This document shows, piece by piece, positions 1 to 64,000 of a DNA stretch of 64,000 bases; the first letter of the stretch is position 1; each line of letters starts with the position of its first letter. Source of the DNA: Halorubrum sp. PV6 (GTDB taxonomy: Archaea; Halobacteriota; Halobacteria; Halobacteriales; Haloferacaceae); assembly GCF_003990725.2 (NCBI RefSeq), contig NZ_CP030064.1:1364001-1428000 (forward strand), given 5' to 3'. The translations under genes and the position numbers were made by a program. Under the pieces are notes generated by a model. It worked only from the letters and a program-made list of their open reading frames with translations. It was not told the origin of the DNA and searched no databases.

Positions 1-491
1 TCGGCGGGTTCGTCGGGCTACGCGCGTTCGAGATCCCGCAGGTTACTCCCAAGCACGTGAAGCGGACTCCCGACGGCGACCACTTCCGACTCCGCGTGCC
101 AGAGGGGAAGGACACGACCGGGAGCGGCGGGAAGCCTCGCGACGCCTACCTCCCGCAAGAGGTCGAGGGCGACATCCACCGGTACGTCCGCTCGGAGGAT
201 GTCGGCCGCCACGAGCCGATCGTGGATCTCTCCGAAAGCGGTGTCCGGGCCGTGGTCAAACGCACGGCTGAGCGTGCGGCTGACGCGACCGGTGACGAGG
301 ACTTCCGCCACGTGTCGAGCCACGATCTCCGGCGCCGTTTCGCACAGCGGCTTCTCGTAGACCGTCACATGAACCCGCGCGTCGTCATGACCGTCGGCGG
401 GTGGGACTCGTTTCAGGCGATCGAGCCATACCTGAACGCGCCGACGCCTGAGGTCGTCAATGAAGCATTTGAGGAGGCTGGCTTTGAGTAA
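1..491 (+). CDS. Tyrosine recombinase/integrase, C-terminal part (5' end outside window)
   Basis: The reading frame is open from base 3 and ends at TAA 489-491; the start is outside the window. The visible 162 residues are the catalytic half of a phage-type tyrosine recombinase. They show the first-arginine motif GLRAFE near the beginning, the HDLRRR (HxxR) box around 305-350, and GGW followed by a tyrosine in IEPYL near 425-435 as the likely nucleophile. It points into the mobile region, as the second integrase at 15891 does, so it may be the integrase of the large element at its left end. It belongs to a different subfamily from the second integrase, which has a cysteine-rich insert lacking here. 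Confidence 0.85.
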   Translation, partial: GGFVGLRAFEIPQVTPKHVKRTPDGDHFRLRVPEGKDTTGSGGKPRDAYLPQEVEGDIHRYVRSEDVGRHEPIVDLSESGVRAVVKRTAERAADATGDEDFRHVSSHDLRRRFAQRLLVDRHMNPRVVMTVGGWDSFQAIEPYLNAPTPEVVNEAFEEAGFE

Positions 492-649
492 ACACAGAAT
501 TACCATGGGCCGGTTAGAGCCAATCCAAGAACGGCCAGAGTGCTGAATCCCTCTGCCAGAGATAGGTTTCAGCGTCCTTCGGAGTACAACGCGCGTATAC
601 AGTGGCAAATGCGGTGATCTAGAAAAAACCAATTGAACCCTTGCTGGTA

Positions 650-1213
650 CTATGGTCTGAACGTACTCTCGGAGATAACCGTTTTTGAAGGGGTGTGTAC
701 AATTACAACTTCAAGTTTGTCAGCTTCCGGCCCTGTATTATTTGGTGGACTACGGAAGTCTGCTGCCCCTACTGGTATTCGAAATTTGATATTACTTCCA
801 GTAGTCCAGGTGGTACTGTCATCAAATAGAACTCCATCAGTGACACCGTATCCAGAAGCTAACTTGTCGTTACCCTCGTAGGAGTCAGCGTCAAAGCTTA
901 AAGAGCTGGGTGGGAGATTCACCAACCGAACTTGTGTGTCATCCATATTGTCGCCACTAGCACGAACGATTATCTCTAATTTAGAAAGGGCAATATCCTC
1001 TCCAGCGATGTGTGTGATCGACACAACTTGCTGGTCAAGCTCGCCGCCAGCTTCGAATACACCGGTTGTATCTCCAACATTTGGGGCAGGGTCATTAACA
1101 CTCTCTGCAACATCAAAGAAAAGCACCGAAGCCGTTGCAGCTAGTACAACCACAATTGCGACCATAAGAATGGTCGAAATAACAGGAGTAACCGCACGAT
1201 CCTGTTTACACAT
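650..1213 (-). CDS. Type IV pilin-like protein with archaeal pilin N-terminus
   Basis: This is a 187-aa protein. A short basic leader is followed by RAVTPVISTILMVAIVVVLA, the hallmark of haloarchaeal pilins (Pilin_N family): a prepilin peptidase region leading into one long hydrophobic helix. The remaining 150 residues are a beta-rich extracellular domain. The DNA is clearly more AT-rich than the flanks, which suggests transfer. It lies between the recombinase and the AbrB-like gene inside the mobile region, so it is probably cargo, perhaps for adhesion or surface decoration. A role in the membrane module to the right is possible but not shown. Confidence 0.8.
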   Translation of the reverse strand: MCKQDRAVTPVISTILMVAIVVVLAATASVLFFDVAESVNDPAPNVGDTTGVFEAGGELDQQVVSITHIAGEDIALSKLEIIVRASGDNMDDTQVRLVNLPPSSLSFDADSYEGNDKLASGYGVTDGVLFDDSTTWTTGSNIKFRIPVGAADFRSPPNNTGPEADKLEVVIVHTPSKTVISESTFRP

Positions 1214-1330
1214 TATCTATATTACATCCTGCTGGCTAAAATAGCCTTGGAACTCACTATTGAGCGAACCCTCCACATATCGCACGCTGGCCTTATCACA
1301 TCTTGTGTATTTCGCCAGAAGCGCGACAGC

Positions 1331-1519
1331 CTATCGGTCGCTGCGCTTCGCCGGCCGTCGAATCTCTGCTGTCTCTGATCCCTCCTCTGCATAGAATGCA
1401 ATCTGATCCCCCTGCTCGATCTCCCACTCCTCGGCGAGCGGTCGCGGGATAGTCACGGTGACGCTACCGTCTCCTTCCTGTGCGGTGCGACAGTCGGCAA
1501 ACCGGTTCTGAATGCCCAT
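1331..1519 (-). CDS. AbrB/SpoVT-type small DNA-binding protein
   Basis: This is a 62-aa protein. The segment VTVTIPRPLAEEWEIEQGDQ matches the swapped-hairpin AbrB/MazE/SpoVT fold (TIPxxL...W.I..GD). The C-terminus is basic. It faces away from the long plus-strand operon beginning near 1671, so it is a reasonable candidate for the regulator of that operon or of the element. No toxin partner is next to it, which argues against a MazE-type antitoxin. Confidence 0.75.
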   Translation of the reverse strand: MGIQNRFADCRTAQEGDGSVTVTIPRPLAEEWEIEQGDQIAFYAEEGSETAEIRRPAKRSDR

Positions 1520-1670
1520 ACGTACTCACCCGTCGGTCGGGATATAAATCGGCAGAACCCACCAGAATCCCTTAGATAGACCCCCAAAACCTCCCAATTT
1601 TCTGTGATTTAGACGACGGCGCCGCGACATCCAGGTGTCGAGCCGTCGGATCGGTTCGGCTGTCGAAAGT

Positions 1671-1760
1671 ATGAACGACGACGACACTGGCTCGCAGAAA
1701 GAGCCCGACAGCGAGGCGGAGCGGTGGATAGATTGGCGGAACCACGGGGCCGACGAGTGA
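1671..1760 (+). CDS. Small acidic ORF, 29 aa, first of the membrane operon
   Basis: ATG at 1671 opens a 29-codon frame rich in Asp and Glu, ending in TGA at 1758-1760. The stop overlaps the GTG of the next frame (GTGA at 1757-1760). The same overlap pattern links nearly every later gene of the operon, and this is the main reason to take the ORF as real. No function is recognised. No clear TATA box is visible just upstream. Confidence 0.4.
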   Translation: MNDDDTGSQKEPDSEAERWIDWRNHGADE

Positions 1761-1942
1761 GTCGTATCTCGGAAGGGATCGCAGTCTCGGAAGCGTTCGC
1801 AGCGTACCTCAAGAAATTCCGCAGGCGCTACCCGCTCGACAAAGAACTGGCTGAAAAGTACGGCGTGCCCGCCGGAAACGGGCATTTTCGAAATCCAATG
1901 ACACAGATTCGCAGTAGCGGTGGCTACGGAGGTAGCGCATGA
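1757..1942 (+). CDS. Small basic hypothetical protein, 61 aa
   Basis: The GTG start at 1757 overlaps the previous stop, and the TGA at 1940-1942 overlaps the ATG of the next gene (ATGA). The protein has a helical, Lys/Arg-rich middle around AAYLKKFRRRYPLDKE and a Gly/Ser tail. An earlier in-frame ATG at 1724 exists, but the overlap geometry favours 1757. It may be a small cytoplasmic or DNA-binding protein; no family is recognised. Confidence 0.5.
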   Translation: MSRISEGIAVSEAFAAYLKKFRRRYPLDKELAEKYGVPAGNGHFRNPMTQIRSSGGYGGSA

Positions 1943-2466
1943 ACATCAAAAAGGCGGGACTCGCGGCGCTACTGGCGCTCGCGGTGTTGACATCCATGGC
2001 GGTACCCGCAGTCGCACAGTCCAGCGCTGAACTCGCGGACAAGGAAGTGACCGTTGACGGCGACACCGAGAGCGTCTACCTCGAAGTAACGAACACTTCG
2101 GGGGACAACCTCAACTACACCGTCTACGGCATCTCTGACGGCCTCTCGACTGAGGTCGACTCTGGGAGCATTTCGTCGGTAGACGAGAACGACACGGCGC
2201 GCCAGACATTCACGGTTGACTCGGAGCAGTACGACTCGTACCGAGTCCTCGTCACCGAGGACGCGAGCGACTCCGACGAGGAGTCCGCGGACAACATCGA
2301 GATCGGGACGACGGTTAACCAGGCGACCGGGGGCGGCGGCGCCTTCGCCGGCGTTGGTGGTGGCGGGCTGTTCACGCCCACCAACCTCCTCATCGGCTTA
2401 GTCGTCATCGGCGGCGCCTACGTGGCCGGCTTCCTAGACCCGCTCAAGAACGCGCTGGAGGGATAA
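1939..2466 (+). CDS. Secreted/membrane-anchored surface protein, 175 aa
   Basis: The N-terminus is a clear Sec signal peptide (MNIKKAGLAALLALAVLTSM, cleavage probably after AVAQ). An acidic beta-type ectodomain follows (about residues 28-125) with several N-x-S/T sequons in VTNTSGDNLNYT and ENDT. A glycine-rich linker and one C-terminal transmembrane helix (about 145-167) end in a short basic tail. The product should sit on the outer face of the membrane. It is the first large product of the operon and could be a virion- or vesicle-type envelope protein. Its start (ATGA) is coupled to the previous ORF. Confidence 0.7.
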   Translation: MNIKKAGLAALLALAVLTSMAVPAVAQSSAELADKEVTVDGDTESVYLEVTNTSGDNLNYTVYGISDGLSTEVDSGSISSVDENDTARQTFTVDSEQYDSYRVLVTEDASDSDEESADNIEIGTTVNQATGGGGAFAGVGGGGLFTPTNLLIGLVVIGGAYVAGFLDPLKNALEG

Positions 2467-2467
2467 C

Positions 2468-2938
2468 ATGGCTACCCTCTCGCTTGGGGACGGTGGCGGC
2501 GTGGATACGCTGAACGGTATCGCGAGCTACCTCTCTAACGGCGGGAAGCCATCGACCGTTCTGAGTGCGTCGGTAGTCGGCCTGATCACGTCGCCGTTCA
2601 TCGCGATCGTCGACATCATCAACGCAATCACGCAGTTCGCGACGGCGCCGTTCGAGGGTGCCGGCGAGTCGATCTCGACGCTGTTCGACGGACTCCTCAC
2701 CGGGCCGGCAGCGCTGATCGAGGCGGGCTCGCGTATCTCGGAGAACGCGATTATGGCGGTGTTCGGTGAGACGATCGCCGGCATCCTCGCGCTCCCACTG
2801 ACGGTCGCGCTCGCGCTCGCATCGTTGTACCTCCTCGCGACGTTCCTCGACGAGGAGGAGACGGGCAACCTCTTCCCCGGCCTGCCGTTCGACGTGCCGG
2901 TGATCGGGGCCGACGAGGAGGCGACGGACGACCAATGA
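2468..2938 (+). CDS. Small membrane protein, 156 aa, member 1 of a tandem set
   Basis: It begins one base after the previous stop. After a short polar N-terminus there is a hydrophobic segment (about residues 30-55), an amphipathic Gly/Ala middle, and a strong transmembrane helix LALPLTVALALASLYLLATF (about 118-137) with an acidic tail. The helix order and the terminal LP..A..LAS.Y.L pattern recur in the next gene, which suggests duplication. No family is recognised. Its place next to an ectodomain protein and ATPase makes an envelope role likely. Confidence 0.65.
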   Translation: MATLSLGDGGGVDTLNGIASYLSNGGKPSTVLSASVVGLITSPFIAIVDIINAITQFATAPFEGAGESISTLFDGLLTGPAALIEAGSRISENAIMAVFGETIAGILALPLTVALALASLYLLATFLDEEETGNLFPGLPFDVPVIGADEEATDDQ

Positions 2939-2979
2939 GCTCGTCGTCGCCGCAGGCTCAACGAGGTGTTCGCCGGTGA
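2935..2979 (+). other. 14-codon coupling ORF between two membrane genes
   Basis: ATG 2935 overlaps the preceding TGA (ATGA) and its own TGA overlaps the GTG at 2976 (GTGA). It encodes a Ser/Arg peptide, MSSSSPQAQRGVRR. It may act only to carry terminating ribosomes across the gap to the next gene. Chance cannot be excluded at this length. Confidence 0.3.
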
Positions 2980-3425
2980 GCAGCAGCGGCGACGGCCTCC
3001 TGAGTTTCATCAACGGCGACACGTCCGGCGACATCCCGATTCTGAGCGTGTCGAATCCCGTGAATTGGGGCCGACTCGGCCAAACGATACTCACCTCGAT
3101 CATCGCGACCGTAGTCGCGGGGGTAACAAATGTCGTGTCTGCGGTTACGGGCGCGTGGATATCGATTTTTGGCGGGTTCGAAGCGTTCTTAGAGGGCTCT
3201 GTTCAGACGAGTAGCGGACCCGGAGTCCCGCTCGACTACGTCCCCGGTGTAATAGACGTCGTTATTGGCGGCGTGTCGACGGCGTACGGAAACGCCTTCA
3301 GCTACAGTTCGGCGCAGTTTGGCATCTTCGCGCTGCCAGTCAACACGGCGATCGTGCTCGCGAGCGTGTACATCCTCTCGGTCGGCCTACAGGCGTCGGC
3401 ATCGAGGCTGTTCGGGGGTGGGTGA
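2976..3425 (+). CDS. Small membrane protein, 149 aa, member 2 of the tandem set
   Basis: The GTG start lies in a GTGA overlap. The protein has a polar N-terminus, a hydrophobic helix around TILTSIIATVVAGVTNVV (about residues 37-57), a Gly/Ser-rich middle and a C-terminal helix FALPVNTAIVLASVYILSVG (about 118-137). The final helix aligns by eye with the 156-aa neighbour (LALPLTVALALASLYLL), so the two are probably paralogues. No signal peptide and no recognised family. Confidence 0.65.
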   Translation: MSSSGDGLLSFINGDTSGDIPILSVSNPVNWGRLGQTILTSIIATVVAGVTNVVSAVTGAWISIFGGFEAFLEGSVQTSSGPGVPLDYVPGVIDVVIGGVSTAYGNAFSYSSAQFGIFALPVNTAIVLASVYILSVGLQASASRLFGGG

Positions 3426-3955
3426 ACGTGAGAACGACACCTGATGGCGGGAGCGGTGCGTCCTCGTCTACTGACGGAGGGGGTGGGTCTTCAGGAGGAT
3501 CCGACAACGGATTCACCCTGCCGCTCACGCTCAAGCGCTTTGCGAGTTCGCCACAGGGGTTCATCCTCGGGGCGATTCTCTCGCCGTTACTTCGCGGTCT
3601 TGAGAACGTCGTCGTGACGGTTCTGGACCTGATCACGTTCGTCTTCCAGGGCGACGAGCCGGGTCTCACCGGCACGTTCGGTATCGCAGACGTCCCGCTG
3701 TTCATCGGCACGAAGCTGGTGAGCATCGGGGCGACGATCGGCGGGTCCGCGATAGAGGGCACGGGGCTTCTCGGACTCCTCTCACGGCTCGTCGACGCGG
3801 GGACAGGCTTCGCATCGGCAGGCGGCCCGCTCGCGCCGATCATCCTGGCTGGAGAGGTCGTCGTAGTCGTGTACATGTTCGCGTGGACGACCCAGAGAAT
3901 CATCCTGGTCATCGCGGACGCGGTGCCGGGACTCGCGGGGATACTCGGAACCTGA
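3422..3955 (+). CDS. Small membrane protein, 177 aa, member 3 of the tandem set
   Basis: The GTG at 3422 overlaps the previous stop. A Ser/Gly/Asp-rich disordered N-terminus of about 30 residues precedes hydrophobic segments near 45-70 and 85-110 and a strong helix near 143-165 (IILAGEVVVVVYMFAW). Size, helix spacing and position resemble the two preceding genes, so I treat it as a third, more diverged copy. Function unknown; the product is expected in the cytoplasmic membrane. Confidence 0.6.
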   Translation: MNVRTTPDGGSGASSSTDGGGGSSGGSDNGFTLPLTLKRFASSPQGFILGAILSPLLRGLENVVVTVLDLITFVFQGDEPGLTGTFGIADVPLFIGTKLVSIGATIGGSAIEGTGLLGLLSRLVDAGTGFASAGGPLAPIILAGEVVVVVYMFAWTTQRIILVIADAVPGLAGILGT

Positions 3956-3957
3956 CA

Positions 3958-4242
3958 ATGGCACCGGACGCACTCAAAAGCCCAGCGGCGGTGGTAACTG
4001 GTTTGTTCGGGGCTGTCGCGGCGGTATTCAACATACCGTTCGTCGACAGCCTTGCGCTCTACGCGTGGACGAACATCAACCAGTTGTTCTACATTTCGTC
4101 GCTGTTCACGACGCTCGGCGAATCAAGTCCGCTCCCGGAGGGCTGGGGGACGCAGGCGGTGGTCATCACCGGCGCCATCCTCCTCATCAAACTTCTGTGG
4201 GACGCGAGCAACGACCTCGAAGATTCGATCGAAGACTCATGA
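3958..4242 (+). CDS. Small membrane protein, 94 aa
   Basis: ATG at 3958 follows the previous stop by two bases. Two hydrophobic segments are visible (about residues 10-35 and 66-80) with a short acidic C-terminus. The stop overlaps the ATG of an 18-codon frame (ATGA at 4239). No family is recognised; its operon position suggests a component of the same membrane assembly. Confidence 0.6.
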   Translation: MAPDALKSPAAVVTGLFGAVAAVFNIPFVDSLALYAWTNINQLFYISSLFTTLGESSPLPEGWGTQAVVITGAILLIKLLWDASNDLEDSIEDS

Positions 4243-4295
4243 AACATAAACTCACGGACACAGACAGCACAGAGCGGTCAACGGAGGCGGTGTAG
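4239..4295 (+). other. 18-codon coupling ORF
   Basis: ATG 4239 overlaps the preceding TGA and the TAG at 4293-4295 directly abuts the ATG of the next gene at 4296. The peptide is polar and has no recognisable feature. Like the ORF at 2935 it fills an intergenic gap exactly, which suggests a role in translational coupling rather than a functional peptide. Confidence 0.3.
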
Positions 4296-4670
4296 ATGCC
4301 GGCGATGAGCATGGAAGCCATCCTCGGGTGGATGGTCATCGCGGGCTTCGCGTACGTCATCGGCGAGTACACCGATGTACTGGCGTATCTCGTCATGTAC
4401 CCGAAGAAGGCGTTCAAACGCATCTTCGGCGTCGCGAACGCCGAGCGTGTTCTCGGCGCCGGCGGGCTCGTCGGCGGGATGTACTTCGGGCCGGCAGTCT
4501 GGGAGATCGGCGCCGCCGCGGTCGGCGGGCTCGTCGGCGGCAGCGCTGGCGTCATCGCACTCGAAGGGCTCGGATTCGAACTCACCGGGGGTGAACTCGC
4601 GGCGGTCGGTGTCGTCGCGGTTCTCGCGTGGATGTTCGCATCGTACCTGACGACGGAGGATGACAACTGA
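4296..4670 (+). CDS. Membrane protein, 124 aa, glycine-rich
   Basis: It starts directly after the 18-codon ORF. Three hydrophobic stretches are visible: about residues 8-35 (WMVIAGFAYVIGEYTDVLAYLV), 53-90 (Gly/Ala-rich) and 98-117. The middle segment is unusually Gly/Ala-rich, compatible with tightly packed helices. Its TGA shares the A with the next ATG (TGATG). Unknown family. Confidence 0.6.
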   Translation: MPAMSMEAILGWMVIAGFAYVIGEYTDVLAYLVMYPKKAFKRIFGVANAERVLGAGGLVGGMYFGPAVWEIGAAAVGGLVGGSAGVIALEGLGFELTGGELAAVGVVAVLAWMFASYLTTEDDN

Positions 4671-4921
4671 TGTCAGCGGGTGATCCTCCAGAGGTTCGGA
4701 GCGTTTCCCTGACCCGCTCGGCACCGTTCATCGAAGTCGAGAAACGCCATGAGAAGCGCGGAGACCACGCCTTCATGGCAGTTATGATGGGCGTCGCAGC
4801 GGTGTTCGGAATCGCCGTCTCTAGCCTTCCGGTCGCGTTCGTCGCGGTTCTCGGATTCGTGGGTGGCTACGCGTTCAACAACTGGCTCGTGTTCGAGGAC
4901 CTCTACGGAGGTGGCGAATGA
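4670..4921 (+). CDS. Small two-helix membrane protein, 83 aa
   Basis: A charged N-terminus of about 33 residues is followed by two hydrophobic segments (about 34-53 and 55-75) forming a hairpin. The start is in a TGATG overlap and the stop in an ATGA overlap, so its translation is coupled on both sides. No family is recognised. Confidence 0.6.
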   Translation: MSAGDPPEVRSVSLTRSAPFIEVEKRHEKRGDHAFMAVMMGVAAVFGIAVSSLPVAFVAVLGFVGGYAFNNWLVFEDLYGGGE

Positions 4922-5337
4922 AGCTCTCTACTCGTCGAACGGTTCGGCAGTGGTTCCTTGATGCACCGAGTGGGACGGCGTACGCGCTCTACTCCGCGGC
5001 TCTCGGCGTCACAGCCCTCGGCGTCTTCGCTGATGCCGGTGTTGTGGCGGTTGCTGGAGCCGGTGCTGGAGTCTGCCTGTACGCTCTCCGCGACCTCTCG
5101 CGCTACGACATGTGTCCGAGGTGCCACTCCTCGGTGAACGCGACGGGCGAGCGGTTCTGTGCGACCTGCGGGGAGCGCCTCGACGAGATCGAGGCGGCAC
5201 CGCCGATCGACGAGCGCGTCGACGAGCGGTTCCGGCCGGTCGGACTCGAAGACCTAGAGCGCCGAGATTCGGCTGAACGCGCTCCGGCACCGGCGACGGA
5301 CGGTGGTGAGAGCGACGCAAACGAGGAGGCCCGATGA
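4918..5337 (+). CDS. Membrane protein with cytoplasmic zinc ribbon, 139 aa
   Basis: Two hydrophobic segments (about residues 20-60) are followed by a treble-clef or zinc-ribbon unit: CPRC at about 65-68 and CATCGE about 15 residues on. The tail is long, acidic and disordered. By charge the ribbon should face the cytoplasm, where it could recruit nucleic acid or a protein partner to the membrane assembly. The start and stop are in ATGA overlaps with both neighbours. Confidence 0.65.
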   Translation: MKLSTRRTVRQWFLDAPSGTAYALYSAALGVTALGVFADAGVVAVAGAGAGVCLYALRDLSRYDMCPRCHSSVNATGERFCATCGERLDEIEAAPPIDERVDERFRPVGLEDLERRDSAERAPAPATDGGESDANEEAR

Positions 5338-7178
5338 GACACGCGTGGGTCGTCGCGACCGCCGCGTTTCTCGTCGCGAGTGCGCTCGTGCCGGTGGCCG
5401 GCGCCGCCGTGAGCCCACAGACGGACGCCACGGCGGCCGTGGAGGCCCACGGGCTCGCACAAACCGAGGGGAACGCGACGTGGCAAGAACCCGGACCGTT
5501 CACTATCGAAGAACTCCGCCGCAGCGGCAAGCAACCGCCGAGCACGTCCGAGGCCGTGACGATCGACTCCGAACGGAGCCTCGGCACCGGCGGCGCGTTC
5601 GTGAAGTACTCCTCGCTGTCGCTCATCAACTCGCAGAAGAAGCCGCTGACATCGTCGACGCGAGTAGAAACGAACACGCTGACCTTCGAGACCAGCGCGT
5701 ACGTCGAGGCTGTGGGCGAGTACGAAGTTGTACTCGTCTACTGGACGCCCGAGACGACAACGGGACCGAACGGCCAGCAGCGCACGTACGCGGCCGGACA
5801 GGAGGTGCAGCGCGTCGGGATCGACGTCGAGAAGGGGCGAGATGCGTCGCGCATCTCGCTTCAGCCGCACTTCGACGAGACGGTTCAGGTGTCGATGTGG
5901 CTTGAGCGCGACGGCGAACTCGTCGACGGCGCCCGCTGGCGATTCGAACACCAGAGCAACCCGCTGGCGCAGTCACCGGCGTTCACGGTCGATTCTGAGG
6001 GCGACCTGTTCCGCTGGGGTGGGATTTACATCCTGCTCCCAGCGCTCGCCTCGCTGTTTGTCAGCCGGAAGATCGCCGACCACGTGTTCGACCGTATCGT
6101 GATCGGCGCGCAGAAACCGCTCGGCTTCTGGCTCGTTCTCTCCGGCGTGATCTTCATCGGAGCGGCCGGGTTCGCGACCTTCGCGACCGCGGCCGTCCTC
6201 GCGAACGCGCCCGCCGTTGTTGGGATGGTCGTCGGGCTTATCGGGCTGATCCTGATGCTCGGGCTCCGAGACGCCGACGCGGAGAAGGCGGGCTTCTTCC
6301 AGCGACGCCTCGACGATAACGCGGTCACGCCGACCGGCGACAAAGCAGCTTCGAGCCGACTCGTTCCGAACCGGATCAAGACGGTGGTCAACCGCGGCGG
6401 GACGCTCTACGCCCCCGCGAAGGGCCTCTCCGCCATGATCGCCCGCTACTGGGCGGACCCGGCGGCTGTCCCCCGAGAGGACCTGACGACGGTCGACGAA
6501 GGCGACGCCGATTCCGACCTCGAACGGATGTACGAGGTCGACCCGACGAGCGATGAGGTGCTCACCCATTCGCCGGCGACGCTGACGTTCTCGCCGTCGC
6601 TGACTGTGGACGTCGAGGACGACGAGCTTGAGGACCCGCCGGAGGGCGACGGCATCGCAGCCCTTCCGGCTGCCATCTCGATGAGTCTGTCGAACGTCTC
6701 GAAGAAGCTCAACTGGTCATTCCTCGGTGTGGCGGTCGGCGGTGGCGCAATCGCCTACTTCGCTGGGATGGCGGTCTTCGGCGCGCAACTCGTCGCTTCC
6801 ACGCTCGCGCTGCTCCCGGTTCTCATCGCCGGAACAGTCGCCGTCGACGGGAAGATGTCTGTCGAGCCGGCGCCGTACCACTACAGCGACGTCCGCGCGA
6901 CGGTCGCGACCGAGCGACAGGAGTACGTCGCTCGACGCACGTTCGAGGACCTCCACAAGCAGATTCAGGACATGGACTGGCAGGCTCTCGACCGCGCACA
7001 GTCCACGGTTCAGACGCTGCGAAAGGAGATGGCCGAGAAGATGGACGACATGTTCGGCACCGACATGGCCGACGATGTCGACGCCGCTTCGGGCTTTGAC
7101 GATGATGGCGGCGACGGCGACGCCCCGGCACCGTGGGAGATCGACGCGGACACCGACTCGGGGGTGGCGGACGATTAG
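5334..7178 (+). CDS. Large membrane protein with signal peptide and ectodomain, 614 aa
   Basis: Order of parts: signal peptide (residues 1-24), a roughly 200-residue beta-type extracellular domain, a transmembrane group (about 228-312: FWLVLSGVIFIGAAGF and AVVGMVVGLIGLILML), a cytoplasmic stretch of about 150 residues, a second transmembrane pair (about 461-506), a helical segment with coiled-coil character (about 525-570) and an acidic tail. This is a polytopic scaffold spanning outside and inside. It is next to the ATPase gene group and could be the membrane partner of the ATPase. No family is recognised. Confidence 0.65.
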   Translation: MRHAWVVATAAFLVASALVPVAGAAVSPQTDATAAVEAHGLAQTEGNATWQEPGPFTIEELRRSGKQPPSTSEAVTIDSERSLGTGGAFVKYSSLSLINSQKKPLTSSTRVETNTLTFETSAYVEAVGEYEVVLVYWTPETTTGPNGQQRTYAAGQEVQRVGIDVEKGRDASRISLQPHFDETVQVSMWLERDGELVDGARWRFEHQSNPLAQSPAFTVDSEGDLFRWGGIYILLPALASLFVSRKIADHVFDRIVIGAQKPLGFWLVLSGVIFIGAAGFATFATAAVLANAPAVVGMVVGLIGLILMLGLRDADAEKAGFFQRRLDDNAVTPTGDKAASSRLVPNRIKTVVNRGGTLYAPAKGLSAMIARYWADPAAVPREDLTTVDEGDADSDLERMYEVDPTSDEVLTHSPATLTFSPSLTVDVEDDELEDPPEGDGIAALPAAISMSLSNVSKKLNWSFLGVAVGGGAIAYFAGMAVFGAQLVASTLALLPVLIAGTVAVDGKMSVEPAPYHYSDVRATVATERQEYVARRTFEDLHKQIQDMDWQALDRAQSTVQTLRKEMAEKMDDMFGTDMADDVDAASGFDDDGGDGDAPAPWEIDADTDSGVADD

Positions 7179-7989
7179 TTCCGCCAGTTCCCCCGATCCG
7201 CTCGGATCGATCATCTCGATCCAGCGCGAAGACGACGAGCAGACTGCCGAGTCGGCCCACGTTCCCGCGCTCCCCACGCTTCGGGCGCAGCAGCGAGACG
7301 TTCGAGCACGGCTTCGCTCCGGGTTCAAAAGCCGGCACGAACTGCTGGTGTGGTCGCACGTCGCGGCTGCGATCTCTGTCGGCCGCGTGCCGGACGACTG
7401 GTTCAGTCACCTCATCAACGACCAGTGGACCGTCGCGGCGTGTCTCGACTCACACGCGAAGCGAGAGGCGATCTGTGGAGACACGGCGCCGTCACCGTCG
7501 GAAGCCCGCACTGAGCGGACGCGCATCATTCAGGACGTCCTCTCGCCAGCGTTTCAGAAAGCTGTCGACGTCATCCGAGCGCAGTCGAACGATTTCACTG
7601 ACGATCAGGACGGCGTCCGCCACACCGACCGCCAGCGCTTCATCGCGATGCGCCCGCGGCTCCACCAGCGCGTCATCGACCAACACAGAGCCCTGCGAGA
7701 ACCGTTCGGTGACGAGGGCGTCCAATCGCAGGCGGACGCGGTCGAGTGGGCGGATGAAGTCGCGTACGCTGCCTCGGGACACCTCTCGCGCGACTTCACC
7801 GCGACGGTCTGCAACCCGATGAGCCAGTGGTGGACAGCGCTCGCGAACGAGCAGACCGCGGTCCTCGACTCGATGCTCTCACAGGATGTCCTTCCGGCGT
7901 GGAACAGTGCGCTCCGAACGGCCTCCTCGAACGCCGAGGAGCTGCCGAGCGGGCGAGTCGCATCGTCTACTGGAGGGAACCTATCGTGA
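7102..7989 (+). CDS. Cytoplasmic helical protein paired with the ATPase, start uncertain
   Basis: The coding-like part runs from about 7174 to the TGA at 7987-7989 and gives about 270 residues without signal peptide or membrane segment, mostly helical and acidic. The start is a puzzle. The only in-frame ATGs nearby (7102, 7105) lie 74 bp inside the previous gene; the first internal GTG (7348) would cut off conserved-looking sequence; and an ATT at 7174 would make the usual tight overlap with the previous TAG. I give 7102 as the earliest canonical choice. The stop overlaps the GTG of the ATPase gene, so the two are probably made together. Function unknown. Confidence 0.55.
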   Translation: MMAATATPRHRGRSTRTPTRGWRTISSASSPDPLGSIISIQREDDEQTAESAHVPALPTLRAQQRDVRARLRSGFKSRHELLVWSHVAAAISVGRVPDDWFSHLINDQWTVAACLDSHAKREAICGDTAPSPSEARTERTRIIQDVLSPAFQKAVDVIRAQSNDFTDDQDGVRHTDRQRFIAMRPRLHQRVIDQHRALREPFGDEGVQSQADAVEWADEVAYAASGHLSRDFTATVCNPMSQWWTALANEQTAVLDSMLSQDVLPAWNSALRTASSNAEELPSGRVASSTGGNLS

Positions 7990-9395
7990 GCAACTCTGCA
8001 AACATCCCGGATGACATCCCGGTGGACTCGGCAGACTCGATGCTTGAGGTCGTTAAAGACCCTGAGTACCTGTACGAGTGGCTGTCAGGGCTTGAGGCAA
8101 CGAGTATCGAGGCGACTCGGGAGGTCCAAAACGACAAGCGACGGCACAGCATCGGCGAGAACCTGGTTCGGCACATGGAGATGACGCCGTTCCCGAAACT
8201 CCTCAAGCGACTGGAGCGGACGCCCGATCCGGTCGAAGGGACACCGCCACACAGCACGCTTCGCCACCCGCGGGCGATGCTCGACGCCATCGTCCACACA
8301 TCGGACATGGACGGGTTCCGGCTCGACTTCGAGGACTTCAGCGGTCTCTCCGACGCCCGCAAAGGCGTCTTCGAGTACCTGACCGACCCGGACACGCCCG
8401 TCGACGACAGCGAGCTTGAAACGACTGGCGGCTCAGATGCCCTGATTCACGGGCCGATGGGTCGCGGGAAGACCACCAGTGTGTCGACGTTTATCGCACG
8501 CTGGATGGAGGTCAACGGCGAGGCCGTCGTCTGGCGCGGAACGCCCCAGCGGACCGAGTGGCTCCCCTTTGCCCCGTGGGCCGTGGTCTGTCTGCCAGAA
8601 GGTGTCGAGTTCAAGGTACAACTCGCACCGCCAGAGGACGATTCAGGCTTCGCCGAGACGGACTTCGAGCCGATCGAGGTCGACCTCGAAGACATCGTCT
8701 GGCGAGTCGAGCGGTACAGCGACCTCGACGACCTCAACAACAACGTGCTCATGTCGGGTGCCTTTCACGTCGTCTACCCCGACCCGAAGTTCCGGGGCTG
8801 CGAGCGGATTACTCGGCAGGCGTCGGAGTGCCCGCCGCTTGAGTACACCAGCGTCTGGGAAGCTGACCGAGCGAAACACGATCCCGAACTCGACGACGAG
8901 GAGGTGACGCCGACGAGCCACTGGTGGTTCAGCTGGCTCGTCCACCACAACGTCAACGAGCAGCGTTCGATGCGGACAACGTGGGTCTGCGACGAGGCGA
9001 GCAACCTGTTCAAACACCACGCCTCGAACGACAACGGCGGTCTCTCGACAAAAATCGACGCCGTCAGCCAACAGTACGTCGACTTCCGCCGGAACGGGCT
9101 GTCGTTCGTGCTGCTCACACAGAAGCCGAGAGAGATCTCGTGGATGATTCGAAAGAAAATGCGCTGGGGAGTCACGCTCTCTGGCACCGACAACCCGACG
9201 GGTAGCGACGAGATCATCGGTGTTCGACCGCCGATGAGCAGCGAAATGACTTCGACCTGGAAGCTCGGCCGCGGTCTGTTCTGGACCAGCGGCCAGTACA
9301 CCGAGTTCGGCTGGGACGACCTTCCTCGTCGATACAAGGTTCCGGGGAAGCTCCGCATCATCTCGCCGGAAGTTCGGAGAGTGAGCGCCAAATGA
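7986..9395 (+). CDS. P-loop ATPase of HerA/FtsK/VirB4 style, 469 aa
   Basis: The GTG start is in a GTGA overlap. Walker A is HGPMGRGKTTS at about residues 155-165; Walker B is WVCDEAS near 332-338; a LLTQKP sensor-like segment follows near 380. This order resembles pumping ATPases of the FtsK/HerA/VirB4 class and the VP8-type ATPases of pleomorphic haloviruses, but I cannot place it firmly without a profile search. There is no transmembrane helix. As the only energy-coupling protein in the operon, it is the likely motor for DNA loading, assembly or secretion by the surrounding membrane proteins. Confidence 0.75.
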   Translation: MSNSANIPDDIPVDSADSMLEVVKDPEYLYEWLSGLEATSIEATREVQNDKRRHSIGENLVRHMEMTPFPKLLKRLERTPDPVEGTPPHSTLRHPRAMLDAIVHTSDMDGFRLDFEDFSGLSDARKGVFEYLTDPDTPVDDSELETTGGSDALIHGPMGRGKTTSVSTFIARWMEVNGEAVVWRGTPQRTEWLPFAPWAVVCLPEGVEFKVQLAPPEDDSGFAETDFEPIEVDLEDIVWRVERYSDLDDLNNNVLMSGAFHVVYPDPKFRGCERITRQASECPPLEYTSVWEADRAKHDPELDDEEVTPTSHWWFSWLVHHNVNEQRSMRTTWVCDEASNLFKHHASNDNGGLSTKIDAVSQQYVDFRRNGLSFVLLTQKPREISWMIRKKMRWGVTLSGTDNPTGSDEIIGVRPPMSSEMTSTWKLGRGLFWTSGQYTEFGWDDLPRRYKVPGKLRIISPEVRRVSAK

Positions 9396-9505
9396 AACTG
9401 ATCTCAAACAACCGCCGAAATCGAGCCGAACCCCGCCGAGCGGGAGTTTACGCGCTCGCGCGTGCGCCAGCCCCCCACCCCCCCGCGGGATGGAGGTCGG
9501 CATGA
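9392..9505 (+). CDS. Small basic Arg/Pro-rich ORF, 37 aa
   Basis: ATG 9392 overlaps the ATPase stop and the TGA at 9503-9505 overlaps the ATG of the 964-aa gene (ATGA at both ends). The peptide is rich in Arg, Ala and Pro, unlike the acidic neighbours. It may serve mainly to couple translation of the large surface protein to that of the ATPase. No homologue is recognised. Confidence 0.4.
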   Translation: MKLISNNRRNRAEPRRAGVYALARAPAPHPPAGWRSA

Positions 9506-12396
9506 ACATCGACGACTACCTCGACGACGAGCAGCTGAAAGTCGTCGGGTTGATCGGCGTCGTCATCGTCGCGATGGCCGCCGGACCGATACTGCTCGCA
9601 CCGTCCGACGACAACGAGATCGAACCGAACAAAGGGACTGTCGTCACTCCCGACGGGACGGAACTCCAAGAGGTCGACAGCACCGTTGATCGCGGTCCGC
9701 TCGGCGAACTGAACGCCATCCCGACATCTCACCTCCAGAACGACGAGAGTCCGACCGTCCACGCCTCTGCCGGCTCGCAGACGATGCGCGTCGAGACGAC
9801 GACTGTCGGCGGCGAGCCGGCGCTGAACCTCTCGGACGACCGAACACATGACGGTCGGTGGGTCTCAGTGCCGACAGAGTGGTTCAACCGGACTCAAGGC
9901 GAGGTTCCGGCCGTCGCGCGTATCGCTCACGAGGAGAACGGCACCTATACCGAGGCTATTCAGGTGCGTGGCGACTCTGCCGCGTTCTACGTTCGCGGGT
10001 TCTCGACGAACACAGTCACCTTCGGCGGTGAACTTGTCATCCGCGACCAACCGGCCGTCGACGGCACGCGGCACACCTACCAACTGGACTCGCGAGACTC
10101 CGTCAACGACGTGTCGATCAATTTGACGGGCGTGGAAAACACCGGAATAGTAACGGAGAACGGCACGTCGACAGGTGACAAAACGATCGACATAGCAGGA
10201 AACGCGCCTCCGCGTAACGGTTCTGTGTCCGTCTCTATGCCGGGTACTGTTTCAAAAGCAAATAACGGTATAACAAGCAATTCATACACGATTCCCGACT
10301 CTTGGCCTGATACTGAATATTCTGTTAGCATCCAACTTGAGAATATGGGAAATGAGCGGGATACCGGGGTGAAGGTGAACGGAAATACCGTCCGAGAGGA
10401 GACGGTGGATGGTTATTATCAAAGCGGTTGTGGTTGCTACACCGGGGGTGCTTGGTTTAGCGGTATCAGCGCGTCTCCGGGAGATACTGTTTCGGTCATA
10501 AACGGCTATTATATAGATGATTGGAACATAGACGGTAGTTACCAGCCAACGGGAACCACTACAATATCGACAGATCAGGGCGATTCAGTAACGATTGACG
10601 ATAGTGGCTCGAAGCCGATCAGCCTCCCGGAAGATGAAGCGTCATTATCAATTTCACACACCGGAGACGCGCCCGAGTCGTGGAGTGTTGAATATGAAGC
10701 TGTCGCGGAAACGCGCGATCCCGTCGTGGAAGTTAACGGGAACACGGTTTCACACGACGGCACGCTCGCGGACGGCGAGACGGTCTCTCTGGACGCGAAC
10801 CCGTCGTGGCTCCAGAACGGACAGAACAACGTCACCGTGCAGGTCGGCGACGGCTCGGTCACCAGCGGCCCGGAGCCGCAGGTCGAACTCGAATACCGCC
10901 ACGACCTCGAATCGCCGCGCACGGTCGACTACGAGAGCGAGGCGCTCTCGGAGCGCTACAACATCTCGAAGACGTACACGACGCCGCGAGAGAACGCCAC
11001 GCTCACCGTTCCGCACGCTCGGACCGTGCTGTCGATGCGATCGCTCGAATACCGGCTGAACGAAACCGGGAGTTGGGCGAGCGTTCCGCAGTCGGCCGCG
11101 AACCTCTCCGGCACGACGCTCACCGTCGACGTCTCCGACTTCGCAGGGAACCCGGTGCCTGAGGGGACGACCGTCGAAGTGCGGTCGGTCGGATCTCGCG
11201 TCGACGCGCACAACGCGGAGATTTCCGTCGTCGAGGCGACGCCGGTCGGCTTCGACCTGGACTCGCGAGTCCGTCTCGATTCGTGGAACTCGGATAGTTA
11301 CCTCGGCATCGGCGAGACACCGCAGGGGAGTCTCGTGACCTACGCCGAAAACGAGAGCTACAGCGCCGAGAGCGACTACGTCGAACTGTACAGCGACGGG
11401 TCGCAGCGCTTCTACGCGCCGAACGCAACCAGCGGCTCGGAACTCACGCTGAACACGCTCTCCGCGCGTGTCGAGCCCGACCGGAACTCGATGCGCGTCC
11501 GCGTCCCGGAAAGTGCAAACGCGACCAACACCGAATTCGTGGTCGAGCCCGCCAGTGTCGTCGGTGACGCCTGGACCGCCGAGTACGTCGCCGGCACCGA
11601 TGGCCAGTGGTACGCCGTCGTCGACGGTTCCGGGACAGAGCTCGGCGCGGCAGAGAAGCCAGACCCGATCGAAGTGAGTCGCGACGACGTCGGGTTTGTG
11701 TCGATTGAACCGACCGACCCGCCGAGCGCGTCGACAAGCGGTGCGGGCGGCGGCGTGTTCGCGACGTTCACGAGTGGGAACCTCCCGAGCCTCCTCTTGC
11801 TGTTCGGTGGTGTCGGGATGCTGTTTGTCGCCGGGACGCGGCCGCATTCCTCGCGAGAAGCGGTCGACGGCATCGCTGCCGGAGTTGGCGGCCTGTTCGA
11901 GCGCATCCCGCGCATCGGTGAGACGGTCGGCTCCGGAGTCGAGTCGGCCCTCTCGGCGGTTGGTAGCGGGCTGGTGAGCGTCGGAGAGAACCGACTCCTC
12001 ACCGGCACCATCGGCGCCGCTGTCGTCGTCGCGGCTGCAGAGGCAGGTCTGTTCACCATCGGCTCGGAGGGGGGCGCGATACTCGCTGTCGGCGGCATCG
12101 CCGTCGGCTCGCTGTGGCTCCTTCGGGAGTCCGGCGAGTTCACCACCGCACGGTGGATCGCCATCGTCGCCGTCGCCGGTGTCGTCGCGCTCCAAGGCCT
12201 CGGCGAAGGCGACCTCCTTACAGCGTTCGTCAACTCCGACGCCTTCCTCATCGCGGTCCTCATCGGCGGCTACGCCGCGATACAACTGGTACGTGAGTAC
12301 CGCGCGAACAACTCCCCGGACGACGACCGCCCGCAGGTGATCATCGGCGGGCAGTTCCGCTCCGGCTCCGGTGACGACCAGGAGGGCTCCGACTGA
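9502..12396 (+). CDS. Giant membrane-anchored surface protein, 964 aa, spike candidate
   Basis: The start at 9502 fits the ATGA overlap; an in-frame ATG at 9490 would add four residues. A short N-terminus, one hydrophobic helix (about 14-34), a beta-rich ectodomain of about 700 residues with many N-x-S/T sequons and repeated VNGNTV motifs, and then a C-terminal group of about five hydrophobic helices (from about 752 to 935) with a charged tail. A block coding for about residues 206-413 (roughly 10120-10740) is markedly AT-richer and has a CGC cysteine pair, suggesting a swapped-in domain. This is the best candidate for a receptor-binding or surface-lattice protein. It does not look like the roughly 500-aa VP4 spike of known pleolipoviruses. 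Confidence 0.7.
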   Translation: MNIDDYLDDEQLKVVGLIGVVIVAMAAGPILLAPSDDNEIEPNKGTVVTPDGTELQEVDSTVDRGPLGELNAIPTSHLQNDESPTVHASAGSQTMRVETTTVGGEPALNLSDDRTHDGRWVSVPTEWFNRTQGEVPAVARIAHEENGTYTEAIQVRGDSAAFYVRGFSTNTVTFGGELVIRDQPAVDGTRHTYQLDSRDSVNDVSINLTGVENTGIVTENGTSTGDKTIDIAGNAPPRNGSVSVSMPGTVSKANNGITSNSYTIPDSWPDTEYSVSIQLENMGNERDTGVKVNGNTVREETVDGYYQSGCGCYTGGAWFSGISASPGDTVSVINGYYIDDWNIDGSYQPTGTTTISTDQGDSVTIDDSGSKPISLPEDEASLSISHTGDAPESWSVEYEAVAETRDPVVEVNGNTVSHDGTLADGETVSLDANPSWLQNGQNNVTVQVGDGSVTSGPEPQVELEYRHDLESPRTVDYESEALSERYNISKTYTTPRENATLTVPHARTVLSMRSLEYRLNETGSWASVPQSAANLSGTTLTVDVSDFAGNPVPEGTTVEVRSVGSRVDAHNAEISVVEATPVGFDLDSRVRLDSWNSDSYLGIGETPQGSLVTYAENESYSAESDYVELYSDGSQRFYAPNATSGSELTLNTLSARVEPDRNSMRVRVPESANATNTEFVVEPASVVGDAWTAEYVAGTDGQWYAVVDGSGTELGAAEKPDPIEVSRDDVGFVSIEPTDPPSASTSGAGGGVFATFTSGNLPSLLLLFGGVGMLFVAGTRPHSSREAVDGIAAGVGGLFERIPRIGETVGSGVESALSAVGSGLVSVGENRLLTGTIGAAVVVAAAEAGLFTIGSEGGAILAVGGIAVGSLWLLRESGEFTTARWIAIVAVAGVVALQGLGEGDLLTAFVNSDAFLIAVLIGGYAAIQLVREYRANNSPDDDRPQVIIGGQFRSGSGDDQEGSD

Positions 12397-12707
12397 TGAG
12401 CTGGCTGCTTGAAGCGCTCGAAGCGCTCGGCGCCGGCCAGCGACTCATGATGGGGGCTGTGCTCCTCGCGGGAGCGCTCTACCTGTTCAAAGTCGTCAAA
12501 ATCGGGCGGCTAATCGGGAACGTGCTGTCGTCCGGCGCTGCCTACGCGATCGTCGTGCTCGTCGGCGCCGGCGTCGCGATAGCGCTCGGGTGGATCGACC
12601 CGAACGTGTCGGCTATCACCTCGCAGCTATCGATGGCTGCGGACACAGTGTGGAGTGCGGTCGGCGAGTGGGTCGTCGATGCGACGATCGGACGGCTCAC
12701 CGAGTAG
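12396..12707 (+). CDS. Small membrane protein, 103 aa, last gene of the operon
   Basis: It starts in a TGATG overlap with the surface-protein gene. Two transmembrane segments (about residues 15-33 and 43-68) follow an amphipathic N-terminal helix; the C-terminus is a possible amphipathic helix. It may be a partner of the 964-aa protein. A terminator hairpin lies about 130 bp downstream. Confidence 0.6.
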   Translation: MSWLLEALEALGAGQRLMMGAVLLAGALYLFKVVKIGRLIGNVLSSGAAYAIVVLVGAGVAIALGWIDPNVSAITSQLSMAADTVWSAVGEWVVDATIGRLTE

Positions 12708-12834
12708 CCGACCTAAGGCTATTCGCTAAGGTTCTTTCTCGGGGTCCCGGCCTCCACGATCCCGCGCTCTTCCGGCTGAGAGGGCGTCCTCGACTGTTTC
12801 GTAGGTTCCACGTGCTGTGTGGTGCGGTGCGGTA

Positions 12835-12871
12835 GACCGGAGCCGTTCTGGCTCCGGTCGTTATTGTTCTC
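12835..12871 (+). terminator. Hairpin terminator of the membrane operon
   Basis: GACCGGAGCC (12835-12844) and GGCTCCGGTC (12850-12859) form a perfect 10-bp stem with a 5-nt loop, followed by GTTATTGTTCT. It stands 128 bp after the last plus-strand stop, the right place to end the operon. Confidence 0.6.
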
Positions 12872-13184
12872 CCCCTTAGGGGCTACACCCGTAGGGTCCC
12901 CTGCTAACCTACCCACGCACCGCGAGCGCCCTATCGGCCGATTTGATGCCACTCAGCACCATTTGAATCGCGAACTGTCTCAGAAGTTAAGAACCATTAT
13001 GTTTTAAATTTCAGCACACAATCCCGTAGAACTGACTCAACAGCCGGATCGACATGAGATTCTCATCGGCGACACGCTCGATCTGCCAAATTAGAGCGCG
13101 ATAGGTTCGAGATGTCGATTGAAACCACGAACAAAGAGAGAGCCGAGGCTATCGACCGACGCGAACACGTGTCGTCGAGCGCCG
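12872..13184. other. Noncoding region between the two convergent operons, possible origin
   Basis: I see no convincing gene in this stretch. It holds a short C/G-rich inverted arrangement near 12870-12900 and a distinctly AT-rich tract near 12955-13015 (including ATTATGTTTTAAATTTC) beside the end of the replication-type gene. An AT-rich tract near such a gene would suit an origin, but there are no obvious iterons. Confidence 0.3.
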
Positions 13185-14846
13185 CTACTCGACCCAGTCT
13201 CGCCGATCGGTCCTCACGCGAACCTCGTCACCGTCCAGGTACTCACGATCGAGCGCGGTCGCCAGCTGATGCGGCTCAAGCGAGATGTCCTCGAAGTACG
13301 CCCAGCGGGTGCGACCACGATCCCGGTCGACGTCGACGTCGTCCTGGTCGTCGCTCTCCTCCTGATCCCCGACTGAACTGGGATCGTCTCGGTTCTCACG
13401 ACGCTCGCGGCGCTCCTCTGCGCGTTCCGTCATGTCGTCGACCTGGTCGTCGGGGTAGATCCGCCGGAGGATCTCCTCAGCCTCGTCGAGAACGGCGAGG
13501 CTCGGGAAAACGACCAGAACCGGATTAGAGACCTTCTCACAGACGCCGATCTCCGTGAGCCGAGAGACGTGGTATCGGATCGTCGAACGAGCGAGTCCGG
13601 TCCGCTCTTCGAGCGTGTCGTAGGACGCACCGGACTCGGTCGCGACGACGCGCAGGATGTCGTAGACGGCCTGCGTGTTCGCCTTCAGCGCCTCGCGGTG
13701 TATCTCCGTCCCGACGGCCTCGTACCGCTCTCGGAGCTGCTCACGACGGCCACCTGGGTGCGAGTAGCGATACTCCGGACTTGCGGGACCGGGTTGATAG
13801 TCGTCGGCGACTAGCTCCTCTCGACTGACACCGGCCCACTCCAAGTGGGCGGAGACGACCGACCGGAGCACGGACATCACCTCGTCCCAGTCGTCGACGT
13901 GAGGGAGCGCACCGTCACCGTCGACGCCGGCGAACGACGCTTCGAGCTTCGGGTGGTGCGCCGGATCCTCGCGAGGAATCTCCGACCAACCGGCGTTTTG
14001 GTAGCACTTGAGCTCAATGTCGTAGCTGGTCCGCTCGAATCCGAGGAGATGCCAGCGATCGGCGTCGAGAAGCGCCTCCAGGTATCCCTCGCGAACGCGG
14101 TACTGGTGTGCCTCTACCTCCGACATCCCGCCGTAGGCGATGAGGTCACGAGTCTGGTCCATGACCTCTACGACCTGCCGTTTCCAGCCGATGTCGAATC
14201 GATGGTGCGCCTCGGCCTTCGTCAGCCGGCGGGAGTCCGCGTCTCGATCGGCGAGGAGGCGACCGCGATCGACGTCTAAAACGATCTCAAGCACGTCGAG
14301 CATCCGACCCTCGATCTCCGCAGCCGAATCCGCCCACGTCGTGGAGCATCGGACGAGCGAGCCTTCTCCGTACTGCAGCGTCAGCGGTTTCCCGTCCTTG
14401 TAGTTGAGATCGCCGAACTGTGGAATCACGCGAAGCGAGCACGCCTGTCCCGTCTTGTGGAGGTCACCGTCCTCGTCGCGTTCGCGAAGGGTGAGATCGT
14501 ACTTGTAGTACGCCGAGTAGTCGTCGCCCGTGCCGGTTCCCGCCTTCCAGCGCGACGAAGTGAGCTTCACGACCCACTCGCGGCCGGACGTCGGAACATC
14601 GAGCCACGGGAGATCCTCGTGATTCACCTCCGCAGCAATCCCAGGCTCCTCGTCACGGTCACCGACGACATCGTACCACAGCTGGTGGACCGCCGAGTAG
14701 AGTGCGAGGTCTCGGTCAGCATCGTTGAAAACGGCCTGCGCGGCGGCGCCGTGAGCTGCAGGGCGGGGCGCGACCCGGTCCTCGATGCGCGGGTCGGGAA
14801 GCGTCCCGATTGTCGCGTCGGGAGTGTTCGGAGCGTCGACGCTCAC
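13185..14846 (-). CDS. Replication-initiator-like protein with winged helix, 553 aa
   Basis: I choose the GTG at 14846 because it overlaps the TGA of the upstream zinc-finger gene (GTGA); the frame can be extended six codons to a GTG at 14864. The N-terminal 380 residues are a large domain with Trp-rich patches that I cannot name. Residues about 395-449 are a winged helix-turn-helix (YDTLEERTGLARSTIRYHVS). The C-terminus is charged and disordered. Proteins of this plan are found as putative replication proteins of haloarchaeal plasmids and temperate pleomorphic viruses. A large transcription regulator is the alternative. Confidence 0.6.
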   Translation of the reverse strand: MSVDAPNTPDATIGTLPDPRIEDRVAPRPAAHGAAAQAVFNDADRDLALYSAVHQLWYDVVGDRDEEPGIAAEVNHEDLPWLDVPTSGREWVVKLTSSRWKAGTGTGDDYSAYYKYDLTLRERDEDGDLHKTGQACSLRVIPQFGDLNYKDGKPLTLQYGEGSLVRCSTTWADSAAEIEGRMLDVLEIVLDVDRGRLLADRDADSRRLTKAEAHHRFDIGWKRQVVEVMDQTRDLIAYGGMSEVEAHQYRVREGYLEALLDADRWHLLGFERTSYDIELKCYQNAGWSEIPREDPAHHPKLEASFAGVDGDGALPHVDDWDEVMSVLRSVVSAHLEWAGVSREELVADDYQPGPASPEYRYSHPGGRREQLRERYEAVGTEIHREALKANTQAVYDILRVVATESGASYDTLEERTGLARSTIRYHVSRLTEIGVCEKVSNPVLVVFPSLAVLDEAEEILRRIYPDDQVDDMTERAEERRERRENRDDPSSVGDQEESDDQDDVDVDRDRGRTRWAYFEDISLEPHQLATALDREYLDGDEVRVRTDRRDWVE

Positions 14847-15022
14847 GCGGACCCACCTCGACACCTGTAGCAGACGACATCGCGGCCGGACGTTTCGTCA
14901 CCGCATTCGGGGCACTCGTACTCGCCGAGGTCGTCGAGATCGACGCCTCCGAACTGCGCCTCGATCGCGCACATCCTGCAGCGACCGCTGGGACGCTGGG
15001 TGGGATGTGGACACCCCGTCAT
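14843..15022 (-). CDS. Small double zinc-finger protein, 59 aa
   Basis: Four metal-ligand pairs are visible in 59 residues: C4/H6, C15/C18, C37/C40 (CPEC) and C51/C54 (CYRC), enough for two zinc sites. The ATG overlaps the previous stop and its TGA overlaps the GTG of the replication-type gene. Such proteins in haloarchaeal elements often bind DNA or bridge proteins; the exact role here is unknown. Confidence 0.65.
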   Translation of the reverse strand: MTGCPHPTQRPSGRCRMCAIEAQFGGVDLDDLGEYECPECGDETSGRDVVCYRCRGGSA

Positions 15023-15243
15023 CGGTCACCCCGCGAGCGATCGGACGGTTCGGCGACGTCGAGGACGTTCCACCAAGTGACACCGCGGCACGAGTGACAG
15101 ACGTGCTGGAACGAACCGCTCGATTCGTCGCCGACGATTTCGGTGGTTCGTTTCTCGGAGGTCTTCCCGCAGCTCGTACAGCGTGCCGAGAGCAGCGGGC
15201 CGACGTGTCCCACGCCGGGCGCGGTGGCTCGCTCACTCGACAT
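15019..15243 (-). CDS. Small zinc-finger protein, 74 aa
   Basis: A CTSC pair and a CHSC pair separated by about 25 residues form one probable zinc ribbon. The start at ATG 15243 is chosen because upstream sequence in this frame is basic and low-complexity and belongs to the overlapping acidic ORF. The TGA overlaps the next ATG (ATGA). It is the second of three zinc proteins in the replication operon. Confidence 0.6.
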   Translation of the reverse strand: MSSERATAPGVGHVGPLLSARCTSCGKTSEKRTTEIVGDESSGSFQHVCHSCRGVTWWNVLDVAEPSDRSRGDR

Positions 15244-15370
15244 CGTCTTCCTCCTCCTCGTTGTCTTCTTCCTGATCGTGCGCGAGTTCGGCGGGGAGGT
15301 TTCCGTTCTCTTTCGCAAGTCGGAGTTGTTCCGCGAGGGACTCTGCGTGACCGGACTCGTCGTCGCTCAC
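15233..15370 (-). CDS. Small acidic protein, 45 aa
   Basis: The GTG at 15370 overlaps the stop of the upstream zinc-finger gene. The peptide has a helical first half (ESLAEQLRLAKENGNLPAEL) and a Glu/Asp tail. Strong acidity and exact overlaps suggest a real product rather than a chance frame. No function is recognised. Confidence 0.5.
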   Translation of the reverse strand: MSDDESGHAESLAEQLRLAKENGNLPAELAHDQEEDNEEEEDDVE

Positions 15371-15582
15371 GCGGACGCACCTCCGTCGGATCCCTCGTCG
15401 GGACGGTACCGACGGCCCTCTGAGGTACCGATCTGAAACTCGTCAGGACGCTTCGGGCAGCCGACCAGATGACCGTACTCAAGGTCGCCGTTGACGCTGC
15501 GGGTACAGCGCGCGCCGCAGGTGTCACAGAAGAACTCGCGGTCCTTCTCGGCGGTGAAGCTCCCGGAGTAGCCGAGACTCAC
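15367..15582 (-). CDS. Small zinc-finger protein, 71 aa, first gene of replication operon
   Basis: The GTG start at 15582 has a strong Shine-Dalgarno sequence (GGAGGTG) about 9 nt upstream, unlike most leaderless genes in the window, so the transcript has a 5' leader. CDTCGARC and a later GCPKRP provide four cysteines for one zinc site. It heads a run of five minus-strand genes with overlapping ends that leads to the replication-type protein. Confidence 0.6.
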   Translation of the reverse strand: MSLGYSGSFTAEKDREFFCDTCGARCTRSVNGDLEYGHLVGCPKRPDEFQIGTSEGRRYRPDEGSDGGASA

Positions 15583-15691
15583 GCTACCCCACCTCCTGTG
15601 CTGGAAACCCGGAGACGGCTCTGGGGGTCGCTATGTTTGTAGTTTGGACAGCGAGAATCGGCCCTCTCTGGAAGTAGCGGAAGTACGGAAA

Positions 15692-15709
15692 TTAGGTGGC
15701 TGGGGAGTT
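15692..15709. repeat. 18-bp box left of the internal att copy (repeated at 18493-18510)
   Basis: TTAGGTGGCTGGGGAGTT occurs here and again at 18493-18510. In both places it lies 59-60 bp to the left of a copy of the tRNA-Ile 3' end. Conserved spacing to the crossover region suggests an integrase arm site, or the remnant of a shared attP arm from two related elements. Confidence 0.6.
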
Positions 15710-15725
15710 GTACGGCCCCAACCGC

Positions 15726-15848
15726 GGTGGCATAACGCCGACCGCTTCTGAGGTGGGCCAACACGGATTTGAACGCGTGGACCTCGCCGCCTTCGGGCAG
15801 TTTTCACTGCCCTCGGCGCCGAACGCAACGCACGACGGTTATGCCACC
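15726..15848. repeat. Inverted repeat flanking the internal att copy
   Basis: GGTGGCATAAC (15726-15736) and its exact reverse complement GTTATGCCACC (15838-15848) flank the att copy at 15751-15785. A second small hairpin, GGGCAGT/ACTGCCC, lies at about 15795-15812. The right arm lies about 45 bp before the integrase start, so the arms could be integrase binding sites that also affect integrase expression. Confidence 0.5.
15751..15785. other. Attachment site copy (tRNA-Ile 3' end fragment)
   Basis: The first 24 bp (15751-15774) are identical to 18553-18576, the 3' end of the intact tRNA-Ile gene plus three flanking bases. After one inserted G, a further 10 bp (CGTGGACCTC) also match. This is the expected partial tRNA copy left by integration, and it marks the left end of the 2.8-kb element. 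Confidence 0.85.
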
Positions 15849-15890
15849 CACTGCTCACCCTCAGCCGGCCACTCTGCGATTCGCAAACCC

Positions 15891-16913
15891 ATGTGCGCGA
15901 ACAACCTCGAACCTATTACGCCGGAAGAAGCGAAGGCAATGTATCTCGAACAGCGAAAGCAGGAAGTCTCGGATTCGACCATCCAAGCCCATCATTATCG
16001 ACTTGGGCACTTCGTTGAGTGGTGCGATAAGGTCGCCGAGATCGACAACCTGAACGAGCTGACGGGGCGCGATCTTCAGCGGTACAAACTGTGGCGGCGA
16101 GAGGATGGCGACCTCAACAACGTCTCGCTATCCACTCAGCTGTCCACGCTCCGCGTGTTCATCAGGTGGTGTGAGAAGATCGACGCGGTGGCATCCGGAA
16201 CCCACGATAAGATTCTAATCCCATCGTTGGACAAAAACGAGGACCGACGAACGGCAAAACTCGATAAGGGCGCGGCAGAGCGCCTTATCGAATATCTCCG
16301 CCAGTTCGAATTTTCGACTCGGACACACGCTCTCGTGGAGCTACTGTGGCATACTGGGATGAGAATTGGCGCTGCTCACGGCCTCGACGTGGAAGATTAC
16401 GATCCCGAGGAGCAGTACGTCGAGCTTCACCATCGTCCTAAGACAGATACTCGACTAAAGAATAAGAAAGCCGGTGAACGGTATGTCGCTTTGAGTCCAG
16501 AAGTCTGTGATGCGCTTGATGGCTATCTCAGGTACAACCGCGATAAGGTCGCCGACGATTACGACCGGAAACCGTTGTTCACATCCAGACAGGGACGCCC
16601 GGCAAAGTCTTCTCTCCGAGATAGTATCTATCGGATCACCCGCCCCTGCCAATATACTGGGGAGTGTCCTCATGACCGCGAGATAAAATCCTGTGAGGCG
16701 ATGGAGAATAACAAGGCGAGTACCTGTCCATCGAGCGTGAGTCCACACGCGATACGCCGTGGATCAATCACTCACCACTTGTCAGAAGACGTGCCGGAGA
16801 AGGTCGTTAGTGACAGAATGAATGTGAGTCTAGATGTTCTTGAGAAGCACTATGACCGTCGTACAGAACGGAAAAAATCCGAACAGAGGAGAGACTACAC
16901 TGATGAGTTATAA
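15891..16913 (+). CDS. Tyrosine integrase of the small tRNA-targeting element, 340 aa
   Basis: The start ATG 15891 gives a normal SAM-like N-terminal domain; the frame is open further upstream but that part runs through the att site. The catalytic half shows WHTGMRIGAAHGL (first Arg near residue 158), HAIRRG (HxxR near 284) and LEKHYDRR (nucleophile Tyr near 320). Between them a four-cysteine insert (CQYTGEC...SC...STC) probably binds zinc. This pattern resembles the integrase family described in the temperate halovirus SNJ2, which inserts at tRNA genes. It lies directly inside one att copy, as expected. Confidence 0.85.
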   Translation: MCANNLEPITPEEAKAMYLEQRKQEVSDSTIQAHHYRLGHFVEWCDKVAEIDNLNELTGRDLQRYKLWRREDGDLNNVSLSTQLSTLRVFIRWCEKIDAVASGTHDKILIPSLDKNEDRRTAKLDKGAAERLIEYLRQFEFSTRTHALVELLWHTGMRIGAAHGLDVEDYDPEEQYVELHHRPKTDTRLKNKKAGERYVALSPEVCDALDGYLRYNRDKVADDYDRKPLFTSRQGRPAKSSLRDSIYRITRPCQYTGECPHDREIKSCEAMENNKASTCPSSVSPHAIRRGSITHHLSEDVPEKVVSDRMNVSLDVLEKHYDRRTERKKSEQRRDYTDEL

Positions 16914-16943
16914 ACTCACCTAGCTTACAAAGCCGCGATACTC

Positions 16944-17474
16944 TTACTCGTATTCGCTATTGATAATATCCTCAATCACCCATAGACTCAGTTTGTAATC
17001 ATCGGGAGTAATTCTGTTTAAAACACCAATAGGCATAACAAGCAATGATGCCCAACCGTTCATTCCGCGATTCCAAGCATAAGCGAACTTTAGTTGGCGA
17101 TCATCGTAGATCCTATATGGGTCATCATATAGGACCATTGTCACAGTTACCCGACGAAACAGTGTTAGGATACTAATTAGTAGGCCAGCAATCGTTAGAA
17201 ACGCACTAAATGGGATTGAAATAAAAGCAGAAAAAGACGTGATTATACCAATGAAAAATCCAATTCGATCCCACTTTGACCGTCGTGCCTTATCATGGGC
17301 GTTTTTTATTTCCTTCCTTAGGAATTGTTTAGACGGATTCCACCGTTTGAAGGCTTCAATACTATCGTACGCAATCCATTTGAAATCATCTCGTACTTGC
17401 TCCAAATTTTCTTTCCCAACAGTATAGTCTATAAATCGGTAGAAGTACCCCCGAGAACCCTCATCAGAAGTCAT
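16944..17474 (-). CDS. AT-rich membrane cargo protein, 176 aa
   Basis: A charged N-terminal helical region of about 65 residues is followed by two adjacent transmembrane helices (about 72-110: IGFFIGIITSFSAFISIPF and FLTIAGLLISILTLF), a soluble part and a weakly hydrophobic C-terminal stretch. Its low GC contrasts sharply with the chromosome and the larger element. Its own promoter lies just upstream (TATA at about 17505-17518), so it is expressed separately from the integrase. No family is recognised. Membrane cargo in such a compact element is often a defence or exclusion factor, but that is inference. Confidence 0.65.
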   Translation of the reverse strand: MTSDEGSRGYFYRFIDYTVGKENLEQVRDDFKWIAYDSIEAFKRWNPSKQFLRKEIKNAHDKARRSKWDRIGFFIGIITSFSAFISIPFSAFLTIAGLLISILTLFRRVTVTMVLYDDPYRIYDDRQLKFAYAWNRGMNGWASLLVMPIGVLNRITPDDYKLSLWVIEDIINSEYE

Positions 17475-17504
17475 TATGCTCAGTCAGTAGTATTCGTATC
17501 AGGA

Positions 17505-17518
17505 ATTTATAGTTTTCT
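17505..17518 (-). promoter_or_regulatory. TATA box for the 176-aa cargo gene
   Basis: On the minus strand the sequence reads GAAAACTATAAATT, centred about 37 nt before the ATG at 17474. This is consistent with a haloarchaeal promoter giving a leaderless or nearly leaderless transcript. Confidence 0.6.
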
Positions 17519-17733
17519 CAAGAGTAACAATGATCGCCACCGCAACATAGATGATCAACTAAAGCGTTCTTAGGCTCTATTGAAGTAAATAGGAGCAGAC
17601 AGGACCGGCGTGCGAGATATAGAGGGTGTGTTACTCAGCTCACTACTCTTAGTTTTATTTCTATTCACTAGGTCGGCTGGCATAATCTTACTGCACAGCA
17701 AACAATTTACTGAGCGAAGTTGTTGGCTCCAAC

Positions 17734-18255
17734 ATGGTCATCGAACAACAAATCGGTTCAATAATTGCTGCTGCAGCTGCTCTTTGTGGCGCTGCTCTCG
17801 GGTATTTCGGTAGTCTGAATTCTCAGCGAATTGCCGCAGAAGCGGAAAATAAACGACGAAGAGCAGACCACATTTTGGAGAAAGAAGCCGAGATGCTGAT
17901 TCAACTGCTGGAAGATGCAGAGCATTGCCATGCTATTGCACAGGAGTACATGAGTAAATCCTCAAACGGTGAGGTAACCGATGAATTCCTTGAAGACGCA
18001 AATGACGCACTTGCCTCGTTTGAATCAACTGCCCGACAATCAAAGGTGTTCTTGGACCCTGAAAGGCAGGAGTCTATGGATTCTCTGCTTGGAACATTGA
18101 GAACGATGTATGTGTACGGAGATGAGCAGCGTAGAGGGCGTCCTAAGATGGCAGAAGAAGTATTGAACCGAGAAGGGGTCGTCAAAGACTTCGGGGAGTT
18201 TATCGAGTCAATCCAAGCGCTCATTCAAGATCGGACATCGGCGTTGGACTCCTGA
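17734..18255 (+). CDS. Membrane-anchored coiled-coil cargo protein, 173 aa
   Basis: A single N-terminal transmembrane helix (about residues 8-27, IGSIIAAAAALCGAALGYFG) leads into a long charged helical region (about 30-110) with coiled-coil character and a helical C-terminus. The architecture is an inner-membrane anchor with a cytoplasmic helical body. The gene is AT-rich like its neighbour, is second cargo of the 2.8-kb element, and lies between the integrase pair and the tRNA. No family is recognised. Confidence 0.65.
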   Translation: MVIEQQIGSIIAAAAALCGAALGYFGSLNSQRIAAEAENKRRRADHILEKEAEMLIQLLEDAEHCHAIAQEYMSKSSNGEVTDEFLEDANDALASFESTARQSKVFLDPERQESMDSLLGTLRTMYVYGDEQRRGRPKMAEEVLNREGVVKDFGEFIESIQALIQDRTSALDS

Positions 18256-18492
18256 ATAGATCAAACAAATGGTAGAAATACCCGGATTTACCTACCTAAT
18301 CAGCCCCATATCACGGAGAATCCTATGGACGATTTGCGTCCTGTACCCAACATAGTCTCTACAAACTATCTACGATAGAAGATTTTAACAGGGCCAACTA
18401 TACCTCATTCGGGGATGGCAAGACACTCCGTGATAGTAACGGTTCAACTAGGCGGAGAACAGACTTTTTTCTCATCAGTTAGCGGAACGAAG
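18256..18492. other. Noncoding flank of the small element
   Basis: This is an AT-rich stretch between the last cargo gene and the att arm. I see no ORF with coding character and no clear RNA. Short direct AT tracts are present, but no terminator hairpin could be identified by eye. Confidence 0.3.
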
Positions 18493-18510
18493 TTAGGTGG
18501 CTGGGGAGTT
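18493..18510. repeat. 18-bp box left of the tRNA att copy (pair of 15692-15709)
   Basis: This is an exact second copy of the box at 15692-15709, 60 bp from the att core. Its presence on the element side of both junctions implies that the sequence lying next to the tRNA before the small element arrived was already an element arm of the same kind. Confidence 0.6.
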
Positions 18511-18552
18511 CCCGGCCCCTAACACGCCACGGCCAAAGACCGTGGACGCTGT

Positions 18553-18586
18553 AGGTGGGCCAACACGGATTTGAACCGTGGACCTC
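18553..18586. other. Attachment site copy inside the intact tRNA-Ile gene
   Basis: 18553-18576 is identical to 15751-15774, and 18577-18586 matches 15776-15785. The site covers the 3' acceptor arm, the T-arm and T-loop, and the bases just beyond the tRNA 3' end. The tRNA is intact here, so integration restored the gene, the normal outcome for tRNA-targeting integrases. Confidence 0.85.
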
Positions 18587-18629
18587 CCGGTTATCAGCCG
18601 AGCGCTCAACCTGACTGAGCTATTGGCCC
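18556..18629 (-). tRNA. tRNA-Ile(GAT)
   Basis: This is a 74-nt cloverleaf: 7-bp acceptor (GGGCCAA with TTGGCCC), D-arm AGCTCAGTCAGGTTGAGC, anticodon stem CTCGG/CCGGG with loop CTGATAA (anticodon GAT), and T-arm CACGG-TTCAAAT-CCGTG. The discriminator base is A and CCA is not encoded. Its 3' end is the integration target for the mobile DNA to its left. Confidence 0.97.
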
Positions 18630-18759
18630 AGGTGAGCGCATTCAAGCGTTGCGCTGGTAGGATTTTAAGGGTTTCCTTTCGTAAGTCGGCCGCCGTCAGT
18701 CGGTTTCGGTCGTCGTCGCAAACGCGGTCGCCGGGAGCGAGCGCGTCTCGCGGCGGGCG

Positions 18760-19392
18760 TCAGTCGCGTCGGTCCGTCTCGTCGTCCTCGACGGTGAAGT
18801 CCACGTCGACCACGTCGTCCGCGTCGTCGTAGCGGTCGCCGTCGCGGGTCGTGCTCGACCCGTCGCCTTCCGAGGCGTCCGGGCCGGGAGCGCCGCCACC
18901 GAAGTCGCCGCCCTCGAAGCCGGCACCGCCGCCCATCGTGAACCCCCCGCCGGCGCCGCTGCCGTCGCCACCGGGGAATCCGCCGATGTAGACGTTTCCG
19001 GTGGTGAAGCCGTTGGTTTCCCGATCGAGGTACGGGATCACGACGTACTTTTTCAGCGCCATGCGGATGGGGACCCGCGAGAGCGGTAGGGCGAGCAGGA
19101 ACCCGACGGCGTCGGTGACGAGCCCCGGCGTGAGCAGGAACGCGCCGGCGGCGATCAGGAGCCCGCCGTCGAGCAGTTCGTCGGTCGGTGGCTCGCCGCG
19201 AGCCAGTTTGCGCTGGACGCGTGCGAGCGTCGCGCGCCCCTCGGCGCGCAGCAGCAGCATCCCGAGAATAGCCGTCAGCACGACGAGCGCGACGGTAACC
19301 GCCCATCCCAGCTCTGTCGCGACGACGATGAGGAACAACGCGTCCACGAGGGGGACGACGAGGAGCAGCGCGAGCAGCGTTCGCGGGCGCAT
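18760..19392 (-). CDS. fxsA: FxsA family membrane protein
   Basis: This is a 210-aa protein. The N-terminal 110 residues match the FxsA fold: short transmembrane helices (LLALLLVVPLVDALFLIVV and TVALVVLTAILGMLLLRAEG), then the GGLLIAAGAFLLTPGLVTDAVGF segment typical of the family. A Gly-rich linker and acidic tail follow. I use ATG 19392 rather than 19419 because the hydrophobic N-terminus begins there. In bacteria FxsA affects phage exclusion when over-expressed; its archaeal role is unknown. First chromosomal gene beyond the tRNA. Confidence 0.85.
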   Translation of the reverse strand: MRPRTLLALLLVVPLVDALFLIVVATELGWAVTVALVVLTAILGMLLLRAEGRATLARVQRKLARGEPPTDELLDGGLLIAAGAFLLTPGLVTDAVGFLLALPLSRVPIRMALKKYVVIPYLDRETNGFTTGNVYIGGFPGGDGSGAGGGFTMGGGAGFEGGDFGGGAPGPDASEGDGSSTTRDGDRYDDADDVVDVDFTVEDDETDRRD

Positions 19393-19513
19393 ACCGCCGA
19401 GTACCCGCTGGGGCCCCATAGCCCTTTTCGTCCGGTTGCCGCGCTCGCTCGACGGGCTCGACGTCCGGCTCCGCGACCGCCACGGCTATGACTGGGCGGC
19501 CCGAGCCGAGCGT

Positions 19514-20224
19514 ATGGACATCGTCGGCGCACTCGGCCGCGACCCGCCGGACTGCGAGGCGCTGCCTCGGTGGCTCGCTCCGCTTCCGGAGGCGCTGGAA
19601 GACGTCGCCTTCCGGTTCGCGTGGGTCATCGTCCTCATCAACCTCGTCGGGACGGCGTTCGGCTTCTGGTACTACCGCTTCCAGTTCCGCGAACTGCCGG
19701 TCGAGATGTGGCCGTTCATCCCCGACAGTCCGGGCGCGACGCTTCTTATCGCGGCCGCGCTCGCGGCGTGGGCGCTCGGCCGGTCGAACGACACGCTCGC
19801 GGCGCTCGCGTTCTTCGGGAACATCAAACTCGGGCTCTGGACCCCGTACGTCCTCGCCGTCTTCTGGCCGGCGTTCCTCGCGGGCGCCGGGCCGGCGATG
19901 TACGCGTTCCTCTTCGTCAGCCACCTGGGGATGGTGCTTCAGGCGTTCGTCCTCCACCGCATCACCGACTTCCCGCTGAAGGCGGTCGGCATCGCGACCG
20001 CGTGGTACACGGTCGACCTGCTGATGGACTACTTCGTCCCCGTCCTCGGCGACGTGACGCACACCGCGATCCCGTACGCCGACGCCGAGCCGTGGTTCAC
20101 GACGACCGTGCTGCAGGTCGCGGCGGCCGGTGCGGTCGTACTCACCGTGGTCCCGCTGTTCTGGGCGCTCGGGACGCGGATCGCCACCCTCCGGACCCGC
20201 GTCGGAGACGACAACGCGGCGTGA
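19514..20224 (+). CDS. DUF1405 family membrane protein
   Basis: This is a 236-aa polytopic protein with six or seven hydrophobic helices; the sequence GNIKLGLWTPYVLAVFW and the overall helix pattern fit DUF1405. The start at 19514 gives MDIVGALGR; earlier in-frame sequence is basic and non-coding in style. It is divergent from fxsA. The function of the family is unknown. Confidence 0.75.
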   Translation: MDIVGALGRDPPDCEALPRWLAPLPEALEDVAFRFAWVIVLINLVGTAFGFWYYRFQFRELPVEMWPFIPDSPGATLLIAAALAAWALGRSNDTLAALAFFGNIKLGLWTPYVLAVFWPAFLAGAGPAMYAFLFVSHLGMVLQAFVLHRITDFPLKAVGIATAWYTVDLLMDYFVPVLGDVTHTAIPYADAEPWFTTTVLQVAAAGAVVLTVVPLFWALGTRIATLRTRVGDDNAA

Positions 20225-20311
20225 GTCGCGGGGGGTTTCCGTGGTGTCTGCGCCCGTCGCTCGGGTTCGTCCGCGTCGCGCGCTTAAGTTCTCGCAGACC
20301 GTGTGTGGCGT

Positions 20312-21361
20312 ATGAGCGCATACGAGCGTGTCGCGGATCTTTCGGTAACCATCGAGTCGGTCGGACGGCGCCGGTACACCGCCCAGACCACGAGCGGGTT
20401 CGAACGGACGACGACGGAGTTCCGTCTCGCCGGCGACGGGGTCGTGGGACGCGGCGAGGACGTGACGTACGAGACGGCCGACCACGACGCGATCGCCGGG
20501 ACCGACCCGATCGACATCGAGGGTGAGTGGACGATCGACGGACTGTCCGCCCGTCTCGACGAGATCGACCTCTTTGCTCACGAGCCGCCGACACAGGAGT
20601 ACTTCCGGAACTACCGGCGGTGGGCGGTCGAGAGCGCCGCGCTCGACCTGGCGCTCCGCCAGCGCGAGGAGTCGCTCGGCGAGTGTCTCGGGATCGAGCC
20701 CTCGCCGGTTCGGTTCGTCGTCTCGACGCGGCTGGACGGCGAACCGCCGACGGCGGACCGGGTCGAGGAACTGCTCGCACTCGACGACGAGCTGGAGTTC
20801 AAACTCGACCCGACACCGGACTGGCCGGAGGAAGTGTTCGTCGCGCTCAGAGAGACCGACGCGGTCCGGATCGCCGATTTAAAAGGCTGGTACGAGGGGA
20901 CCGACGTCGACGTCGAAGCCGACCCGGAGCTGTACCGCGACGTGTTCGCGGCGTTCCCGACCGCGGTCGTGGAAGACCCCGCGTTCACCCCGCAGACCAC
21001 GCCGCTCGTCGAGCCGCAGGCCGACCGCCTCGCCTTCGATTACCCGGTCGACGGCGTGGAGAGCCTGAAATCGCTCCCGGTCGAGCCGGGGTGGTGTAAC
21101 GTCAAGCCCTCGCGGTTCGGGACGCTCGAATCCCTCTTCGAGACCATCGCGTACTGCGACGACGCGGGGATCGAGCTGTACGGGGGCGGGCAGTTCGAAC
21201 TCGCGAGCGGCCGAACCGCGATCCAGACGCTCGCCGCGCTCTTCTACCCCGACGGACCGAACGACGTGGCGCCTCGACCGTTCAACGACCCGGAGGCGTC
21301 GCCGCCGTACCCGACGAGTCCGATTCGACCGGACCGCGACGCCGTCGGCTTCGAGTTTTAA
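20312..21361 (+). CDS. Enolase-superfamily (MenC/muconate cycloisomerase-like) protein
   Basis: This is a 349-aa protein. An N-terminal capping region is followed by a barrel-like domain with FKLDPTPDW (a possible KxK-type second strand), VEDPAF and NVKPSRFGTL, matching the order Lys/Asp-Glu-Lys of enolase-superfamily barrels. The usual KxK motif is incomplete, so activity is uncertain. TTAAG at about 20283, 29 nt before the ATG, suits a leaderless promoter. Confidence 0.6.
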   Translation: MSAYERVADLSVTIESVGRRRYTAQTTSGFERTTTEFRLAGDGVVGRGEDVTYETADHDAIAGTDPIDIEGEWTIDGLSARLDEIDLFAHEPPTQEYFRNYRRWAVESAALDLALRQREESLGECLGIEPSPVRFVVSTRLDGEPPTADRVEELLALDDELEFKLDPTPDWPEEVFVALRETDAVRIADLKGWYEGTDVDVEADPELYRDVFAAFPTAVVEDPAFTPQTTPLVEPQADRLAFDYPVDGVESLKSLPVEPGWCNVKPSRFGTLESLFETIAYCDDAGIELYGGGQFELASGRTAIQTLAALFYPDGPNDVAPRPFNDPEASPPYPTSPIRPDRDAVGFEF

Positions 21362-21516
21362 CTATCCGACTTTTAAACAGCGGAGCGCGGGCTCTCGGTG
21401 TAGACGGTTGCCGGCGAGAGTCTCCATACACGTAAGCGATACTGCGCGCTGACCGCGGTCCGGTCGCTCACGAGGTCGTCAAAAAATCACAACGCTGGTG
21501 ACCGAGCCGATGGGGC

Positions 21517-23448
21517 TCAGTCGTCGGCGGGAGCCGCGGAGTCGCCGGCGGAGACGCCGGTTCCGGGGCCGATGTCGATGCCGAGGTCGGCGAGCTTCTC
21601 GTCGGGGACGACGCCGTCGACCCAGCCGCGGGCCTCGTAGTACTCCGCTTTCATCTGGTCGAGCTCACACAGCTCGCCCTCGCTGGCGCCCGTGCCGGGA
21701 ATGGCGTCCGGGTGCCCGTCGATGAAGCGGTTCGGAAGCGTGTCGTCCGCGCCGTCGAAGCCGACGAGGTTGTTGTAGTAGCGTTCGAGGGTGTACACGC
21801 GCTCGCCGGCCTCGAACAGCTCGTCCTCCGAGAGGTCGCGACCGGTCATGCCGTTGTACTGGAGCACGTACTCTTCGATCCCTTCGGCGAAAGCGCTGAA
21901 CTTGCAGATGTCGAAGGAGTCGGAGACGGCGTGCAGGTCCTGGAAGGTCGCGGTGAGTTCGCCTTTGCCCTCCCACTCGTACGGATCGACCTTCTCCGGG
22001 ACGCCGAGGATCTCGGCGGACGGCGTGTACGCGCGCAGGTGGCACGCCCCGCGGTTGGAGGTCGCGTAGGCGATCCCCATCCCCTTCATGCAGCGCGGGT
22101 CGTAGGCGGCCATCGTCTGACCCTTCACGGAGAGTTTGTTCCCGTGTGCGTCTTTCGCGTCGGCGACGCGCTCCGGCCCCTCCGCGAGGAGGTCACCGAG
22201 GTCCGAAGAGCGGTGGCCGATCTCGTCGAGGAGGTCGATCATCGTCTCGGAGTCGCCCCAGTCGAGGTGGCCGACGCCGTCGAGTTTGCCCTCCTCGCTC
22301 ATCTCCATCGCCATCGCCATCATGTTGCCGGCCTCGATGGTGTCGATACCGAGGTCGTTACAGCGTTCGAGCATCACCGCGATCTCGTCGCGGTCGGAGT
22401 GGCCCGAGTTCGGGCCGAGCGCCCACGCGGACTCGTACTCGTACGACTCCGTGCGGACGTTCATGTCATCGCCTTTGTGCGTGACGCTGACTTCGACCTC
22501 CTTCTTACACGCGACCGGACAGGAGTGACAGGTCGGCTCGTCGACGAGGATGTTCTCGCGAACGTTCTCGCCGGAGACGCGCTCGGAGTCGACGTCGACG
22601 CCCTCGGACTCGCTGTACCCCTCCGTCGAGGTGTACTTCGCGTTCTTCGTCGGGAGGCCGTCCATCTCCTCCGTCGCGTTCATCAGGACGTTCGTCCCGT
22701 ACAGGGAGAGCCCGCCCTCGTTGGGCGCCGTCACGTCGGACTCGCGGATGACCTCCATCGCCTGCTGGTACCCTTCCTGGAACGTCTCCGGGTCGGACGG
22801 CTTCGGCATGTCGGTGCCGCTTTTGACGACGATCGCTTTCACGTTCTTCGAGCCCATCACGGCGCCGGTGCCGCCGCGGCCCGAGGCGCGGTCGTCCTCG
22901 TTGACGACACAGCCGTAGCGCACCTGATTCTCGCCGCCTTGCCCGATGGCCATCACGGAGACGTCGCGACCGACCTTCCCGTCGACTTCCTCGCCGAGCG
23001 CGTCGATAGTGTCGTGAACCCCGTGGCCCCAGAGGTGCGAGGCGTCGCGTACCTCGACGTCGCCGTCTTCGACGTAGAGGTACACCGGGTCGTCGCTCGC
23101 GCCGTCGAGCAGGATCCCGTCGAGGCCGGCCCACTTGAGGCGCGCACCGGACCAGCCGCCGTGGTGCGAGTCGGTGACGGTCCCCGTGAGCGGGGATTTC
23201 GTTACGACGGCGATCCGGCCGCTCATCACGGTCTGGGTGCCGGTGAGCGGCCCCGTCATGAACGCCAGCCGGTTGTCCGGTCCCAGCGGGTCCACGTCCG
23301 GCCCGGCGTCGAAGACGTACTTGACGCCGAGTCCGCGCGCGCCGATGTACTTCTTGGCGTCGTCGTCGTCGATCCCGTGGTAGTTGACCGCACCGTCCCC
23401 GAGATCGATCTGTGCAACTCGGTCTCTGTAGCCGCCCATTTCAGTCAT
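21517..23448 (-). CDS. aor: Tungsten-dependent aldehyde:ferredoxin oxidoreductase
   Basis: This is a 643-aa full-length AOR family enzyme that oxidises aldehydes to acids with ferredoxin as acceptor, using tungstopterin and a [4Fe-4S] cluster. The N-terminal domain shows GARGLGVKYVFDAGP and the SGRIAVVTKSPLTGT segment. The CHSCPVAC motif near residue 315 and the Cys in FDICKFSAF near 515 are the cluster ligands. A TATA-like TTCTATAAT on the minus strand at about 23461-23470 lies 15-25 nt before the start. The substrate cannot be told from sequence. Confidence 0.92.
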   Translation of the reverse strand: MTEMGGYRDRVAQIDLGDGAVNYHGIDDDDAKKYIGARGLGVKYVFDAGPDVDPLGPDNRLAFMTGPLTGTQTVMSGRIAVVTKSPLTGTVTDSHHGGWSGARLKWAGLDGILLDGASDDPVYLYVEDGDVEVRDASHLWGHGVHDTIDALGEEVDGKVGRDVSVMAIGQGGENQVRYGCVVNEDDRASGRGGTGAVMGSKNVKAIVVKSGTDMPKPSDPETFQEGYQQAMEVIRESDVTAPNEGGLSLYGTNVLMNATEEMDGLPTKNAKYTSTEGYSESEGVDVDSERVSGENVRENILVDEPTCHSCPVACKKEVEVSVTHKGDDMNVRTESYEYESAWALGPNSGHSDRDEIAVMLERCNDLGIDTIEAGNMMAMAMEMSEEGKLDGVGHLDWGDSETMIDLLDEIGHRSSDLGDLLAEGPERVADAKDAHGNKLSVKGQTMAAYDPRCMKGMGIAYATSNRGACHLRAYTPSAEILGVPEKVDPYEWEGKGELTATFQDLHAVSDSFDICKFSAFAEGIEEYVLQYNGMTGRDLSEDELFEAGERVYTLERYYNNLVGFDGADDTLPNRFIDGHPDAIPGTGASEGELCELDQMKAEYYEARGWVDGVVPDEKLADLGIDIGPGTGVSAGDSAAPADD

Positions 23449-23705
23449 GTAATGCTCTTTTATTATAGAAGGGCCGTATCGGGTTAGTTGTTCACCTCCG
23501 AACGCAACGACTTCCGGTTACGGTGGGCCGGCGGCCCCGCCGGATCGACACGTTCCGGCGCACAGGCCGGTACGTTCCGGCGTACAGGTCGACACGCCCC
23601 GGCGTCCGCGTTCATGGCGTGGGCGACGCGGGTGCAGTCCCCGAACCCGAAGGCGGTCCGGTCGGCCTCCGTGACCGATAACTGCCCTCGCGGCGAACGG
23701 GCGCT

Positions 23706-24161
23706 GTGTCTCCCGCCGACCGACGCCGAGACGACGACACCACCGGTCGTCCCGCCAGCGCCGACTGGCGGGGGACCGTCGCGTTCGCGCTGGCGCTCCT
23801 CGTCGCCTCGGTGATTCCGGTTTCGTGGGTGGCCGGCGACGGCGCCGCCGGTGGAAGCGGCGCCGGAGCACTCGAAATCGGACTCACCGACCCATTCCAT
23901 CTGGTCGGGTACGCGGTCCTGACGGTCCTCGCGAGTCGCGCGCTCGGTCGGAGACGGCGGGGTCTCCTCCTCGCCGCCGCCGCGTCCGTCACCCTCGGGT
24001 TCGGTGTCGAACTCGTGCAGGCGCCGATCCCGTGGCGGTCCTTCGCGTGGCGCGACGCCGCCGTCAACGGGGTCGGCGCGGTCGGGGTCGTGGGGCTCGT
24101 CCGGGCGAGGTCGGCCGTGCGAGCGCTGACGCGGGGTAAAAAGGACGACGAGACCGAATAA
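23706..24161 (+). CDS. VanZ-like membrane protein
   Basis: This is a 151-aa protein with a charged N-terminus, then four hydrophobic segments; ...DPFHLVGYAVLTVLASRAL and GFGVELVQAPIPWRSFAWRDAAVNGVG are the VanZ-family signature (H..gY..L and E..Q...R....D...N..G). The GTG start at 23706 gives this order directly. The family has a poorly defined envelope role. Confidence 0.8.
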   Translation: MSPADRRRDDDTTGRPASADWRGTVAFALALLVASVIPVSWVAGDGAAGGSGAGALEIGLTDPFHLVGYAVLTVLASRALGRRRRGLLLAAAASVTLGFGVELVQAPIPWRSFAWRDAAVNGVGAVGVVGLVRARSAVRALTRGKKDDETE

Positions 24162-24285
24162 CCGGCGAGGCGCGTCGCTGCGGGTCGATCCGCGAGACGG
24201 CGTCGCCGAGCCGCGCCGACGACGCGTGACGACACCGACGGCGCGTGACGACACGGCTTTACGCGCCCGCCCGCTTCCTCCGGTA

Positions 24286-25380
24286 ATGAGTAAGCCGAGC
24301 CCCGACGCGTACGAGCAGGGGCGCGGAATGGACGCGCACAACGCCGTGATGCGCGACATCCGCGCCGAGCGCTCGGAGACGTACGACCCGACGCAGCCGA
24401 CGCGCGTGTGGATAGACGAGGACAACACGCCCGACGGCGTCGTCAACTCCCTCACGATCATCTTGAACACCGGCGGCTGCCGGTGGGCCCGCGCCGGCGG
24501 CTGTACCATGTGCGGCTACGTCGCCGAGTCCGTGGAGGGCGGGAGCGTGAGCCACGAGGCCCTGCTGAACCAGATCGACGTGTGTCTCGACCACGAGACG
24601 GAGAACGCGGACGCCCCCGCCGAACTCATCAAGATCTACACCTCCGGCTCCTTCCTCGACGAGCGCGAGGTGCCCGCGGAGACGCGCCGCGCCATCGCCG
24701 AGACGTTCGCGGACCGCGACCGGATCGTCGTCGAGTCGCTCCCCGACTTCGTGAGCCGGGAGAAGATCGGCGACTTCGCCGACCACGGCATCGCGACCGA
24801 CGTGGCGGTCGGGCTGGAGACGGCGACCGACCGCGTGCGCCACGACTGCGTGAACAAGTACTTCGACTTCGCCGACTTCGAGGACGCCTGCGCCGAGGCC
24901 GACGCCGCGGACGCCGAGTTCGACGCCGACGTGGGGATCAAGGCGTACCTCCTGATGAAGCCGCCCTTCCTCGCGGAGCCGGAGGCCGCCGCGGACATGA
25001 TCGACTCCATCCGGCGCTGCGCCGCCGTCGACGGCTGTCACACCGTCTCGATGAACCCGACGAACGTCCAGCGCTACACGATGGTCGACGAGCTGTTCTT
25101 CGAGGGCGGCTACCGCCCGCCGTGGCTCTGGTCGGTCGCGCACGTCTTAGAGGAGACGGCGGACGTCGACGCCATCGTCGTCTCCGACCCCGTCGGTCAC
25201 GGCTCCGACCGCGGCGCGCACAACTGCGGCGAGTGCGACGACCGCGTCCAGACCGCGATCAAGGACTTCGACAAGCGACAGGACCCGAGCGTCTTCTCGC
25301 AGGTCGACTGCGAGTGCGAGGCGACGTGGGAGTACGTGATGGCGGAGGAGACGAGTTACAACATGCCGCTCGCCCGGTAG
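24286..25380 (+). CDS. Archaeosine biosynthesis radical SAM protein RaSEA
   Basis: This is a 364-aa member of the Elp3-like radical SAM group that acts with ArcS to make archaeosine at position 15 of archaeal tRNA. The cluster-binding cysteines are in GGCRWARAGGCTMCGY near residue 65-80, followed by IYTSGSFLDEREVP and the VGLETATD strand typical of the family. The late CGECDD and DCECEATW cysteines match the family C-terminus. ATG 24286 lies about 28 nt after a TTTACG TATA-like element. Confidence 0.9.
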   Translation: MSKPSPDAYEQGRGMDAHNAVMRDIRAERSETYDPTQPTRVWIDEDNTPDGVVNSLTIILNTGGCRWARAGGCTMCGYVAESVEGGSVSHEALLNQIDVCLDHETENADAPAELIKIYTSGSFLDEREVPAETRRAIAETFADRDRIVVESLPDFVSREKIGDFADHGIATDVAVGLETATDRVRHDCVNKYFDFADFEDACAEADAADAEFDADVGIKAYLLMKPPFLAEPEAAADMIDSIRRCAAVDGCHTVSMNPTNVQRYTMVDELFFEGGYRPPWLWSVAHVLEETADVDAIVVSDPVGHGSDRGAHNCGECDDRVQTAIKDFDKRQDPSVFSQVDCECEATWEYVMAEETSYNMPLAR

Positions 25381-25561
25381 TCGCGCTCGGCTCACAATCG
25401 ACTCGGCTCACGACCGACCACAGCGATCACGGATATCGCACACACCCAAACGATCGATCACTAATAAGCGGATTTCTGAAATAAAACGTCGTGCTAACGC
25501 GGATCATACCGAACGATCAGGTCGAACAAGAGCCTTATACCTCCAGTTAGTTATGTATAGT

Positions 25562-25768
25562 ATGAACGCAGACGCCAGCGAACACCGGCTCTCACGTGAG
25601 AAGTCGGTCCTGTTCTGTGCGGAGTGTAGCTTCGAGAACCCCATCTCTGACGGGTGGCTCATCGTCACCGAGGGCGACGAGCGCACAGTCGTCTGTCCGG
25701 AGTGCGGGCACGTCGCCGACCACCGGACGACGCAGTCGGCGCCGACGCAGGCGCCGCGAGCCGACTGA
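25562..25768 (+). CDS. Small zinc-ribbon protein, 68 aa
   Basis: Two CxxC knuckles (CAEC and CPEC) about 25 residues apart with ISDGWLIVTEGDERTVV between them indicate one zinc ribbon. I prefer ATG 25562 over 25553 because a TATA element (CTTATAC, about 25531) lies 30 nt upstream, the usual distance for a leaderless gene. No specific function is known. Confidence 0.75.
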   Translation: MNADASEHRLSREKSVLFCAECSFENPISDGWLIVTEGDERTVVCPECGHVADHRTTQSAPTQAPRAD

Positions 25769-25834
25769 GCCGGCCGCCCCGTCACGAATCGTCGGTCCCG
25801 CCGTTTTCTTACTTCGCGACTCCCGCCGTTCGCC

Positions 25835-26662
25835 CTACGCTCTTTCCGGCGCGCGCTCTCGTAACACCGGAATCGCCGCGAGTTTCTCCTCGTCGAGCGC
25901 GTCCCAGTCGATGCCGGACGGTCGCTCGCGCGGCGCGTCGGGACGGATCGTCCGCTCGGGCGTCACCACCAGGTCGAGGGGCACGTCGTGCGGGTCGGGT
26001 TCGAGGCGGTGGGCGTCGGCGACCGGCGACTCGGGCCCGTCGAGCACCGACAGCTCGTGGACCGTGGTCGCCACCGTGGTCGCGTCGTCTGGACTCGTCC
26101 GGTGTGGACTCGCTCGACCATCCGAGGGGCTCCGCCTCTCGTCGTTCACCGCGCCGAGTTCGCTGAGGACACCCCACTCGAGGTCGCTGTACCCCTCGCC
26201 TTTGCCGATCCGGTCTCCGTCGGTCGTGACGCCCACCGACCCGGCGACGACGAGGTCGACGTGGGGGACCGCCTCGGGAGCGACGGGGGTCCCGTGCGTC
26301 GAGATGCCCGAGACCGTGGTGGCGTCGTCGACCGTCGGCGCGTCCGGATCGTCGGCGTCGGCGTGGGCCAGGTCGTCGGGGTCGATCCGGAGGAACGGGT
26401 CGGGGTCGCGCAGTCGCGGCTGAGCGACGAACAGCGTCTTGCCGGCGCGGAGCGCGGCGCGTCGGACCGGCAGTTGGGGCGCGTCGGGGTTGCACTTGAG
26501 CGTCTCGGCGGCGGCCCACTCCGGGGTGTCCGTCAGTCGCTCGCAGGCCGCGTCGGCGCCCGCGAAGTTGGGGATCCGGTCGTGTGGCGGGAACGGGAAG
26601 CGGGCCTGATCGCCCGCGTCGAACGCGTCCCAGACGGCCTCGCGGGCGGTCTGTTTGTCCAT
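25835..26662 (-). CDS. 5-formyltetrahydrofolate cyclo-ligase family protein
   Basis: This is a 275-aa protein. It has the family N-terminus (REAVWDAF...ARFPFPPHDRIPNFAG), a basic ATP-site segment (LPVRRAALRAGKTLFVAQPRL) and the GKGEGYSDLEW loop corresponding to the cyclo-ligase GKGxGYYD motif. Haloarchaeal proteins of this group are longer than the bacterial enzyme (about 190 aa), and this one has an acidic insert around residues 185-215, so the exact substrate is uncertain. Confidence 0.8.
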   Translation of the reverse strand: MDKQTAREAVWDAFDAGDQARFPFPPHDRIPNFAGADAACERLTDTPEWAAAETLKCNPDAPQLPVRRAALRAGKTLFVAQPRLRDPDPFLRIDPDDLAHADADDPDAPTVDDATTVSGISTHGTPVAPEAVPHVDLVVAGSVGVTTDGDRIGKGEGYSDLEWGVLSELGAVNDERRSPSDGRASPHRTSPDDATTVATTVHELSVLDGPESPVADAHRLEPDPHDVPLDLVVTPERTIRPDAPRERPSGIDWDALDEEKLAAIPVLRERAPERA

Positions 26663-26773
26663 ACCAGAGGGTGGGGCCGCCCCGGCAAGTAGCCCACGGC
26701 CGCGGCCCCGCCTCCGTCGGTCGAGAGCCGATCCATCGGGGCGTTTATATATCAGATGTGTGTGAATTCACCC

Positions 26774-27484
26774 ATGCTCGAAGACGGACTCTCGTATCCG
26801 GTTCGCGGCGACTGGATCGGGCGGATCATCATCGGCGGCGTGCTGGGGTTCCTCTCGGTGCTCCTCCTACCGGCGTTCGTCGTCGTCGGCTACCTCGTCC
26901 GCGTCCTCGAACAGACGGTCGGCGGCAACGAGGTCCCGCCGGAGTTCGACGAGTGGGGTGACCTCCTCGTGAAGGGTATCGTCGGGTCGTTGATCACGCT
27001 CGCCTACGTCATCGTCCCGGTGATCATCTACGGCGTCATCGTGACGACCGTCTTCGGCGCGGGCGCCGGAATCGGCGGCGACGCCGGCGCGCTCATCGGC
27101 GTGGTCGGCGTGCTGCTCGCGCTGTCGGCCATCCCCGTCCTGTTTCTGGTCTACTACGCGGTCCCGGCCGGGCTGACGGCCTACGCCGTCCGCGGCGAGA
27201 TGAGCGCCGCGTTCGACGTGAGCCTGCTGAAGCCGACGCTTCTCAGCACGGAGTACCTCGTCGCGGTGCTGATGCCCATCGTCGTCGCGGTGGTCACGTG
27301 GATCATCACCGCGGTCCTCTCGATAACCGTCGTCGGCCTCCTGCTCGTCCCCTTCGTCCAGTTTTACGGGCAGGTCGCGGTGTTCCGGATGTTCGGTGCG
27401 GCGTTCGCGAGCGTGAACGACCGCATCGACGCCGGCCCGGCCGGCGGCAGCGCGGGAAGCGTCGGCGACGACGCCGCCTTCTGA
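26774..27484 (+). CDS. DUF4013 family membrane protein
   Basis: This is a 236-aa protein with about five or six hydrophobic helices, starting with the LSYPVRGDWIGRIIIGGVLGF segment seen in DUF4013 proteins. ATG 26774 is preceded by TTTATATAT at about 26743, 28-31 nt upstream, arguing against the upstream ATG at 26756. The function of the family is unknown. Confidence 0.8.
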   Translation: MLEDGLSYPVRGDWIGRIIIGGVLGFLSVLLLPAFVVVGYLVRVLEQTVGGNEVPPEFDEWGDLLVKGIVGSLITLAYVIVPVIIYGVIVTTVFGAGAGIGGDAGALIGVVGVLLALSAIPVLFLVYYAVPAGLTAYAVRGEMSAAFDVSLLKPTLLSTEYLVAVLMPIVVAVVTWIITAVLSITVVGLLLVPFVQFYGQVAVFRMFGAAFASVNDRIDAGPAGGSAGSVGDDAAF

Positions 27485-27544
27485 ACCGGACCGGCGGCGG
27501 TTCACGACGCGCCTTTTAAACCGCTCACTCGCCCACGTACGGGT

Positions 27545-28165
27545 ATGTTTGAAGACCGGCCGGCCCGCGACGCGGAGGTCGTCCTCGTCGGACGCTCGAA
27601 CGTCGGCAAGTCCACGCTGATGCGCGAGCTGACGGGGCACGACTTCTCGACCGGCGGTAAGCCGGGCGTCACCCGGCAGCCGAACCACTTCGACTGGGCC
27701 AGCGAGAGCTTCATGTTCACGGACCTGCCCGGCTTCGGGTTCATGTCCGGCGTCGAAGAGGAGCACCGCGAGGCGATCAAGACGAACATCGTTCACTACC
27801 TCGAAGACAACGCCGACTCGATTCTGGCCGGCGTCGTCGTGATGGACGGGAAGGCCGCCGTCGACATCATCGACCGCCACGCCGAGCGCGGGAACATCCC
27901 CCACGACGTCGAGATGTTCGGCTTCTTAGAGGACGTGGGCGTCGAGCCCATCGTCGCCGTCAACAAGACCGACAAGATCGACGACCTCGACGAGCGGCTC
28001 GACGCGATCTGCGACCGCCTCGGCCTCTACCCGCCCTGGCAGCAGTGGTCCGACCGCGTCGCGCCGATCTGTGCGAAGCGCGGCGACATCGACGCGTTAG
28101 AGGAGTGTCTCCGGACGCGGTTCCACGACCACAACCGCGACGACCTCCTGAAGTTCGTCGCCTGA
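27545..28165 (+). CDS. engB: GTP-binding protein EngB
   Basis: This is a 206-aa TRAFAC GTPase. G1 is GRSNVGKST, a G2-like threonine is in KPGVTR, G3 is DLPG and G4 is NKTD. These and the WQQW-type C-terminus match the EngB/YihA group, which in bacteria helps assemble the large ribosomal subunit. A TTTTAAAC box about 30 nt before the ATG is its promoter. Confidence 0.9.
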
Positions 28166-28230
28166 GCGACACCGAGCAGCGCGCTGCGATCCGGAGGGGA
28201 GTATAAATAGCCCGCCTGTGAGATGAGTCC

Positions 28231-28611
28231 ATGAATGGCCGCCACCTCACGACCGTCGGCGTCGCGATCACGACGGCCGTCGTCGTGGGCGGGCTGCTCA
28301 CCGAACTGCTCGCGGCCCGGATCGCGTTTTCGGCGATCGTCGGGCTCCCCGCGGGACTCCTCGCGGGCGTCGTGGCGGGGACGGCGGCGTGGGTGCGATA
28401 CGGGCGAGCGGGACGCCTTCGCCCGGCGCTTTTCGGCGTCGCCGCGTTCGGGTACGCCCTGCTCGCGGCGGCAAGCCTCTCGTACTCCGTCCCCCCTGTT
28501 CGAGGGCTGGTGAGCGTCGGCACGGCCGTCCCGTTCGCGGTCGCCTGCGCGGTGCTCGTTGGCGTCGCCGCGGCGCTGCGCGCTCGTCGCGCGGCGAGCC
28601 AACGCGAGTGA
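28231..28611 (+). CDS. Conserved-style haloarchaeal membrane protein, 126 aa
   Basis: Four hydrophobic helices with basic connecting loops (RYGRAGRLRP) cover nearly the whole protein. TATAAATA at about 28202-28209 lies some 25 nt before the ATG, so it is a leaderless gene with a strong promoter. No family is recognised. Confidence 0.7.
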   Translation: MNGRHLTTVGVAITTAVVVGGLLTELLAARIAFSAIVGLPAGLLAGVVAGTAAWVRYGRAGRLRPALFGVAAFGYALLAAASLSYSVPPVRGLVSVGTAVPFAVACAVLVGVAAALRARRAASQRE

Positions 28612-28643
28612 GGCATTTAAAAACGACCTCGTGGACGCGTCGA

Positions 28644-28997
28644 TCAGGCGAACACGACGAACCGAAACAGCCACAGCGCGGCCATCCCGACCGTGATCGT
28701 CGCGAACACGTTCTCCGTGCGCCACGCGACCACTCCGGCGGCGACGCCGGCGATCAGTCGCTCGTCGGCCAGCGTCGCGGCGACGGTCGGCTCTATCGAG
28801 ATCAGGTACGGGAAGACGAGCGCCGCCAGCACCGCCGGCGGCACGTAGCGGAGGGGGCGTTTGATCCCGTCCGGCACCTCGTCGATCCGCCCGAACAGGT
28901 GGATAAAGGAGAGCCGGAAGCCGTAGGTCGTGACGCCGATGAGGACGATGGCGACCCAGACCCGAACCGACCCGCCGACGAGGGCGCCGCCCGTCAT
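28644..28997 (-). CDS. azlD: AzlD family branched-chain amino acid exporter subunit
   Basis: This is a 117-aa protein with four transmembrane helices. TYGFRLSF near the N-terminus and LRYVPPAVLAALVFP are AzlD family marks. Start and upstream stop overlap (ATGA at 28994-28997) with the azlC gene, its expected partner in a two-component amino acid exporter. Confidence 0.9.
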   Translation of the reverse strand: MTGGALVGGSVRVWVAIVLIGVTTYGFRLSFIHLFGRIDEVPDGIKRPLRYVPPAVLAALVFPYLISIEPTVAATLADERLIAGVAAGVVAWRTENVFATITVGMAALWLFRFVVFA

Positions 28998-29689
28998 CCG
29001 CCGATCACCTCGGTCGCGAGACCCGCGACGATACCGGAGACCGCCCCCGTGAGCAGGCCGAGGTTCATCGGCAGGCCGGCGGCGGCGACGGCGACGGCGC
29101 CGCCGACGACCGCCGCGAGGACGGTCGGGCGATCCTTCATGGCGGGGACGAGAAGCGCCAAGAACACCAGCGGGACCGCGAACGTCAGCCCCCACGCGTC
29201 CGGCACCCCCGCGCCGATGACGAAGCCGACGACCGTCGTGATCTGCCAGACGATCCACAGCGTCGCGGCCGCGCCGAGGTAGTAGCGCCACCGGGTCCGG
29301 TCCGGGGTTCGCTCGTACTCAGCGACCGAGAGGGCGTACGCCTGGTCGGTGAGGAGATACGCGAGCCCCGCGCGGAAACGGCGACCGTAGTCCGCCAGGT
29401 ACGGCGCGATGGACGCCGAGTACATCACCATGCGCACGTTGATCACGACCGCGGTGCCGATCACGACCGCGAGCGGGGCGTTCTGTGCGAGCAGCTCGAT
29501 AGCGGCGAGTTGGGAGGCGCCGGCGAACACGATCACCGACAGCCCGACCGCCTCGGCCAACCCCAGTCCGGCGTTGACCGCCGCGATGCCCGCGACGAGC
29601 CCGAAGGGGATGATGCCGAGAAGCAGCGGTGAGACGTCCCTAACGCCGGCGCGGGTGTCGGGGTCGAGTGGGAGTCCGTCCACGGTCAC
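28994..29689 (-). CDS. azlC: AzlC family branched-chain amino acid exporter
   Basis: This is a 231-aa protein with five or more transmembrane segments; GIIPFGLVAGIAAVNAGL, FAGASQLAAIEL, NVRMVMYSASIAPYL and LTDQAYAL are typical AzlC segments. The GTG start 29689 overlaps the stop of trmJ (GTGA). With AzlD it probably exports branched-chain amino acids or analogues. Confidence 0.92.
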   Translation of the reverse strand: MTVDGLPLDPDTRAGVRDVSPLLLGIIPFGLVAGIAAVNAGLGLAEAVGLSVIVFAGASQLAAIELLAQNAPLAVVIGTAVVINVRMVMYSASIAPYLADYGRRFRAGLAYLLTDQAYALSVAEYERTPDRTRWRYYLGAAATLWIVWQITTVVGFVIGAGVPDAWGLTFAVPLVFLALLVPAMKDRPTVLAAVVGGAVAVAAAGLPMNLGLLTGAVSGIVAGLATEVIGG

Positions 29690-30516
29690 TCGCGCGGGTA
29701 CACCGGTTCGTCGTGTTTCGCGGCGAGGTGGTCGGCGTGTTCGAGCTTCGTCGTGGCCTTGCGGAACGTCCCGAGCAGCGAGTGGATCTCCCGTTCCGTC
29801 GGGTGTGCGCGCCCGAGCAGCCGGCGCATCAACAGCGCGTTCTTCTCGCGGACGTGTTCGCGCTGGCCGCCGGCCGCGAGGAACTCGCCGAAGAACTCGT
29901 GGAAGCGCTCCACGTCGGGTTCGGGAGCGCGGGTGACCGCGGTGTCGGGGAGCTGCGTCTCGTCGACCGTGATGTCGCGGAGTTCGTACAGGAGGACGGT
30001 GGCGGCCTGCCCGAGGTTCAAGACGGGGTAGTCGTCGTCCGCCGGGATCGAACACACCTCGTCGAGGCGCGACAGCTCCTCGTTGTTGAGTCCGCGCCCT
30101 TCCCGCCCGAAGACGATAGCGGTCGGGGCGTCCACGGTCCGCAGCGACTCGCGGAGTTCGGCCGGCGTCTTAAACGGGAACCGCTCGTGGCTCTGGTCGT
30201 CCTCGCCGGTGATCGCGGTCGTCCCGACCGTGTGGTAGTTTTCGACGACCTCGTCGAAGGTCACCTCGTCCGCGTTCGGGAGGACGTCCTCGCGGGCGTG
30301 ACCGGCGAACCCGTACGCCTCGCCGTCCTCCGGGAGCGCCGGCGGGTCGACCAGTTTGAGGTCCGAGAGCCCGAAGTTCTTCATCGCTCTCGCGATGGTG
30401 CCGACGTTGCCGGGCGTCTCCGGTTCGACGACGACCACGACGGGTTTGCGGCGGGTGCGCGAGTCCGCGTCGGCGTCGGTGTTGCCGTCGCCGTCGACCG
30501 CGTCTCCCTCGCTCAT
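29686..30516 (-). CDS. trmJ: tRNA 2'-O-methyltransferase TrmJ family
   Basis: This is a 276-aa SPOUT methyltransferase acting on tRNA ribose, classically position 32. The three SPOUT motifs are PETPGNVGTIARAMKNFG, IVFGREGRGLNNEEL and VLNLGQAATVLLYEL; a helical C-terminal extension follows (about 195-276). ATG 30516 overlaps the upstream stop and the TGA overlaps azlC, placing it in a coupled four-gene run. Confidence 0.9.
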   Translation of the reverse strand: MSEGDAVDGDGNTDADADSRTRRKPVVVVVEPETPGNVGTIARAMKNFGLSDLKLVDPPALPEDGEAYGFAGHAREDVLPNADEVTFDEVVENYHTVGTTAITGEDDQSHERFPFKTPAELRESLRTVDAPTAIVFGREGRGLNNEELSRLDEVCSIPADDDYPVLNLGQAATVLLYELRDITVDETQLPDTAVTRAPEPDVERFHEFFGEFLAAGGQREHVREKNALLMRRLLGRAHPTEREIHSLLGTFRKATTKLEHADHLAAKHDEPVYPRE

Positions 30517-31097
30517 CGGTTCGACGGGTAGTCGGTCGAGAGGTCGACGTCGCCGAGGTCGTCCTCGTCCAGTTCGTCCCCCTCGTCCGCCGACTTCCCG
30601 GCCAGTTCGAGGATGTCGATCCGGTCGCCTTCGAAGTCCTGTTCGACGCGTTCCTGGATGTCCTGTTGATCGGGGAGGTCCGGGAGGCCGTCGGGGTCCT
30701 CGTCGACGTGTTCGACCGACTCGTACCCGTCCGGCGCCTCGTTGCCCGCGGCGACCCACTCGTGGAAGCGGTCGCCGAACTCCAGGGAGCCGACGTGGTC
30801 GCTTCCGCCCTCCTCGCGGAACCAGTAGAGTAGGTCCGGTTCGTGTTCCGGACAGAGCAGGACCTCGCCTTTCGGCTCACCGTAGACGATTTCGGCCTGG
30901 TTACAGCGGTGGACTTCCGCTTCGCCGTGGTCGAGGTAGCAGACGTCGCAGGGCTCCTCGACGAGGCTGACGAGTCGGAGGAGTCGCTCCCGCGGCTCCT
31001 CGGGAATCTCGTCGAGGGGCTTTAGCTCCTCGTCGTCGGTGAATATCTCTGTCTCGTCGAACCGCCATCCGCGGAGGCCGACGCTCACTTTCGCCAT
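30513..31097 (-). CDS. Haloarchaeal zinc-binding-type protein, 194 aa
   Basis: A CDVC pair, a later RCNQ cysteine and LLCPEHEPD give a likely Cys4 or Cys3-His metal site within residues 50-85. The rest is acidic and includes a C-terminal low-complexity Asp/Glu stretch. It overlaps trmJ by 4 nt (ATGA), so it may be linked to translation or tRNA biology, but no function is recognised. Confidence 0.7.
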   Translation of the reverse strand: MAKVSVGLRGWRFDETEIFTDDEELKPLDEIPEEPRERLLRLVSLVEEPCDVCYLDHGEAEVHRCNQAEIVYGEPKGEVLLCPEHEPDLLYWFREEGGSDHVGSLEFGDRFHEWVAAGNEAPDGYESVEHVDEDPDGLPDLPDQQDIQERVEQDFEGDRIDILELAGKSADEGDELDEDDLGDVDLSTDYPSNR

Positions 31098-31190
31098 GCC
31101 CCAGTTACACGTGGCGCGAATAAAAGCGCGTCCTTCCGCGCGAACGCCCCCGTCGCGGGGCCTATACGACCGGGCGACCTACGCGACCCA

Positions 31191-31763
31191 ATGCGACGAC
31201 GACGGATCCTCTCGGCGGTCGGTGTCGCGTCGGCCGGCGCGCTCGCGGGCTGTGGCGGGCGAGCCCCGGCGGGAGACGGGACCGACGGCGAGGGCGCGAG
31301 CGACGGCGACGAAGGCGGTGGCGGCGCGAACGACGCAACCGCGGGGGAGTGGCCCGCCGGGACGTACGCCGACTACGAGACGGCGACCGTGACGGTGACC
31401 GGGGCCGACGGCGAGGCGCGCGGGTCGGTGCGCGCCGCGATTGCGGACACGCGCGATAAGCGGATTCTGGGACTGAGCGCCGCCCCCTCGCTGCCGGACG
31501 ACGCCGGTATGCTGTTCGTCTACGACGCGCCACAGGAGTCGCTCACGTACATCATGCCGGAGATGAGCTTCGGTATCGACATCGTCTACGTCGACGCCGA
31601 CCGGGCGATAACCCGGATCCACAACGCCCCGAAGCCGGGGCCGGACGAGGACGGCAGCGAGCAGCGATACCCAGGGTCCGGTCAGTACGTGCTTGAGGTG
31701 CCGTATCGCTGGACCGAACGCAACGACGTTGCCGTCGGCGACACGCTCTCCTTCCAACTGTAG
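31191..31763 (+). CDS. DUF192 domain lipoprotein, Tat-type
   Basis: This is a 190-aa protein. The N-terminus has a twin-arginine run (RRRRILS) and a lipobox (GALAGC), so it is probably exported by Tat and lipid-anchored. After an acidic Gly-rich linker the DUF192 domain runs from about residue 65 to the end (ADTRDKRILGLSAAPSLPDDAGMLFVY and MSFGIDIVYVD). Function of the domain is unknown. Confidence 0.85.
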   Translation: MRRRRILSAVGVASAGALAGCGGRAPAGDGTDGEGASDGDEGGGGANDATAGEWPAGTYADYETATVTVTGADGEARGSVRAAIADTRDKRILGLSAAPSLPDDAGMLFVYDAPQESLTYIMPEMSFGIDIVYVDADRAITRIHNAPKPGPDEDGSEQRYPGSGQYVLEVPYRWTERNDVAVGDTLSFQL

Positions 31764-31769
31764 CGTCGG

Positions 31770-32000
31770 CTATCGGGGTTTCTCTGCCAGGTCTGGAGTG
31801 AACGACGGGAGATCCGACTCCCGCGCGACGCCGACGACGAGGACGACGCTCATGACCGCAAAGAGGGCCACGAGCGCGAGCGCGAAGACGGTCAACGCGG
31901 CCGTCATCAGCAGGTCGCTCCCGAGCAGTTCGCCGCCGATGGTCGCGAGGAGGGCCGCCACGGCAAGTCTGAGCAGTCGATCTTCGGATTTCGTGTCCAT
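31770..32000 (-). CDS. Small membrane protein, 76 aa
   Basis: Two adjacent hydrophobic helices (about residues 11-31 and 32-58) lie between a charged N-terminus and a polar tail. It converges on the DUF192 gene with 6 bp between the stops. The ATG at 32000 is the first that precedes the hydrophobic region without a long basic extension. No family is recognised. Confidence 0.65.
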   Translation of the reverse strand: MDTKSEDRLLRLAVAALLATIGGELLGSDLLMTAALTVFALALVALFAVMSVVLVVGVARESDLPSFTPDLAEKPR

Positions 32001-32208
32001 CCGACACCTTGGGCGCGGAGCCGAATAAGGCGTGCCCGACGCCTGTCGTCGTGGCTCACACTGACACGTTCGCCGCTGAAGGGGGCGATGATCGCCCCAC
32101 GGTGGCCGGCGACGACCGGCCGTCTGTTCCGACTTGCGCTCGGTCGATCGTGTGGTGTCATCTCTTGGCACTCCCCCCGTTTATGTCGCTCGCGCCCGTG
32201 CTGATCGT

Positions 32209-33422
32209 ATGCGAAACGTGGACGCCGCGGGACTCGGAATCGGCGACGACCATCCGCCCCGGATCATGGGCGTGCTCAACGTCTCGGAGGAGTCGCCGTA
32301 CGACCCCAGCGTGTACGACGATCCGGGCGAAGCCGCCGAGTACGTCGACGAGGAGCTGATCGGCGAGGGCGCAGACATCGTCGACGTCGGCCTCGAATCG
32401 GCAAACAAGGATCTCGACGTCCTCACGGCCGACCAAGAGCTCGAACGGCTCGACACCGCCATCGAGACGCTGGAGTCGACGTCCGGCGACGCCGTCTGGT
32501 CCATCGAGACCCGCTATCACGAGGTCGCCGACGCGGCGCTCTCGCGCGGGTTCGACATGGTCAACGACATCTGCGGGTTCGCCGACCCCGAGATGCCGCG
32601 GGTCTGCCGCGAACACGACGTGGCCGTCTCGAAGATGGCCTCGCCTCCCGACTTAGAGCGGCCGGGAGCCATCGAGGACGTCGACGACATCTACGAGGCG
32701 CTCTCGATGAACGGGTTCACGGACAAGACGATTCTCGACCCCGCGTTCGGCGGCTGGTCCGAGGCGAAGACCCACGAGGACGACCAGGAGACGTTCCACC
32801 GCCTGCGGGAGTTCCGCGGGTACGGCCGGCCGCTGCTCGTCTCGATCAACCGCAAGAGTTTCTTAAAAACGATCGCCGGCCGGACCACCGAGGAGGCGCT
32901 TCCGGTGTCGCTCGCGGCCACCTCGATGGCCGTCGAGCGCGGCGCGCACGTGATCCGCACCCACGACGTCGCCGAGACGCGGGACGCCGCGCTGATCGGC
33001 GCCGCGTTCGCCCGCGACCGGTTTAAAAAGACGCCGGCGACGGACGCCGTCTCGGTCGAGGAACTCGACGTGACGACGGTGCGAGAGGCCGACCGCCACC
33101 TCGACCGCCTCGCCGCAGACCCGACCGTCGCCGATGACACCGTCGTTCGAACGTACGAGATTCGCGGCCTCTCCGAGGAGGCGGTCGGCGGGCTCCGGGC
33201 GGCGACCGCCGAGCCGGGTGTCGGCGCCACGTTCGCCGTCGCCGGATCGGCCCGTGAGGCCCCGAGAGCGCCTCTGCGACCGACGGCGGCGCCTCCGAGG
33301 GCGGCGAGACCGGGCTTCTCGTCGGGACCGCCGACGGACTGAACGACGTGCGATCGGCGGTTTCGGACGTTTCAGCCGCGCTCGACGGCGCGCTCGAACC
33401 GATAGCCGGCGGCTCCAAGTAA
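32209..33422 (+). pseudogene. Dihydropteroate synthase-like protein with probable frameshift near 33260
   Basis: The DHPS-like core is intact: RIMGVLNVSEESPYD, EGADIVDVGLES, a FDMVNDICGFADPE strand, and a KTILDPAFGGW segment. The original frame stops at 33342 after a basic, proline-rich tail foreign to this acidic proteome. The next frame continues with an acidic sequence (ESASATDGGASEGGETG) to TAA 33420-33422. Restoring one C in the CCCC run at 33260-33263 would join the two parts. It is either a sequencing error or a recent frameshift affecting only the C-terminal domain. The MptE gene next door supports a pterin role. Confidence 0.7.
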
Positions 33423-33608
33423 GAGAAAGTTTATGCCGTCGTGTAGACAACCAGTTCAGTGGACGCCGGAGGGGCACGCGGGTAGGGGTACTCTGTGCCA
33501 CTCCGGCCCATATCATATTCACACCCGCCAGCGGCGGCGCCGTCCGTGGCCCCGATCGACCCGGCGCCACACCGAGGCGCTCGGCCGCCCGGCCACGGGG
33601 GTCGACGC

Positions 33609-34292
33609 GTGAACTTCGAGACGTTCGAACCCGTCTACGAGGCGATTCTCGACGACTTCGGCTTCGGCCGTGGCGCCGATGAGCGCGCCCGCGACATCGC
33701 CGCCGACCTCGCGACGCCGTTCACCCTCGATAGACTCGGCGACTGGCGGGGACAGACGGTCGCGATAGCCGGCGCCGCCCCCACTCTCGTCGACGACGTC
33801 GACATGGCTCGCGAGGCGGACGTGGTCGTCGCCGCCTCAACGGCGGCCGACGTGCTGTCCGACCGCGGCGTCGGCGTCGACTGTATGGTGACCGACCTCG
33901 ACAAGAACCCCGAGACGGCGGCGGCGCTGACCCGCGAGGGGGTCCCGGTCGCGGCCCACGCCCACGGCGACAACATCCCCGCGGTCCGCGAGTGGCTGCC
34001 GCGGTTCGACGACGCGGCGACGCTGGCGACGACGCAGGCGGCGCCGGTCGGCCCGGTCCGGAACCTCGGCGGGTTCACCGACGGCGACCGCGCCGCGTTC
34101 CTCGCGGACCACGTCGGCGCCGGGCGACTCGTGTTTCCGGGGTGGGACTTCGACGACCCCGCGGTCGGGCCGATGAAGGCGCGGAAACTCGACTGGGCCG
34201 CGAGGCTCTTAGGATGGTTAGAGCGGCGCCGCGACGAGCGCTTCGAGATTCTCGACGGGCGCCGCGACGACCTCGACCCGCTTTTTAAGTAA
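33609..34292 (+). CDS. mptE: 6-hydroxymethylpterin pyrophosphokinase MptE
   Basis: This is a 227-aa archaeal MptE-type enzyme that pyrophosphorylates 6-hydroxymethyl-7,8-dihydropterin in tetrahydrofolate/methanopterin-type pathways. Visible marks: [32 protein letters not shown] and [11 protein letters not shown], followed by [15 protein letters not shown] and FPGWDFDDP. The GTG start at 33609 begins the conserved [17 protein letters not shown]. It sits just after the DHPS-like gene. Confidence 0.88.
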
Positions 34293-34297
34293 CGCGC

Positions 34298-35071
34298 TTA
34301 CGCGACGCGATCTTTCGGCAACAGTTCGTCGCGGTCGCGGGCTTCGAGCCACTCGACCAACTGAACGAGTTGGTCGCTCGCCGCCTCGAACAGCCGCTCC
34401 GCCTTTTCCGGCGTCACGTCGGTCGGGTCGCCGAACGCGCCGTTGGCGGAGTTGTCGACCGCGTCGTAAAAGGTCCGGGCGCCGTGGACGACCGCGTCCG
34501 ACTCGTCGAGGTGGACGAGGCCGTCGTCGCGGGCGTCTTCCAGTCGGTCCGTTCGGACCAGATCCGGCGCGAGGTGCGTGATCATCGCCGTCTCTTTCGG
34601 TCCCGCGTGCGGCCCGTTGTGCTCGAACAAGTCGTCGACGAGCGCCGGGATCGACTCGTCCCACATCCACTCTATCGCGTACGCCGTCTCGTCTTCGTGG
34701 AGCCGACGACCGACCTCGCGGAGGTGTTGGACGTTGCCGCCGTGGGCGTTCACGAAGATCACGCGGTCGATCCCGTGGTACGCGAGGTTGCGGGTGAACG
34801 ACTCGACGTAGTCGCGGAACTCGGGCGGGTCGACCCACATCGTCCCCGGAAACTGCCGGTGGTGCGGGCTGACGCCGACGGTGACGGTCGGGGTTCGGAC
34901 GGCGCCGGTCGCCTCGGCGGCCGCGCTCGCGAGCCCCTCGGCGATCAGGTGGTCGGTCGCGAGCGGGAGGTGCGGGCCGTGCTGTTCCGTGGAGCCGAGC
35001 GGGACGAGCGCGACGGACTGCTCCGACAGCGACTCCCCCAGTTCCGGCCACGTGTGGTCGGCGAGATACAT
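34298..35071 (-). CDS. Creatininase-family amidohydrolase (ArfB-like)
   Basis: This is a 257-aa protein. The metal-binding residues of the family are in [17 protein letters not shown] (Glu, His and Asp) and FVNAHGGN, with [10 protein letters not shown] downstream. In archaea one member (ArfB) is a formamide hydrolase of riboflavin/F420 synthesis; mycofactocin MftE and creatininase are alternatives. Its position near pterin genes makes a cofactor role attractive but not proved. Confidence 0.82.
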
Positions 35072-35248
35072 ACCTTCTGTCGTGTTCCGGGACGTATGAA
35101 CCCCGCTCTCTCGGTGGCGTTCGCCGGGAGCGGTGATCGCGGTCTGGCGCGTCGGTCGCGGACAGCGGCGAAAGCGTCGGCGCGCGCCCCGACCGACGCC
35201 CGTCTCGTGTCGCCACCCTTTTTGTGTCGTCACGCCGACTCTGCGCGT

Positions 35249-35650
35249 ATGTTCGGAGGAGGCGGCATGAACCCGCGTAAGATGAAACAGATGATGAAAC
35301 AGATGGGGATCGACGTCGAGGAGCTCGACGCCGAGCGGGTCGTCATCGAGACGGCCGACGGCGACGACCTCGTCTTCGACGGCGCGCAGGTGACGAAGAT
35401 GGACGCCCAGGGTCAGGAGACGTACCAGATCGTCGGCTCGCCCGACTCGGTCGCCGACGCCGGCGCCGGCGGGAGTCCCTCGGCGGTCGAGGGCGCGACG
35501 GACGACGAGGCCGCCGCGGACGACGCGGGCATCCCCGACGAGGACGTGGCGCTCGTCGCCGAGCGCGCCGGCGTCCCGCAGTCGACGGCCCGCGAGGCCC
35601 TCGAAGACGCCGACGGCGACCTCGCGGCCGCGATCGCGGATCTGGAGTGA
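35249..35650 (+). CDS. nac: Nascent polypeptide-associated complex protein
   Basis: This is a 133-aa archaeal [32 protein letters not shown] is the conserved N-terminus, the NAC beta domain follows, and a UBA domain closes the protein ([35 protein letters not shown]). It binds nascent chains at the ribosome. The TGA overlaps the GTG of trmI (GTGA), as often seen in haloarchaea. Confidence 0.93.
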
Positions 35651-36387
35651 CCGACGCCGCGTACCTGCTGGTCCACGAGGACCGGGAGTACCTGCTGGAA
35701 CCGGGCGAGGAGTTCGGCACCGACCTCGGCGTCTTGGACGTCCCGGAAGACGTCGCTGACGGAGACACCGTCGAGACGCATCTCGGCACCGAATTCGAGG
35801 TCCGCGAACTCCGCGGCCCGGACCTGTTCAACCACCTCGAACGCACCGGCGCCCCGATGATGCCCCGCGACGTTGGGCTCGTGATGGGCCACACCGGCGT
35901 CGCCGGCGGCGACCGCGTTCTCGACGCCGGCACCGGCACCGGCATCCTCGCGGCGTACCTCGGTCGCGCCGGCGCCGACGTGACCACCTACGAAATCGAT
36001 CCCGACTTCGCCGACGTCGCTCGCGGCAACATGACGACCGCCGGCGTGGCCGACCGCGTCGACGTGCGGACCGGCGACCTCACCGAGGAACTGGACGCGC
36101 TCGCCGACGAGGAGCCATTCGACGTGTTGACACTCGACACGGGCGACGCTCCGGCGGTCGTCGAACGCGCGAACGACCTGCTCGCCTCGGGCGGGAACCT
36201 CGCGGTCTACTCGCCGTTCGTCGAGGGCACCCGCGAGGCCGCGCTCGCCGCTCGCGAGGCCGGCCTCGAAGGCGTCGAGACGCTCGAAACGATCCAACGC
36301 GAGATGGACTTCTCCGACCGCGGCTCGCGCCCGTCGACCGCGGGCGTCGGCCACACCGGCTACCTCGTGTTCGGCCGCCGGCCGTAG
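35647..36387 (+). CDS. trmI: tRNA (adenine-N1)-methyltransferase TrmI
   Basis: This is a 246-aa class I SAM methyltransferase modifying A57/A58 of tRNA. An N-terminal beta domain precedes the SAM motif [21 protein letters not shown], acidic TYEIDPDF for ribose binding, and VLTLDTGDA at motif IV. Its start is coupled to nac. The family forms a tetramer. Confidence 0.9.
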
Positions 36388-36434
36388 CCGGACACCGGCG
36401 CAACGTTCTTTCCGATTCCGCCGCCACTTCGCGT

Positions 36435-37499
36435 ATGGCTCCGGCGACCGGCGACGACGCCCCCGACAGCGACCGCGCGAGCGACGCGGCGAGTCGGCCC
36501 CCGGTCGCCGCCGCGCTCGACGAGTTCGACGACGGACTCGCCGAGTCGGTGGCGTCGTCGCTGACCGGGCGGTCAGACGTCGTTGTGGTCGGCGTTCCCC
36601 TGGCGCTGCTTCCACCGATACTCGCCGCGAGAGACGAGACGACCGGCGGCACCTGGCGAGTCGCCTGCCGACCGGGAGCCGTCGAACCGCTCGCCAGAGC
36701 GCTCGTCCTCGGGACCGCCGTCGCCGAGGCGGTTGCGACGGGATCGCTCGAACTCCGGACCGCGGCCGACCTCGGCCCTCGGTCCGGCGCGCTCGGCGGC
36801 GCTCGGACCTGCTTCGCGTCGGCCGACCGCGTCGACGCGGTCGCCGGACCGGCGAGCGCGCGAACCCTCGTGACCGAGGAGACAGCGGAGCGAGTCGCGG
36901 CCGCGGGTCGGGCGGTCCGGGACCGATTCGCGTCGGCGACGCCGGCGACCGTGGGGATGCCCGCCCGGAGTCGGCTCCTCGCGACCGCCGCCGAGACGCT
37001 CGACGACCGGTTCGCGACCGACCTGGCGGCGGCGCTCGACGCGCTGCCGTACGGCGCGCTCGGGCGGAGCGGGGACCTCACCGACCGGACGCTCCTCGTC
37101 GCGCTTGCGGCGCGCCACGATCACCTGCTGTGGGACCTCAGGCGATGGATAAGCGGTGAGACGCAGCCAGCTGGCGGGGCGCGCGAAGGCGGCGACGGAA
37201 CGCGCCGCGAGGCCGAACGCGTCGGCGTCGCCGCCGGACAGGACCTCACCGACGACCGACGGCGGCTGGTCCGGCGGGGGCTGATCGAGGCGATCAAAGT
37301 GCCCGTCGGCGACGGCCGGCCGCGGCTCCGGCTCAGGGCCGTCGACGACGCGCTGCTCCGTGCGACGCCGACAGAGGTGCTGAGCGTCCTCCGCGGGCGG
37401 TTCGCGCTCCCGGTCGACGAGGACGGGCGGGTCGAGAGCCCGCCGGGGAGCGACGGGCGGCGGCCGGTGTGGGAGCGGACGCGACGTGGCAAGAACTAA
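36435..37499 (+). CDS. Haloarchaeal regulator-like protein (possibly TbsP/DUF5821 group)
   Basis: This is a 354-aa Ala/Asp-rich protein. The first part shows a Rossmann-like VVVVGVPLALLPPILA strand-helix; the C-terminus has a winged-helix flavour (DDRRRLVRRGLIEAIKVPVGDGRPRLRLR). The overall plan resembles the haloarchaeal regulator group that includes TbsP, but this is from memory and weak. No operon partner is evident; it precedes the aminotransferase gene by 25 bp. Confidence 0.45.
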   Translation: MAPATGDDAPDSDRASDAASRPPVAAALDEFDDGLAESVASSLTGRSDVVVVGVPLALLPPILAARDETTGGTWRVACRPGAVEPLARALVLGTAVAEAVATGSLELRTAADLGPRSGALGGARTCFASADRVDAVAGPASARTLVTEETAERVAAAGRAVRDRFASATPATVGMPARSRLLATAAETLDDRFATDLAAALDALPYGALGRSGDLTDRTLLVALAARHDHLLWDLRRWISGETQPAGGAREGGDGTRREAERVGVAAGQDLTDDRRRLVRRGLIEAIKVPVGDGRPRLRLRAVDDALLRATPTEVLSVLRGRFALPVDEDGRVESPPGSDGRRPVWERTRRGKN

Positions 37500-37524
37500 C
37501 TCCCGGCGGCGCCCCCGAACGGGT

Positions 37525-38646
37525 ATGCCGAACTTCTCCGAGCGAGTCGAGCGGATCTCCATCAGCGGGATCCGCGAGGTGTTCGAGGCGGCGGGCGACG
37601 ACGCGATCAACCTCGGGCTGGGACAGCCCGACTTTCCGACGCCGGCGCACGCGCGCGAGGCGGCCGTCGACGCCATCGAGTCCGGAAAGGCGGACGCGTA
37701 CACCGAGAACAAAGGGACGCGGTCGCTCCGGGAGGCCATCGCCGAGAAGCACCGGACGGACCAGGGGATCGACCTCGGCGCGGACGACGTGATCGCGACG
37801 GCGGGCGGGAGCGAGGCGCTCCACATCGCCCTGGAGGCCCACGTCGACGCCGGCGACGAGGTGTTGATCCCGGATCCGGGGTTCGTCTCGTACGACGCGT
37901 TGACGAAACTGACCGGGGCGACGCCGGTTCCGGTCCCGCTCCGCGACGACCTCACCATCGACCCCGCGGCCATCGAGGCGGCGATCACCGACGACACCGA
38001 GGCGTTCGTGGTGAACTCGCCGGGGAACCCGACCGGCGCGGTCTCCTCCGAGGCGGACGTGCGCGAGTTCGCCCGGATCGCCGACGAACACGACGTGCTC
38101 TGTCTCTCCGACGAGGTGTACGAGTACACTGTCTTCGACGGCGAACACTACTCCCCGATCGAGTTCACCGAGACGGACAACGTCGTCGTCGTCAACTCGG
38201 CCTCGAAGCTGTTCTCGATGACCGGCTGGCGGCTCGGGTGGGTGTACGGGTCGGCGGAGCGCGTCGAGCGCATGCTGCGCGTCCACCAGTACGCGCAGGC
38301 CTGCGCGTCGGCGCCGGCTCAGTACGCCGCCGAGGCCGCCCTCAGGGGCGACCGCGGGGTCGTCGACGAGATGACCGCCTCCTTCGAGCGCCGGCGTGAC
38401 CTCCTCCTCGACGGCTTCGAGGAGATCGGGATCGACTGCCCGACGCCGCAGGGCGCCTTCTACGCGATGCCGCGAGTGCCCGAGGGGTTCGTCGACGAGT
38501 GTCTCGACCGCGGCGTCGTCGTCGTCCCCGGCGAGGCGTTCGGGGAGCACGGCCACGGGCACGCTCGCATCTCGTACGCGACCGACGAGAGCGAGCTCCG
38601 CGAGGCGCTCGACGTGATGGCGGCCGCGTACGAGGCGTCGGTCTGA
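37525..38646 (+). CDS. PLP-dependent class I aminotransferase
   Basis: This is a 373-aa fold-type I enzyme. GLGQPDFPTPAH is the N-terminal substrate-arm segment, AGGSEAL a phosphate-binding turn, NSPGNPTGAV and LSDEVYEY the PLP pyridine/ring contacts, and SASKLFSMTGWRLGW holds the Schiff-base lysine. It most resembles aspartate/aromatic aminotransferases of the archaeal I-gamma type; substrate not determined. ATG 37525 starts the conserved N-terminus. Confidence 0.9.
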   Translation: MPNFSERVERISISGIREVFEAAGDDAINLGLGQPDFPTPAHAREAAVDAIESGKADAYTENKGTRSLREAIAEKHRTDQGIDLGADDVIATAGGSEALHIALEAHVDAGDEVLIPDPGFVSYDALTKLTGATPVPVPLRDDLTIDPAAIEAAITDDTEAFVVNSPGNPTGAVSSEADVREFARIADEHDVLCLSDEVYEYTVFDGEHYSPIEFTETDNVVVVNSASKLFSMTGWRLGWVYGSAERVERMLRVHQYAQACASAPAQYAAEAALRGDRGVVDEMTASFERRRDLLLDGFEEIGIDCPTPQGAFYAMPRVPEGFVDECLDRGVVVVPGEAFGEHGHGHARISYATDESELREALDVMAAAYEASV

Positions 38647-38763
38647 GGGCGGGCACGTTCCGGACCGCGCCGTCGGAACCGCTTATAAAATAACTGTAGG
38701 GCATTACTTAGCGGCGGGAGGTTTCCGCAAGTTATACTGTCGCCGACGAAGTATCGGCGCGTA

Positions 38764-39966
38764 ATGGACCGGAACATACAGGTCAGCCGTCTCGACCGCC
38801 GGGCGGTCGAAGACCAGGAGGTCGAAATCGTCGAGCGGAAGGGCGTCGGCCACCCGGACTCGATCTGCGACGGGATCGCGGAGTCGGTGTCGCGGGCGCT
38901 CTCGCAGCTGTACTTAGACCGCGTCGGCAAGGTGCTCCACTACAACACCGACGAGACGCAGCTGGTCGCCGGCCGCGCCGCGCCGGCGTACGGCGGCGGC
39001 GAGGTCGTCGAACCGCTCTACGTCCTCATCGTCGGTCGCGCCACGAAGGAGTACGAGGGCGAACAGCTCCCGGTCGACTCGACCGCGCTCGCGGCCGCCC
39101 GCGAGTACCTCTCCGAGACGATCCCCGAACTGGAGTACGGCACCGACGTGATCGTCGACGTACGGCTCGGCGAAGGGTCGGGCGACCTCCAGGACGTGTT
39201 CGGCGAGGAGACCCAGCAGGTGCCGATGGCCAACGACACCTCCTTCGGCGTCGGCCACGCCCCCCTGACCGAGACGGAAGCGATCGTGTACGAGGCCGAG
39301 CGCGAACTCAACACGACGTACCACGCCGAGAACCCCGAACTGGGGCCGGACGTGAAGATCATGGGCAAACGCGAGGGCGACCAGATCGACATCACGGTCG
39401 CGGCCGCGATGGTCGACGAGTACGTCGACGGCCTCGACGACTACGCCGACGCGGTCGAGCGCGTCCGCGAGTACGTCACCGACCTCGCCAAGTCGCACAC
39501 CGACCGCGAGGTCAACGTCGACGTCAACACCGCCGACGACTACGAGGAGGGCTCCGTCTACCTCACCGTCACCGGCACCTCCGCGGAGCAGGGCGACGAC
39601 GGCTCCGTGGGCCGCGGGAACCGCGCCAACGGGCTCATCACGCCGAACCGCCCCATGTCGATGGAGGCGACCTCCGGCAAGAACCCCGTCAACCACATCG
39701 GGAAGATATACAACCTCCTCTCGACGCGGATCGCCGAGTCCGTCACGGGCGAGGTCGACGGGATCCGCGACCTGCAGGTGCGACTGCTCTCGCAGATCGG
39801 GCGGCCGATAGACGAGCCGCACGTCGCCGACGCCCAGCTCGTCACCGAGGACGGCGTCGACATCGCCGACATCGAAGACGAGGTCGTCGCCATCATCGAC
39901 GAGGAACTGGCCGACGTGACCGACGTGACCCGGAGCGTCATCGACGGCGACGTGTCGACGTTCTGA
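38764..39966 (+). CDS. mat: Archaeal-type methionine adenosyltransferase
   Basis: This is a 400-aa archaeal MAT, which makes S-adenosylmethionine from methionine and [20 protein letters not shown] is the family signature near the N-terminus; [35 protein letters not shown] carries the phosphate and metal site. The upstream sequence has AAGTTATAC at about 38729, 30 nt before the ATG. It supplies SAM to the many methyltransferases of the region. Confidence 0.95.
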
Positions 39967-40005
39967 GCGGGCGAAACGACCGCAACCGATTTGGGGGCCG
40001 ACCGA

Positions 40006-40476
40006 GTGAGATTCGCTGTGACGCGGGTGTGTCTCCTCGGCGACCCCGACGTGAACCTCACCTACGAGCTGTTGTCTCGCGAGACGGCTCGCGACGCGCT
40101 CGCGACCTACGATATCGAGGAGCCGTTCGAGAACAGCCTCGCCGTCGAGACGGTGAGTCTCGGCGCGGCCGTCTCCCTCTTAAACGATCTCAACTGGTAC
40201 CTCGTGCGCTTCGCCGACGAGGCGCTCGTCCGCGAGCCGTCCGTCTCCGCCGACGAGTGGCTCTCCCGCGACCTCGCCCGCGAGGTGCGCGACGGGGCCG
40301 TCCCGCCCGAGGAGACGGACCAGCGCCTGAAGGTGTACGGGCTCGTCGACGGGCGGCCGGTCGATCCGATCTACGTCCGGCGGACGCAAGGCGAGACGCC
40401 CGCGTACGACCGCCGCGAGGTCGACGAGACGGTGGTCGTCCGGGTGAGCGAATCGGAGTTCTCGGCGTCGAACTAG
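40006..40476 (+). CDS. DUF5804-like haloarchaeal protein, 156 aa
   Basis: Start GTG 40006 ([35 protein letters not shown]) fits the family start better than the TTG at 39991. It is a soluble alpha/beta acidic protein with no catalytic motif that I can name; the family assignment is from memory. It follows the mat gene by 39 bp and could share its transcript. Confidence 0.6.
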
Positions 40477-40516
40477 TCTTTTAAAACACCGCGTCGGACC
40501 GGGAGCGGTGCGTCCC

Positions 40517-40978
40517 TCAGGGCGCGACCGGATCGTTCGGCGGGTCGCGAACGCCCAGTTCCTCCAGCGCGCGCAACACCACTATCGCCTCGACCACGTC
40601 GCGCTCTTCGGTGTAGGGGTCGTCGACCGAATCGAGCGTCGCCTCCGCCTCGCGTTCGAGCCGGGTCTCCAGTTCCGTCTGGTCGGTCTCCGCCTTCGTC
40701 GCCGACAGCAGCGCCTCGTGGTCTTCGCGGAGGTCCAAGGAGACGTGTGCCGCGTTACACCGCGAGAGCGGGTGCGTGTCCATCTCGATCGCCAGATCGC
40801 TCACGAGGTCCCAGTCGTCGGCGCAAAACCGGAGCGTCACCGTGCCGACCACGTCGCGCCACGCTATCGGGTCGCCGTTCTCCATGAGGCGGAGCGCCCG
40901 CGGGGGCACCGCGATTCGGGTGTGGGTGTCGTCGCGACCGCACAGGCAACAGGGGGTGTTCTTCAGTCCGGCGTACAC
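40517..40978 (-). CDS. Haloarchaeal CxxC protein, 153 aa
   Basis: It begins MYAGLKNTPCCLCGRDD with three cysteines (possible metal or redox site) and a Cys in LRFCADDWD; the C-terminal half is helical and acidic. No homologous family is recognised. It converges with the DUF5804-like gene. Confidence 0.6.
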   Translation of the reverse strand: MYAGLKNTPCCLCGRDDTHTRIAVPPRALRLMENGDPIAWRDVVGTVTLRFCADDWDLVSDLAIEMDTHPLSRCNAAHVSLDLREDHEALLSATKAETDQTELETRLEREAEATLDSVDDPYTEERDVVEAIVVLRALEELGVRDPPNDPVAP

Positions 40979-41069
40979 GCGAAATCGTACGGTCCGGAGG
41001 GTACTGTGCGTTTCGCCGGCGGAGCGCCGTTTGCCCGTGCCGAGCCGTGGTATAACACTCGACGCGGTG

Positions 41070-41320
41070 GCGCGTGCCTGTGAGCGACCGGAGCGAAGCG
41101 GCGGTCGTGAGCCAGCACGCGCGAGGGAGCGGTGAGCGCTCGTGGAGCGCGAACCGCGAGGATGGGGAGGGCGTGGTTGCGGTGCTGTCGGGTGGACTCA
41201 AAGGGGCAGTCGCGAGGACGAAGCACGGCGACGCAAGGACCGGAACGAGAGAGCGAAAGCGACCGAGTGAGAACCGCAGCGAGTCGCGCGAGTCCTCGCG
41301 ACTGGGGCTTTGGTGGTGTT
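41070..41320 (+). ncRNA. Candidate structured RNA, copy A
   Basis: No ORF here has coding character. Helices: GCGCGTGC/GCACGCGC (41070-41077 with 41115-41122); CGACCG/CGGTCG (41085-41090 with 41102-41107); GCGGT/ACCGC enclosing GCGCT/AGCGC (41129-41157); and a 12-bp stem 41208-41219 with 41292-41303, closed outside by CAAAG/CTTTG. TGCGGT (41178-41183) can also pair with ACCGCA (41273-41278) inside the terminal loop, giving a pseudoknot. The same helices with different bases occur at 54922-55175. Strand is inferred from a TATAA (41051) and from the order of the conserved segments. Confidence 0.7.
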
Positions 41321-41343
41321 CGTCGACGGGTCAGCATCAACTG

Positions 41344-41351
41344 CTTATAAA
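41344..41351 (+). promoter_or_regulatory. TATA element in the downstream tail of RNA copy A
   Basis: CTTATAAA lies about 30 bp after the conserved GGTGGTGTT end of the structured element, followed by CGAGTGGCCAGGGA. This matches the arrangement repeated five times after copy B, in which each 57-bp unit has a TATA box at the same place. Confidence 0.45.
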
Positions 41352-41468
41352 CGAGTGGCCAGGGATTTTTCAGGTGTTCGCGGTCGGGTCGTCGGCGACG
41401 GAAGCTAGATAGGCCGCCACGCCCCCGAGATTCGATCAGAAACGACCGGCAGTAGCGGTTCCCGGCTC

Positions 41469-41858
41469 TTACGCGTCACACTCCGCGAGCCACTCGTGAG
41501 CCCAGCCTTCTATCTCCTCGAAGACGGGCGCGAGCGACTCGCCCTTGTCGGTGAGACTGTAGTAGGTCGCCACCGGCGAGTCCTCCTCTAACCGGCGGTG
41601 GACGAAGCCGGTCTCTTGGAGATCGTCGAGCACGCGCGAGAGGGTCCGGGCGTTCGCGTCGGTCTCGCGTTTGAGTTCGTTGAATCGCGACTCGCCGTTC
41701 AGCAGTTCGTGGAGGACGACGAGCCGCCAGCGCGAGCCGATCTGTTCGAGCGAGTCGACGACGGGACACGGCGTCTCAAGGGTCGAAGACGCCGTCGAGT
41801 CGCGTTCTGTGTCGCCCGCTTCCGCCGCGTCGTCTCCGGAGAGCTCCTGTGAGGACAT
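41469..41858 (-). CDS. HxlR-family transcription regulator with redox-type cysteine
   Basis: This is a 129-aa protein. After a 28-residue acidic extension the HxlR winged helix runs PCPVVDSLEQIGSRWRLVVLHELLNGESRFNELKRE...ARTLSRVLDDLQETGFVHR. Cys31 falls where bacterial YodB/CatR regulators carry their quinone/diamide-sensing cysteine (CP...L.G.RW). The gene is divergent from doxX-VOC, whose bacterial counterparts catD-catE are controlled by such regulators. Confidence 0.88.
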   Translation of the reverse strand: MSSQELSGDDAAEAGDTERDSTASSTLETPCPVVDSLEQIGSRWRLVVLHELLNGESRFNELKRETDANARTLSRVLDDLQETGFVHRRLEEDSPVATYYSLTDKGESLAPVFEEIEGWAHEWLAECDA

Positions 41859-41927
41859 CGATGTTATCTACTTACCCAATTGTCCGGGAAGCGATAAATA
41901 GGTTACGTCCGTATATGTGGTTACACG
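41859..41927. promoter_or_regulatory. Divergent promoter/operator region of hxlR and doxX
   Basis: GATAAATA at about 41893-41900 lies some 30 nt before the doxX ATG, a good leaderless promoter. The hexamer GGTTAC occurs twice (about 41902 and 41919) as a direct repeat across the expected start of transcription, a possible HxlR operator. No separate TATA for hxlR is clear. Confidence 0.5.
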
Positions 41928-42377
41928 ATGTTAGCAGAAATCACGACGCTACCGCTACAGATCGACACCCCGTTCGCGGGTGAACTCTTCCTGCTCGGTC
42001 GGATCCTGTTCGGGGCCACGCTCGCGTTCATGGGACTGAACCACTTCATGGACCTCGACGCGATGGCCGGCTACGCGAAGTTCAAGGGGCTCCCGTTGCC
42101 TCGCGTTTCGGTGATCGGGTCCGGTCTCGTGCTGCTCTTGGGCGGGCTCGGCGTCGTCCTCGGGGCGTTCCCCGTCGTCGCCGGCGGCGCGCTCGCCGTC
42201 TTCCTGCTCGTCTCCGCCGTGACCATGCACGACTTCTGGTCGGTCGACGACCCCGAGGAGAAGCAAAACGAGATGACGGGTTTCCTGAAGAACGTCTACG
42301 GCGCGGGCGCCGCGCTTGCGCTGCTCGCCGTCGGCGGCACCGCGTGGCCGTACGCGGTCGGCCTCGGCCTCTTTTAA
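41928..42377 (+). CDS. DoxX family membrane protein
   Basis: This is a 149-aa protein with four transmembrane helices. LGRILFGATLAFMGLNHFMDLDAMAGYAKFKGLP is the typical DoxX start. Bacterial CatD, a DoxX member next to a catechol dioxygenase, helps resist quinones. Placed divergently from HxlR and followed by a VOC protein, it fits the same scheme. Confidence 0.88.
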   Translation: MLAEITTLPLQIDTPFAGELFLLGRILFGATLAFMGLNHFMDLDAMAGYAKFKGLPLPRVSVIGSGLVLLLGGLGVVLGAFPVVAGGALAVFLLVSAVTMHDFWSVDDPEEKQNEMTGFLKNVYGAGAALALLAVGGTAWPYAVGLGLF

Positions 42378-42461
42378 ACCGAGCGGCCGCGTTTCGGGCG
42401 TTCGAACGGCGATTCGTCGCCAGTATCACTAACTGACCTCGCAACCACCGGACAGACGACC

Positions 42462-42944
42462 ATGACCGACGCGCCGCCCACCACCGGACTGCACCACGTG
42501 ACGAACATCTGCACCGACATGGACGAGACGGTCGCGTTCTACGAGGACGCGCTCGGCTGGCACACCGTCAAACGGACGCAAAACTACGACGATCCGGGGA
42601 CGCCCCACTACTACTTCTCGTCGACGCCCGAGGGCGAACCGGGGACCACGGTCACGTACTTCGAGTACCCCAACTCGCAGGGCGCCCCCGGTCCGGGCGC
42701 GAGCCACCACTTCGCGTTCGGCGTCGCCGACGAGGAGACCCTCCGCGAGTGGCAGGCGCACCTCCGCGATCAGGGCGTGCGCGTCTCCGAGGTGAAAGAC
42801 CGGACCTACTTCAAGAGCATCTACTTCAGCGACCCCGACGGGCTCGTCTTCGAGCTGGCGACGGAGGGGCCGGGGTTCACCCACGACGAGGCAAAGCCGG
42901 GCAGCGAGGAGATAAACCCGTTCGCGGCGGAAGGCGGCGACTGA
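42462..42944 (+). CDS. VOC family (glyoxalase/extradiol dioxygenase) protein
   Basis: This is a 160-aa protein with two beta-alpha-beta-beta-beta modules. Metal ligand candidates are the His in GLHHVTNI, the His in ASHHFAFGV and the Glu in DGLVFELATEG, the 2-His-1-Glu triad of extradiol dioxygenases and relatives. In the catDE arrangement the partner is catechol 2,3-dioxygenase. Glyoxalase or thiol-transfer activity are alternatives. Confidence 0.8.
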   Translation: MTDAPPTTGLHHVTNICTDMDETVAFYEDALGWHTVKRTQNYDDPGTPHYYFSSTPEGEPGTTVTYFEYPNSQGAPGPGASHHFAFGVADEETLREWQAHLRDQGVRVSEVKDRTYFKSIYFSDPDGLVFELATEGPGFTHDEAKPGSEEINPFAAEGGD

Positions 42945-42986
42945 AGCGGGGTCGGACGACCCCAGCGGAACCGCCGTCGACAGCGC

Positions 42987-43481
42987 TCACGCGCCGGCGT
43001 CGCTCGGGTGACCGCTCGGCTCGGACTCGACCAGCCGCGCGAATCGGTCCAGCGCCCGCCGGCAGACCGGCACTTACCAGGCCGCGACGAGGGGCACCTC
43101 GATGACGACGCGGCTGCGGTCGGCGTCGCCGGCGTAGCGGTCGACCCGGTGGCCCGTCGCGGGGATGCCGCCGACCCGCCAGTCCCAGCGGCGCCCGGTA
43201 CAGGCCGTGACCCGAAACGGGACCCACGCGCCGCCGACTTCGACGCGACCCGTCGTTCCGCGGGTGACGAAGCGGTCGTCGCTCTCGACGGCGTCGATGG
43301 CCGGACCCCAGGCCGGCCACGCGGCGGTGTCGCGGAGACGTCGAGCGGCGACCGCGGGCCCGACGGCGACGTCGCGTCCCACCGCGAGCGTCGTTCCCTC
43401 GCGAGCGACCGTCGACGCCGACTCGCCGTCGGAATCGAAACGCGCGTTCGATTTGCTGCCGGCTTGAGCGCGGTAATTCAC
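42987..43481 (-). pseudogene. SRPBCC-type protein with premature stop at 43074
   Basis: The frame reads from GTG 43481 as a START/polyketide-cyclase-like domain (VGRDVAVGPAVAARRLRDT, AWPAWGPAIDAVES and VVIEVPLVAAW) and hits TAA at 43074-43076. Directly beyond the stop the same frame continues with VPVCRRALDRFARLVE to TGA 42987-42989, exactly the C-terminal helix such proteins need. One base change (TAA to TAC or TAT) would restore a 164-residue protein, so this is a nonsense allele, an error, or a natural short form. Confidence 0.65.
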
Positions 43482-43602
43482 GATTCGTCCAACGGACTCG
43501 GCGCAGTTAACCCGAAGTATATTAATACCTTATATGGTATCAGGTATCATTATCACATTCCACGAAGGGTTGATACAGGGATCCGCGAAATGGCGTAGCA
43601 AG

Positions 43603-43719
43603 ATGGCAGACGACCGCAAAACCATGAAAGACGTCTCGCACACAGCACCGAACGACACCTCGGCGAAAGGAGTCTGGCGACGAGGCCGCGGCCTCACCGA
43701 AGAAGAGGAAGAAGAGTAG
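43603..43719 (+). CDS. Small charged protein, 38 aa
   Basis: The frame from ATG 43603 gives a short basic-then-acidic peptide ending in a run of Glu. An upstream in-frame ATG (43534) would add a poorly coding AT-rich part. TATA-like AT-rich sequence with repeated GGTAT motifs lies at 43515-43560. Small charged proteins of this sort are common in haloarchaea; no function is recognised. Confidence 0.45.
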   Translation: MADDRKTMKDVSHTAPNDTSAKGVWRRGRGLTEEEEEE

Positions 43720-43881
43720 CGAACGCCGAGATTTTCTGGCCTTCTCTGTCCTCTCAGCGACGCTCGTGAGCCACCGCTCGTGACCGGCTCGCGTCTCGGC
43801 GTGCGCCCCGCGGCGGTTGTCACGCGACCCGAGCCGTTGACCGGTCGACACCCTCTTTGACCTCGTTCGTGCATACGTCGC

Positions 43882-44397
43882 ATGGTCGGAGCCACACTCG
43901 GGTTGACCGGTATCGCGACGGTGACGCTGCTTTTGGCGCTCAGTGCGTTCTTTTCGAGCGCTGAAACGGCCATCTTCTCGCTGTCGGCGGAGTGGTTCGA
44001 CCAACAGATCGGATCGGACGACCCGCGAGCGAGCGTGCTCAAGGAACTCCACGACGACCCCCACCGACTGCTCGTGACGCTGCTCGTCGGAAACAACGTC
44101 GTCAACGTCGCCATCTCCAGTATCCTGACCGTGCTCGTCGCCAGTTACCTACCCTCCGGCGCCGCGGTCGCGGTGGCGACCGCGTGTACGAGCGTGCTCG
44201 TGATCGTGTTCGGCGAGATCGTTCCGAAGGCGTTCGGGCTGGGGAACGCCGAGACGTGGTCGCTGCGGGTCGCGTCCCCGATCCGGCTGACAGAGCGGGT
44301 TCTCTCGCCGCTCATCACGCTGTTCGACGGGATCACCCGGCGGATGACCGCCTACATCAGCGGCGACGCGAACATCGAGACGCCGTACACCGACTGA
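43882..44397 (+). CDS. DUF21 (CNNM-type) membrane protein without CBS domains
   Basis: This is a 171-aa protein carrying the DUF21/CNNM transmembrane domain: SAFFSSAETAIFSLS, LLVGNNVVNVAISSILT and GEIVPKAFGLGNAE are its hallmark segments. Family members usually have cytoplasmic CBS and CorC domains; both are missing here and the gene ends with a clean stop, so it may be a short natural form. CNNM proteins are linked to Mg2+ or Na+ transport. Confidence 0.85.
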   Translation: MVGATLGLTGIATVTLLLALSAFFSSAETAIFSLSAEWFDQQIGSDDPRASVLKELHDDPHRLLVTLLVGNNVVNVAISSILTVLVASYLPSGAAVAVATACTSVLVIVFGEIVPKAFGLGNAETWSLRVASPIRLTERVLSPLITLFDGITRRMTAYISGDANIETPYTD

Positions 44398-44541
44398 CAC
44401 CGGACGCGAGGCGATCGGTCGGCGGACGAGGCGGACGGGGCGGACGGGGCACCGACGTGTGCGGTCGCGAACCGGCGGTCCGTTCTCGGAGGTGATACCC
44501 GCGGAGGTGGGTTTAAACGGGGGCGCTGTCATTCGATATTC

Positions 44542-45588
44542 ATGATCGAGGTGGAGGGGTTGCGGAAGACCTACGGCGACTTCGCGGCCGTCGTCGACAG
44601 CGACTTCTCCGTCGAAGAGGGCGAGGTGTTCGGCATCGTCGGCCCGAACGGCGCCGGCAAGACGACCACGCTCAAGATACTCGCCGGGCTCATCGACCCC
44701 ACCGACGGCGAGGTCACGGTCGCCGGCTTCGCCTCCGACGACCCGGAGATGCGCCGGCAGTTGGGGTTCCTCCCCGAGGAGTCGCCGCTGTACGAGGAGA
44801 TGACGCCGCTCAGTTATCTCCGCTTTTTCGCCGACCTGTACGACGTGCCGCGCGAGGCGGCCGACGAGCGGATCGAGGCCGCACTCGACCGGCTCGAACT
44901 CGACCACCGCGAGCGCCGCCTCGGCGACATGTCGAAGGGGATGAAACGGAAGGTCGCCATCGCCCGGTCGCTCGTCAACGACCCCGACGTGTTGGTGTAC
45001 GACGAACCGGCCTCGGGGCTGGACCCGGTGACGACGAACTCCGTGCTCGCGTTCACGCGCGAACTCCGCGAGACGGGCAAGACCGTGGTGTTCTCGGCGC
45101 ACAACCTCTATCACGTCGAGTCCGTCTGCGACCGGGTCGCCGTGATGAACGAGGGGCGCATCGTCGCTCGCGGCAGCGTCGACGGCATCCGCGACCGACA
45201 CGGCGAGACGGCCTACCACGTGTTCACCGACGTTCGGCCGGCCCGTACCGACGCGCTGGCCGCCCTGTTCGAGGACGATGGCGCCGCCGACGCCGCCCCG
45301 GAGGAGGTCGGTGACCGATTCCGGACGACCGTCCCGACGATGGACGCGGTCGAGGCGGTCCGCGAGGCCGCCGCCGAAGCGGGCGGGCGCGTCGTCGACA
45401 TCCGCAGCCGAGAGCCGAGCCTCGAAGACGTGTTCCTCGACATCGTCGGGCGGCCCATGCCGGGCCGGTACACCGGCGGCGCGGCGGAGCCCGAGGAGGG
45501 GACGGGGGATGCGACGGACGCGACGAAACCGGCCGACGCGACGGACGCGACGAAACCGACCGACGAGCCGCCGGAGGAGGCCGAGTGA
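44542..45588 (+). CDS. ABC-2 type transporter ATP-binding protein
   Basis: This is a 348-aa protein. Walker A GPNGAGKTTT, Q-loop GFLPEESPLYEEMT, signature MSKGMKRKVAIARSL, Walker B VLVYDEPASGLDP and the His loop VFSAHNLYH are all present. A C-terminal extension of about 130 residues ends in a Thr/Asp/Lys-rich repeat (ATDATKPADATDATKPTDE). TTTAAAC at about 44510 is its promoter. It is coupled (GTGA) to the first permease, forming an exporter of the drug/Na+ type. Confidence 0.92.
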   Translation: MIEVEGLRKTYGDFAAVVDSDFSVEEGEVFGIVGPNGAGKTTTLKILAGLIDPTDGEVTVAGFASDDPEMRRQLGFLPEESPLYEEMTPLSYLRFFADLYDVPREAADERIEAALDRLELDHRERRLGDMSKGMKRKVAIARSLVNDPDVLVYDEPASGLDPVTTNSVLAFTRELRETGKTVVFSAHNLYHVESVCDRVAVMNEGRIVARGSVDGIRDRHGETAYHVFTDVRPARTDALAALFEDDGAADAAPEEVGDRFRTTVPTMDAVEAVREAAAEAGGRVVDIRSREPSLEDVFLDIVGRPMPGRYTGGAAEPEEGTGDATDATKPADATDATKPTDEPPEEAE

Positions 45589-47555
45589 GCGAACGACCGG
45601 GTCGGTCACGGCGGCTCATTCGCGGGGTTTCGAGCCGGCTCCGGCGCGTCCTCCGGGTCGCTCGGTGGGAGACGGCGCGGGCGGGCGGCGGCGTCGACCG
45701 CCGGACCGCTCTCGCGGCGCTGGCGCTCCTCCTCGTCGCGGTCGGCGTCCTCGGCGCAGGGGTCGCGGCGGGCGTCGTCGGCCTCGACGTCGACCGCGAC
45801 GTGTACCGGGTCGGCGTCGACCGCGACACCCCGTACGCCGACGCCGTCGAGGCCGAGCCGTCGCTCACGCGCGTCCCCGCGCAACGGGCACGGCTCGGCG
45901 ACACGGCCGATCTGGTCATCGTGACGAGCGGCCCGCCCGACACCGCCGAGGCGGTGACCGTCCTCGCCAGCAACAGCAGGAAGGGGGAGGCCGCGGCGGC
46001 CGCCTTCCGCGAGGCGGTGGCGGCGCACAACGAGCGAGTGATGGCCGCCGAGGAGAACCGGACCGCCGCGTTCCCGATCACCGTCACGCTCCAGTACGTC
46101 GGTCGGACGAGCGGGCTCGAAACCGATTCGACGCTCGGGGACGATAGCGACGCCGGTTCCGGAGCGGGTGGGGGGAGCGATGGAGAGTCCGGTTCGGGCG
46201 GCGGCGGGAGCGGCGACGGCGGGGGCGACGACGGCGGCGCAGGCGGTGACGGCACCGCCGGCAGCGACGCCGCGGGCGGGAGCGTCGCGGACGGCGACGG
46301 CGGCCTCGCGGTCCCGTCGGTCGGCGGCGGGGCGTTCCGCGCCGACACGGTTGGGTCGCCGGGGTCGATATCGCCGCCGTTCCCGTTCGTCTCGCTCCTC
46401 TTGGCGTTCGTCTTCCTCGTGCCGATGAACTTCCTCATCCAGGCGTACGGCTCCTCGATCCTCGACGAGCGAACGAACAGGCGCGGGGAGCCGCTGCTCG
46501 TGACGCCGCTCTCGCCGGTCGACATCGTCGCGGGGAAGACCCTCCCGTACGTCGCGGTCGCGGCGGTCGTGACGACGCTCATCGCCCTCGCCGTCGGCGG
46601 CGGAGCGCTCTCGGTGGTCGCCGTGCTGCCGGTGGCGATGACCTTCCTCGGAGCCACCTTCGTCGGCGCGATGTTCGCGCGGTCGTTCAAAGAGCTCACG
46701 TTCGTCACGGTGGGCGTGAGCGTACTCCTGACGACGTACGCGTTCGTCCCGGCCATCTTCACGAACGTCACGCCGGTGGCGCTCGTCTCGCCGCTGACGC
46801 TCGTCGTCTTCGACCTGCAGGGCGAGCCGGTCGGCATCGGCGAGATACTGTTCTCGACGGGGCCGATGACGGTCGGGGCGGCGCTGCTCTTCGGCCTCGG
46901 TCTCGGCGTCTACCGCGAGGAGGACATGTTCACCCAGAAGCCGGTCGGTCGGAAGTTCCTCGACGCGCTCGCGGTCCGGCTCGCGGCGGTCGGGGAGACG
47001 CCTCCGGCGACGTCGCTGTGGAGTCGTCTCCGGCCGCTCGCCCCCGTCGCGTTCCTGACGGCCTGTACGGTCCCGTTCGTCTTCGTCGCCGAGCTGTTGG
47101 CGGTCGCGCTGCTGTTCGCGCTCCCGGTGACGGTGTCGATCCCCGTCCTCCTGGTCACCATCGCGTTCATCGAGGAGTTCGCGAAGAGCGTCCACCTCTA
47201 CGCCGGCTTCGAGCGCGGCGCTTTCGTCCGCGGCGACCGCGTCGCCGTCGCGGTCGGGAGCGCGTCGGCCGTCGGCTTCTTCCTCGCCGAGAAGGCCACG
47301 GCGGTCGTGCAGGCGGTCGGGCTCACGGAGCTGTACGTCGGGCGCGCCGCCTTCGGGAGCGTGGCGGGCGTCGAAGGGCTCCCGGCGATCGCGATCGCGG
47401 GGCTGTTCTTCGCGCCGCTTTTGCTCCACGGGTTCACGACCGTCCTCGCCGCGGTGGGCGCGAGTCGGAACCGGACGTACTACGTCCTGACGCTGGCGCT
47501 GGCGGCGTTGATCCACGCCGCCTACAACTTCGGGGTGGTGCGGCTCTATGCGTAG
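45585..47555 (+). CDS. ABC permease fused to a PrsW-like intramembrane protease domain
   Basis: This is a 656-aa protein. The first part (about 1-440) is an ABC-2 permease with a large Gly/Asp-rich extracellular loop (about 180-255) and six or so helices. After residue 460 a second membrane block contains TIAFIEEFAKSVHLYAGFE and later LAALIHAAYNFG: an EExxK-like glutamate motif and a conserved His of PrsW-type proteases. Fusion to a permease is unusual. The GTG start overlaps the ATPase stop; the end overlaps the next permease by 8 bp. Confidence 0.8.
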   Translation: MSERPGRSRRLIRGVSSRLRRVLRVARWETARAGGGVDRRTALAALALLLVAVGVLGAGVAAGVVGLDVDRDVYRVGVDRDTPYADAVEAEPSLTRVPAQRARLGDTADLVIVTSGPPDTAEAVTVLASNSRKGEAAAAAFREAVAAHNERVMAAEENRTAAFPITVTLQYVGRTSGLETDSTLGDDSDAGSGAGGGSDGESGSGGGGSGDGGGDDGGAGGDGTAGSDAAGGSVADGDGGLAVPSVGGGAFRADTVGSPGSISPPFPFVSLLLAFVFLVPMNFLIQAYGSSILDERTNRRGEPLLVTPLSPVDIVAGKTLPYVAVAAVVTTLIALAVGGGALSVVAVLPVAMTFLGATFVGAMFARSFKELTFVTVGVSVLLTTYAFVPAIFTNVTPVALVSPLTLVVFDLQGEPVGIGEILFSTGPMTVGAALLFGLGLGVYREEDMFTQKPVGRKFLDALAVRLAAVGETPPATSLWSRLRPLAPVAFLTACTVPFVFVAELLAVALLFALPVTVSIPVLLVTIAFIEEFAKSVHLYAGFERGAFVRGDRVAVAVGSASAVGFFLAEKATAVVQAVGLTELYVGRAAFGSVAGVEGLPAIAIAGLFFAPLLLHGFTTVLAAVGASRNRTYYVLTLALAALIHAAYNFGVVRLYA

Positions 47556-48603
47556 TCGCGGCAGCCGGCTGACGATCGCCGGTCGAGAGCTATCGGGGCT
47601 GCGCGCGGAGAAGACGATCCTGCTCGCGATCGGCATTCAGCTGTTCATCGCCGCGTTCTCGTCGTTCCTCGTCGTCGGACTCGTCTCGATGTACGACCCC
47701 GGCTCGCTCGGCGGCGCGGAGGTCGAGGTGGCCGGCGCCGGCGACGCGGTGGCCGACCTCGAACGCGCCGCGGCCGAAGTCGAGGGCGCGTCCGTCACGC
47801 GCTACGAGGACGCCGGCGCCGCCCGACTCGCCTTCGACCGCAACGCGGCCGACGCGGTGGTGGTCGCCAACCGGAACGACGACGGCCGGATATCGGCGGT
47901 GGTCACCGCCCCGGACGCGACCGTCGAGACGACGGTGATCGTCGTCCAACTGCGCGACCTGCTCCGGACGTACGAGCGCCAGGAGCGGGCGGACCGGGCC
48001 GACCACCTCAGCGAGTCGCCGCTGCCGCTCCCCGAGCGCACCGGCACCAGCCCGTACTTCACGTTCACCTACACCGTGTTGATCCCCGTGTTAGTGTTCC
48101 TGCCCGTGTTCATCTCGGGGTCGCTCGTGGTGGACTCGATCACGGAGGAGCTAGACGAAGGGACCTTCGAGCTGCTGCGCGTCGCCCCCGTCACGCTCGG
48201 GGAGATAGTCGACGGGAAGGCGCTGGCGGCGGTCGCGATCGCCCCCGGACAGGCGCTGTTGTGGCTGCTGCTGTTGCGTTTCAACGGGACGCCCGTGGCC
48301 AACGTCCCCTCGATCCTCGCGTTGATGACCGGGCTCACGACGCTCGTCGTCGCGCTGGCGCTCGCCATCTCCGCGCTCGCGCCGGACCGGCGGGCGGCGC
48401 AGTTCCTCTACTCGATCGGCGTCCTCGTCCTCTTCGGCGGCGCCACGGCGATGGCGGGCGGGCCGGCGAACGCGGTCGCGCGGCTCGCGATCGACAGCGC
48501 CGACGCGACGACGACGGCGCTCGTGGTCGCGTACGTCGGTCTCGCCGCGGTCGCGTACGTCGGCGTCAGAGCCATCGTCGCGGAGAACGGGTTCGAGGCG
48601 TGA
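47548..48603 (+). CDS. ABC-2 type transporter permease
   Basis: This is a 351-aa permease with an N-terminal helix (LLAIGIQLFIAAFSSFLVVGLVS), an extracellular domain of about 140 residues, and five C-terminal helices including the VFLPVFISGSLVVDSITEELDEGTFELLRVAPVT segment typical of ABC-2 permeases. It starts inside the end of the PrsW-fusion gene (ATG 47548) and completes the three-gene exporter. Confidence 0.88.
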   Translation: MRSRGSRLTIAGRELSGLRAEKTILLAIGIQLFIAAFSSFLVVGLVSMYDPGSLGGAEVEVAGAGDAVADLERAAAEVEGASVTRYEDAGAARLAFDRNAADAVVVANRNDDGRISAVVTAPDATVETTVIVVQLRDLLRTYERQERADRADHLSESPLPLPERTGTSPYFTFTYTVLIPVLVFLPVFISGSLVVDSITEELDEGTFELLRVAPVTLGEIVDGKALAAVAIAPGQALLWLLLLRFNGTPVANVPSILALMTGLTTLVVALALAISALAPDRRAAQFLYSIGVLVLFGGATAMAGGPANAVARLAIDSADATTTALVVAYVGLAAVAYVGVRAIVAENGFEA

Positions 48604-48724
48604 GGTCGGCACCCGTCTCATACATAAAAGACGTATAAATGGCCAATCGAGCGTCGACGGGCCATCATTCGCTTAAAAGAGCCGCGCCGCTCGGTCGGGA
48701 GAGCCGAACCGCTCGGGCAGGGTA

Positions 48725-49066
48725 TCAGTCGTCGTCGGCCGCCGCGCCGTCGGCGTCCCCGGCCTCGGTCGCCGCCGCGTCTTCGATGCTCGGCGGGTAC
48801 TTGCCGCGGTCGAGTTTCAGGTCGGACTGCGGCCGCGCCATGCAGGTGAGCGCGTACTCGTCGGCCTCCTCGTCGGTGAGCCCGCGAGCCGCCGGCTGGG
48901 TCACCTCGCCCTCGACGATCTCCGCGGAACAGGCGAGACACATCCCGACGCGGCAGGAGTACTCCTGGGCGATGCCCGCGTCGATACAGGAGCTGAGAAC
49001 CGTCTCCGTGTCGGCCACCTCGATCGTCTCGCCGGTGCCGACGAACTCGACGGTGTACTCGGTCAT
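48725..49066 (-). CDS. [2Fe-2S] ferredoxin, plant type
   Basis: This is a 113-aa protein. CRVGMCLAC plus a later CMARP give the four-cysteine pattern of a plant-type [2Fe-2S] ferredoxin; the C-terminal 20 residues are acidic. It is a soluble electron carrier, with possible partner the AOR or other oxidoreductases. ATG 49066 begins the family-typical MTEYTVEFVG. Confidence 0.92.
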   Translation of the reverse strand: MTEYTVEFVGTGETIEVADTETVLSSCIDAGIAQEYSCRVGMCLACSAEIVEGEVTQPAARGLTDEEADEYALTCMARPQSDLKLDRGKYPPSIEDAAATEAGDADGAAADDD

Positions 49067-49200
49067 ACCGCGGAGTATCCGCCGGCCCGTAAAAAAGGGT
49101 TCCCCTCGATCGCGTCGTCGTCGCGGGAACGGAACCCGCGGGAAACGGCGGCTGTCGCACCCGAGCGAGGGTACGAACGGGGTCGTCTCGTCCGGCGGCG

Positions 49201-49863
49201 CTACGACGCGGGACGCCCCGCCGACTCGTCGGCGGCGGCGAGCAGGTACCCGCCGAACGCGGGCAGCCAGATGATGAGCGGATAGACGACCCAGCGCTCG
49301 ATGCCGCCGGCGCTGAGAAACTGGAGCGGCGAGGGGCCACCGACCACGATCCCGTAAAACAACACGCTGAGAAGGACGACGAGGGAGACGCCGCCGAAGA
49401 GCCCACAGAGGAACGAGAAGGGCCTGGGGACGACCCGCGACGAGAGGACGACGGTGATGCCGCCGGCGAAGAACGTGAGCATGGCGAAGAGCCCGTGCCA
49501 CGGCGTCACGTTGCCGGGGAACACGCCGACGCCGAACGCGCCGAACCCGAACACGGCGAGCGCGAGCGGGAAGCCGCGGCGGTCGGCGACGCGGTAGAGG
49601 AGGTACGCGGAGAGTATCACCAGCAGGCCGGTCACGAGCATCGTCGTGTTGAAGATGGTCGCCGACGGCTCGAAGCTCACCGGGTTCGGCGGACGGGTCG
49701 AGCCGAGGTCGCTGATGTCCTGCTGGGTGGAGTAGTTCGGGTAGAGCACTTCCGCCGTGATAATGCCCATAAACCCGATAAACCCGGAGAGCGCGAGCGC
49801 GAACCCGGCTATCGCTCGCTCGGAGAAGCCGACCGTCGACTGGAGGGTGTCCGTAGTATCCAT
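49201..49863 (-). CDS. DUF998 family membrane protein
   Basis: This is a 220-aa protein with six transmembrane helices. The segment YPNYSTQQDISDLGS and the following helix pattern match DUF998. A TATA-like CGATTATTCC on the minus strand (about 49888-49897) lies 30 nt before the ATG; an ATTAGACACG half-site sits between them (49868-49877). Confidence 0.82.
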   Translation of the reverse strand: MDTTDTLQSTVGFSERAIAGFALALSGFIGFMGIITAEVLYPNYSTQQDISDLGSTRPPNPVSFEPSATIFNTTMLVTGLLVILSAYLLYRVADRRGFPLALAVFGFGAFGVGVFPGNVTPWHGLFAMLTFFAGGITVVLSSRVVPRPFSFLCGLFGGVSLVVLLSVLFYGIVVGGPSPLQFLSAGGIERWVVYPLIIWLPAFGGYLLAAADESAGRPAS

Positions 49864-49867
49864 AATT

Positions 49868-49877
49868 GATTAGACAC
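49868..49877 (-). promoter_or_regulatory. Half-site resembling the exporter operator
   Basis: The plus strand reads ATTAGACACG here, identical to one arm plus spacer of the palindrome at 51916-51931 read on the minus strand. It lies at the expected transcription start of the DUF998 gene, where a repressor would block initiation. Only one arm is well kept. Confidence 0.4.
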
Positions 49878-49973
49878 GACTGGGCGGAATAATCGTTCCG
49901 GTGTTGTGACAACACGGCAAGACAGTGGCACGCGCAGCCCGCGAGAGGCCGCAATAGCCCGCGTGCGCCGACG

Positions 49974-50417
49974 TTACTCGGTCGCCGACGCCGAGACGGT
50001 CATCACGGGGACCGTCGCGCCTCGCACGACGCGTTCGGCCACGCTGCCGACGACGCGGCGAGCCACGCTGTCCCGACCGTGCGTTCCCATCACCACGAGG
50101 TCGACGTCGTGGTCCGCCGCGTAGCCGAGAATCGCCTCGTCGACGCTGCCCTCGCGGACCTCGGTGCGGGTCGGGGCGTCGTACCCCGCGGCGAGGTCTT
50201 CGAACGCCGTCAGCGCCCGGTCGCCGGCGACCTCGCTGACCTCTCGCAGGCTCTCCTCGACGTCGAGCTTCGAGACCGTGAGCCAGTTCGTCCCGGTGTC
50301 GACGACGTACAGGCCGTGAACCGTCGCGTCGAACGTCTCCGCGAGGCCGAGGGCCTGCCGAGCCGCCGCCGTGGAGTGGTCGCTCCCGTCGGTGGGGAGG
50401 AGGATGTGGTCGTACAT
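49974..50417 (-). CDS. Universal stress protein (UspA family)
   Basis: This is a 147-aa protein. ILLPTDGSDHSTAAARQAL starts the fold; the ATP-binding loop MGTHGRDSVARRVVGSVAERVVRGATVPVM shows the G-2x-G-9x-G(S/T) pattern, so it is probably an ATP-binding form. It follows the exporter gene by one base and is probably cotranscribed with it. Confidence 0.92.
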   Translation of the reverse strand: MYDHILLPTDGSDHSTAAARQALGLAETFDATVHGLYVVDTGTNWLTVSKLDVEESLREVSEVAGDRALTAFEDLAAGYDAPTRTEVREGSVDEAILGYAADHDVDLVVMGTHGRDSVARRVVGSVAERVVRGATVPVMTVSASATE

Positions 50418-50418
50418 C

Positions 50419-51714
50419 TCAGAGCACCCCGAAGCCGAACTGGGCGTACGGCCAGAAGTAGTAGACGAGCAGCCCGGTGATCACGCCGGGGATAGTCGTG
50501 TAGATGGTCGCCACGATGGCGGCTTTCATGTCGATGGCCATCAGCGGGAACAGCGCGTCGCCGTCCTGACTGATCGCGTTCGCGACGAGCGCCGAGAACG
50601 GGATCGCCTCCTCGATCGCGTACAGCTGTGCGAACACGATGTGGGCGGCACAGCCGGGAATCAGCCCGAGCATGGCGCCCGCGATAGGCGCCATCGCGCC
50701 GGCGGCCGCGGCGAAGCCCTGAACGTCGACGCCGGTGAGGAGCAGGCCGTACTCGTAGAGGAGGTAGCCGGCGATGACCCAGACGGTGACCATCGCGGTC
50801 TCCATCGCGGCGTGTCGGAAGGTCCCGTACAGGTCGGCAAAGGAGTCCCGGACGCGGCCGGCCTCGCTCCGCCCGATGTAGTGGCGTCCGACGAAGTACA
50901 GGTAAAACGAGAGGGTCGTGCCGAGCAGCCCGCTGACCGTGAACAGCCCGTCGTACGTCGCCGTGACGGCCCACTCTGGTTCGACGGCTCCCTTCGCGAG
51001 GTACATCACGCCGGCGACGAGCGCGCCGGCGAGGGTGATCCACCAGAGCACGTGGACGACGTGGCTGACGCGTTCGAGGAGCCGCGAGTCCGGCAGGTAG
51101 CTCGGGAGGTCGCTCGCGCGGTCGTGGCCGTGGCGGCACTGGGCCCCGCTGTCGTCGCCGTCCGGCCCGTCGTAGTCGGGGATGCTCGGACCGCCGGCGG
51201 CGACGTTGGCGGTCGAAAACCCGCCGTCGGTCACCGGGCGGCTCATCCGGTCGACCAGCCTGTCGACGCGACCGACGCCGAGCCCGCCGTAGTCGATGGC
51301 GTAGCCGAACAGGATCGCCGAGATGAACGCCAATCCGTAGGCGTAGATGGCCGCCTCGGGCGCCAGCGCGAGGATGACGAACGCCGAGTCGCCGGCGGTC
51401 GCCGCCAGCGCCGCGACGACGGTCCCGAAGCTGACCGTGCCGCGAATGTACAGCGGCATCGCGATGATCGCCCCGCCACAGCCCGGCGTCAGCCCGAGGA
51501 GCGCGCCGGCGAGCGGCTGGGCGCGTTCGTTCTCCTCTAACCACTTCGTGATCCGACCGTCGTATCTGAACTGCACGAGGCTAAACAGGAGGATGGTCGC
51601 CCCGACGAAGCCGGACACCTGAACGAACCCCTCGCGCCACGAGCCGATGAGGATGTTCGCCACCTCCTGAAGCGGCGAGCCCAACAGGTCGGGGGGTAAC
51701 ACGAGCGGGATCAT
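50419..51714 (-). CDS. Putative Mn2+/heavy-metal exporter, 10-TM family
   Basis: This is a 431-aa membrane protein made of two related halves: LLGLTPGCGGAIIAMPLYIRG in the first and MLGLIPGCAAHIVFAQLYAIE in the second. This doubled GLxPGC motif is that of the putative manganese/arsenic exporter group (ArsP_2-like). A His/Asp-rich loop (CRHGHDRASD) between the halves could bind metal. ATG 51714 is coupled (ATGA) to a 47-codon ORF upstream. Confidence 0.78.
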   Translation of the reverse strand: MIPLVLPPDLLGSPLQEVANILIGSWREGFVQVSGFVGATILLFSLVQFRYDGRITKWLEENERAQPLAGALLGLTPGCGGAIIAMPLYIRGTVSFGTVVAALAATAGDSAFVILALAPEAAIYAYGLAFISAILFGYAIDYGGLGVGRVDRLVDRMSRPVTDGGFSTANVAAGGPSIPDYDGPDGDDSGAQCRHGHDRASDLPSYLPDSRLLERVSHVVHVLWWITLAGALVAGVMYLAKGAVEPEWAVTATYDGLFTVSGLLGTTLSFYLYFVGRHYIGRSEAGRVRDSFADLYGTFRHAAMETAMVTVWVIAGYLLYEYGLLLTGVDVQGFAAAAGAMAPIAGAMLGLIPGCAAHIVFAQLYAIEEAIPFSALVANAISQDGDALFPLMAIDMKAAIVATIYTTIPGVITGLLVYYFWPYAQFGFGVL

Positions 51715-51854
51715 CGGAACGCACCGTCCGAGGGAGCCCGCGCCGTCGGTGCGACCGGGCCGGCCCGCCCGGTGGCGGCGTTCGTCCGGTCGAGGGAGAG
51801 ACAGAACAGATCGTGAGTCTCGAGATCGCTGAGAGTGTCGCCTGATATCGTCAT
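51711..51854 (-). CDS. Small ORF, 47 aa, upstream of the metal exporter
   Basis: ATG 51854 opens a 47-codon frame whose TGA overlaps the exporter ATG (ATGA). TTTTATC on the minus strand (about 51887-51893) lies 33-39 nt before this ATG and none is seen close to the exporter start, so the transcript should begin here. The peptide has one cysteine and a Pro/Ala-rich end. It may be a leader that couples exporter translation. Confidence 0.5.
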   Translation of the reverse strand: MTISGDTLSDLETHDLFCLSLDRTNAATGRAGPVAPTARAPSDGAFR

Positions 51855-51915
51855 AGACGCTGAACGAGTATCGGTGGTCGCCCGAAGGATAAAAGGGTGT
51901 CTCTCTAATCGTAAA

Positions 51916-51931
51916 ATTAGACGTGTCTAAT
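51916..51931. promoter_or_regulatory. Palindromic operator upstream of exporter-usp operon
   Basis: ATTAGAC-GT-GTCTAAT is a perfect inverted repeat with 7-bp arms, about 25 bp beyond the TATA element of the operon. The arm TTAGAC resembles DtxR/MntR/SirR-type sites, which suits a metal exporter. A related half-site lies before the DUF998 gene (49868-49877). Confidence 0.55.
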
Positions 51932-52002
51932 CTTTTGGCGTTCAGTCGTCTCGGTCGCTCTGTCGGGAACACGCGGAGACGACGCCGACGCCGGCCGGCC
52001 GG

Positions 52003-53697
52003 TCACGCGTCGGGTGACGCCGCGGACGGCGGCTCGTCGAACGCCGACGGCGACTCCATCGTCGCGTCTCGCACGACGTATCTCACACCCTCCTCGTACC
52101 CGTGGTCGAGGGCGACGCGCCACCCCTCGACGCGGGCGAGCGCGCGGACGTTCGGCAGCGACATCCCGGCGTCGGCGCGGGGTTCGGCGCTCTCGTACTC
52201 GAAGAGCAATGACCCCCCGTCGGCGGCCGTGAAGCGCCCGTCGTCGGCGACGGCGAACCCGTCGTCGGTCACCGTCACCGTGAGCGTCTCCGCCTCGTTG
52301 AAGGCGGCGAACGCGAGCGCGTTTTTAAATAACTGTTCGAGACGCGTGGGCACCGCGACGACGCGACCGGCGCCTTCGACGTGGACGTCTACGTCGACGT
52401 CGGTGGCGCGCTCTGCGCCCCTGACCGCGTCCGTGAGCGAGACGAACGCCGACTCGTCGGTGTCGCGCGCGTGGTACGCCAGCGTGTGAAGGTCCTCTAT
52501 CACCGTGCCGATCTGTTCGATCCGCCGCCGCGCCACCGCGGCCGACTCGGCGGCCCCCTGTTCGTCTCCCGACTCGATCCGATCTATCGTCTGCGCGAGG
52601 TACCCGTCGGCGACGGCGACGCCGTTCCGCAGTTCGTGAGCGATGGCGCCCGCCATGTCGCTGAGCTGTTCCTCGTGGCGTTCGATCCGCTCGCGCCGGT
52701 CCTCCCGGTCGGTCACGTCCTGAACGAGGACGGCCCAGCCGAACGACTCGCCGCCGATTTCGAGCGACTCTCCGGCGACGTAGTAGCTTCGCTCGCCCTC
52801 GCCGCCGGGGTCGACGGCGACGATCGACGGCTCCGCCGCCCGATACGCCTCGGCGACGGCGAGCGAGACGGCCTCGATCTGCGTCTCGCCGGCCGCGAGC
52901 GACGGAAACAGCTCTTCGGCGCGGTCGTTACGGTCCCGCACGCGGCCGTCCGAGTCGATCACGAGGACGGCGCCGGCGGTCCGCTCGACGAACGAGCGCG
53001 TCGCGGTCCGTTCGACCGCGCGGAACGTGTCGTCGACGACGTACACCACACCGACCGCGAAGACGGCCACCCCGAGCGGTTCGTAGCTCAGTTGCGGCAG
53101 CGTCGCCGAGGTGGTACGGGCCAGGAGGTTCGGGACGACCGCCAGCCCGGTCGCCGCGAACAGCGCGGCGAGGGGGAGCGACGACTGGTCGGACTCCCGG
53201 TACAGCCGGTACAGGAAATAGAAGCCGACGCCGGTGAGGGCGTACGCCAAGACGAACGTCGCCACGTACAGCGGCCCGTGGTCGACGACGAGCAGTCGGA
53301 CGGGCTCCCGTTCGAGCGTCGCAGAGAAGTACCGGCCGTGGATCGGGTTGGTGAGCTTCTCGATCGTGACGACGAGGAACCCGAGGAGACCGACGATTCG
53401 ATACGCGGGCCGGCGGTGGTACTCCAGCCCGGCGTACGCGGAGACGAAGTACAGCCACGCGAACGGCGTCGCGAACCCCACGACCAACGAGAGCGTGAAG
53501 AGGGTGATGGCCGTCTGCTCCTGCGTGGCGAGGAGCACGCCCGCCTGCAGGAGCGCCCACGTCCCGACGATGACGAGCAGCCACCGGAGGCCCTGCTTCG
53601 CGTCTTGGTTCCGTAACCGCGAGCCGTGGAGCGTGGCCGCGAAGCAGACCGCTCCGGAAACGGCGAACAGCCCGACGAACCACCACGACGTGGCCAT
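52003..53697 (-). CDS. Membrane sensor histidine kinase with 7-TM input domain
   Basis: This is a 564-aa protein. Seven helices (about 1-215) of the haloarchaeal kinase N-terminal type, a PAS domain (about 235-335, TAGAVLVIDSDGRVRDRNDRAEELFPSL), the H-box MAGAIAHELRNGVAVADGYL, N-box QLFKNALAFAAFNEA, and a degenerate ATP domain (GMSLPNVRALARVEGW). No response regulator is adjacent. The signal is unknown. Confidence 0.88.
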   Translation of the reverse strand: MATSWWFVGLFAVSGAVCFAATLHGSRLRNQDAKQGLRWLLVIVGTWALLQAGVLLATQEQTAITLFTLSLVVGFATPFAWLYFVSAYAGLEYHRRPAYRIVGLLGFLVVTIEKLTNPIHGRYFSATLEREPVRLLVVDHGPLYVATFVLAYALTGVGFYFLYRLYRESDQSSLPLAALFAATGLAVVPNLLARTTSATLPQLSYEPLGVAVFAVGVVYVVDDTFRAVERTATRSFVERTAGAVLVIDSDGRVRDRNDRAEELFPSLAAGETQIEAVSLAVAEAYRAAEPSIVAVDPGGEGERSYYVAGESLEIGGESFGWAVLVQDVTDREDRRERIERHEEQLSDMAGAIAHELRNGVAVADGYLAQTIDRIESGDEQGAAESAAVARRRIEQIGTVIEDLHTLAYHARDTDESAFVSLTDAVRGAERATDVDVDVHVEGAGRVVAVPTRLEQLFKNALAFAAFNEAETLTVTVTDDGFAVADDGRFTAADGGSLLFEYESAEPRADAGMSLPNVRALARVEGWRVALDHGYEEGVRYVVRDATMESPSAFDEPPSAASPDA

Positions 53698-53902
53698 GAG
53701 TAATGTGTACTTCCTGTGACCAAATGAAGGTATTTGCTCCGAAGTGACAGGCTTTCGACGAGGGTGGAGCTGTCGTCGCCGTCAGCGGCTCACTCCTGTG
53801 CCCGCACTCATCGGGCTCGCACCCGCGCGCACACTCTCTGGGCTCACGCCCGCGCTCGCACTCATCGCAACGACTAATCCCCCGCCGGACGCTTCCCGAG
53901 GT

Positions 53903-54901
53903 ATGACGGAAAAAGCGACCGCGCGAGCCCACCCGATCCAGGGGCTCGTCAAGTACCACGGGATGCGCGACGAGCAGCTTCGGCTCCCGTACCACGACAG
54001 CATCAGCCTCTGTACCGCGCCCACCGCGACGACGACGACGGTCGAGTGGCAGCCCGACGCGAGCGAGGACACCTACGTCATCGGCGACGAGGAAGTCGAC
54101 GGGCGGGCCGCAGAGCGCATCGACATGGTCGTCGACTACGTTCGCGAGCTGGCCGGGGTCGACGCCGCGGTCCGGCTGGAAAGCGAGAACTCCTTCCCGT
54201 CGAACATCGGCTTCGGCTCGTCGTCGTCCGGCTTCGCGGCCGCCGCGCTCGCCTTGGTCGAGGCCGCCGGGCTCGACATGACGCTCCCCGAGGTCTCGAC
54301 CGTCGCCCGCCGCGGCTCCTCCTCGGCTGCTCGCTCGGTGACGGGCGCGTACTCGCGGCTCGACGCCGGCCTCAACGACGAGGACTGTCGCTCCTACCGC
54401 CTCGAAACCGGCGTGAACGAGGACGGGTTCGACCCCGAGGAGGACCTCCGGATCGTCGCCGCGCACGTCCCCGCTTATAAAGAGACCGAGGAGGCACACC
54501 GCGAGGCCGCCGCGAGCCACATGATGCAGGCGCGGACCGCCCACGTCCAGGACCAGCTCGTCGAGATGACCGACGCGCTCCGCGAGGGCGACTTCGACCG
54601 GATATTCGAGACGGCCGAGCACGACTCGCTGTCGCTGACAGCCACGACGATGACCGGTCCCGCGGGCTGGGTGTACTGGCAGCCGGAGACCATCGCGGTG
54701 TTCAACGCGGTCCGCGAACTCCGCGAAGAAGGCGTCCCCGTCTACTTCTCGACGGACACCGGCGCCTCCGTCTACGTGAACACGCTCGCGGACCACGTCG
54801 ATGCGGTCGAGTCGCGGATCGCCGAAATCGGCATCGACACCGACGTGTGGGAGGTCGGCGGCCCCGCGCACGTCCTCGACGAGAGCGAGGCGCTCTTTTA
54901 A
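53903..54901 (+). CDS. mvaD: Phosphomevalonate/diphosphomevalonate decarboxylase family (GHMP)
   Basis: This is a 332-aa GHMP-fold enzyme of the mevalonate route to archaeal isoprenoid lipids. HPIQGLVKYHGMRDEQLRLPYHDSIS is the family start; NSFPSNIGFGSSSSGFAAAALAL is the phosphate-binding GHMP loop; RRGSSSAARSVTGAY follows with STDTGASVYVNTL near the end. In haloarchaea the enzyme acts on phosphomevalonate. ATG 53903 starts the family N-terminus. Confidence 0.88.
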   Translation: MTEKATARAHPIQGLVKYHGMRDEQLRLPYHDSISLCTAPTATTTTVEWQPDASEDTYVIGDEEVDGRAAERIDMVVDYVRELAGVDAAVRLESENSFPSNIGFGSSSSGFAAAALALVEAAGLDMTLPEVSTVARRGSSSAARSVTGAYSRLDAGLNDEDCRSYRLETGVNEDGFDPEEDLRIVAAHVPAYKETEEAHREAAASHMMQARTAHVQDQLVEMTDALREGDFDRIFETAEHDSLSLTATTMTGPAGWVYWQPETIAVFNAVRELREEGVPVYFSTDTGASVYVNTLADHVDAVESRIAEIGIDTDVWEVGGPAHVLDESEALF

Positions 54902-54921
54902 AAGAAACCGCGATGCGGTCG

Positions 54922-55175
54922 GCGCGCGCCTGCGAGCGGTCGCCCGCGGCGGCCGCGAGTCAGCGCGTGCGAGGGAGTCGGGCGGTCGGAGCGACGCGGA
55001 GGCCGCCCGACGAGGGTGGGGAGGCCCGAGGCTGCGGTGCGGTCGGGGTGGGACTCAAAGGGGCAGCCGTGAGACCGGCGTAGGCGACGCAAGCACCGCA
55101 GTGAGTGAGCGGAGCGAACGAACGAGGAACGAAGCGAGCGTACGCCGGTCTCACGGCTGGGGCTTTGGTGGTGTT
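54922..55175 (+). ncRNA. Candidate structured RNA, copy B
   Basis: This is the same element as at 41070-41320. Helices: GCGCGCGC/GCGCGTGC (54922-54929 with 54963-54970), GCGGTCG/CGGCCGC (54936-54942 with 54950-54956), GTCGGGCGG/CCGCCCGAC (54977-54985 with 55003-55011), and an 18-bp stem (55065-55082 with 55141-55158) closed by CAAAG/CTTTG. CTGCGGTGC (55032-55040) can pair with GCACCGCAG (55093-55101) inside the loop. Nearly every stem differs in sequence from copy A yet still pairs. Unpaired segments such as ACTCAAAGGGGCAG and CTGGGGCTTTGGTGGTGTT are identical. Confidence 0.72.
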
Positions 55176-55417
55176 ACCCGTCGATCCGAACTCAACTATT
55201 TATAAGCGAACGGCTGGGGCTTTAGTGGTGTTACCCGTCGATCCGAACTCAACTATTTATAAGCGAACGGCTGGGGCTTTAGTGGTGTTACCCGTCGATC
55301 CGAACTCAACTATTTATAAGCGAACGGCTGGGGCTTTAGTGGTATTCACCGTCGATCCGAACTCAACTATTTATAAGCGAACGGCCGGGAGTTTGGTGGT
55401 GTTACCCGTCGAATCAA
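55154..55417 (+). repeat. 57-bp tandem repeat, four full units and a partial fifth
   Basis: Units start at 55154, 55211, 55268, 55325 and 55382, exactly 57 bp apart. Each begins CGGCTGGGGCTTT and ends with CAACTATTTATAAGCGAA; TTTATAA boxes are at 55199, 55256, 55313 and 55370. Each unit repeats the 3' end of RNA copy B plus a TATA element. The 57-bp length keeps a reading frame open, but the translation looks accidental. Confidence 0.9.
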
Positions 55418-55427
55418 CAGCGTACAG

Positions 55428-56960
55428 TTATTCGTCCGGGTCCTCGCCGCGCGCTCGCTTGTACATCGCCAGCGCCGCCTCGCGACGCTCCGAGTGGTCG
55501 ACGATCGGCGCGGGGTACGCCGGCGCCGCGTTCGCGCGCTGGGTGGGCGAGAGCTCGTGCCACTCGTGGATCAGGTCCGGGTCGACGTCGCGGAGTTCTG
55601 GGACGTATTCTTTTATATACGCCGCGTCGGGGTCGTAGCGCTCCCCCTGCGTCATCGGGTTGAAGATGCGGAAGTAGGGTTGGGCGTCGGTTCCGGTGGA
55701 GGCGGCCCACTGCCACCCGCCGTTGTCGTTGGCCGTGTCGTGGTCGGCGAGCAGGTCGCGGAAGTGGTCGTAGCCGTGTCGCCAGTCGACGAGCAGGTCC
55801 TTCGTGAGGAAGGAGGCGACGATCATCCGCACGCGGTTGTGCATGAACGCCTCCTCGCGGAGCTGGCGCATCCCGGCGTCGACGATGGGGTACCCCGTCT
55901 CGCCGCGCTTCCACGCCGCGATCTCCTCTGGGTCGTCGCGCCACGCGATCCCCTCCTCGTACTCCTTGTAGTTCGCCGTCACCACCTCGGGGTTGTGGTA
56001 CAGCACCTGCGTGTAGAACTCCCGCCACGCGAGCTGCTGTTGGAACTCCTCGACCGCGGCGACCGGCCCGCCGTCGTCGTCGTCGTCGCCCGCATCCTCG
56101 ACGCGGGCCTCCGCCGCGGTCAACGCCTCCGTCGTCGCCTCGTACGTCTCGCGCACGCCGATCTCGCCGTATTTTAAGAAGGCCGACAGCCGAGAGGTCG
56201 CGTCTTTGGCCGGGTAGTCGCGCTCCGCGTCGTACGAGAACACGGCCTCGTCGAGAAACGCGGAGAGCCGGTCGCGGGCCGCCTCGGTGCCCGCCGGGCC
56301 GACCTCGGCCTCGGGCTCCGAGAAGCCGAGGGCCGCGGGGTCGGGCACGTCACCGACGGCGACGGCCTCGATCGCGAGGCCGCCGTCCGTCACGGCGCCG
56401 TCTTCGACTCGCTCGACCGCCGCCGACAGCGAGTCGGCATCGACGAGGTCGCTCGCCTTCGGCGTCGGCGCCGGCTGGTCGGTCTCGCGGTCGGTCCACT
56501 TCTTCCAGTAGTACGTGTACACCGAGTAGGGGTCGCCCGCGTTCGTCCGGATCGAGTCCGGGGTGTGTAACACCGCGTCGTGGTGCGCCTCGCGTTCGAC
56601 CCCGGCGTCGTTGAGCGCGGTTCTCACCGCGGCGTCTCGCTCGCGGGCGAGCCCCGAGTAGTCGCGGTTCCAGACGACCCGGTCGGCGTCGAGCGCGTCC
56701 GCGAGCGCCGGCAGCACCGTCTCCGGGTCGCCGCGGGCGACGAGGAGGTCGCTGCCGCGTTCGCGGTAGTCGGCTCGGAGCGCCGCGAGTCCGTCGAGCA
56801 GGCGGCGGACCCGCACGTCGCTCGCGTGGTCGAGTACGTCCGGATCGAACACGAACACGGGGGCGGCCGGGCCGCGCTCGTCGTCCCGCGCTCCCGCCGC
56901 GGCCGCGAGACCGAGGTTGTCGGCCACTCTGAGGTCCCGCCGGTGCCAGAACAACTCCAT
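55428..56960 (-). CDS. phr: Deoxyribodipyrimidine photolyase
   Basis: This is a 510-aa class I CPD photolyase/cryptochrome family member repairing UV dimers with light. MELFWHRRDLRVADNLGL begins the antenna-binding Rossmann domain; the FAD domain shows QQQLAWREFYTQVLY, TGYPIVDAGMRQLREEAFMHNRVRMIVASFLTKDLL and DNGGWQWAASTGTDAQPYFRIFNP. The last segment and Trp positions favour an active photolyase. Its 3' end abuts the 57-bp repeat array. Confidence 0.93.
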   Translation of the reverse strand: MELFWHRRDLRVADNLGLAAAAGARDDERGPAAPVFVFDPDVLDHASDVRVRRLLDGLAALRADYRERGSDLLVARGDPETVLPALADALDADRVVWNRDYSGLARERDAAVRTALNDAGVEREAHHDAVLHTPDSIRTNAGDPYSVYTYYWKKWTDRETDQPAPTPKASDLVDADSLSAAVERVEDGAVTDGGLAIEAVAVGDVPDPAALGFSEPEAEVGPAGTEAARDRLSAFLDEAVFSYDAERDYPAKDATSRLSAFLKYGEIGVRETYEATTEALTAAEARVEDAGDDDDDGGPVAAVEEFQQQLAWREFYTQVLYHNPEVVTANYKEYEEGIAWRDDPEEIAAWKRGETGYPIVDAGMRQLREEAFMHNRVRMIVASFLTKDLLVDWRHGYDHFRDLLADHDTANDNGGWQWAASTGTDAQPYFRIFNPMTQGERYDPDAAYIKEYVPELRDVDPDLIHEWHELSPTQRANAAPAYPAPIVDHSERREAALAMYKRARGEDPDE

Positions 56961-57023
56961 GAACGTCGTACGACCGCGAGCACCGTGAAACCACCGAGGC
57001 CGCGCGCCGGGGCGGGCGAGCGG

Positions 57024-59468
57024 TCACTCGTCGGTCGTCAGGGCGTCGAGCAGACGGACCGCCGGCGCCTTCGCCAGCGGGTCGTTCGCGTTGCCGCAGT
57101 GAGGCGACTGGACGCAGGCCGGGCACCCGCCCGCGCAGTCGCAGGTGTCGATGAGCGTCGCCGTGCGAGCCATCAACTCCTCGATGCGCTGGTGGCCGCG
57201 GCGCGTGAGCCCCACCCCGCCGGGGTGACCGTCGTAGACGAAGACCGCCGGCCCGTCGGTGTGCCCGTGATACGGCGTCGAAATCCCGCCGATGTCGGCC
57301 CGGTCACAGAGGAGGTGGAAGGGAAAAAGCGAGATGATCCCGTGTTCGGCGGCGTGGATACCCCCGTTGAACGCGTACTCGCTGCCGTACGCGGCCGCTC
57401 CGCCGTCGGTCGTCGGCCCATCGCAGTCGTCGCCCGTCGTCGCCGCCTCGCGGTCGCCGCCGCCTGACCGCTCCTCGTCGGCATCGTCGGGCGCGCCGAG
57501 AGAACGCATCTCCGACTCCAAATCCGCCGGGACGGGGAAGTACAGCGCCTTCGTTCGCAGCGTCGTCTCCGGCAGGTCGAGTGCCGACTCGCCGAGCGAG
57601 TCGCCGGTCTTCGCGTCCTTCCGGACGAACCCCGTGATCTGTTCTGTGACCGTCACGTCGGCGAACCGGACGGGAACGTCGGGCCGCGCCGTGAGCGCGC
57701 GCTCGTCGAGGTCCTCGTTCACGACGATGTCCTTCTCGGAGAGCGGCTGGGTGTAGTAGTCGGCCCACGACGACTGGAGCTCGGCCACGTCGCGGTCGAG
57801 GTCGAGGCTCGTGACCTCGTAGGTGCGCCCCTGCTGGTGGTAGATCGCGCCGGGGTGGGCGTCCCGGAGCGCGTCGCCGAACCCGAGCGACGCGATCGTC
57901 TCGTTGCGCGAGCGGTCGACCAGATCGATCTCGCGGTCGCCGGCGGTCCGCAGGCTCACGGCCTGTTGCGGGCTCTTCGACCCGGCGTGGGTCCAGCGGA
58001 TGCCGTCGGCGACCTCCCGCCTGTCGAGGACGCCCGAATCGGTCAGGTCCGCGACCGCGCCGGGGAACGAGGGGCCGAAGAACCGCTCGTCGTCGGGCGA
58101 GAGCCAGCGCTCGTCGGCCGCGCAGGCGACGTGACCGGGGAGGAGCCGGTCGTTCTCAGGGTCGCAGATGGCGTCTTCTGGCGGGGCCTCGAAGAAGTCC
58201 GCCGGCGTGCGCATCAGGTACTGGTCGAGCTGGTCTTCGCCGCCGACCATCACGACCAAGGCCGGGTCGTCGCCGCGACCGGCGCGCCCCGCGCGCTGAT
58301 ACGCCGACATCCGCGTGCCGGGGTAGCCGTCGAGGATGACGGCGTCGAGCCCCCCGACGTCGACGCCGAGCTCGAGCGCGCTCGTCGACCAGACGCCCCG
58401 GAGGTCGCCGGCGTGAAGCGCGCCCTCGATTTCGCGGCGGCGGTCGTCGCTCAGGGCGGCCTGATACGCGCCGACGTTGGCCGCGAGGTCGCGTTCGCCC
58501 CGCTCGCGCAGGTCGCTCGCGCTGTCGGTCGCGTACTGCTCCGCGGTCTGTCGGGCGCGGGTGAACGCCAGCGTCTGCTGGCCCGCCGTCACGAGGTCGA
58601 CGAAGAGCCGCTTGCTCTCCGTGTGGCTCGACTTTCGGCGACCGCTCCCGCGCTCCTGCCAGTCGTCGTCGTACTCCGGGGGGTTCCACAACACCCAGTC
58701 GCGCGGGCCGCGTCCCGACGCGTCCTCGTCGACGAGCGCGATTCCCTCCGGGTCGCGGCCGGTCACGGTCGCGACGTGTTCGACCGGATTGTTGATCGTC
58801 GCCGAACAGCAGACGAACTGCGGGCGCGACCCGAACTGCTCGCAGGTTCGTGCGAGTCGCCGGAGCGTCAGCGCGACCTGCGAACCGAACACCCCGCGGT
58901 AGCTGTGTACCTCGTCGATCACGACGTACTCCAACGAGCCGAAAAACCAGTCCCAGAGCCGGCTCGCGTAGGGGAGCAGCGCGTAGTGGAGCATGTCCGG
59001 GTTCGAGAGGAGGACCGTCGGCTCGCGGTCGCGCACGGCGCGCTTTTCCGACTGCGAGAGCCGCCCGGTGTAGGATTCGACCGAGACGCCGCTGCCGAAG
59101 CCGAGCCCGTGCGCGAGGTCGCTCAGGCTCTCCTCCTGGTCCGCGATCAGGGCGTTCTGCGGGCCGATGTAGAGGGTCCGCCCCCCGTGGTCCATCGCGG
59201 CCTCGAACGCCGGCACGGTGTACGCCAGCGACTTCCCGCTCGCCGTCTCGGTGGCGAGGACCACGTCGTCGCCGTCGCGGACCGCTTCGATCGCGTCGGC
59301 CTGATGGCGATAGAGCCGGTCGACCCCGTCTTTCGCGAGCGCGTCGGCCATCCGGGGCGCCAGATCCACGTCGCGGTAGGCGGGGTCGCGGGCGGGGAAA
59401 CGGCGGTGCTCCGCGATCTGTCCCTCGTAAAAGGGGCGGTTCCGGAGCCACTCGATGGCGTCGTCCAC
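57024..59468 (-). CDS. Hrq1/MrfA-type DEAD-box helicase with DUF1998 zinc domain
   Basis: This is an 814-aa protein. Motif I ATETASGKS, DEVHSY (DEAH-like motif II), CSATINN (motif III), and GRAGRGDDP (motif VI) form the superfamily 2 core. The C-terminal DUF1998 region has four cysteines (CDCAGGCPACVQSPHCG). Bacterial MrfA and fungal Hrq1 share this plan and repair crosslinks or mitomycin damage. The gene next to photolyase suggests a DNA repair neighbourhood. Confidence 0.88.
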   Translation of the reverse strand: MDDAIEWLRNRPFYEGQIAEHRRFPARDPAYRDVDLAPRMADALAKDGVDRLYRHQADAIEAVRDGDDVVLATETASGKSLAYTVPAFEAAMDHGGRTLYIGPQNALIADQEESLSDLAHGLGFGSGVSVESYTGRLSQSEKRAVRDREPTVLLSNPDMLHYALLPYASRLWDWFFGSLEYVVIDEVHSYRGVFGSQVALTLRRLARTCEQFGSRPQFVCCSATINNPVEHVATVTGRDPEGIALVDEDASGRGPRDWVLWNPPEYDDDWQERGSGRRKSSHTESKRLFVDLVTAGQQTLAFTRARQTAEQYATDSASDLRERGERDLAANVGAYQAALSDDRRREIEGALHAGDLRGVWSTSALELGVDVGGLDAVILDGYPGTRMSAYQRAGRAGRGDDPALVVMVGGEDQLDQYLMRTPADFFEAPPEDAICDPENDRLLPGHVACAADERWLSPDDERFFGPSFPGAVADLTDSGVLDRREVADGIRWTHAGSKSPQQAVSLRTAGDREIDLVDRSRNETIASLGFGDALRDAHPGAIYHQQGRTYEVTSLDLDRDVAELQSSWADYYTQPLSEKDIVVNEDLDERALTARPDVPVRFADVTVTEQITGFVRKDAKTGDSLGESALDLPETTLRTKALYFPVPADLESEMRSLGAPDDADEERSGGGDREAATTGDDCDGPTTDGGAAAYGSEYAFNGGIHAAEHGIISLFPFHLLCDRADIGGISTPYHGHTDGPAVFVYDGHPGGVGLTRRGHQRIEELMARTATLIDTCDCAGGCPACVQSPHCGNANDPLAKAPAVRLLDALTTDE

Positions 59469-59532
59469 AACGACAATGGTAAGGGGTCGATCGAGGGTAA
59501 TCGTTGTGGTTACACCGGCGACGGAGCAGATG

Positions 59533-60585
59533 TCAGCCGGCAGCGCCTGAAGCGTCGGCTCCGGGGAGTGAGATGCTGACCACGTTCCCCCGAGGGGAGT
59601 TCTCCGAAAAGGAGAGTTCGCCGCCGAGAGAGTCGACGCACCACTGCATCACCCACAGCCCGACCCCGGCGCCGTGATACGTGCTGGTCGTCTCCACGTC
59701 TTCGTCGAGAACCGCGGTCTCGACGTCGGGGATCGGTGGCCCGTTGTCTTGAATGTGGATCTGTCCGTGACCGTTCTGCTGACAGGACTCGACGCTGACC
59801 GTCACCATCCGTACGTCGCGGTCGTTGTGTTCGATGGCGTTTCGCACCGCGTGGTCCACCGCGTAGCGAACTCCTTCGTCGGCGATGGCCCAGACGTGTT
59901 CCGGCGCTTCGAGCGAGATGTCGGCGTCGGGGTACTCGTGCCGGATGTCGTCGACGAGCGAGCGGACCACCGCTCGAAGGTCGGTCGGGGAGCGCTCCGT
60001 CGCGGTCGGTTCGGCGATCTGTTCGATCTGCTTGACCGACTCGCTGAGTCCGCCCACCTCGCTGGTGATGTCGAGGACCGTCTGGATCTCGCGTTCGAGC
60101 GTGTCGTCCTCGACGGCCCGTCGAATGCGGTCGGCGTATCCCATGAGCACGTTCGTCTTGTTCCGGAGGTTGTGTCGGACGATCCGACTGAGAAGCCGGA
60201 GGCGACGCTCGCGAGCCCGGTACGCTGTGATGTCCTGTACTTCGGCAAGGACGCACCGTACGCCGCTAATCTCGGTCGCCTTGAGATTGACCTGGATCCA
60301 GCGCAACTCGTCGTTTGCGCGCTGTATCTGCCACTCGAACGACTGGGGATCGCCGTCTGCCGCCTGAGCGATCAGACGGGACGCCTTCTCCTGCGTAAAT
60401 CGCGTCGAGGGCGCCGTGTAGTCTTCGACGGTCATCGTTCGGAGCTCCGCGAGCGAATACCCGTACAGTTCGGTGAGCCGAGCGTTCGAGTCGAGAATTC
60501 GTTCGCCGCTCGTGTCGTGGAGGTTGATACCCACGTCCAGGTCGTCGAACGCCTCCGGCAGAGAAACCTCCCCTGGGTGTCCCAT
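59533..60585 (-). CDS. PAS-domain histidine kinase, soluble
   Basis: This is a 350-aa protein. One PAS domain (about 1-130, DLDVGINLHDTSGERILDSNARLTELYGYS), the H-box LLSRIVRHNLRNKTNVLMGYADRI, N-box DHAVRNAIEHND, and G boxes DNGPPI and HGAGVGLWVMQWCVDSLGG. No membrane segment. It is a haloarchaeal bat-like PAS kinase type. I use ATG 60585 because the frame upstream is basic and Cys-rich. Confidence 0.85.
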   Translation of the reverse strand: MGHPGEVSLPEAFDDLDVGINLHDTSGERILDSNARLTELYGYSLAELRTMTVEDYTAPSTRFTQEKASRLIAQAADGDPQSFEWQIQRANDELRWIQVNLKATEISGVRCVLAEVQDITAYRARERRLRLLSRIVRHNLRNKTNVLMGYADRIRRAVEDDTLEREIQTVLDITSEVGGLSESVKQIEQIAEPTATERSPTDLRAVVRSLVDDIRHEYPDADISLEAPEHVWAIADEGVRYAVDHAVRNAIEHNDRDVRMVTVSVESCQQNGHGQIHIQDNGPPIPDVETAVLDEDVETTSTYHGAGVGLWVMQWCVDSLGGELSFSENSPRGNVVSISLPGADASGAAG

Positions 60586-60789
60586 AGAGATCGTTTCGGG
60601 GTGGTGCGTATATAGCCGTTCACCAACGCCACGAAAACACGCACACCTGACAGCCAAGCGTTCTGTTGTGGTGGCCCTATCGAGACGGCCATCGCCTCTC
60701 GCGACGACTCGGAGGCCGCGCGAGGGGACACAGCGAGAGCCGTGATGAGGCCGGGTGTCATCCCCCCGACCGCGTGGGGTTCCTGACCG

Positions 60790-61443
60790 TCACGCCGCTC
60801 GGAGGAGGGGGTCGGCGTACTCGACGAGCACGTCGGCGACCGTCTTGAGGACGACGAGCACGACGAGCGCGAACAGCGGGGACCCCAAGGTGACGGCCCC
60901 GAAGCCGCCGATGAGGACCGCGTAGTGAAGCACGAGGAGCCGTGGAAACACCGCGAACACCTGGGCGACGGGAGCGGTACGCTCCCAGGCGCCACCAGCG
61001 AGAAAGCCCAGACCAAAGGAGAGCCCGTGGCTCAGGGCCATCGCGCCGACGGCGGGCAGGAGCGTCGGCAACACGGCCAGCGGCTCCCAGCCAAGCGGCT
61101 CGAAGGCGAACCCCGGGAGCAAGAAGAGCGCTGCACCGTGGATCACCCAGAGGGGTCCGTACTGGAAGCAGAACAGCGCCACGGCCCCGAACCGGGCGTT
61201 GCTCGTCCCGGCGCCGGGCCCGGTGTATCTGTCGAACCCGAACAGCGCGCCCAGGCCGGTATCGGTCGGATCACCCATGGCCAGCAACACCCGAACCACG
61301 GTGAACACGCCGACGACGGCTGCCTCAAGCCAGTACAGCAACAGCAGGTCAAGCGCCTGCCACCCGAATGCGAACACGCCGACGATGGGTATCACGTTAG
61401 CGAGTAGCAGTCCTATCAGGGCAGCGAGAGACGAGAGACGCAC
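60790..61443 (-). CDS. DUF6498-type membrane protein
   Basis: This is a 217-aa protein with five or six transmembrane helices; the first lines (LLLANVIPIVGVFAFGWQALDLLLLYWLEAAVVGVFTVVRVLLA) fit the DUF6498 signature. Function unknown. It stands alone, separated from its neighbours by more than 100 bp on both sides. Confidence 0.75.
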   Translation of the reverse strand: MRLSSLAALIGLLLANVIPIVGVFAFGWQALDLLLLYWLEAAVVGVFTVVRVLLAMGDPTDTGLGALFGFDRYTGPGAGTSNARFGAVALFCFQYGPLWVIHGAALFLLPGFAFEPLGWEPLAVLPTLLPAVGAMALSHGLSFGLGFLAGGAWERTAPVAQVFAVFPRLLVLHYAVLIGGFGAVTLGSPLFALVVLVVLKTVADVLVEYADPLLRAA

Positions 61444-61722
61444 GAGAGAGACAGTCTATGGGCGGACATAACCTCATCGGGAGTAAGGCTTGGAGGGGAG
61501 TTAGTGTGAGGCAGATGCGGTGTGTCTCTCGAACGACTGACGGCCCATTTTGCGACGAGTAACAGAACAGGTGACCGATCGGAACGCGTGTTCGGCCGCC
61601 GAGACGCGCCCTTCAGCGATCCCCTGTTTCAGACACCGCGTGTCTGGAGGGGGGTATCAACGGAGCCGTTAGGATGGAGCGACGCGGGGGAGTTCGCGTC
61701 TGGCCCCGTTTTGTCAACGACG

Positions 61723-62511
61723 TCAGTCCCGAATCAGTACGATTCCGTCGCGAAACACCGAGTGGTTCGGGATCACGTGGTCTTCGCCGGCGGCCTCGAT
61801 GTGCGTCACGAACAGGTCGACCTCCTGGACGATGCCGCGCTCGCCGGCGACTTTCACCTCGTCGCCGATGCCGTACGGCTGGCGGAGCAGGAGGAAGACG
61901 CCGGCGGCCGCGCTGGCGATCAGGTCTTTTAGCCCCAGCGCGGCGAACAACACGACGGCGAACGCGTACGCCGCCAGCAACACGACCAGCGCGAGCGTCT
62001 GCACGCCGACCTGCCCGAGCGCGACGAGCGCGGCGACGTAGACGATGCTGTACTTGACGATCGGCGGCAGGACGCCGAGTTCCGGGAGTTTGATCCCGCG
62101 GAGCCGCTCGGCGACGAGGAGTTCGGCTTTGTCGCCGATGACGACGCCGACGATGAGGACGACGACCGCGATGAACACGCGAGGGAGGAACGCGGCGACG
62201 CCGGCCCAGAACTGCTCGAGGTAGTTGACCTCGGCGACGGTCATCGCGGCGATGACGGCGACCGCGACGATGAAGTAGCTCGACAGGCTCGCGAGGATCC
62301 GCACGGTCGACGTGTCGAACTCGCGGGCGGTGCGCTCGAAGGCGGTGCCCTCTATCACGTCGGGGACGCCGGCGCGGGTCAGCAGGCGGCGGTTGATCAC
62401 GCCGACGACGTACGCCGCCACCAGTCCGAAGAGGAGGACCAAGAGCGCGAGCCAGATCCGCTCGGGGACCGCCGAGACGACCCCGGAGAGGGAGGTCGGG
62501 ACCGCGGACAT
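61723..62511 (-). CDS. MscS-family mechanosensitive channel
   Basis: This is a 262-aa small MscS protein. Three or more N-terminal helices precede the pore helix (ALVVLLAAYAFAVVLFAALGLKDLIASAAAGVFLLL) and the beta domain PYGIGDEVKVAGERGIVQEVDLFVTHI with the IPNHSVF signature. It releases solutes on osmotic downshift. DacZ starts next to it, and cyclic di-AMP often regulates osmotic transport, so joint control is plausible. Confidence 0.88.
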   Translation of the reverse strand: MSAVPTSLSGVVSAVPERIWLALLVLLFGLVAAYVVGVINRRLLTRAGVPDVIEGTAFERTAREFDTSTVRILASLSSYFIVAVAVIAAMTVAEVNYLEQFWAGVAAFLPRVFIAVVVLIVGVVIGDKAELLVAERLRGIKLPELGVLPPIVKYSIVYVAALVALGQVGVQTLALVVLLAAYAFAVVLFAALGLKDLIASAAAGVFLLLRQPYGIGDEVKVAGERGIVQEVDLFVTHIEAAGEDHVIPNHSVFRDGIVLIRD

Positions 62512-62514
62512 GGG

Positions 62515-63324
62515 TCAGTACTCCTCCGGATCGATCTCCAAGACGAGTTCGCCGGCTTTGAACGCGCGGACGAGCCCGTCGGACTCCGAGAGGACGATGG
62601 CCGTCGCGTTCGTGTCGCGGGTGATCGCGCCGCCGGCCATGTGGCGCGCGCCGAGCCCCTTCGGGATGTCGACCCCCTCCGCGCCCGGTTCGAGGTAGCG
62701 GTACGCGGAGACGATCTTCCCCGAGTCGGAGACGACGAAGGCGCCGTCGAGCCGGGAGAACTCCTTTAACATGACGTTGACGATGGGGTCGCCGACGTGG
62801 ACGTGCGACTTCTCGAAGGGGTTGTACGACAGCGGGCGGGACTTGTTCATCACCTTCCCCGCGTCGCCGACGACGAACAGGGCGCCGACGGGTTTCCCCT
62901 TCTGTCCCTTCTGTCCGAGTTCGATGGCGACCTCGAACACGTCGCGGATCACGCTGGGCTCGGCGCGGGAGTCGACGAAGAGGCCGTAGATCCCCGTGTG
63001 AACCGTCTCGTCGACGGTGACGCGGATCACGCTGTCCGGACCCCCGTCGAAGACGGAGGCGACACAGACCACCTCGTCGCCCGCCGAGACGAGGTCGGCG
63101 TCCATCGCGCCCTCGATGCCGAACCGAATTCTGTCCTTGACGTTGTCGAAGGGGAGCGGCAGCTCGACGAACACCTCGGCGTCGACATCGTTGTCGGGCG
63201 CGACGACGACGACGTCCGTGTCGTCGCCCTCGAACCGATCGAAGAACGAACTGGTCGGCGAGAACAGCAACACGGCGTCTGCGTCCGAGACGAGATCGGA
63301 CAGGTGATCGGTGAGCGAGGCCAT
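62515..63324 (-). CDS. dacZ: Diadenylate cyclase DacZ
   Basis: This is a 269-aa archaeal DacZ, which makes c-di-AMP from ATP. The DAC-domain motifs are DGAFVVSDSGKIVSAYRYL (DGA) and GLGARHMAGGAITRDTNATAIVLSE (the RHR position reads RHM here); an N-terminal domain of about 110 residues precedes it. ATG 63324 begins MASLTDHLSDLVSDADAVLLF. In haloarchaea c-di-AMP is essential and tightly controlled. Four bases separate its stop from the MscS ATG. Confidence 0.9.
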   Translation of the reverse strand: MASLTDHLSDLVSDADAVLLFSPTSSFFDRFEGDDTDVVVVAPDNDVDAEVFVELPLPFDNVKDRIRFGIEGAMDADLVSAGDEVVCVASVFDGGPDSVIRVTVDETVHTGIYGLFVDSRAEPSVIRDVFEVAIELGQKGQKGKPVGALFVVGDAGKVMNKSRPLSYNPFEKSHVHVGDPIVNVMLKEFSRLDGAFVVSDSGKIVSAYRYLEPGAEGVDIPKGLGARHMAGGAITRDTNATAIVLSESDGLVRAFKAGELVLEIDPEEY

Positions 63325-63471
63325 TGGCAGAAAAACTCTCGGGCAACGTATAGTCGTTGCGTCGGCGTCATACGGGCGTCTGACGCGTTCTGTCGGGAGT
63401 CGCCTGCCGCGGCGCCCGCTGTCCGTCGCCCGCGCGACTTTTATCCGGGAGGCGAGTACGGGGCGGCGTAT

Positions 63472-64000
63472 GGCGACCCGCGACGCCCTCTGGGGGTACC
63501 GCAACGAGTTCGGCGACGCCTTCGGGCGGACGTACTTCCGGCGGTTCGGGCCGGGCGTGGCCTCCAGCATCGGCCTCGGGACGTACCTCGGCGCCCCCAC
63601 GCCCGCCGTCGACGCGGCCTATCGCGAGGCGATCGAACTCGCGCTCCGATCCGGGATCAACCACGTCGACACCGCCGTCAACTACCGATGCGGGCGCGCC
63701 GAGCGCGTCGTCGGCGAGGCGGTCCGATCGTCCCCCGTCGACCGCGAGGCGGTCGTCGTCGCGACGAAGGGGGGCTTCCTCCCGTTCGACGGCGAGCGAC
63801 CGGACGACCCCGCCGCGTACGTCCGCGAGCGGTTCGTCGAACCGGGCCTCGTCGCGCCCGACGCCCTCGCGAGCGGGTCACACGCGATCGCGCCGGCGTA
63901 CCTGGAGTGGTCGCTCGACCGCTCGCTGGACCGCCTCGGCCTCGATTCGGTCGACTACTTTTATATCCACAATCCGGAGACGCAGCTCGCGACCCGCTCC
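63472..64000 (+). CDS. Aldo/keto reductase, 5' part (continues beyond window)
   Basis: The frame from ATG 63472 is open to the end of the window (176 codons). HVDTAVNYRCGRAERVVGEAV holds the family Asp and Tyr, ATKGGFLPF the Lys, and YFYIHNPE the His of the catalytic tetrad. NADPH-dependent reduction of an unknown carbonyl substrate is expected. TTTTATC about 30 nt upstream is a good promoter. Confidence 0.88.

Follow-up and report, generated by a model that had tools for sequence, protein, structure and literature searches.

ERIC, BOX and NEMIS are structured bacterial intergenic repeats of 100-400 bp, of which BOX also carries tandem internal units. REPINs, which are found in Pseudomonas and other bacteria, are extragenic and consist of a hairpin spacer that shows compensatory changes and is bounded by conserved ends; the associated RAYT is a Y1 transposase (PMC3116915). 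In haloarchaea, PATEs are common non-coding elements of Haloquadratum with near-terminal palindromes, and Haloquadratum walsbyi also harbors MITEs and small mobile repeats (PMC3119063). The class I intergenic repeats of the halovirus HF2 are promoters of 56-58 bp (PMC8707807), and ornate candidate RNAs combine covarying helices, fixed boxes and optional side domains (e.g. PMC2864571).

We have analysed a window of 64,000 nt from Halorubrum sp. PV6 (the whole stretch of DNA under study), which contains two copies, A and B, of a structured element belonging to a family without earlier name and without a matching Rfam family or open-literature description. At the gathering threshold, Rfam 15 recognizes only a tRNA at 18556-18629 in the whole window, and permissive searches of four loci returned chance-level matches only; the open literature, as distinct from subscription papers, contained nothing matching the box sequences or haloarchaeal repeats and motifs of this kind. 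The initial annotation, which had set the element apart from RNase P and SRP RNA, agrees with this lack of any matched Rfam family. REPINs are the closest kind to the haloarchaeal element, both being dispersed and extragenic, with conserved ends, a covarying hairpin spacer and population-like copies within a genome. However, the present element is archaeal and class-wide, its unit of 120-400 nt has internal motifs and optional side domains, and no Y1 transposase was detected in several element-rich haloarchaeal genomes. It resembles the PATEs, MITEs and small mobile repeats of H. walsbyi in being a non-coding, palindromic haloarchaeal element with many copies, but it shows no terminal inverted repeats apart from its palindromic TATA-like boxes and no observed IS605 link, and its stems covary instead of being conserved. 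With ERIC, BOX and NEMIS it shares the structured intergenic character and the size range, and with BOX the tandem units, but there is no sequence or taxonomic relation, and the haloarchaeal fold is ornate and class-wide. It has the covarying helices, fixed boxes and optional side domains of ornate candidate RNAs, although it matches nothing in Rfam and its copy number (at most ~190 per genome) is unusual for an ornate RNA. The HF2 repeats are close in length to its 57-bp units and also have an AT-rich promoter-like box; however, element B is unmatched in phage records, viral contigs contain no Halorubrum-type box2, and there is no evidence of homology.

Modular structure of the element

Two covariance models were used, R1 for the region from P2 to box2 and R2 for the whole core. 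The features of the two copies and of the genes flanking B are as follows.

41050-41351, + strand: copy A, the whole element from the 5' TATA-like box to the 3' TTATAA (R1 match 41121-41219, R2 match 41193-41314)
41050-41057, + strand: TATA-like GTATAACA of A, a candidate promoter ~16 bp 5' of GGTGGCGCG, which fits the AT-rich peak that 136 copies show at -17..-10
41066-41122, + strand: 5' box GGTGGCGCGTGCC and P1 hairpin (GCGCGTGC / GCACGCGC) of A, the outer P1 arms being conserved in sequence and without measurable covariation
41121-41170, + strand: box GCGAGGGAG, P2 hairpin GCGGT..ACCGC and box GAGGATGGGGAGG of A
41193-41314, + strand: core module of A, box2 (GGACTCAAAGGGGCAG) - P3 - box3, with an R2 match of 114 bits and covariation
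41230-41243, + strand: conserved inner P3 motif GACGCAAGGACCGG (type I) of A, opposite AACCGCAGCGAG at 41272-41283 (alignment A3, described below)
41302-41320, + strand: box3 CTGGGGCTTTGGTGGTGTT of A
53744-54901, + strand: diphosphomevalonate-decarboxylase-like gene 5' of B
54896-55412, + strand: copy B with its tandem 3' units, flanked by the decarboxylase-like and photolyase genes
54896-54904, + strand: TATA-like TTTTAAAAG of B, overlapping the stop codon TAA (54899-54901) that ends the decarboxylase-like gene
54918-54969, + strand: 5' box GGTCGGCGCGCGCC and P1 hairpin of B
54969-55024, + strand: box GCGAGGGAG, P2 hairpin and box GACGAGGGTGGGGAGG of B (R1 match 54969-55076)
54977-54987 and 55001-55011, + strand: P2 arms GTCGGGCGGTC and GGCCGCCCGAC of B
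55050-55175, + strand: core module of B (R2 match 55050-55169, 110 bits)
55050-55066, + strand: box2 of B
55064-55082 and 55141-55159, + strand: P3 arms of B
55086-55101, + strand: inner motif GACGCAAGCACCGCAG of B
55157-55175, + strand: box3 of B
55153-55412, + strand: tandem 57-bp units of B (4.6 copies, 94% matches), each unit containing both CTGGGGCTTTRGTGG and TATTTATAA
55428-56960, - strand: photolyase gene 3' of B

The initial annotation had reported two copies of an unnamed structured RNA with shared boxes and with stems that differ in sequence. The boxes GAGGGAG, GGACTCAAAGGGGCAG and CTGGGGCTTTGGTGGTGTT are indeed all present at the places given for A and B, and the stems remain complementary despite their different sequences, P2 being GCGGT/ACCGC in A and GTCGGGCGGTC/GGCCGCCCGAC in B, and the P3 arms CAGTCGCGAGGAC/GTCCTCGCGACTG in A and CAGCCGTGAGACCGGCGTA/TACGCCGGTCTCACGGCTG in B. 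The observation is far beyond chance. The folding z-scores are -5.4 (B) and -2.1 (A), and in the host genome R2 gives 114 (A) and 110 bits (B), both copies being among its 45 training sequences. The proposed pseudoknot between TGCGGT and a loop ACCGCA is not supported: the ACCGCA string occupies non-equivalent positions in A and B, the upstream TGCGGT is barely associated with it in Halorubrum (116 of 175 copies with the loop string versus 49 of 89 without), and in other genera the partner is absent for 20 of the 21 loops with ACCGCA. Copy B extends past the region first annotated, as a tandem 57-bp array up to 55412.

The full Halorubrum unit comprises, in its 5' part, a TATA-like box, GCGGTGGCGCGYGCC, P1, GCGAGGGAGTC, P2, GACGAGGCTGGGGAGG and a GGTGCGGTGCTG linker, and in its 3' part GGGTGGGACTCAAAGGGGCAG (box2), P3, CTGGGGCTTTGGAGGTGTTC (box3) and, after ~25-35 nt, TATTTATAA. 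The class-wide core, ~120 nt long, consists of box2 GGGACTSAAAGGGGCMG, the hairpin P3 and box3 GGGGCTTTS. The two boxes pair as CAAAG/CTTTG in Halorubrum versus GAAAG/CTTTC elsewhere, and their helix encloses an invariant GGG/GGG internal loop, followed by CAG/CTG or CCG/CGG. The inner part of P3 is either of type I, with GACGYAAGSACC opposite GGASCGCAGCGA, or of type II (GGTCGTCT..CCCCTATCCGCG..CGCGGATATGTCGG..AGCGACC), which is found mostly in family f17 and also in f4 genomes; the interiors of the two types differ, box2 and box3 being common to both (L309, L310, L312-L314, L319, L321-L324, L326, L336). Optional side domains (insA, insB and insC) lie at fixed offsets from box2 and are paired hairpins of varying sequence. 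One of them, insC (GGAAGTCGCAGC..GGACCGTCTTCC), is located between P2 and box2 (L365, L400, L144, L158, L177, L273) and is possibly a separate structural module. At least one extra unit of the 57-bp type occurs in 56 of 159 Halorubrum copies, with a spacing of mostly 57 bp.

Other arrangements are also encountered. Head-to-head module pairs (L245, L325, L331, L332, L333, L340, L341, L344) are recurrent in genus g19, their two box2 strings often lying ~49 bp apart with a short conserved GTAGCTGTTTGGCCAGCCGACAC-like spacer. In family f17 (L322, L323, L324), tandem repeats of ~27-31 bp (CACCGAAAACGGCCGGTGACACAATC-like) are found upstream of box2 and a second box3 ~57 bp downstream.

Across 136 copies, the AT-rich peak at -17..-10 marks the position of the TATA-like box; in one Halorubrum clade (L064, L072, L359-L418) a conserved GGTCAGTACAGGCGAAGGAGTGAGCGATCGCCGG forms the 5' leader instead. 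With the TATA-like box at this place, transcription would begin within or immediately 3' of GGTGGCGCGYGCC, so that the outer P1 would be left out of the RNA. The absence of an obvious TATA box from many non-Halorubrum copies counts against a promoter of the element's own, but to judge from the sequence the element is probably made as RNA from such a TATA-like promoter.

Compensatory changes and folding strand

For alignment A3, which gathers 45 type I modules from many genera (A and B included), RNAalifold predicts 28 pairs, 21 of them with two-sided compensatory changes. In this alignment 95.4% of cells are paired, and the covariation score reaches 0.601, versus 0.174 +/- 0.011 for shuffles and at most 0.083 for partner-slid controls. 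Among ~230 Halorubrum copies, the arms of P3 pair at 0.955 within copies versus 0.745 across copies and those of P2 at 0.84 versus 0.63, whereas the outer P1 shows no real difference (0.70 versus 0.68). The helices are kept by compensatory change, and the boxes, the GGG/GGG loop and the purine-rich inner loops are fixed. That the family and its fold are real is, in our judgement, close to certain. The "structured RNA" of the initial annotation is thus a conserved structure without a name, and its compensatory changes are genuine; however, it represents a high-copy dispersed repeat family and not a two-copy RNA gene. The same annotation had envisaged a mobile repeat without covariation: a repeat it is, but its covariation is strong.

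G-U pairs exceed A-C in A3 (47 versus 17) and in the outer stem of P3 among the ~230 Halorubrum copies (87 versus 24), whereas P2 (21 versus 23) and P1 (54 versus 73) have no such asymmetry. The excess in P3 indicates that in the core it is the plus strand that folds, and its absence from P1 and P2 suggests that some of the unit may work as DNA. Covariation above controls and G-U tolerance on one strand, the latter in the core module only, are what is expected of a structured RNA. However, the z-scores are similar for the folds of both strands, which counts against a single-strand RNA, and the strand asymmetry fits folded RNA and folded single-stranded DNA alike. Since the side domains are large and modular, RNA would be the likelier of the two, and we lean towards it as the acting form. 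A G-quadruplex of GGGNGGGACT-GGGG-GGGG is possible; its first tract is intact in 223 of 264 Halorubrum copies and in 37 of 51 other copies. Function-free template-switch repair of palindromes was also considered and was rejected, as it leaves the fixed boxes, the G-U asymmetry and the conserved side domains unexplained.

Distribution in Halobacteria

Both copies of the initial annotation are real, but they are not the only ones: the host genome holds ~16-19 copies according to R1 and 10 with the full P3 module according to R2 (all E <= 4e-13), and a pattern search finds the box3 string at many further sites. The covariance-model search that had been suggested has recovered many homologs. With up to 2 mismatches, the box2 string is present in 49 of 52 Halorubrum genomes, with 2-192 matches each versus ~1 in the reversed control. 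The variant box GGGACTGAAAGGGGCCG, common in other genera of the host's family, precedes the same module, and the core occurs across the class Halobacteria, in 193 of 292 genomes (56 of 77 genera), controls being near zero. Outside Halobacteria, 10 scattered single matches versus 19 in the reversed control amount to background. Three genomes of the genus Halorubrum (G067, G071 and G075) have no box2 match, while their sister species have tens to hundreds; they constitute useful natural knock-outs. A viral origin was dismissed, the four viral-contig matches to the other box being located in unrelated sequence without the fold, as was spread by plasmids, among which only three partial matches were found in 72,556.

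Orthologous sites and species-wide box changes

At locus B, directly 3' of the decarboxylase-like stop codon, the element is present in 15 of 30 Halorubrum species (12 with the full module), and in the remaining species it is absent or another gene lies there. Among these orthologs the flanking genes are ~90% identical, whereas the stems are strongly different with their pairing kept; in P2, the sequences differ and 7-9 of 9 positions pair. The decarboxylase-like gene ends in TTTTAA at occupied sites and mostly in TTCTGA, TTCTAG or TTCTAA at empty ones (L249-L278). Several species with an empty locus B (L259, L260, L264, L272, L277, L278) have a conserved small gene (~110-120 aa) there, flanked by the genes for the decarboxylase-like protein and the photolyase. 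At a second orthologous locus (L434/L136/L159) the element has likewise been kept and its stems have changed. The copies lie between genes and are inherited at orthologous sites.

In G016, CGAAG is accompanied by the matching box3 change (CTTC) in 13 of 13 copies fetched, and in G167 and G170 GGAAG is accompanied by CTTCC in 7 of 7; these copies were picked by their box2 variant, and the independent part of the result is the matching change in box3. Some of these variant sites hold CAAAG elements in relatives. Among the matches listed, exact CAAAG copies number 0 on the forward strand of G016 and 1 of 12 in G167, and this scarcity supports a near-complete sweep. A paired box change can thus be shared by most or all of the copies sampled from a species. 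In G019, two copies at different sites (L365 and L400) are identical over P1-P2 and show a compensated G/C swap inside P3, the other pairs sampled being more diverged. A recent burst in this genome was rejected: the best pair in a sample of 60 copies is just 91% identical over 465 bp, which indicates that movement is rare or old. Turnover fits rare copying together with in-place conversion or replacement. No clean empty-site pair was found among the sites compared, nor any evidence of excision, and this counts against the explanation that we prefer; the empty sites at locus B are too diverged to judge target-site duplication.

These distributions also bear on the nature of the element. A structured RNA that the host encodes in many copies for a role in the cell, be it a trans-acting ncRNA family or a protein-binding scaffold, would account for the class-wide conservation, which extends to genomes whose 1-3 copies lie at shared sites (L239, L241), for the ornate modular fold with its optional domains and for its being kept in place over speciation. 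However, the element is missing from some species of the genus (G067 and G075, at 98-99% completeness), the copy number varies from 2 to 192 within the genus, and sites are often empty in relatives. We consider such a host RNA doubtful, though it deserves attention, and judge it somewhat more probable that the element is mainly a replicator than that it is a host gene family.

Gene context

The 151 classified Halorubrum copies comprise 61 in convergent, 29 in divergent and 31 and 30 in the two tandem settings; four further copies are inside a predicted frame. The predominance of convergent settings (61 of 151), together with the position of B and its orthologs directly after a stop codon, is what a cis element between genes would show, acting in transcription termination, 3'-processing or as an insulator. 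However, the equal use of the two tandem orientations (31 versus 30) speaks against a cis role in the neighboring mRNA, many orthologous gene pairs lack the element, and its size, inner motifs and species-wide box variants would be superfluous for a terminator, which makes this explanation very unlikely.

Candidate mobilising proteins

Y1_Tnp (PF01797) was undetected at E <= 0.001 in the element-rich genomes G016 and G019 (104 and 103 box matches, respectively), G177-G179, G273, G058 and G346, and is present in the element-free G067, G075, G081, G082 and G140. This finding bears on a REPIN-RAYT-like explanation, in which a single-stranded DNA hairpin with conserved ends would be replicated by a domesticated Y1 (IS200-like) transposase. 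REPINs are likewise extragenic with conserved ends and a compensating hairpin spacer (PMC3116915), the element has such ends around a spacer with compensatory changes, and the single-strand asymmetry suits folded DNA as well as RNA. However, no RAYT with a Y1_Tnp domain was detected in the listed element-rich genomes, whereas Y1_Tnp is present in element-free ones, and the haloarchaeal element folds into a far larger structure to which optional side domains are added. The element was therefore not filed as a REPIN-RAYT system, an assignment that we regard as unlikely, but it may work in a REPIN-like manner via another enzyme or through RNA.

The abundance of tnpB is independent of the number of elements: G075 has 23 tnpB and no elements, G177 one tnpB and ~90 elements. 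A box occurs near tnpB in just 4 of 30 loci, at no consistent distance. PATEs being common, non-coding and near-terminally palindromic in Haloquadratum (PMC3119063), descent from an IS605-derived PATE or another miniature remnant of a known transposon was worth considering; however, neither the tnpB counts nor the positions of boxes near tnpB point to such a link, and the stems vary among copies, unlike palindromes recognized by a transposase. Such descent is extremely improbable. As regards MITEs, no terminal inverted repeat was seen beyond the palindromic TATA-like boxes. Among the Y1 and TnpB proteins tested, none emerged as the mobilising protein, which counts against our preferred explanation.

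Implications

The best reading is that of a vertically inherited, in-place homogenised, non-autonomous structured element. Our explanation in full, to which we assign a probability of roughly 55%, is a class-wide family of structured intergenic elements that behave as non-autonomous REPIN- or SINE-like replicators, with a machinery other than Y1 or TnpB. Transcription would start at the element's own TATA-like box, and the box2/box3 helix of the folded RNA, together with the G-rich internal loop, would be the site of recognition in trans. The majority of copies would be old and diverged, with rare new ones arising, and in-place re-copying or gene conversion would keep the population of copies coherent. 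The host may make use of the element, and a cis role on neighboring genes would not be needed. More tentatively, and with the odds somewhat against it, the element could represent a new kind of archaeal replicator: non-autonomous, RNA-structured and SINE-like. It would combine a fold that is ornate and modular with a promoter of its own and a trans-acting partner, and would rewrite the recognition helix simultaneously in every copy that a species carries.

Many of the intergenic hairpins and tandem TATA-containing arrays that lack annotation in Halorubrum would be explained by the family, and a covariance model is now on hand to annotate such elements. The contrast between CGAAG/CTTCG in G016 and CAAAG/CTTTG in its relatives designates test species for a trans-acting factor. 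If the preferred explanation is right, a non-coding feature that ranks among the commonest in haloarchaeal genomes, with up to ~190 copies per genome and a range spanning the class, has so far been unnamed, and it offers a natural experiment on how the many copies of a structured element stay coherent when no known transposase is at work.
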